A stretch of DNA of 9,702 nucleotides from Synergistaceae bacterium (GTDB taxonomy: Bacteria; Synergistota; Synergistia; Synergistales; Aminobacteriaceae). Under the pieces are notes generated by a model, which worked only from the letters and a program-made list of their open reading frames with translations, was not told the origin of the DNA and ran no database searches. The stretch lies in NCBI GenBank assembly GCA_017455085.1, contig JAFTBT010000014.1, positions 1 through 9,702 of the forward strand, in the 5' to 3' direction. Shown piece after piece: positions 1-9,702 of this stretch. Each line of letters begins with the position of its first letter. Positions within the stretch are counted from its first letter, which is position 1. Made by a program: the position numbers and the translations under genes.

Positions 1-183
1 GACTTCCTCATCTGAATATCGCTGTATGGACTGGTTTACGGACTCAAGATAATACGCGAGCCGAGCCGCATGAAATCTTAATATCCCGAGACCGATCACT
101 AGACCCACACAAACACTTAAGGCAACAATAAACTTAATGCCCGTCCCAATTTTGACGGCAGTTACATGGTTGTCCTTATGCAT
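1..183 (-). CDS. FtsL-like small membrane protein, 5' part only
   Basis: This open frame begins with ATG at 183 and leaves the window at position 1 after 61 codons, so the C-terminus is missing. The start reads MHKDNHVTAVKIG, followed by one hydrophobic segment at about residues 17-35 and then a polar helical stretch (ARLAYYLESVNQSIQRYSDEE) typical of the beginning of a coiled coil. A short cytoplasmic tail, one membrane span and a periplasmic coiled coil is the architecture of FtsL/FtsB divisome proteins. FtsL is usually encoded right after rsmH, which is the position here (72-nt gap). No residue signature proves the family, since FtsL is poorly conserved. A purine-rich GGGGGCGAGGAG precedes the ATG, although its last AGGAG sits only 2 nt away, so the earlier G-run may be what the ribosome uses. 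The call rests on topology and position. Confidence 0.6.
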   Translation of the reverse strand, partial: MHKDNHVTAVKIGTGIKFIVALSVCVGLVIGLGILRFHAARLAYYLESVNQSIQRYSDEEV

Positions 184-255
184 TTCTCCTCGCCCCCGGA
201 TTTGTGTAAAATTTTTTGGTGTGGATTGAATAATAACACATTATGCAGAAAATAC

Positions 256-1326
256 CTAGTACGTTTTCAGACAAAACGCCCTTAACTTTGCGCTGCGAGA
301 CTTGTAGTTAATCGCGGTCTCTGTCTCACTTGGTAATATGGGATGGCGAGTCAGAATCTCACCTTTGCCGTCAATTTTCCACTGCCTGAACGTGTGCTTG
401 ATGAGTCTGTCCTCAAGTGAGTGGTACGACACAAAGATTACCAGCGCGTTGTGTGAGACTTCAGGAAGAGCAAGCAATAATTTTTCGAGTTCGTGTGCTT
501 CATCGTTGACGTAGATTCTTAAGGCCTGAAAGACTCTGCGTGCGGGATGAGTGCCCATTTTGCGCTGGACGGGCTGAGGGAGTGCGGAACGAATCACATT
601 CACGAGCTGGCCTGTCGTGGTGATGGGAGTGCTTGAGAGCTTGATGGCGTGTGCGATTTGGCGGGAGTATTTTTCTTCGCCGTAGTCCCAGAAGATTTTT
701 GCTAGTGTGTATTCGTCCGAGTCCCTGAGGATATTCGCAGCAGTGATTTCTTGGCCGGAAGGGTTCATGCGCATATCGAGTGGACCGTCGTTCTGGAAGG
801 AGAAGCCCCGATCCGGAAGGGTGAGCTGCATGTTCGAGACCCCCAAGTCGAAAACGTAGACACCGAAATTTCTGCATTGTGGGAGGTCTGCGAGGTGGCT
901 GAAATTTGCGTGAAGGGCAGTGAATCGTTTGGAGTCTGCGTAGGGTTTGAGGCGGTCGAGTGAGAAAGTGAGGGCTTGTGTGTCGCGGTCGAGGCCAAAC
1001 ACAACAGAGTCGGTGAAGGTCTCCAGAAAAGCAGCGGAGTACCCGCCGAGTCCGAGTGTGCCGTCGATAATGCGGGTGTTGGGGGCATGTGAGGCGATGA
1101 GTGCGAGGACTTCGGAGAGCATTACGGGTGTGTGAGTGATTGAGGGTGCTGGAGAGATTTCGGGAGTGGGAGTGTGAGTGTTTGCGGGTGTGGGTGTGTT
1201 TGTGGCTGTGGGTGTGGGAGTGTTTACGGGTGTGGGTGTGTTTACGGGTGTGGGTGTGGATGTGTTTACGGATGTGTGAGCATTTTCGGGTATGGGTATG
1301 TGAGTGATTTCTGGGTTGTTACACAT
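256..1326 (-). CDS. rsmH: 16S rRNA (cytosine(1402)-N4)-methyltransferase RsmH, with N-terminal repeat extension
   Basis: RsmH (MraW) uses S-adenosylmethionine to methylate N4 of C1402 in 16S rRNA in the ribosomal P site. The family motifs are all present: HTPVML at 65-70 (usual protein start), DGTLGLGGYS at 88-97 (SAM-binding glycine loop), FDLGVSNMQL at 159-168, RGFSF..DGPLDMRM at 173-187, FWDYGEE at 212-218, HPARRVFQALRIYVNDE at 260-276, and SYHSLEDR at 300-307. The methyltransferase part has the usual length (about 290 residues). The odd part is residues 1-64, a low-complexity Thr/Pro/Asn segment absent from ordinary RsmH. No ATG, GTG or TTG lies between it and the HTPVML motif, and AAAGGCAGG stands upstream of the ATG at 1326, so the extension appears to be translated. 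The gene is followed by the ftsL-like gene as in dcw clusters. No mraZ precedes it; instead a divergent operon starts 95 nt away. Confidence 0.97.
   Translation of the reverse strand: MCNNPEITHIPIPENAHTSVNTSTPTPVNTPTPVNTPTPTATNTPTPANTHTPTPEISPAPSITHTPVMLSEVLALIASHAPNTRIIDGTLGLGGYSAAFLETFTDSVVFGLDRDTQALTFSLDRLKPYADSKRFTALHANFSHLADLPQCRNFGVYVFDLGVSNMQLTLPDRGFSFQNDGPLDMRMNPSGQEITAANILRDSDEYTLAKIFWDYGEEKYSRQIAHAIKLSSTPITTTGQLVNVIRSALPQPVQRKMGTHPARRVFQALRIYVNDEAHELEKLLLALPEVSHNALVIFVSYHSLEDRLIKHTFRQWKIDGKGEILTRHPILPSETETAINYKSRSAKLRAFCLKTY
1179..1280. repeat. 18-nt tandem repeat (coding VNTR) inside the 5' end of rsmH
   Basis: The plus-strand unit is TGTTTACGGGTGTGGGTG. Exact copies lie at 1221-1238 and 1239-1256. 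Variants lie at 1179-1196 (one mismatch), 1197-1214 (three mismatches) and 1263-1280 (three mismatches). Extra 6-nt pieces (TGGGAG at 1215-1220 and TGGATG at 1257-1262) interrupt the array. On the minus strand the units encode NTPTPV-like hexapeptides, and 18 and 6 are both multiples of three, so copy-number change would keep the frame. The plus strand, which is the template strand of rsmH, has many GGG runs separated by 3 to 9 nt and could form a G-quadruplex. Confidence 0.88.
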
Positions 1327-1364
1327 GAAGAATACCTGCCTTTTTGTGGGAATAATACGATAAA

Positions 1365-1370
1365 ATTATA
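1365..1370 (-). promoter_or_regulatory. Possible -10 element for rsmH
   Basis: On the minus strand this hexamer is a perfect TATAAT, about 39 nt upstream of the rsmH ATG. No convincing -35 sequence lies 16-18 nt further upstream (the sequence there is ATTTAG). This 95-nt space between divergent genes must hold signals for both directions. For the plus-strand operon I see only a weak pair, TTGTGG at 1344-1349 and TATAGC at 1367-1372, 17 nt apart and overlapping this box. Confidence 0.35.
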
Positions 1371-1421
1371 GCTGTTCCCAAGAATAACTAAATATCTATC
1401 GTAAGGGGTGTAATTTCACTC

Positions 1422-2150
1422 ATGACAGAATACGCACAAGACATTATCAACGAAGTTCAACGCATACTTGACAAGCACAAGGGGTTCATCGTGTTCTCGC
1501 AGGTAGCCTCATCACTCAGCAAAGACCTTCGGGATAAGCTGTACATCAAGGGCAACACTTCCGCAAAGATCGTCAGGAAAATACTCATGCCCGTACTTGA
1601 GGAAAACTTCGTCATACGCAAAAATCGCGGGACATACATACTCAAGCCGCTCGATCCGGAAGAATTTGTGTATGCGTGGCTCTCTGATGGTAAGCCCATG
1701 ACTCTGAATGAGCTTGTGAGGGCACTGAAGCCGTTCACGAAGAAGGAAGCTCTTGCACTGTTGACGGACATGGTGAACGCCGGAAAGGTCAGAGTCAGGT
1801 TTGAGGATTCGTATAAGGTGAATTTCTTTGCGTGTGGTGCTGGGAATCAGGCAGTTGGTGAGATCAGGCAGGTTCAGGCATTCAGGCCGGATGAGTTCAC
1901 ACAGGCGAAGTTTCGTGCGGCGTATGATGTGCTGCATACGTTCAGGGAGTTCGTGAGGATTTGCGATTTACGCAGGAGTCTCGGCTGGCCGCGTGAGGTG
2001 TTTGACGGAATGATTCGGGCTTTGCGAGACAACAGGACTATACGCGTAATTCGGGCTGATGAATCCGAGTTGACACAGGACGAGATTCGGGACTCCTTCA
2101 TTGACGAGAACAAAATATTGATGGGGTTAATAACTTGGCATGGAAGATAA
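1422..2150 (+). CDS. Winged-helix DNA-binding-type protein, first gene of the operon
   Basis: I do not recognise a named family. The 242-residue protein is soluble, charged and appears to be built from three winged-helix-like units: residues about 6-75 (helices ending in a VIRKNRGTYIL wing), about 80-136 (TLNELVRALKPFTKKEALALLTDM.. then KVRVRFEDSYKVNFF) and about 160-237 (a helical block with VRICDLRRSLGWPREVFDGMI followed by strands and ILMGLITW). This pattern suggests DNA binding or a protein scaffold. It has no transmembrane segment and no visible enzyme motif. The start is supported by AAGGGGTG at 1403-1410. The last 11 nt overlap the following ATPase gene, so the two are probably translated together. 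It could be the regulator of the operon or the DNA-recognition subunit of the ATPase and nuclease that follow; the sequence does not decide between them. Confidence 0.85.
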   Translation: MTEYAQDIINEVQRILDKHKGFIVFSQVASSLSKDLRDKLYIKGNTSAKIVRKILMPVLEENFVIRKNRGTYILKPLDPEEFVYAWLSDGKPMTLNELVRALKPFTKKEALALLTDMVNAGKVRVRFEDSYKVNFFACGAGNQAVGEIRQVQAFRPDEFTQAKFRAAYDVLHTFREFVRICDLRRSLGWPREVFDGMIRALRDNRTIRVIRADESELTQDEIRDSFIDENKILMGLITWHGR

Positions 2151-4101
2151 AAAGATATTTGAGCAGCTTAATGCTGATAACCCGTTCATATCGTCGTCAG
2201 ATCCTCTTCCGTGGGATAATAATAGTCCCGATCTATCACAGCTCAACAGCGAAGTATCAGCAGAGATCGAACAGCTCATACTAGCAAAACGCAGAGAGCC
2301 TTCACTGCCTATTACAGGGCTGATTTTCGGTGAGGCAGGCTTAGGAAAGACACACATTCTTTCACGAATCCTCCGCAAGATCCGAAAAAACGCGTGGAAG
2401 ATAATTTTTGTTGCGGTCAGGACGTTCACTAACCCCAAGAGATTACATCAGGAATTACTCTCTGAGATTATGCTCTCCATGAACAACCAGCACAGCGAAG
2501 GCCGCACACAGTTCGATATGCTGATGGATGAGGTCATGAATGCTTACCGTGAACGCAGAATTGATGACACCTTCACAAGCGTACCGGATACTGACCTGAA
2601 TTTTTACCTGAAACACGACCTGAAGGGCATAGACAAGAATTTTCTGAAGTGTATTGTGCGGTATCTAGGCACTGACGACAGAATCACGAAGGAGAATATT
2701 CTAGAGTGGCTGCGTGAGGGACTCGATGAGGACGACTCTCAAGCACTTGGCCTGCCGTTACGTGAGGCCTCTGAACTGGACGACACAGCATGTGAGATTT
2801 TCGCCAAGAACATCATAATCTCTCTGGGAAGTCTGTTAGCGTATGCTCATATCCCAATGGTTATTTGCTTTGACGAGCTGGACAACATGAAGCACAACAA
2901 AGAGCTTATAGAAGTATGGGGTGACTCTGTGGCCTTCATGATGAATACTATATCCGGAGTACTGCCTCTGTGTTTCATCAAGAGCAATGTTTGGGATGAA
3001 ATATTTCGTCCGGCACTTAACTTGTCAATCGTTCAGCGTCTGGAAGCTGGCAAGATAATAATGCAGGGCTGCACAATCTCCCAAGCTAAACAGCTCATCC
3101 ACGACAGAATCGCCGCAAAATTCCCTGACACTGCGGAGGAAAAATACCACTGGCTGCTCTCCAGAATGGCAAATACTCTCACAGAAGGCATCTCACCGCG
3201 AGAAGTCCTCAGGTTCGCACGTCAAGCCCTCCGTAACGGTGAGGCCATCGACTCCATCACGGAAGCCTACGACGAAGAATCCCGCAAAATCCAGTCCGTC
3301 CCAAGTGCTTGGCCCCCTAACTCCGAACACCTCACCACTGCACTGCGCGAATGGCTCACATCACACAATGACGTGAAGATTCTCGGAGGCTACGGAAAGT
3401 ACATCAAGCTCGTTGCTACTCTCGGCGGAAAAACCTTCGCTTTCTGCACAATAGCTCCCAAAGCCGCGACTACTGCATCCGCAAGCGCAAATGAATGCTG
3501 CAAATATCTGGACGAATACCCACGAAGTTCTTGCGTATACATCATGGACAAGAGAGCCTATAAACCAACGTGGCAGAAGTTCATCGCAAAGCTCGCAGAA
3601 TTTCGCAGCAAGGGCGGAAGAGTCCTCGAACTCGACAGCGACTCACGCATAGACTGGTACGCACTCGCCTCACTCGTCAACCAAATATCCAGCGGCAACG
3701 TGAATCTCTACAGCATAACCGGCAGCAGGACAGCAAAACTTCAGGACGCAGGTGCATTCATCAGGAGCATAGACCTAGTGCCGGGACTGTTCCCCAAATC
3801 CCACGCAACACCACCAAAGCCCGCGCATGTACTGCTCACAAAGCCAGAGCCTCCCAAGCCCGAACCTCAAGAGTCCCCAGTAGTGATTCCCGATACTACC
3901 GAGCTGAAAGATGCCGTTATGAGCTTCCTCAAGGGCTATCCGATGAACATTCTGGGTTCAGAAAAACTCTTGAGCCTCTTGGCCGGAAAAGGTATCACGA
4001 TATCGCGTGAGGGCCTGTTGGCGTTCGTGAACCTGCATAAAGACTCCTTCAGGGCTTATCCCGCAAGAAACGGCTCTGACGTAGTGATAGGTTTACGCTG
4101 A
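2140..4101 (+). CDS. AAA+/STAND-like P-loop ATPase with C-terminal winged-helix-like domain
   Basis: This 653-residue protein has a clear nucleotide-binding core. Walker A is GEAGLGKTH at 64-72 and Walker B is MVICFDELDN at 240-249, with a candidate sensor segment LPLCFIKSNVWDE at 275-287 and an arginine-containing lid at about 351-365 (ISPREVLRFARQA). A stretch of roughly 110 residues between strands (about 115-225) is longer than in minimal AAA+ modules. Residues about 395-550 form a second alpha/beta domain that I cannot assign. A proline/lysine-rich linker (about 557-582) leads to a compact 65-residue end (585-650) that looks like a winged helix. ATPases of this general shape (ORC/Cdc6-like, or the ATP-binding proteins of BREX-type systems) load or move proteins on DNA. 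Its position between a winged-helix protein and a nuclease suggests a DNA-directed motor or switch. The start overlaps the upstream gene by 11 nt and the stop is 1 nt from the nuclease start. Substrate and family remain unknown. Confidence 0.9.
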   Translation: MEDKKIFEQLNADNPFISSSDPLPWDNNSPDLSQLNSEVSAEIEQLILAKRREPSLPITGLIFGEAGLGKTHILSRILRKIRKNAWKIIFVAVRTFTNPKRLHQELLSEIMLSMNNQHSEGRTQFDMLMDEVMNAYRERRIDDTFTSVPDTDLNFYLKHDLKGIDKNFLKCIVRYLGTDDRITKENILEWLREGLDEDDSQALGLPLREASELDDTACEIFAKNIIISLGSLLAYAHIPMVICFDELDNMKHNKELIEVWGDSVAFMMNTISGVLPLCFIKSNVWDEIFRPALNLSIVQRLEAGKIIMQGCTISQAKQLIHDRIAAKFPDTAEEKYHWLLSRMANTLTEGISPREVLRFARQALRNGEAIDSITEAYDEESRKIQSVPSAWPPNSEHLTTALREWLTSHNDVKILGGYGKYIKLVATLGGKTFAFCTIAPKAATTASASANECCKYLDEYPRSSCVYIMDKRAYKPTWQKFIAKLAEFRSKGGRVLELDSDSRIDWYALASLVNQISSGNVNLYSITGSRTAKLQDAGAFIRSIDLVPGLFPKSHATPPKPAHVLLTKPEPPKPEPQESPVVIPDTTELKDAVMSFLKGYPMNILGSEKLLSLLAGKGITISREGLLAFVNLHKDSFRAYPARNGSDVVIGLR

Positions 4102-4102
4102 A

Positions 4103-5599
4103 ATGTTCAGGACTGTGTACGCAAACGCAAGTGATATCGCACTCTGCCAAAGGTGTCCGGCACTGTTCGGCTACAAGATACACATGCACGAGAAAAACGC
4201 CTGGCAGGTCGGCATCAAGGGCAGCGGCTACTATTACGGCTCCATGTTCCACAGGAATATCGCTCGTCCGTTCTTCGAGGCAGCGGCCAATCCGGAGCAC
4301 CATCTTCACGCTGAGGCAGTCCGTGCAGTCTCAGGAAACAGGGCAGACCTTGAGAGATTTATGCGTGAAAGAATCTTCATGCCGTTCATGGAGCAGCATT
4401 CAGGGGAGTATTCTCAAGGGCAGATCATGGCGGCAGCTCGCGGCGTGAAAGTCTGGGAGGACGCTATGTCGGACTTCTTCGCGGAAATACCTTCATTGAG
4501 CAGGCATCCGGAGGGAGCTGTGAGGGCTGTGTTTCTCCGGCCGGAGCAGAAATTACAGGCAAAGTATGATTTTCCCAATGAAGGGAGTCTTGTAGTTACT
4601 GGGTGCTATGACGCTCTGATGTTCAACCCAGACGGAGTCGAAGCCAGACTGTTCGAGTTCAAGGGGTACGCGAAAAGTGATATAGCTGTCCCGTTGTCGC
4701 AAAGCCTGATTTATGCGTGGCTCATATGGGAATATGCGGGGATAATGCCTTCGCTTGAGATCATATATCTGGATGATGAGGACAGAAAACCGGTTGTGTT
4801 CGACAGCGTGAGCGTGAATAGAATGATTGATGCAGGACTGCCTGGATTGTTTTACTCAGCATTCAACACTATAACTTTAAGGAGGATGCCGGAAATTATG
4901 AGGGATAAAAATTTGTGCAAGGTGTGCAGATTCAGTAATACTTGCGCTTCTGACTGGGGGGCAAAGTTCGGGAAAAGATCAGGTGCGTCTGACTCGGCCG
5001 GTCCGTTCAGGAAAAGAGCAGGGGCATCACTGGTGAATGTGTGCGTGTTTTTCTTGGCGGCTACGATGATCATGGCGCAGGTGTTTTTCTTCTCCACAAC
5101 GTCAACTGAAAACCTCGCCGAAGAGACTAAAGCAACCGCACGAAGATTCTCAATGGACAGGAAGCTGGAGCTGGCTTTTACGAAACTGAAGGACGAGAGT
5201 AACCATATAACTTCTGCTCCGGTAGAGACACCTATAGCTTTTGCTGACGACGTAGGCATAACAGACGCAGGCATAATAGCAGATAATTTTGTGGGCTTTC
5301 ACAGGGGGACACGTGTATACTCTGACGACGTAAATCAGGTATATATCTACAACCTGAACTACACGCTGCTATCGGTAGATTATGCTGCTCATGAAACATC
5401 GGCTAATTACTGGGACGCAGTTCCTATCCCGCAGAGAATCTTTCCGCCTATGAGTGCAGACCGTTTTCTGGTCAGGATACTTTCTCCGAGACAGGGACTC
5501 GGCAAAAAACTCATGTATCAGGTCCTAGTCTCACGAGATTCTTCCGTCATCCCCTACAAGATTACGCCCCTAACGTTTCAGGAGGTGTGGTACGAATAA
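4103..5599 (+). CDS. Cas4/RecB-like PD-(D/E)XK nuclease fused to a membrane-anchored pilin-like domain
   Basis: Residues 1-285 match the Cas4/RecB exonuclease layout: cysteines LCQRC at 14-18, GSMFH at 46-50 (family G..xH motif), GCYD with Asp170, EFK at 185-187, QSLIY at 200-204, and a C-terminal cysteine cluster LCKVC..C with Cys272, Cys275 and Cys281. The nuclease motifs are complete and the cysteines would hold an iron-sulfur cluster, so this half looks active and cytoplasmic. The frame continues without a stop through FGKRSGAS and FRKRAGAS into one hydrophobic helix (about 308-329), then about 165 residues likely to lie outside the inner membrane. KRAG followed by ASLVNVCVFF resembles the leader and N-terminal helix of PilX/GspK-type pilins, which lack Glu at +5. 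The segment lies directly before the pilM-like gene. No ATG, GTG or TTG codon exists in frame just before the leader; GTG at 5033 lies inside the helix. A real fusion, an internal start, or a lost stop or frameshift near the G-run at 4956-4961 remain possible. Confidence 0.88.
   Translation: MFRTVYANASDIALCQRCPALFGYKIHMHEKNAWQVGIKGSGYYYGSMFHRNIARPFFEAAANPEHHLHAEAVRAVSGNRADLERFMRERIFMPFMEQHSGEYSQGQIMAAARGVKVWEDAMSDFFAEIPSLSRHPEGAVRAVFLRPEQKLQAKYDFPNEGSLVVTGCYDALMFNPDGVEARLFEFKGYAKSDIAVPLSQSLIYAWLIWEYAGIMPSLEIIYLDDEDRKPVVFDSVSVNRMIDAGLPGLFYSAFNTITLRRMPEIMRDKNLCKVCRFSNTCASDWGAKFGKRSGASDSAGPFRKRAGASLVNVCVFFLAATMIMAQVFFFSTTSTENLAEETKATARRFSMDRKLELAFTKLKDESNHITSAPVETPIAFADDVGITDAGIIADNFVGFHRGTRVYSDDVNQVYIYNLNYTLLSVDYAAHETSANYWDAVPIPQRIFPPMSADRFLVRILSPRQGLGKKLMYQVLVSRDSSVIPYKITPLTFQEVWYE
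4967..5029 (+). repeat. Imperfect 24-nt direct repeat at the nuclease/pilin-like junction
   Basis: TTCGGGAAAAGATCAGGTGC (4967-4986, continuing to 4990) and TTCAGGAAAAGAGCAGGGGC (5006-5025, continuing to 5029) agree at 19 of 24 positions, 39 nt (13 codons) apart and in the same frame. They encode FGKRSGAS and FRKRAGAS, both resembling the basic leader before a prepilin cleavage site. The repeat sits exactly where the nuclease ends and the membrane segment begins, which fits a local duplication during the joining of two genes. Confidence 0.6.
5580..5585 (+). promoter_or_regulatory. Ribosome binding site fixing the PilM-PilN start at 5599
   Basis: AGGAGG lies inside the last codons of the nuclease/pilin-like gene. 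An in-frame GTG at 5587 is only 1 nt away and too close to be used, whereas ATG at 5599 is 13 nt away and forms a TAATG overlap with the upstream stop. The ATG is therefore preferred, and translation of the two genes is probably coupled. Confidence 0.7.
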
Positions 5600-6984
5600 T
5601 GCCTATATCTTTCAGGAAAAATATCGCGCAGGGAAATTCCGCAGGCCTCGCGATTCATAACGACTGCCTAAGATTTCTGGAGATTGACGAGGACAACAAC
5701 CCTGTCCGTCAGGAAACTGTCCCGTTAATGGAGGGCTGCATACAGAACAGCACCATCAAGAATTTCGACATGCTGGAGGCCGCTTTTACCGAAATCTACA
5801 AACTCATCGGCAGGCTTCGTGAACCGGTCATGATAGGCCTTCCCAACGGAGACACGATAATACGCATGATTAGCCTCCCAAACATGAGCATTGATGACGT
5901 TCGCGGAACTATAGACCTGAATTTTGACGAGTACTTCCCGTATCCGAGAGATGATGCTGTTTTCGACACATTGCGCGTGATCACTCCTGCCGACACAAAC
6001 AACGAGAATGCCGATATCACTGCTCTCACCGTTGCCGCAAAAAAGGACACCGTCGAAAGAATCCTGGACATCGCCAGAAAAGCCGGACTCCCCGCCGGTG
6101 CTGTTGAGCCGTTGAGCTTCTCGATGCTGAGGGCTATTCCGGAGGCTCAGGAGGGCTTGAGCATATTCGCGAACCCCGACACAGTTATTGCAGTCTATGA
6201 GGGAAACGGAATTTTCTTCAGGTCCGCCAATAATCTCAGCGGTGCGCAGGACATCTTGAACACAATGCAGTTCACCGAGACCACATACAGGCACGTGCGG
6301 GTGAGCAAACTGATTCTTGCGGGGCTGAATTTCCAGATAAGTCCGGACTCAGGCATGAACGTGGTGAATATCACGGACGAGTATTTTGCGGCCAAGAGTC
6401 TGGCTCTCAGGAATCAGGAGGAGACACAGAAACTTGACCTGCGCCCGATGGAGTACGTTGAGCTTGAGCGCAGAAGGTATTCGTTCAACCCGAACAGGCT
6501 GGTATTCTGGGGGCTGCTTGTGGGATTCGTGATGCTGTCGATAGGCACGATATCTTTTGCGTGGATGAGGATACGAGATATTGATTTGGCTCTGGAGGAT
6601 AAGAGAGTCTCGAACACTGACCTGATGAGTCAGCGGGCGGCTTTGGCTCGGAGGAATGCTGACCTTGAGAAAAGACAGCTGGAGACCGAACGGATTCTGA
6701 ACTTCCTGAAGGGCGATATACCTGTGCTTGAGATCATGAGTGCAATCGAGAAACATTTTGCTGCCGGTGTGAAGCTGGACAATGCAGATTTTTCGCGGAA
6801 TGCTGCAACGGGAGTTACTGTAGTGATTGACGGGAAGGCGAATGATGAGAGGGCTATACTCGCTATGACTGAAGGCCTGAAGAGCAGCGGGGCATTTAGT
6901 GAGGTCAGGCTGCCGGTGTCTATGAGGGCGATGACGGGGCAGGTGATTTTCAAGTTGATACTCCGCGTGAAGGAGGTGATCTAG
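5599..6984 (+). CDS. PilM-PilN (GspL-like) fusion, inner-membrane assembly platform protein
   Basis: In type IV pili, PilM is a cytoplasmic actin-like protein bound to PilN; in type II secretion GspL combines both roles. Here one 461-residue chain does so. Residues 1 to about 270 are PilM-like, with ISLPNMSIDDVRGTIDLNFD at 91-110 followed by EYFPYPRDD, the family's switch and docking region. The later nucleotide-binding part (DTVIAVYEGNGIFFRS at 194-209) lacks the usual Asp-x-Gly, so nucleotide binding may be weak. KLDLRPMEYVELERRR at 278-293 resembles the pre-membrane motif of PilN. One membrane helix spans about 301-322, a charged coiled coil about 325-370, and a ferredoxin-like periplasmic domain about 373-461. 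The start is ATG at 5599, overlapping the previous stop by 1 nt. Two prepilins follow immediately. A PilO/GspM partner, normally next, is absent from the window unless the pilin-like domain upstream fills that place. Confidence 0.85.
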   Translation: MPISFRKNIAQGNSAGLAIHNDCLRFLEIDEDNNPVRQETVPLMEGCIQNSTIKNFDMLEAAFTEIYKLIGRLREPVMIGLPNGDTIIRMISLPNMSIDDVRGTIDLNFDEYFPYPRDDAVFDTLRVITPADTNNENADITALTVAAKKDTVERILDIARKAGLPAGAVEPLSFSMLRAIPEAQEGLSIFANPDTVIAVYEGNGIFFRSANNLSGAQDILNTMQFTETTYRHVRVSKLILAGLNFQISPDSGMNVVNITDEYFAAKSLALRNQEETQKLDLRPMEYVELERRRYSFNPNRLVFWGLLVGFVMLSIGTISFAWMRIRDIDLALEDKRVSNTDLMSQRAALARRNADLEKRQLETERILNFLKGDIPVLEIMSAIEKHFAAGVKLDNADFSRNAATGVTVVIDGKANDERAILAMTEGLKSSGAFSEVRLPVSMRAMTGQVIFKLILRVKEVI

Positions 6985-6985
6985 T

Positions 6986-7462
6986 ATGAAGAAAGTAGCG
7001 TTTACGTTGACGGAGGTGCTTGTTGCTATAACTATCATGTCGATCATGGCGGGAGTTATGGCGTTGACTTCGGCAACAGTTGGACAGCAGACTGCCAAAC
7101 GTGAAGCAGAGAGGGTAGCGGCATTTATTCAGGGACACATCAGCAGGGAGAATATAGCTCAGCGTGGATTATGGTTTGAGGTGAAGACGGACACCATTGA
7201 AGTGTGGAATGGCTTGAAGAGTAATACGAATGTAGTCCCGAAGCTCAATGCGAATCATGGCTGTAGTTATAGTGCCTCAACTGCAAAACTGTGCTATAAC
7301 ATTAGGGGAAATATTCTGCTGCAAGGAAATATGACATCATGGAAATTGATTTCAGCGGACAGCACTGTCGTCACTGAAGAAGGAACGAACGGGCAGCACT
7401 ATATCAGAGTTCAAGGAGCTGACAACAAATTTTTGAACGTAATCATAGGGAGAAAGCTATGA
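6986..7462 (+). CDS. Type IV prepilin-like / minor pseudopilin (GspH/FimT type)
   Basis: The 158-residue protein opens with the prepilin signature KKVA then FTLTEVLVAIT: a short basic leader, a hydrophobic helix (about 6-29) and Glu at mature position +5 (Glu10). The residue before the predicted cleavage point is Ala rather than the usual Gly. The helix continues into a polar segment with EAERVAAFIQ at 40-49, then a beta-rich globular part with GCSY at 92-95 and a second cysteine at 103, which could form a disulfide. Size and order fit a minor pseudopilin that primes or caps a short pilus. AGGAGG at 6971-6976 lies 9 nt before the ATG. The stop overlaps the next gene's start as ATGA. The next gene is a diverged paralogue. 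Confidence 0.85.
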   Translation: MKKVAFTLTEVLVAITIMSIMAGVMALTSATVGQQTAKREAERVAAFIQGHISRENIAQRGLWFEVKTDTIEVWNGLKSNTNVVPKLNANHGCSYSASTAKLCYNIRGNILLQGNMTSWKLISADSTVVTEEGTNGQHYIRVQGADNKFLNVIIGRKL

Positions 7463-7917
7463 AACGCAGAGCAGTATCAATAGTAGAGCTGAGTATAGGG
7501 ATTGCTTTGCTGGCATTTCTAGCGGCACAGATATCTCTCAGCATGACTCTCACTACACATACTCCTAAGCATGAAGCGGAAAGGCTGGCCAAAAAACTCT
7601 CCAGCCTCATGCTCAAGGCAGACAAGACTCAGACTCATTTCCAGATAGAGATAGAGCCCGACAAGATGTATATCCAGTGGAACACAAGCGAGACAAGCAT
7701 AGTCAAGCAGGCAGACAGAGACAAATTCACGGAGACATTTCCTGCGAGTTCCGGCTGTAGTTACGAATGGAATGCCCCCAACAAAATCGTCTACTACTCC
7801 CACATCACGAATAAGTTCTCTCAAGGAGCAACCATAACCATAACAGGAAACGGAGACCCGTACTACATAAAGATAGCCACGATAGGGAGCAGGGTAAGGC
7901 TTTCAGATACCCCCTAG
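7459..7917 (+). CDS. Type IV prepilin-like / minor pseudopilin, paralogue of the preceding gene
   Basis: This 152-residue protein starts KRRA then VSIVELSIGI: basic leader, hydrophobic helix (about 6-29) and Glu at mature +5 (Glu10). As in its neighbour, Ala replaces Gly before the predicted cleavage point. The two proteins share EAERLA/EAERVA at 39-44 and GCSY (99-102 here) at comparable places, so they probably arose by duplication, but the C-terminal halves have diverged and this one has a single cysteine (Cys100). The ATG overlaps the previous stop (ATGA), with AGGGAGA at 7447-7453. It is the last gene of the plus-strand operon and ends 6 nt from the end of ddl. I see no good terminator in that gap, so transcription may read into the antisense of ddl. 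Confidence 0.83.
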   Translation: MKRRAVSIVELSIGIALLAFLAAQISLSMTLTTHTPKHEAERLAKKLSSLMLKADKTQTHFQIEIEPDKMYIQWNTSETSIVKQADRDKFTETFPASSGCSYEWNAPNKIVYYSHITNKFSQGATITITGNGDPYYIKIATIGSRVRLSDTP

Positions 7918-7923
7918 CGAAAT

Positions 7924-8850
7924 TTATGCTTTACCGTCTGATGCCGAACGCATGATCTCACTCACGAACTCGGACATACTCACGCCGACAGCCTGTGCCG
8001 CTTTGGGAACGAGACTCGTTGCAGTCATGCCCGGAGCGGTATTGACTTCGAGAATATAGGCCCTGCCTTCTGGAGAGAGCCTGAAGTCAGCCCTGCTGTA
8101 GCCTGAACATCCCAGAGCTTCATGAGCTTTGACGGCCATATCCTGAACGTGTGCAGAAATTTCTGGGTCTATATGCGCTGGAACGACATAGTCCGTAGCA
8201 CCGGAAGTGTATTTGTTGGTGTAGTCGTAGTAACCTGAATGCGGAGCTATCTCGATGACTGGGAGGGCTTGAGGCTTTCCGTTGCGTTCCCAGACTGCGC
8301 ATGTGAGTTCTCTGCCAGGTATGTACTGCTCGACCATGATGTCGGAGTCGTAGCTGCCTTTCGCGAAATCCACAGCATGATCCAGCATTCTGCGTGTGAG
8401 TCCGGTTATGATTGTAACGCCTACGGTGCTGCCTCCTGAGCAGGGTTTTACGACGACGTTGTGGCCGAGACGTGAGAGTATTTCGTCAAAATCTGCTGGG
8501 AGTAATATTCCTTCAGGGACAGAGATTCCGGCTTGTGAGAAGAGTTTGCAGGCCTGCCATTTGTTCATAGCGAGGGAGCTAGCTTTGGGGCCTGAGCCGG
8601 TGTAAGGGATGCCCATAGCCTCAAGTTTTGCCTGAAGCTGTCCGTTTTCGCCCCAGTCTCCGTGCATGGCGATGAATGCTCCGTCAAAGTGAGAGAGTGT
8701 TTCGGCTTCGTTGAGGGTTTTGAGGTCAACGAGTGCTGCGTGAAAGTGTGCGGAGATGAGTGCGTCGTATACGGCTTTACCGCTTCTGAGGGAGACATCA
8801 CGTTCGCGGCTATCTCCTCCGCAAAGAACTGCTACATTTTTTCCTGTCAT
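7924..8850 (-). CDS. ddl: D-alanine-D-alanine ligase
   Basis: Ddl joins two D-alanines with ATP in the cytoplasm to make the dipeptide that ends the peptidoglycan stem. The 308-residue length is typical. Visible motifs are GGDSRERDVSL at 11-21 with Glu16 that positions the first D-alanine, AMHGDWGENGQLQ, GIPYTGSGPKASSLAMNK, VVVKPCSGGSTVGV (ATP-grasp lysine and glycine loop), DYTNKYTSGATDYVVPA with the tyrosine typical of D-Ala-D-Ala rather than D-Ala-D-Lac ligases, and GYSRADFRL followed by EVNTAPGMTATS (metal-binding Glu and Asn and substrate loop). The ATG at 8850 has AGAGGT 8 nt or so upstream. A minus-strand TATAAT at 8883-8888, inside the first intergenic repeat, may be its -10 box. Nothing in the sequence suggests glycopeptide resistance. 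Confidence 0.96.
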   Translation of the reverse strand: MTGKNVAVLCGGDSRERDVSLRSGKAVYDALISAHFHAALVDLKTLNEAETLSHFDGAFIAMHGDWGENGQLQAKLEAMGIPYTGSGPKASSLAMNKWQACKLFSQAGISVPEGILLPADFDEILSRLGHNVVVKPCSGGSTVGVTIITGLTRRMLDHAVDFAKGSYDSDIMVEQYIPGRELTCAVWERNGKPQALPVIEIAPHSGYYDYTNKYTSGATDYVVPAHIDPEISAHVQDMAVKAHEALGCSGYSRADFRLSPEGRAYILEVNTAPGMTATSLVPKAAQAVGVSMSEFVSEIMRSASDGKA

Positions 8851-8873
8851 AAAAATACCTCTATGTGAATTAT

Positions 8874-8918
8874 TGTGCGTATATTATAATCATCACGACT
8901 GAAACGGTATATTTTCAT
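8874..8918 (+). repeat. Intergenic direct repeat, copy 1
   Basis: The core TATAATCATCACGACTGAA (8885-8903) is identical to copy 2. It is preceded by TGTGCGTATAT and followed by ACGGTATATTTTCAT, both similar to the flanks of copy 2. The box ATTATAAT is its own reverse complement, so it could serve as a -10 element in either direction; on the minus strand it lies about 33 nt before ddl. Confidence 0.8.
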
Positions 8919-8937
8919 CACGAACAGCATGATTTTT

Positions 8938-8981
8938 TGTACGTGTACTATAATCATCACGACTGAAGCAGCATATTTCAT
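8938..8981 (+). repeat. Intergenic direct repeat, copy 2
   Basis: The 19-nt core at 8949-8967 matches copy 1 exactly and starts 64 nt after it. The 11 nt before it (TGTACGTGTAC) match copy 1 at 8 positions. The following GCAGCATATTTCAT is a near match with a 1-nt deletion. Conservation is strongest from the TATAAT box downstream, unlike a simple promoter where -35 would also be kept. Confidence 0.8.
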
Positions 8982-9026
8982 AGCGAGACATACTCCCCGC
9001 AAAAAATAGACTCCTCTGTATGCAAA

Positions 9027-9043
9027 TGTAAACCCATTTTACA
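9027..9043. promoter_or_regulatory. Operator-like perfect dyad TGTAAA-N5-TTTACA
   Basis: TGTAAACCCATTTTACA is a perfect 6-bp inverted repeat with a 5-nt centre, the size expected for a dimeric helix-turn-helix regulator. It lies midway between ddl and the 9175 gene. I cannot name a regulator from it, and in AT-rich DNA a chance match is possible. Confidence 0.35.
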
Positions 9044-9089
9044 AAATTATGCGTCTCTCAAAAATAGTACTCATCATATTTTACGTGGT

Positions 9090-9131
9090 CATGAATTTTT
9101 CTCGGCAGACAAAAATTTACGCGTATTCATG
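9090..9131. repeat. Nested inverted repeats upstream of the 9175 gene
   Basis: An inner pair, AATTTTT at 9094-9100 and AAAAATT at 9111-9117, encloses a 10-nt loop. An outer pair, CATGAAT at 9090-9096 and ATTCATG at 9125-9131, partly overlaps the inner arms, so the two structures exclude each other. They sit immediately before repeat copy 3. Low GC makes stable RNA folding doubtful; a DNA site for a regulator is as likely. Confidence 0.35.
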
Positions 9132-9153
9132 AACGTGTATTAGAATCATCATA
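9130..9153 (+). promoter_or_regulatory. Degenerate third repeat copy, likely promoter or operator of the 9175 gene
   Basis: TGAACGTGTATTAGAATCAT aligns with TGTACGTGTACTATAATCAT of copy 2. TAGAAT at 9141-9146 would be the -10 box, 28 nt before the GTG start and just ahead of the ribosome binding site. TTTACG at 9116-9121 is a poor -35 at 19-nt spacing. Core starts of copies 2 and 3 are 192 nt apart, three times the 64-nt spacing of copies 1 and 2. Confidence 0.5.
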
Positions 9154-9160
9154 AAGTAAA

Positions 9161-9166
9161 AGGAGG
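9161..9166 (+). promoter_or_regulatory. Ribosome binding site fixing the start at GTG 9175
   Basis: AGGAGG within AAAAGGAGGTGATTC is a near-perfect anti-16S match. The in-frame GTG at 9166 lies within it and cannot be the start. GTG at 9175, 8 nt downstream, is well placed. The ATG at 9173 is out of frame and meets TGA at once. Confidence 0.8.
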
Positions 9167-9174
9167 TGATTCAT

Positions 9175-9600
9175 GTGAAGAAGAAGATATTAACCGCAAT
9201 ATATATCGTTCTCATGGCAGTTGCAGCAGTATTTATCGTGAATGAGCTGGATTTTTCCACAGACATTTTCGGGACAGAGAGGCAGACTAAATACACACTC
9301 TATCTCGGCATGAACGATAAGGACACTAATCAGCCGACTTACGGCCTGAGCGAAGCAAAACAGGTCATGTTCATGATCGTCCAGAAATATACAGGAGGGT
9401 GTACGTTCTACGAAGCTGAAGGGTGCTGGTACGATGAGGAGAAGAAAGCGATGCTCTCCGAGAAAACGTTAGTGTGTGTGTTTCTGGACACAGAGTCGCA
9501 AGCCGTGAAGAACATCATGGACGAGGCATTAACGACCTTTAACCAGAGCAGCATATTACTAGAAACGGGAGAGGTCAGAGGAGCATTCTACACCAACTAG
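9175..9600 (+). CDS. Small membrane-anchored or exported protein, possibly DUF3574-like
   Basis: The 141-residue protein starts with three lysines and a hydrophobic segment (about residues 5-22), then a short linker and a soluble domain of about 105 residues, so it is probably anchored in the inner membrane facing out, or secreted. There is no lipobox. The soluble part begins QTKYTLYLGMND, contains GCTFYEAEGCWYDEE with two nearby cysteines, then SEKTLVCVFLDT, and ends with a helix and a SILLETGEVRGAFY strand. The order of a glycine-rich strand, G.W and a following Glu before hydrophobic strands reminds me of DUF3574 proteins, whose function is unknown; this is memory-based and unsure. It stands alone, downstream of the repeat-rich intergenic region that probably controls it. 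Confidence 0.75.
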   Translation: MKKKILTAIYIVLMAVAAVFIVNELDFSTDIFGTERQTKYTLYLGMNDKDTNQPTYGLSEAKQVMFMIVQKYTGGCTFYEAEGCWYDEEKKAMLSEKTLVCVFLDTESQAVKNIMDEALTTFNQSSILLETGEVRGAFYTN

Positions 9601-9627
9601 TTCACGCAAAAACCCACAAAACTCACC

Positions 9628-9663
9628 AAAAAGCCGGAAGCCCGATTCTCTCAGACCTCCGGC
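9628..9663 (-). terminator. Rho-independent terminator of the minus-strand gene at the right edge
   Basis: Read on the minus strand, GCCGGAGGTCT pairs with GGGCTTCCGGC (11 bp including three G-U pairs) around a 9-nt loop, and five T follow directly. The stem begins 11 nt after the stop of the partial minus-strand frame. On the plus strand the stem is interrupted by A-C mismatches and has no T-run, so it is a poor terminator for the 9175 gene. Confidence 0.72.
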
Positions 9664-9674
9664 AAAATCTTTCA

Positions 9675-9702
9675 CTAAAGCTGCTTGCGCTTGTCGTACC
9701 AC
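9675..9702 (-). CDS. Last codons of a minus-strand gene entering from the right
   Basis: The minus strand reads WYDKRKQL then TAG at 9677-9675, immediately upstream of the terminator hairpin. The basic C-terminus and correctly placed terminator suggest a real gene whose remainder lies beyond the window. Eight codons are too few to name it. Confidence 0.45.

Follow-up and report, generated by a model that had tools for sequence, protein, structure and literature searches.

How a nuclease and a pilin can come to share one reading frame, and whether the cell keeps the two joined, is the question raised by a 498-codon ORF at positions 4103..5599 (+ strand) of the window, by which we mean the whole 9,702-nucleotide stretch of Synergistaceae DNA analysed here. 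The frame begins with ATG and is open end to end, as an earlier note made from the sequence alone had read it. We suspect, with a probability of roughly two in three, that the ORF encodes a two-protein precursor, which prepilin peptidase would cut into a cytoplasmic nuclease and a tip-type minor pilin lacking Glu5. The fusion itself is real, family-wide and unusual.

The ORF is part of a compact operon on the + strand that comprises a gene for a 242-aa protein, an AAA/ORC-like ATPase gene, the nuclease-pilin ORF, a PilM-PilN gene and two pilin-like genes. The 242-aa protein (1422..2150) is, by synteny, the product of the first gene of a conserved three-gene set, which also includes the ATPase and the nuclease and which the earlier note had not seen; it had no family match in Pfam, PADLOC and NCBIfam scans, and a wHTH was seen by eye only. 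The ATPase (653 aa, 2140..4101) is recognised by PF13401 (1.9e-7, above cut-off) and by synteny. Downstream, the ATG of the PilM-PilN fusion (5599..6984) overlaps the TAA of the nuclease-pilin ORF; PilM_2 is matched above cut-off (2.7e-15) and PilN below it (0.0079). PilM and PilN form one gene in the window and are separate in relatives such as G011 and G020, which makes this a second fusion of the same operon. The next gene (6986..7462) encodes a GspH-like minor pilin with the short leader MKKVA ahead of FTLTE, matched by TIGR02532 above cut-off, by N_methyl just below it (5.9e-4) and by GspH below it (2e-6). The last (7459..7917) was recognised by eye as encoding a minor pilin-like protein with the short leader MKRRA ahead of VSIVE, and no pilin model matches it in the Pfam and NCBIfam scans. 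The - strand carries frames read as rsmH and ddl. At its N-terminus the RsmH-like frame (256-1326) carries about 65 extra residues, which are rich in Thr-Pro repeats and encoded by a tandem-repeat array, with no further ATG, GTG or TTG ahead of its core, unlike its counterpart in L001, a Synergistaceae MAG that is the closest named genome to the window. A Pfam scan of seven other stretches of the window (the rsmH and ddl frames left out) gave no match to Cas genes.

By its motifs and weak Cas4 profile matches, the first part of the ORF (residues 1-284, 4103..4954) is a Cas4/RecB-like PD-(D/E)XK nuclease, for which nuclease activity and an Fe-S cluster are predicted. The complete set of motifs and flanking cysteines described in the earlier note is present, with GSMFH at 46-50, D170, E185-F-K187, Q200..Y204, C15/C18 and C272/C275/C281; a four-cysteine pattern is a feature of Cas4. 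Two family alignments, one of 34 rows and one of 97 rows (A2, which consists of fused proteins and includes that of the window), keep the catalytic residues and more invariant: H50, D170, E185, K187, Q200, Y204, C272, C275 and C281. C18 is invariant in the smaller alignment and conserved in at least 90% of the larger. The likeness to Cas4/RecB nucleases thus lies in the motif order, the cysteine pattern and the weak matches, which cover residues 151-283: the PADLOC Cas4 model matched the full ORF at 2.8e-5 and TIGR00372 (Cas4) reached 0.00045 (20.1 bits versus a cut-off of 65). PF01930 scored 11.8 versus a Cas4 cut-off of 22.7. The window nuclease differs from Cas4 in lying far below cut-off, in going with genes for the 242-aa protein and the AAA ATPase, and in belonging to a group that is joined to a pilin or to FtsK. 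A profile of the 97 fused proteins matched no relative of solved structure at E values up to 1.

The frame then runs from W285 through RKRAG307 into A308..F330 and on to residues 331-498. A linker that varies among relatives (residues 285-302, 4955..5008) leads to RKRAG (303-307, 5009..5023), the charged end of a prepilin-type leader, and the predicted prepilin peptidase cut falls after Gly307, between 5023 and 5024. The membrane helix that follows (308-330, 5024..5092, with Asn at +5) is recognised as an N-terminal pilin helix by homology to stand-alone minor pilins, and its 23 residues fit the rule of 20-25 mainly hydrophobic residues in type IV prepilins. Beyond it lie 168 residues of outer domain (331-498, 5093..5596), ending in FQEVWYE, a C-terminal motif that resembles those of stand-alone orthologues. 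The KRAG-type leader, single membrane helix and outer segment of the earlier note were all found, and its pilin-like second part is a minor pilin, judged by orthologous genes that stand alone beside pilM in relatives. No Pfam or NCBIfam model scored above cut-off for the pilin part, and no curated GspK or PilX model matched it or the proteins of L001, L090 and L096.

The last cysteine and the -1 residue are 10 to 27 residues apart across 126 fused rows. In the window, positions 4967-5029 of the linker region hold a partial 39-bp (13-residue) tandem repeat, FGKRSGAS / FRKRAGAS, in which 34 of 55 positions match at a shift of 39, compared with 16 and 12 at shifts of 36 and 42; P0002 has a clearer copy. 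Column conservation in A2 is lowest in the linker (0.15), against 0.70 in the nuclease, 0.74 in the leader and helix and 0.37 in the outer part, and the low linker value largely reflects gaps, because the 13-residue repeat of the window occurs in only 3 of the 97 rows. The outer domain appears to have been swapped in the pairs P0010/P0014, P0011/P0013 and P0037/P0038 (P0038 is incomplete), whose nucleases are 97-100% identical and whose outer domains are 37-39% identical. This looks like the diversification of an exposed pilin, with chimeric assembly as the alternative.

Is the joined frame a trait of the family or an accident of one contig? The window is a short contig, and the run of six G pointed out in the earlier note is indeed present at the junction (4956-4961). 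However, a protein search gave 167 relatives, and among the 120 listed the fused junction occurs in 101 (including the window's own P0001 and the truncated P0112). Another 14 are unfused and end at the cysteine cluster, and the pattern script left five unclassified, two of which (P0063 and P0109) read as fused. The nuclease is carried by 48 of 81 family genomes. Across the phylum, 51 of 185 genomes match the profile of the fused proteins; G014, G044 and G051 do so in the pilin part only, so among these 185 genomes the nuclease is found in one family alone. Nuclease and pilin are adjacent in 37 family genomes: 26 have nuclease, pilin leader and helix in one frame, ten have two genes, and one (G025) has a frame broken inside the nuclease. 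The possibility that all relatives might have two genes, which the earlier note had raised against itself, therefore fails. Relatives read through the place of the six-G run in the same frame, with no shared stop or frame break, which marks the junction as a family trait and not an indel artefact. Given so many fused relatives with invariant catalytic residues, an assembly error, frameshift or decaying gene is hardly credible for the window and is ruled out for the family.

Five of the 26 fused frames (G023, G042, G037, G059 and G050) run off the contig end in the pilin part or at its end. In G041 (locus L049) only the leader and helix are attached to the nuclease, and a separate full-length pilin gene lies behind. 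Here, at L049 6738-7092, the 5' end of the pilin gene is duplicated, giving nuclease, leader and helix, then a scar of repeats, then the full pilin; this can be decay or a sign that an anchored nuclease is useful. G077 holds a second copy with a broken frame. The remaining 11 of the 48 nuclease genomes comprise nine in which the nuclease is joined to FtsK (L066, L067, L070, L072-L074 and L076-L078, by match to the L001 FtsK), G067, whose frame is broken behind the nuclease, and G075, which has only the nuclease. The fusions to an FtsK/SpoIIIE motor form a sister branch, and upstream of them, too, lie the 242-aa and AAA genes; L074, the only one scanned, matches Pfam FtsK_SpoIIIE at 6.7e-38.

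The split genomes keep the two genes very close. The pilin start overlaps the nuclease stop as ATGA or GTGA in six of the ten, abuts it in one, and follows it by 4 and 17 bases in two others; no pilin start was recognised in L071. Nine of the ten thus have their own pilin start (eight ATG, one GTG), no more than 20 bases from the nuclease stop, with a leader of six residues ending in Gly, and several split loci have GGAGG-like sites within the last nuclease codons.

From the perspective of origin, pilin orthologues stand alone beside pilM in G014, G044, G051 and G011, and the pilin lies upstream of pilM in relatives. The nuclease was not found in the first three of these genomes, and in G011 it is encoded elsewhere, joined to FtsK. 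Three of the stand-alone orthologues end in WQEVWL, WREIWS and IEEIWI, like the FQEVWYE of the window; that of G051 ends in HEVHLTE. Because these orthologues stand alone beside pilM, the pilin is, judged from gene neighbourhoods, older than its partnership with the nuclease. On a quick tree, made without bootstrap, of 112 nuclease domains (81 fused, 21 split, 9 FtsK-joined and 1 other), the fused or split label changes 14 times, with at least seven changes forced by strongly supported (starred) branches. Short database proteins are the only source for 11 of the 21 split rows; leaving these rows out gives 10 changes, and using only the loci that were read (24 fused, 10 split) gives 7. Such counts do not tell fusion from fission.

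The residue at -1 bears most directly on whether the chain is cut. The last residue of a prepilin leader is invariably Gly or Ala, according to the relevant passages of PMC10191384, and among 81 non-redundant fusions the -1 residue is Gly in 77 and Ala in 4, while 12 kinds of residue occur at -2; in A2 the count is 94 Gly and 3 Ala of 97. Prepilin peptidase (PF01478) is encoded in 74 of the 81 family genomes and in 25 of the 26 fused genomes, 24 of them above cut-off: the draft G050 gave no match and the draft G056 only a fragment below cut-off. T2SSF is present in 80 and the secretin in 78 of the 81. A profile search found no second pilin copy in 25 of the 26 fused genomes, the exception being G041; in G037 and G059 the two ends of the pilin lie on different contigs. 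Since no stop separates the two parts, every completed nuclease would carry the pilin unless the chain were cut.

In the proposed scheme, nuclease and pilin would be made as one chain and helix 308-330 would insert into the membrane; by the charge rule for membrane topology, the nuclease would probably stay in the cytoplasm and the pilin head would lie on the outside. Prepilin peptidase, whose site faces the cytoplasm, would then cut after Gly307. The products would be a soluble nuclease that ends in a short RKRAG tail, and a mature minor pilin beginning ASLVN. The nuclease would in effect be an oversized leader, an enzyme of about 300 residues in place of a short disposable one, and the mature pilin may take its place at the tip of a type IV filament. 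Tip-type minor pilins without Glu5 are known, such as those of the GspK or PilX kind. The Glu that is usual, though not obligatory, at +5 is absent from the fusions, on which the earlier note made no remark; this residue is Asn in 50, Ser in 29, Gly in one and Thr in one of the 81. A filament-capping subunit without Glu5 appears in the passages of PMC10191384 on such subunits. With Glu5 lacking and the gene lying among minor pilins and pilM, the pilin most likely caps the filament tip.

A permanently anchored nuclease is the main alternative to cutting. The uncut chain would fix the enzyme to the inner membrane next to the pilus machine, the former pilin domain serving both as its anchor and as a contact in the periplasm, and the nuclease could act, for instance, on DNA entering by the pilus route. 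The ORF does encode one chain with one helix, the G041 nuclease keeps leader and helix although a full pilin follows separately, and a ComEC-type protein is encoded in 67 of the 81 family genomes. However, under permanent tethering the Gly/Ala rule at -1 should have decayed, and the pilin part has kept it, although this could partly be inherited helix packing. The fused pilin is also the only copy found in nearly all fused genomes, and its outer domain diversifies fast, as that of an exposed pilin would. An uncut domain of 300 residues should block filament assembly. Moreover, the repeated change between fused and split states speaks against a special role for the joined state. With Gly or Ala at -1 in 81 of 81 fusions and these repeated changes, a cut after Gly307, the first of the two alternatives in the earlier note, is better supported than tethering, the second, which we consider unlikely. 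Joining to the pilin looks rather like operon packing made harmless by the peptidase.

Could the working pilin instead be made separately by internal initiation, with the fused chain as a by-product? All 25 fused loci examined have an in-frame ATG, GTG or TTG, further upstream included, that would give leaders of 6-51 residues, so the fused chain may not be the sole source of pilin. In eight of the 25, a start codon precedes the -1 residue by 5-7 codons (those of L038, L041 and L043 sit behind GGAGG, as in split relatives), and in another eight one precedes it by 10-24 codons. The window has internal starts (ATG or other) for leaders of 46, 42, 37 and 34 residues; the starts for the 42-residue and 37-residue leaders lie 12 and 9 bases, respectively, behind a GAGG. 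Against this, nine of the 25 loci lack any start codon from the cysteine cluster to the cut, and the window is one of these nine; purine-rich arginine codons can yield GAGG by chance, and the fused frame would itself still be translated. We regard this as quite improbable, and an internally started pilin would still need the same cut. A further possibility is that both forms coexist, part of the chain staying uncut or the cutting being timed, with nuclease release coupled to pilus building. The joint occurrence of nuclease, ATPase and pilin genes in 37 genomes is in keeping with this, as is G039, where nuclease and pilin stay paired though the PilM-PilN gene is on another contig, a hint of a real tie to the pilus genes. 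No sequence sign of regulation was found at the junction, however, and such coexistence seems improbable.

What the nuclease does once freed by the proposed cut may be indicated by its neighbours. It lies behind the 242-aa and AAA genes in the loci read, whichever partner it is joined to, with the exceptions that L051 begins inside the AAA gene and that L072 and L073 have about 2 kb between AAA gene and nuclease. Because this gene set is conserved, the nuclease and its two neighbours, the AAA ATPase and the 242-aa protein, probably work together on cytoplasmic DNA. An ATPase homologue search gave 81 proteins, and every named source is Synergistaceae or Synergistales. We take the three-gene set to be a chromosomal DNA-processing unit rather than a mobile defence system, because the gene next upstream is rsmH in 23 of the 36 loci read in which the nuclease is linked to the pilin (several others end early) and the fused protein had no phage or plasmid match in either of two collections searched, which also led us to reject a phage or plasmid origin. 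A known defence system was likewise set aside: in PADLOC, the fused protein had weak Cas4 hits, the ATPase had P-loop hits and the 242-aa protein had none. The FtsK-joined L074 has an SspH hit in PADLOC (2.3e-58), through its FtsK part. A competence link was set aside as well, ComEC being too common in the family to discriminate. The tie between nuclease and pilus may be either functional, such as the handling of incoming DNA, or a matter of operon packing. We also entertain, tentatively, that the nuclease is held beside the pilus machine and released one for one as the tip pilin matures.

The pilin part shares with type IV prepilins (class III signal peptide) the leader ending in Gly or Ala after Lys/Arg, the hydrophobic stretch, the outer domain, the position beside pilM and the prepilin peptidase in the genomes; it differs in having a complete enzyme as leader and mostly Asn or Ser at +5. 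Modular pilins such as PilB and PilC of Streptococcus sanguinis also join a pilin to a foreign domain, as described in the passages of PMC10191384 on these proteins. Their grafted domain is displayed on the filament, whereas here the extra domain is N-terminal, predicted to be cytoplasmic and predicted to be removed. In the titles and abstract openings of the open-licence literature we found no description of a prepilin with an enzyme as leader, and none of the nuclease-ATPase gene set.

Prepilin leaders are usually treated as short disposable tags, reported at 6-51 residues in the part of PMC6916266 that lists them, and the predicted 307-residue leader of the window lies far beyond this range, which counts against the precursor reading, as the peptidase would have to accept a folded domain beside its site. 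A conserved family with a whole nuclease as leader would mean that prepilin peptidase is able to separate two working proteins, and the leader rules used to find pilins would be widened. The paired fused and split relatives make the cutting question directly testable. The fusion would also tie the nuclease-ATPase gene set to pilus genes, and if release is indeed one for one, starting a pilus would free a nuclease to act jointly with its AAA ATPase, possibly on DNA imported by the pilus.
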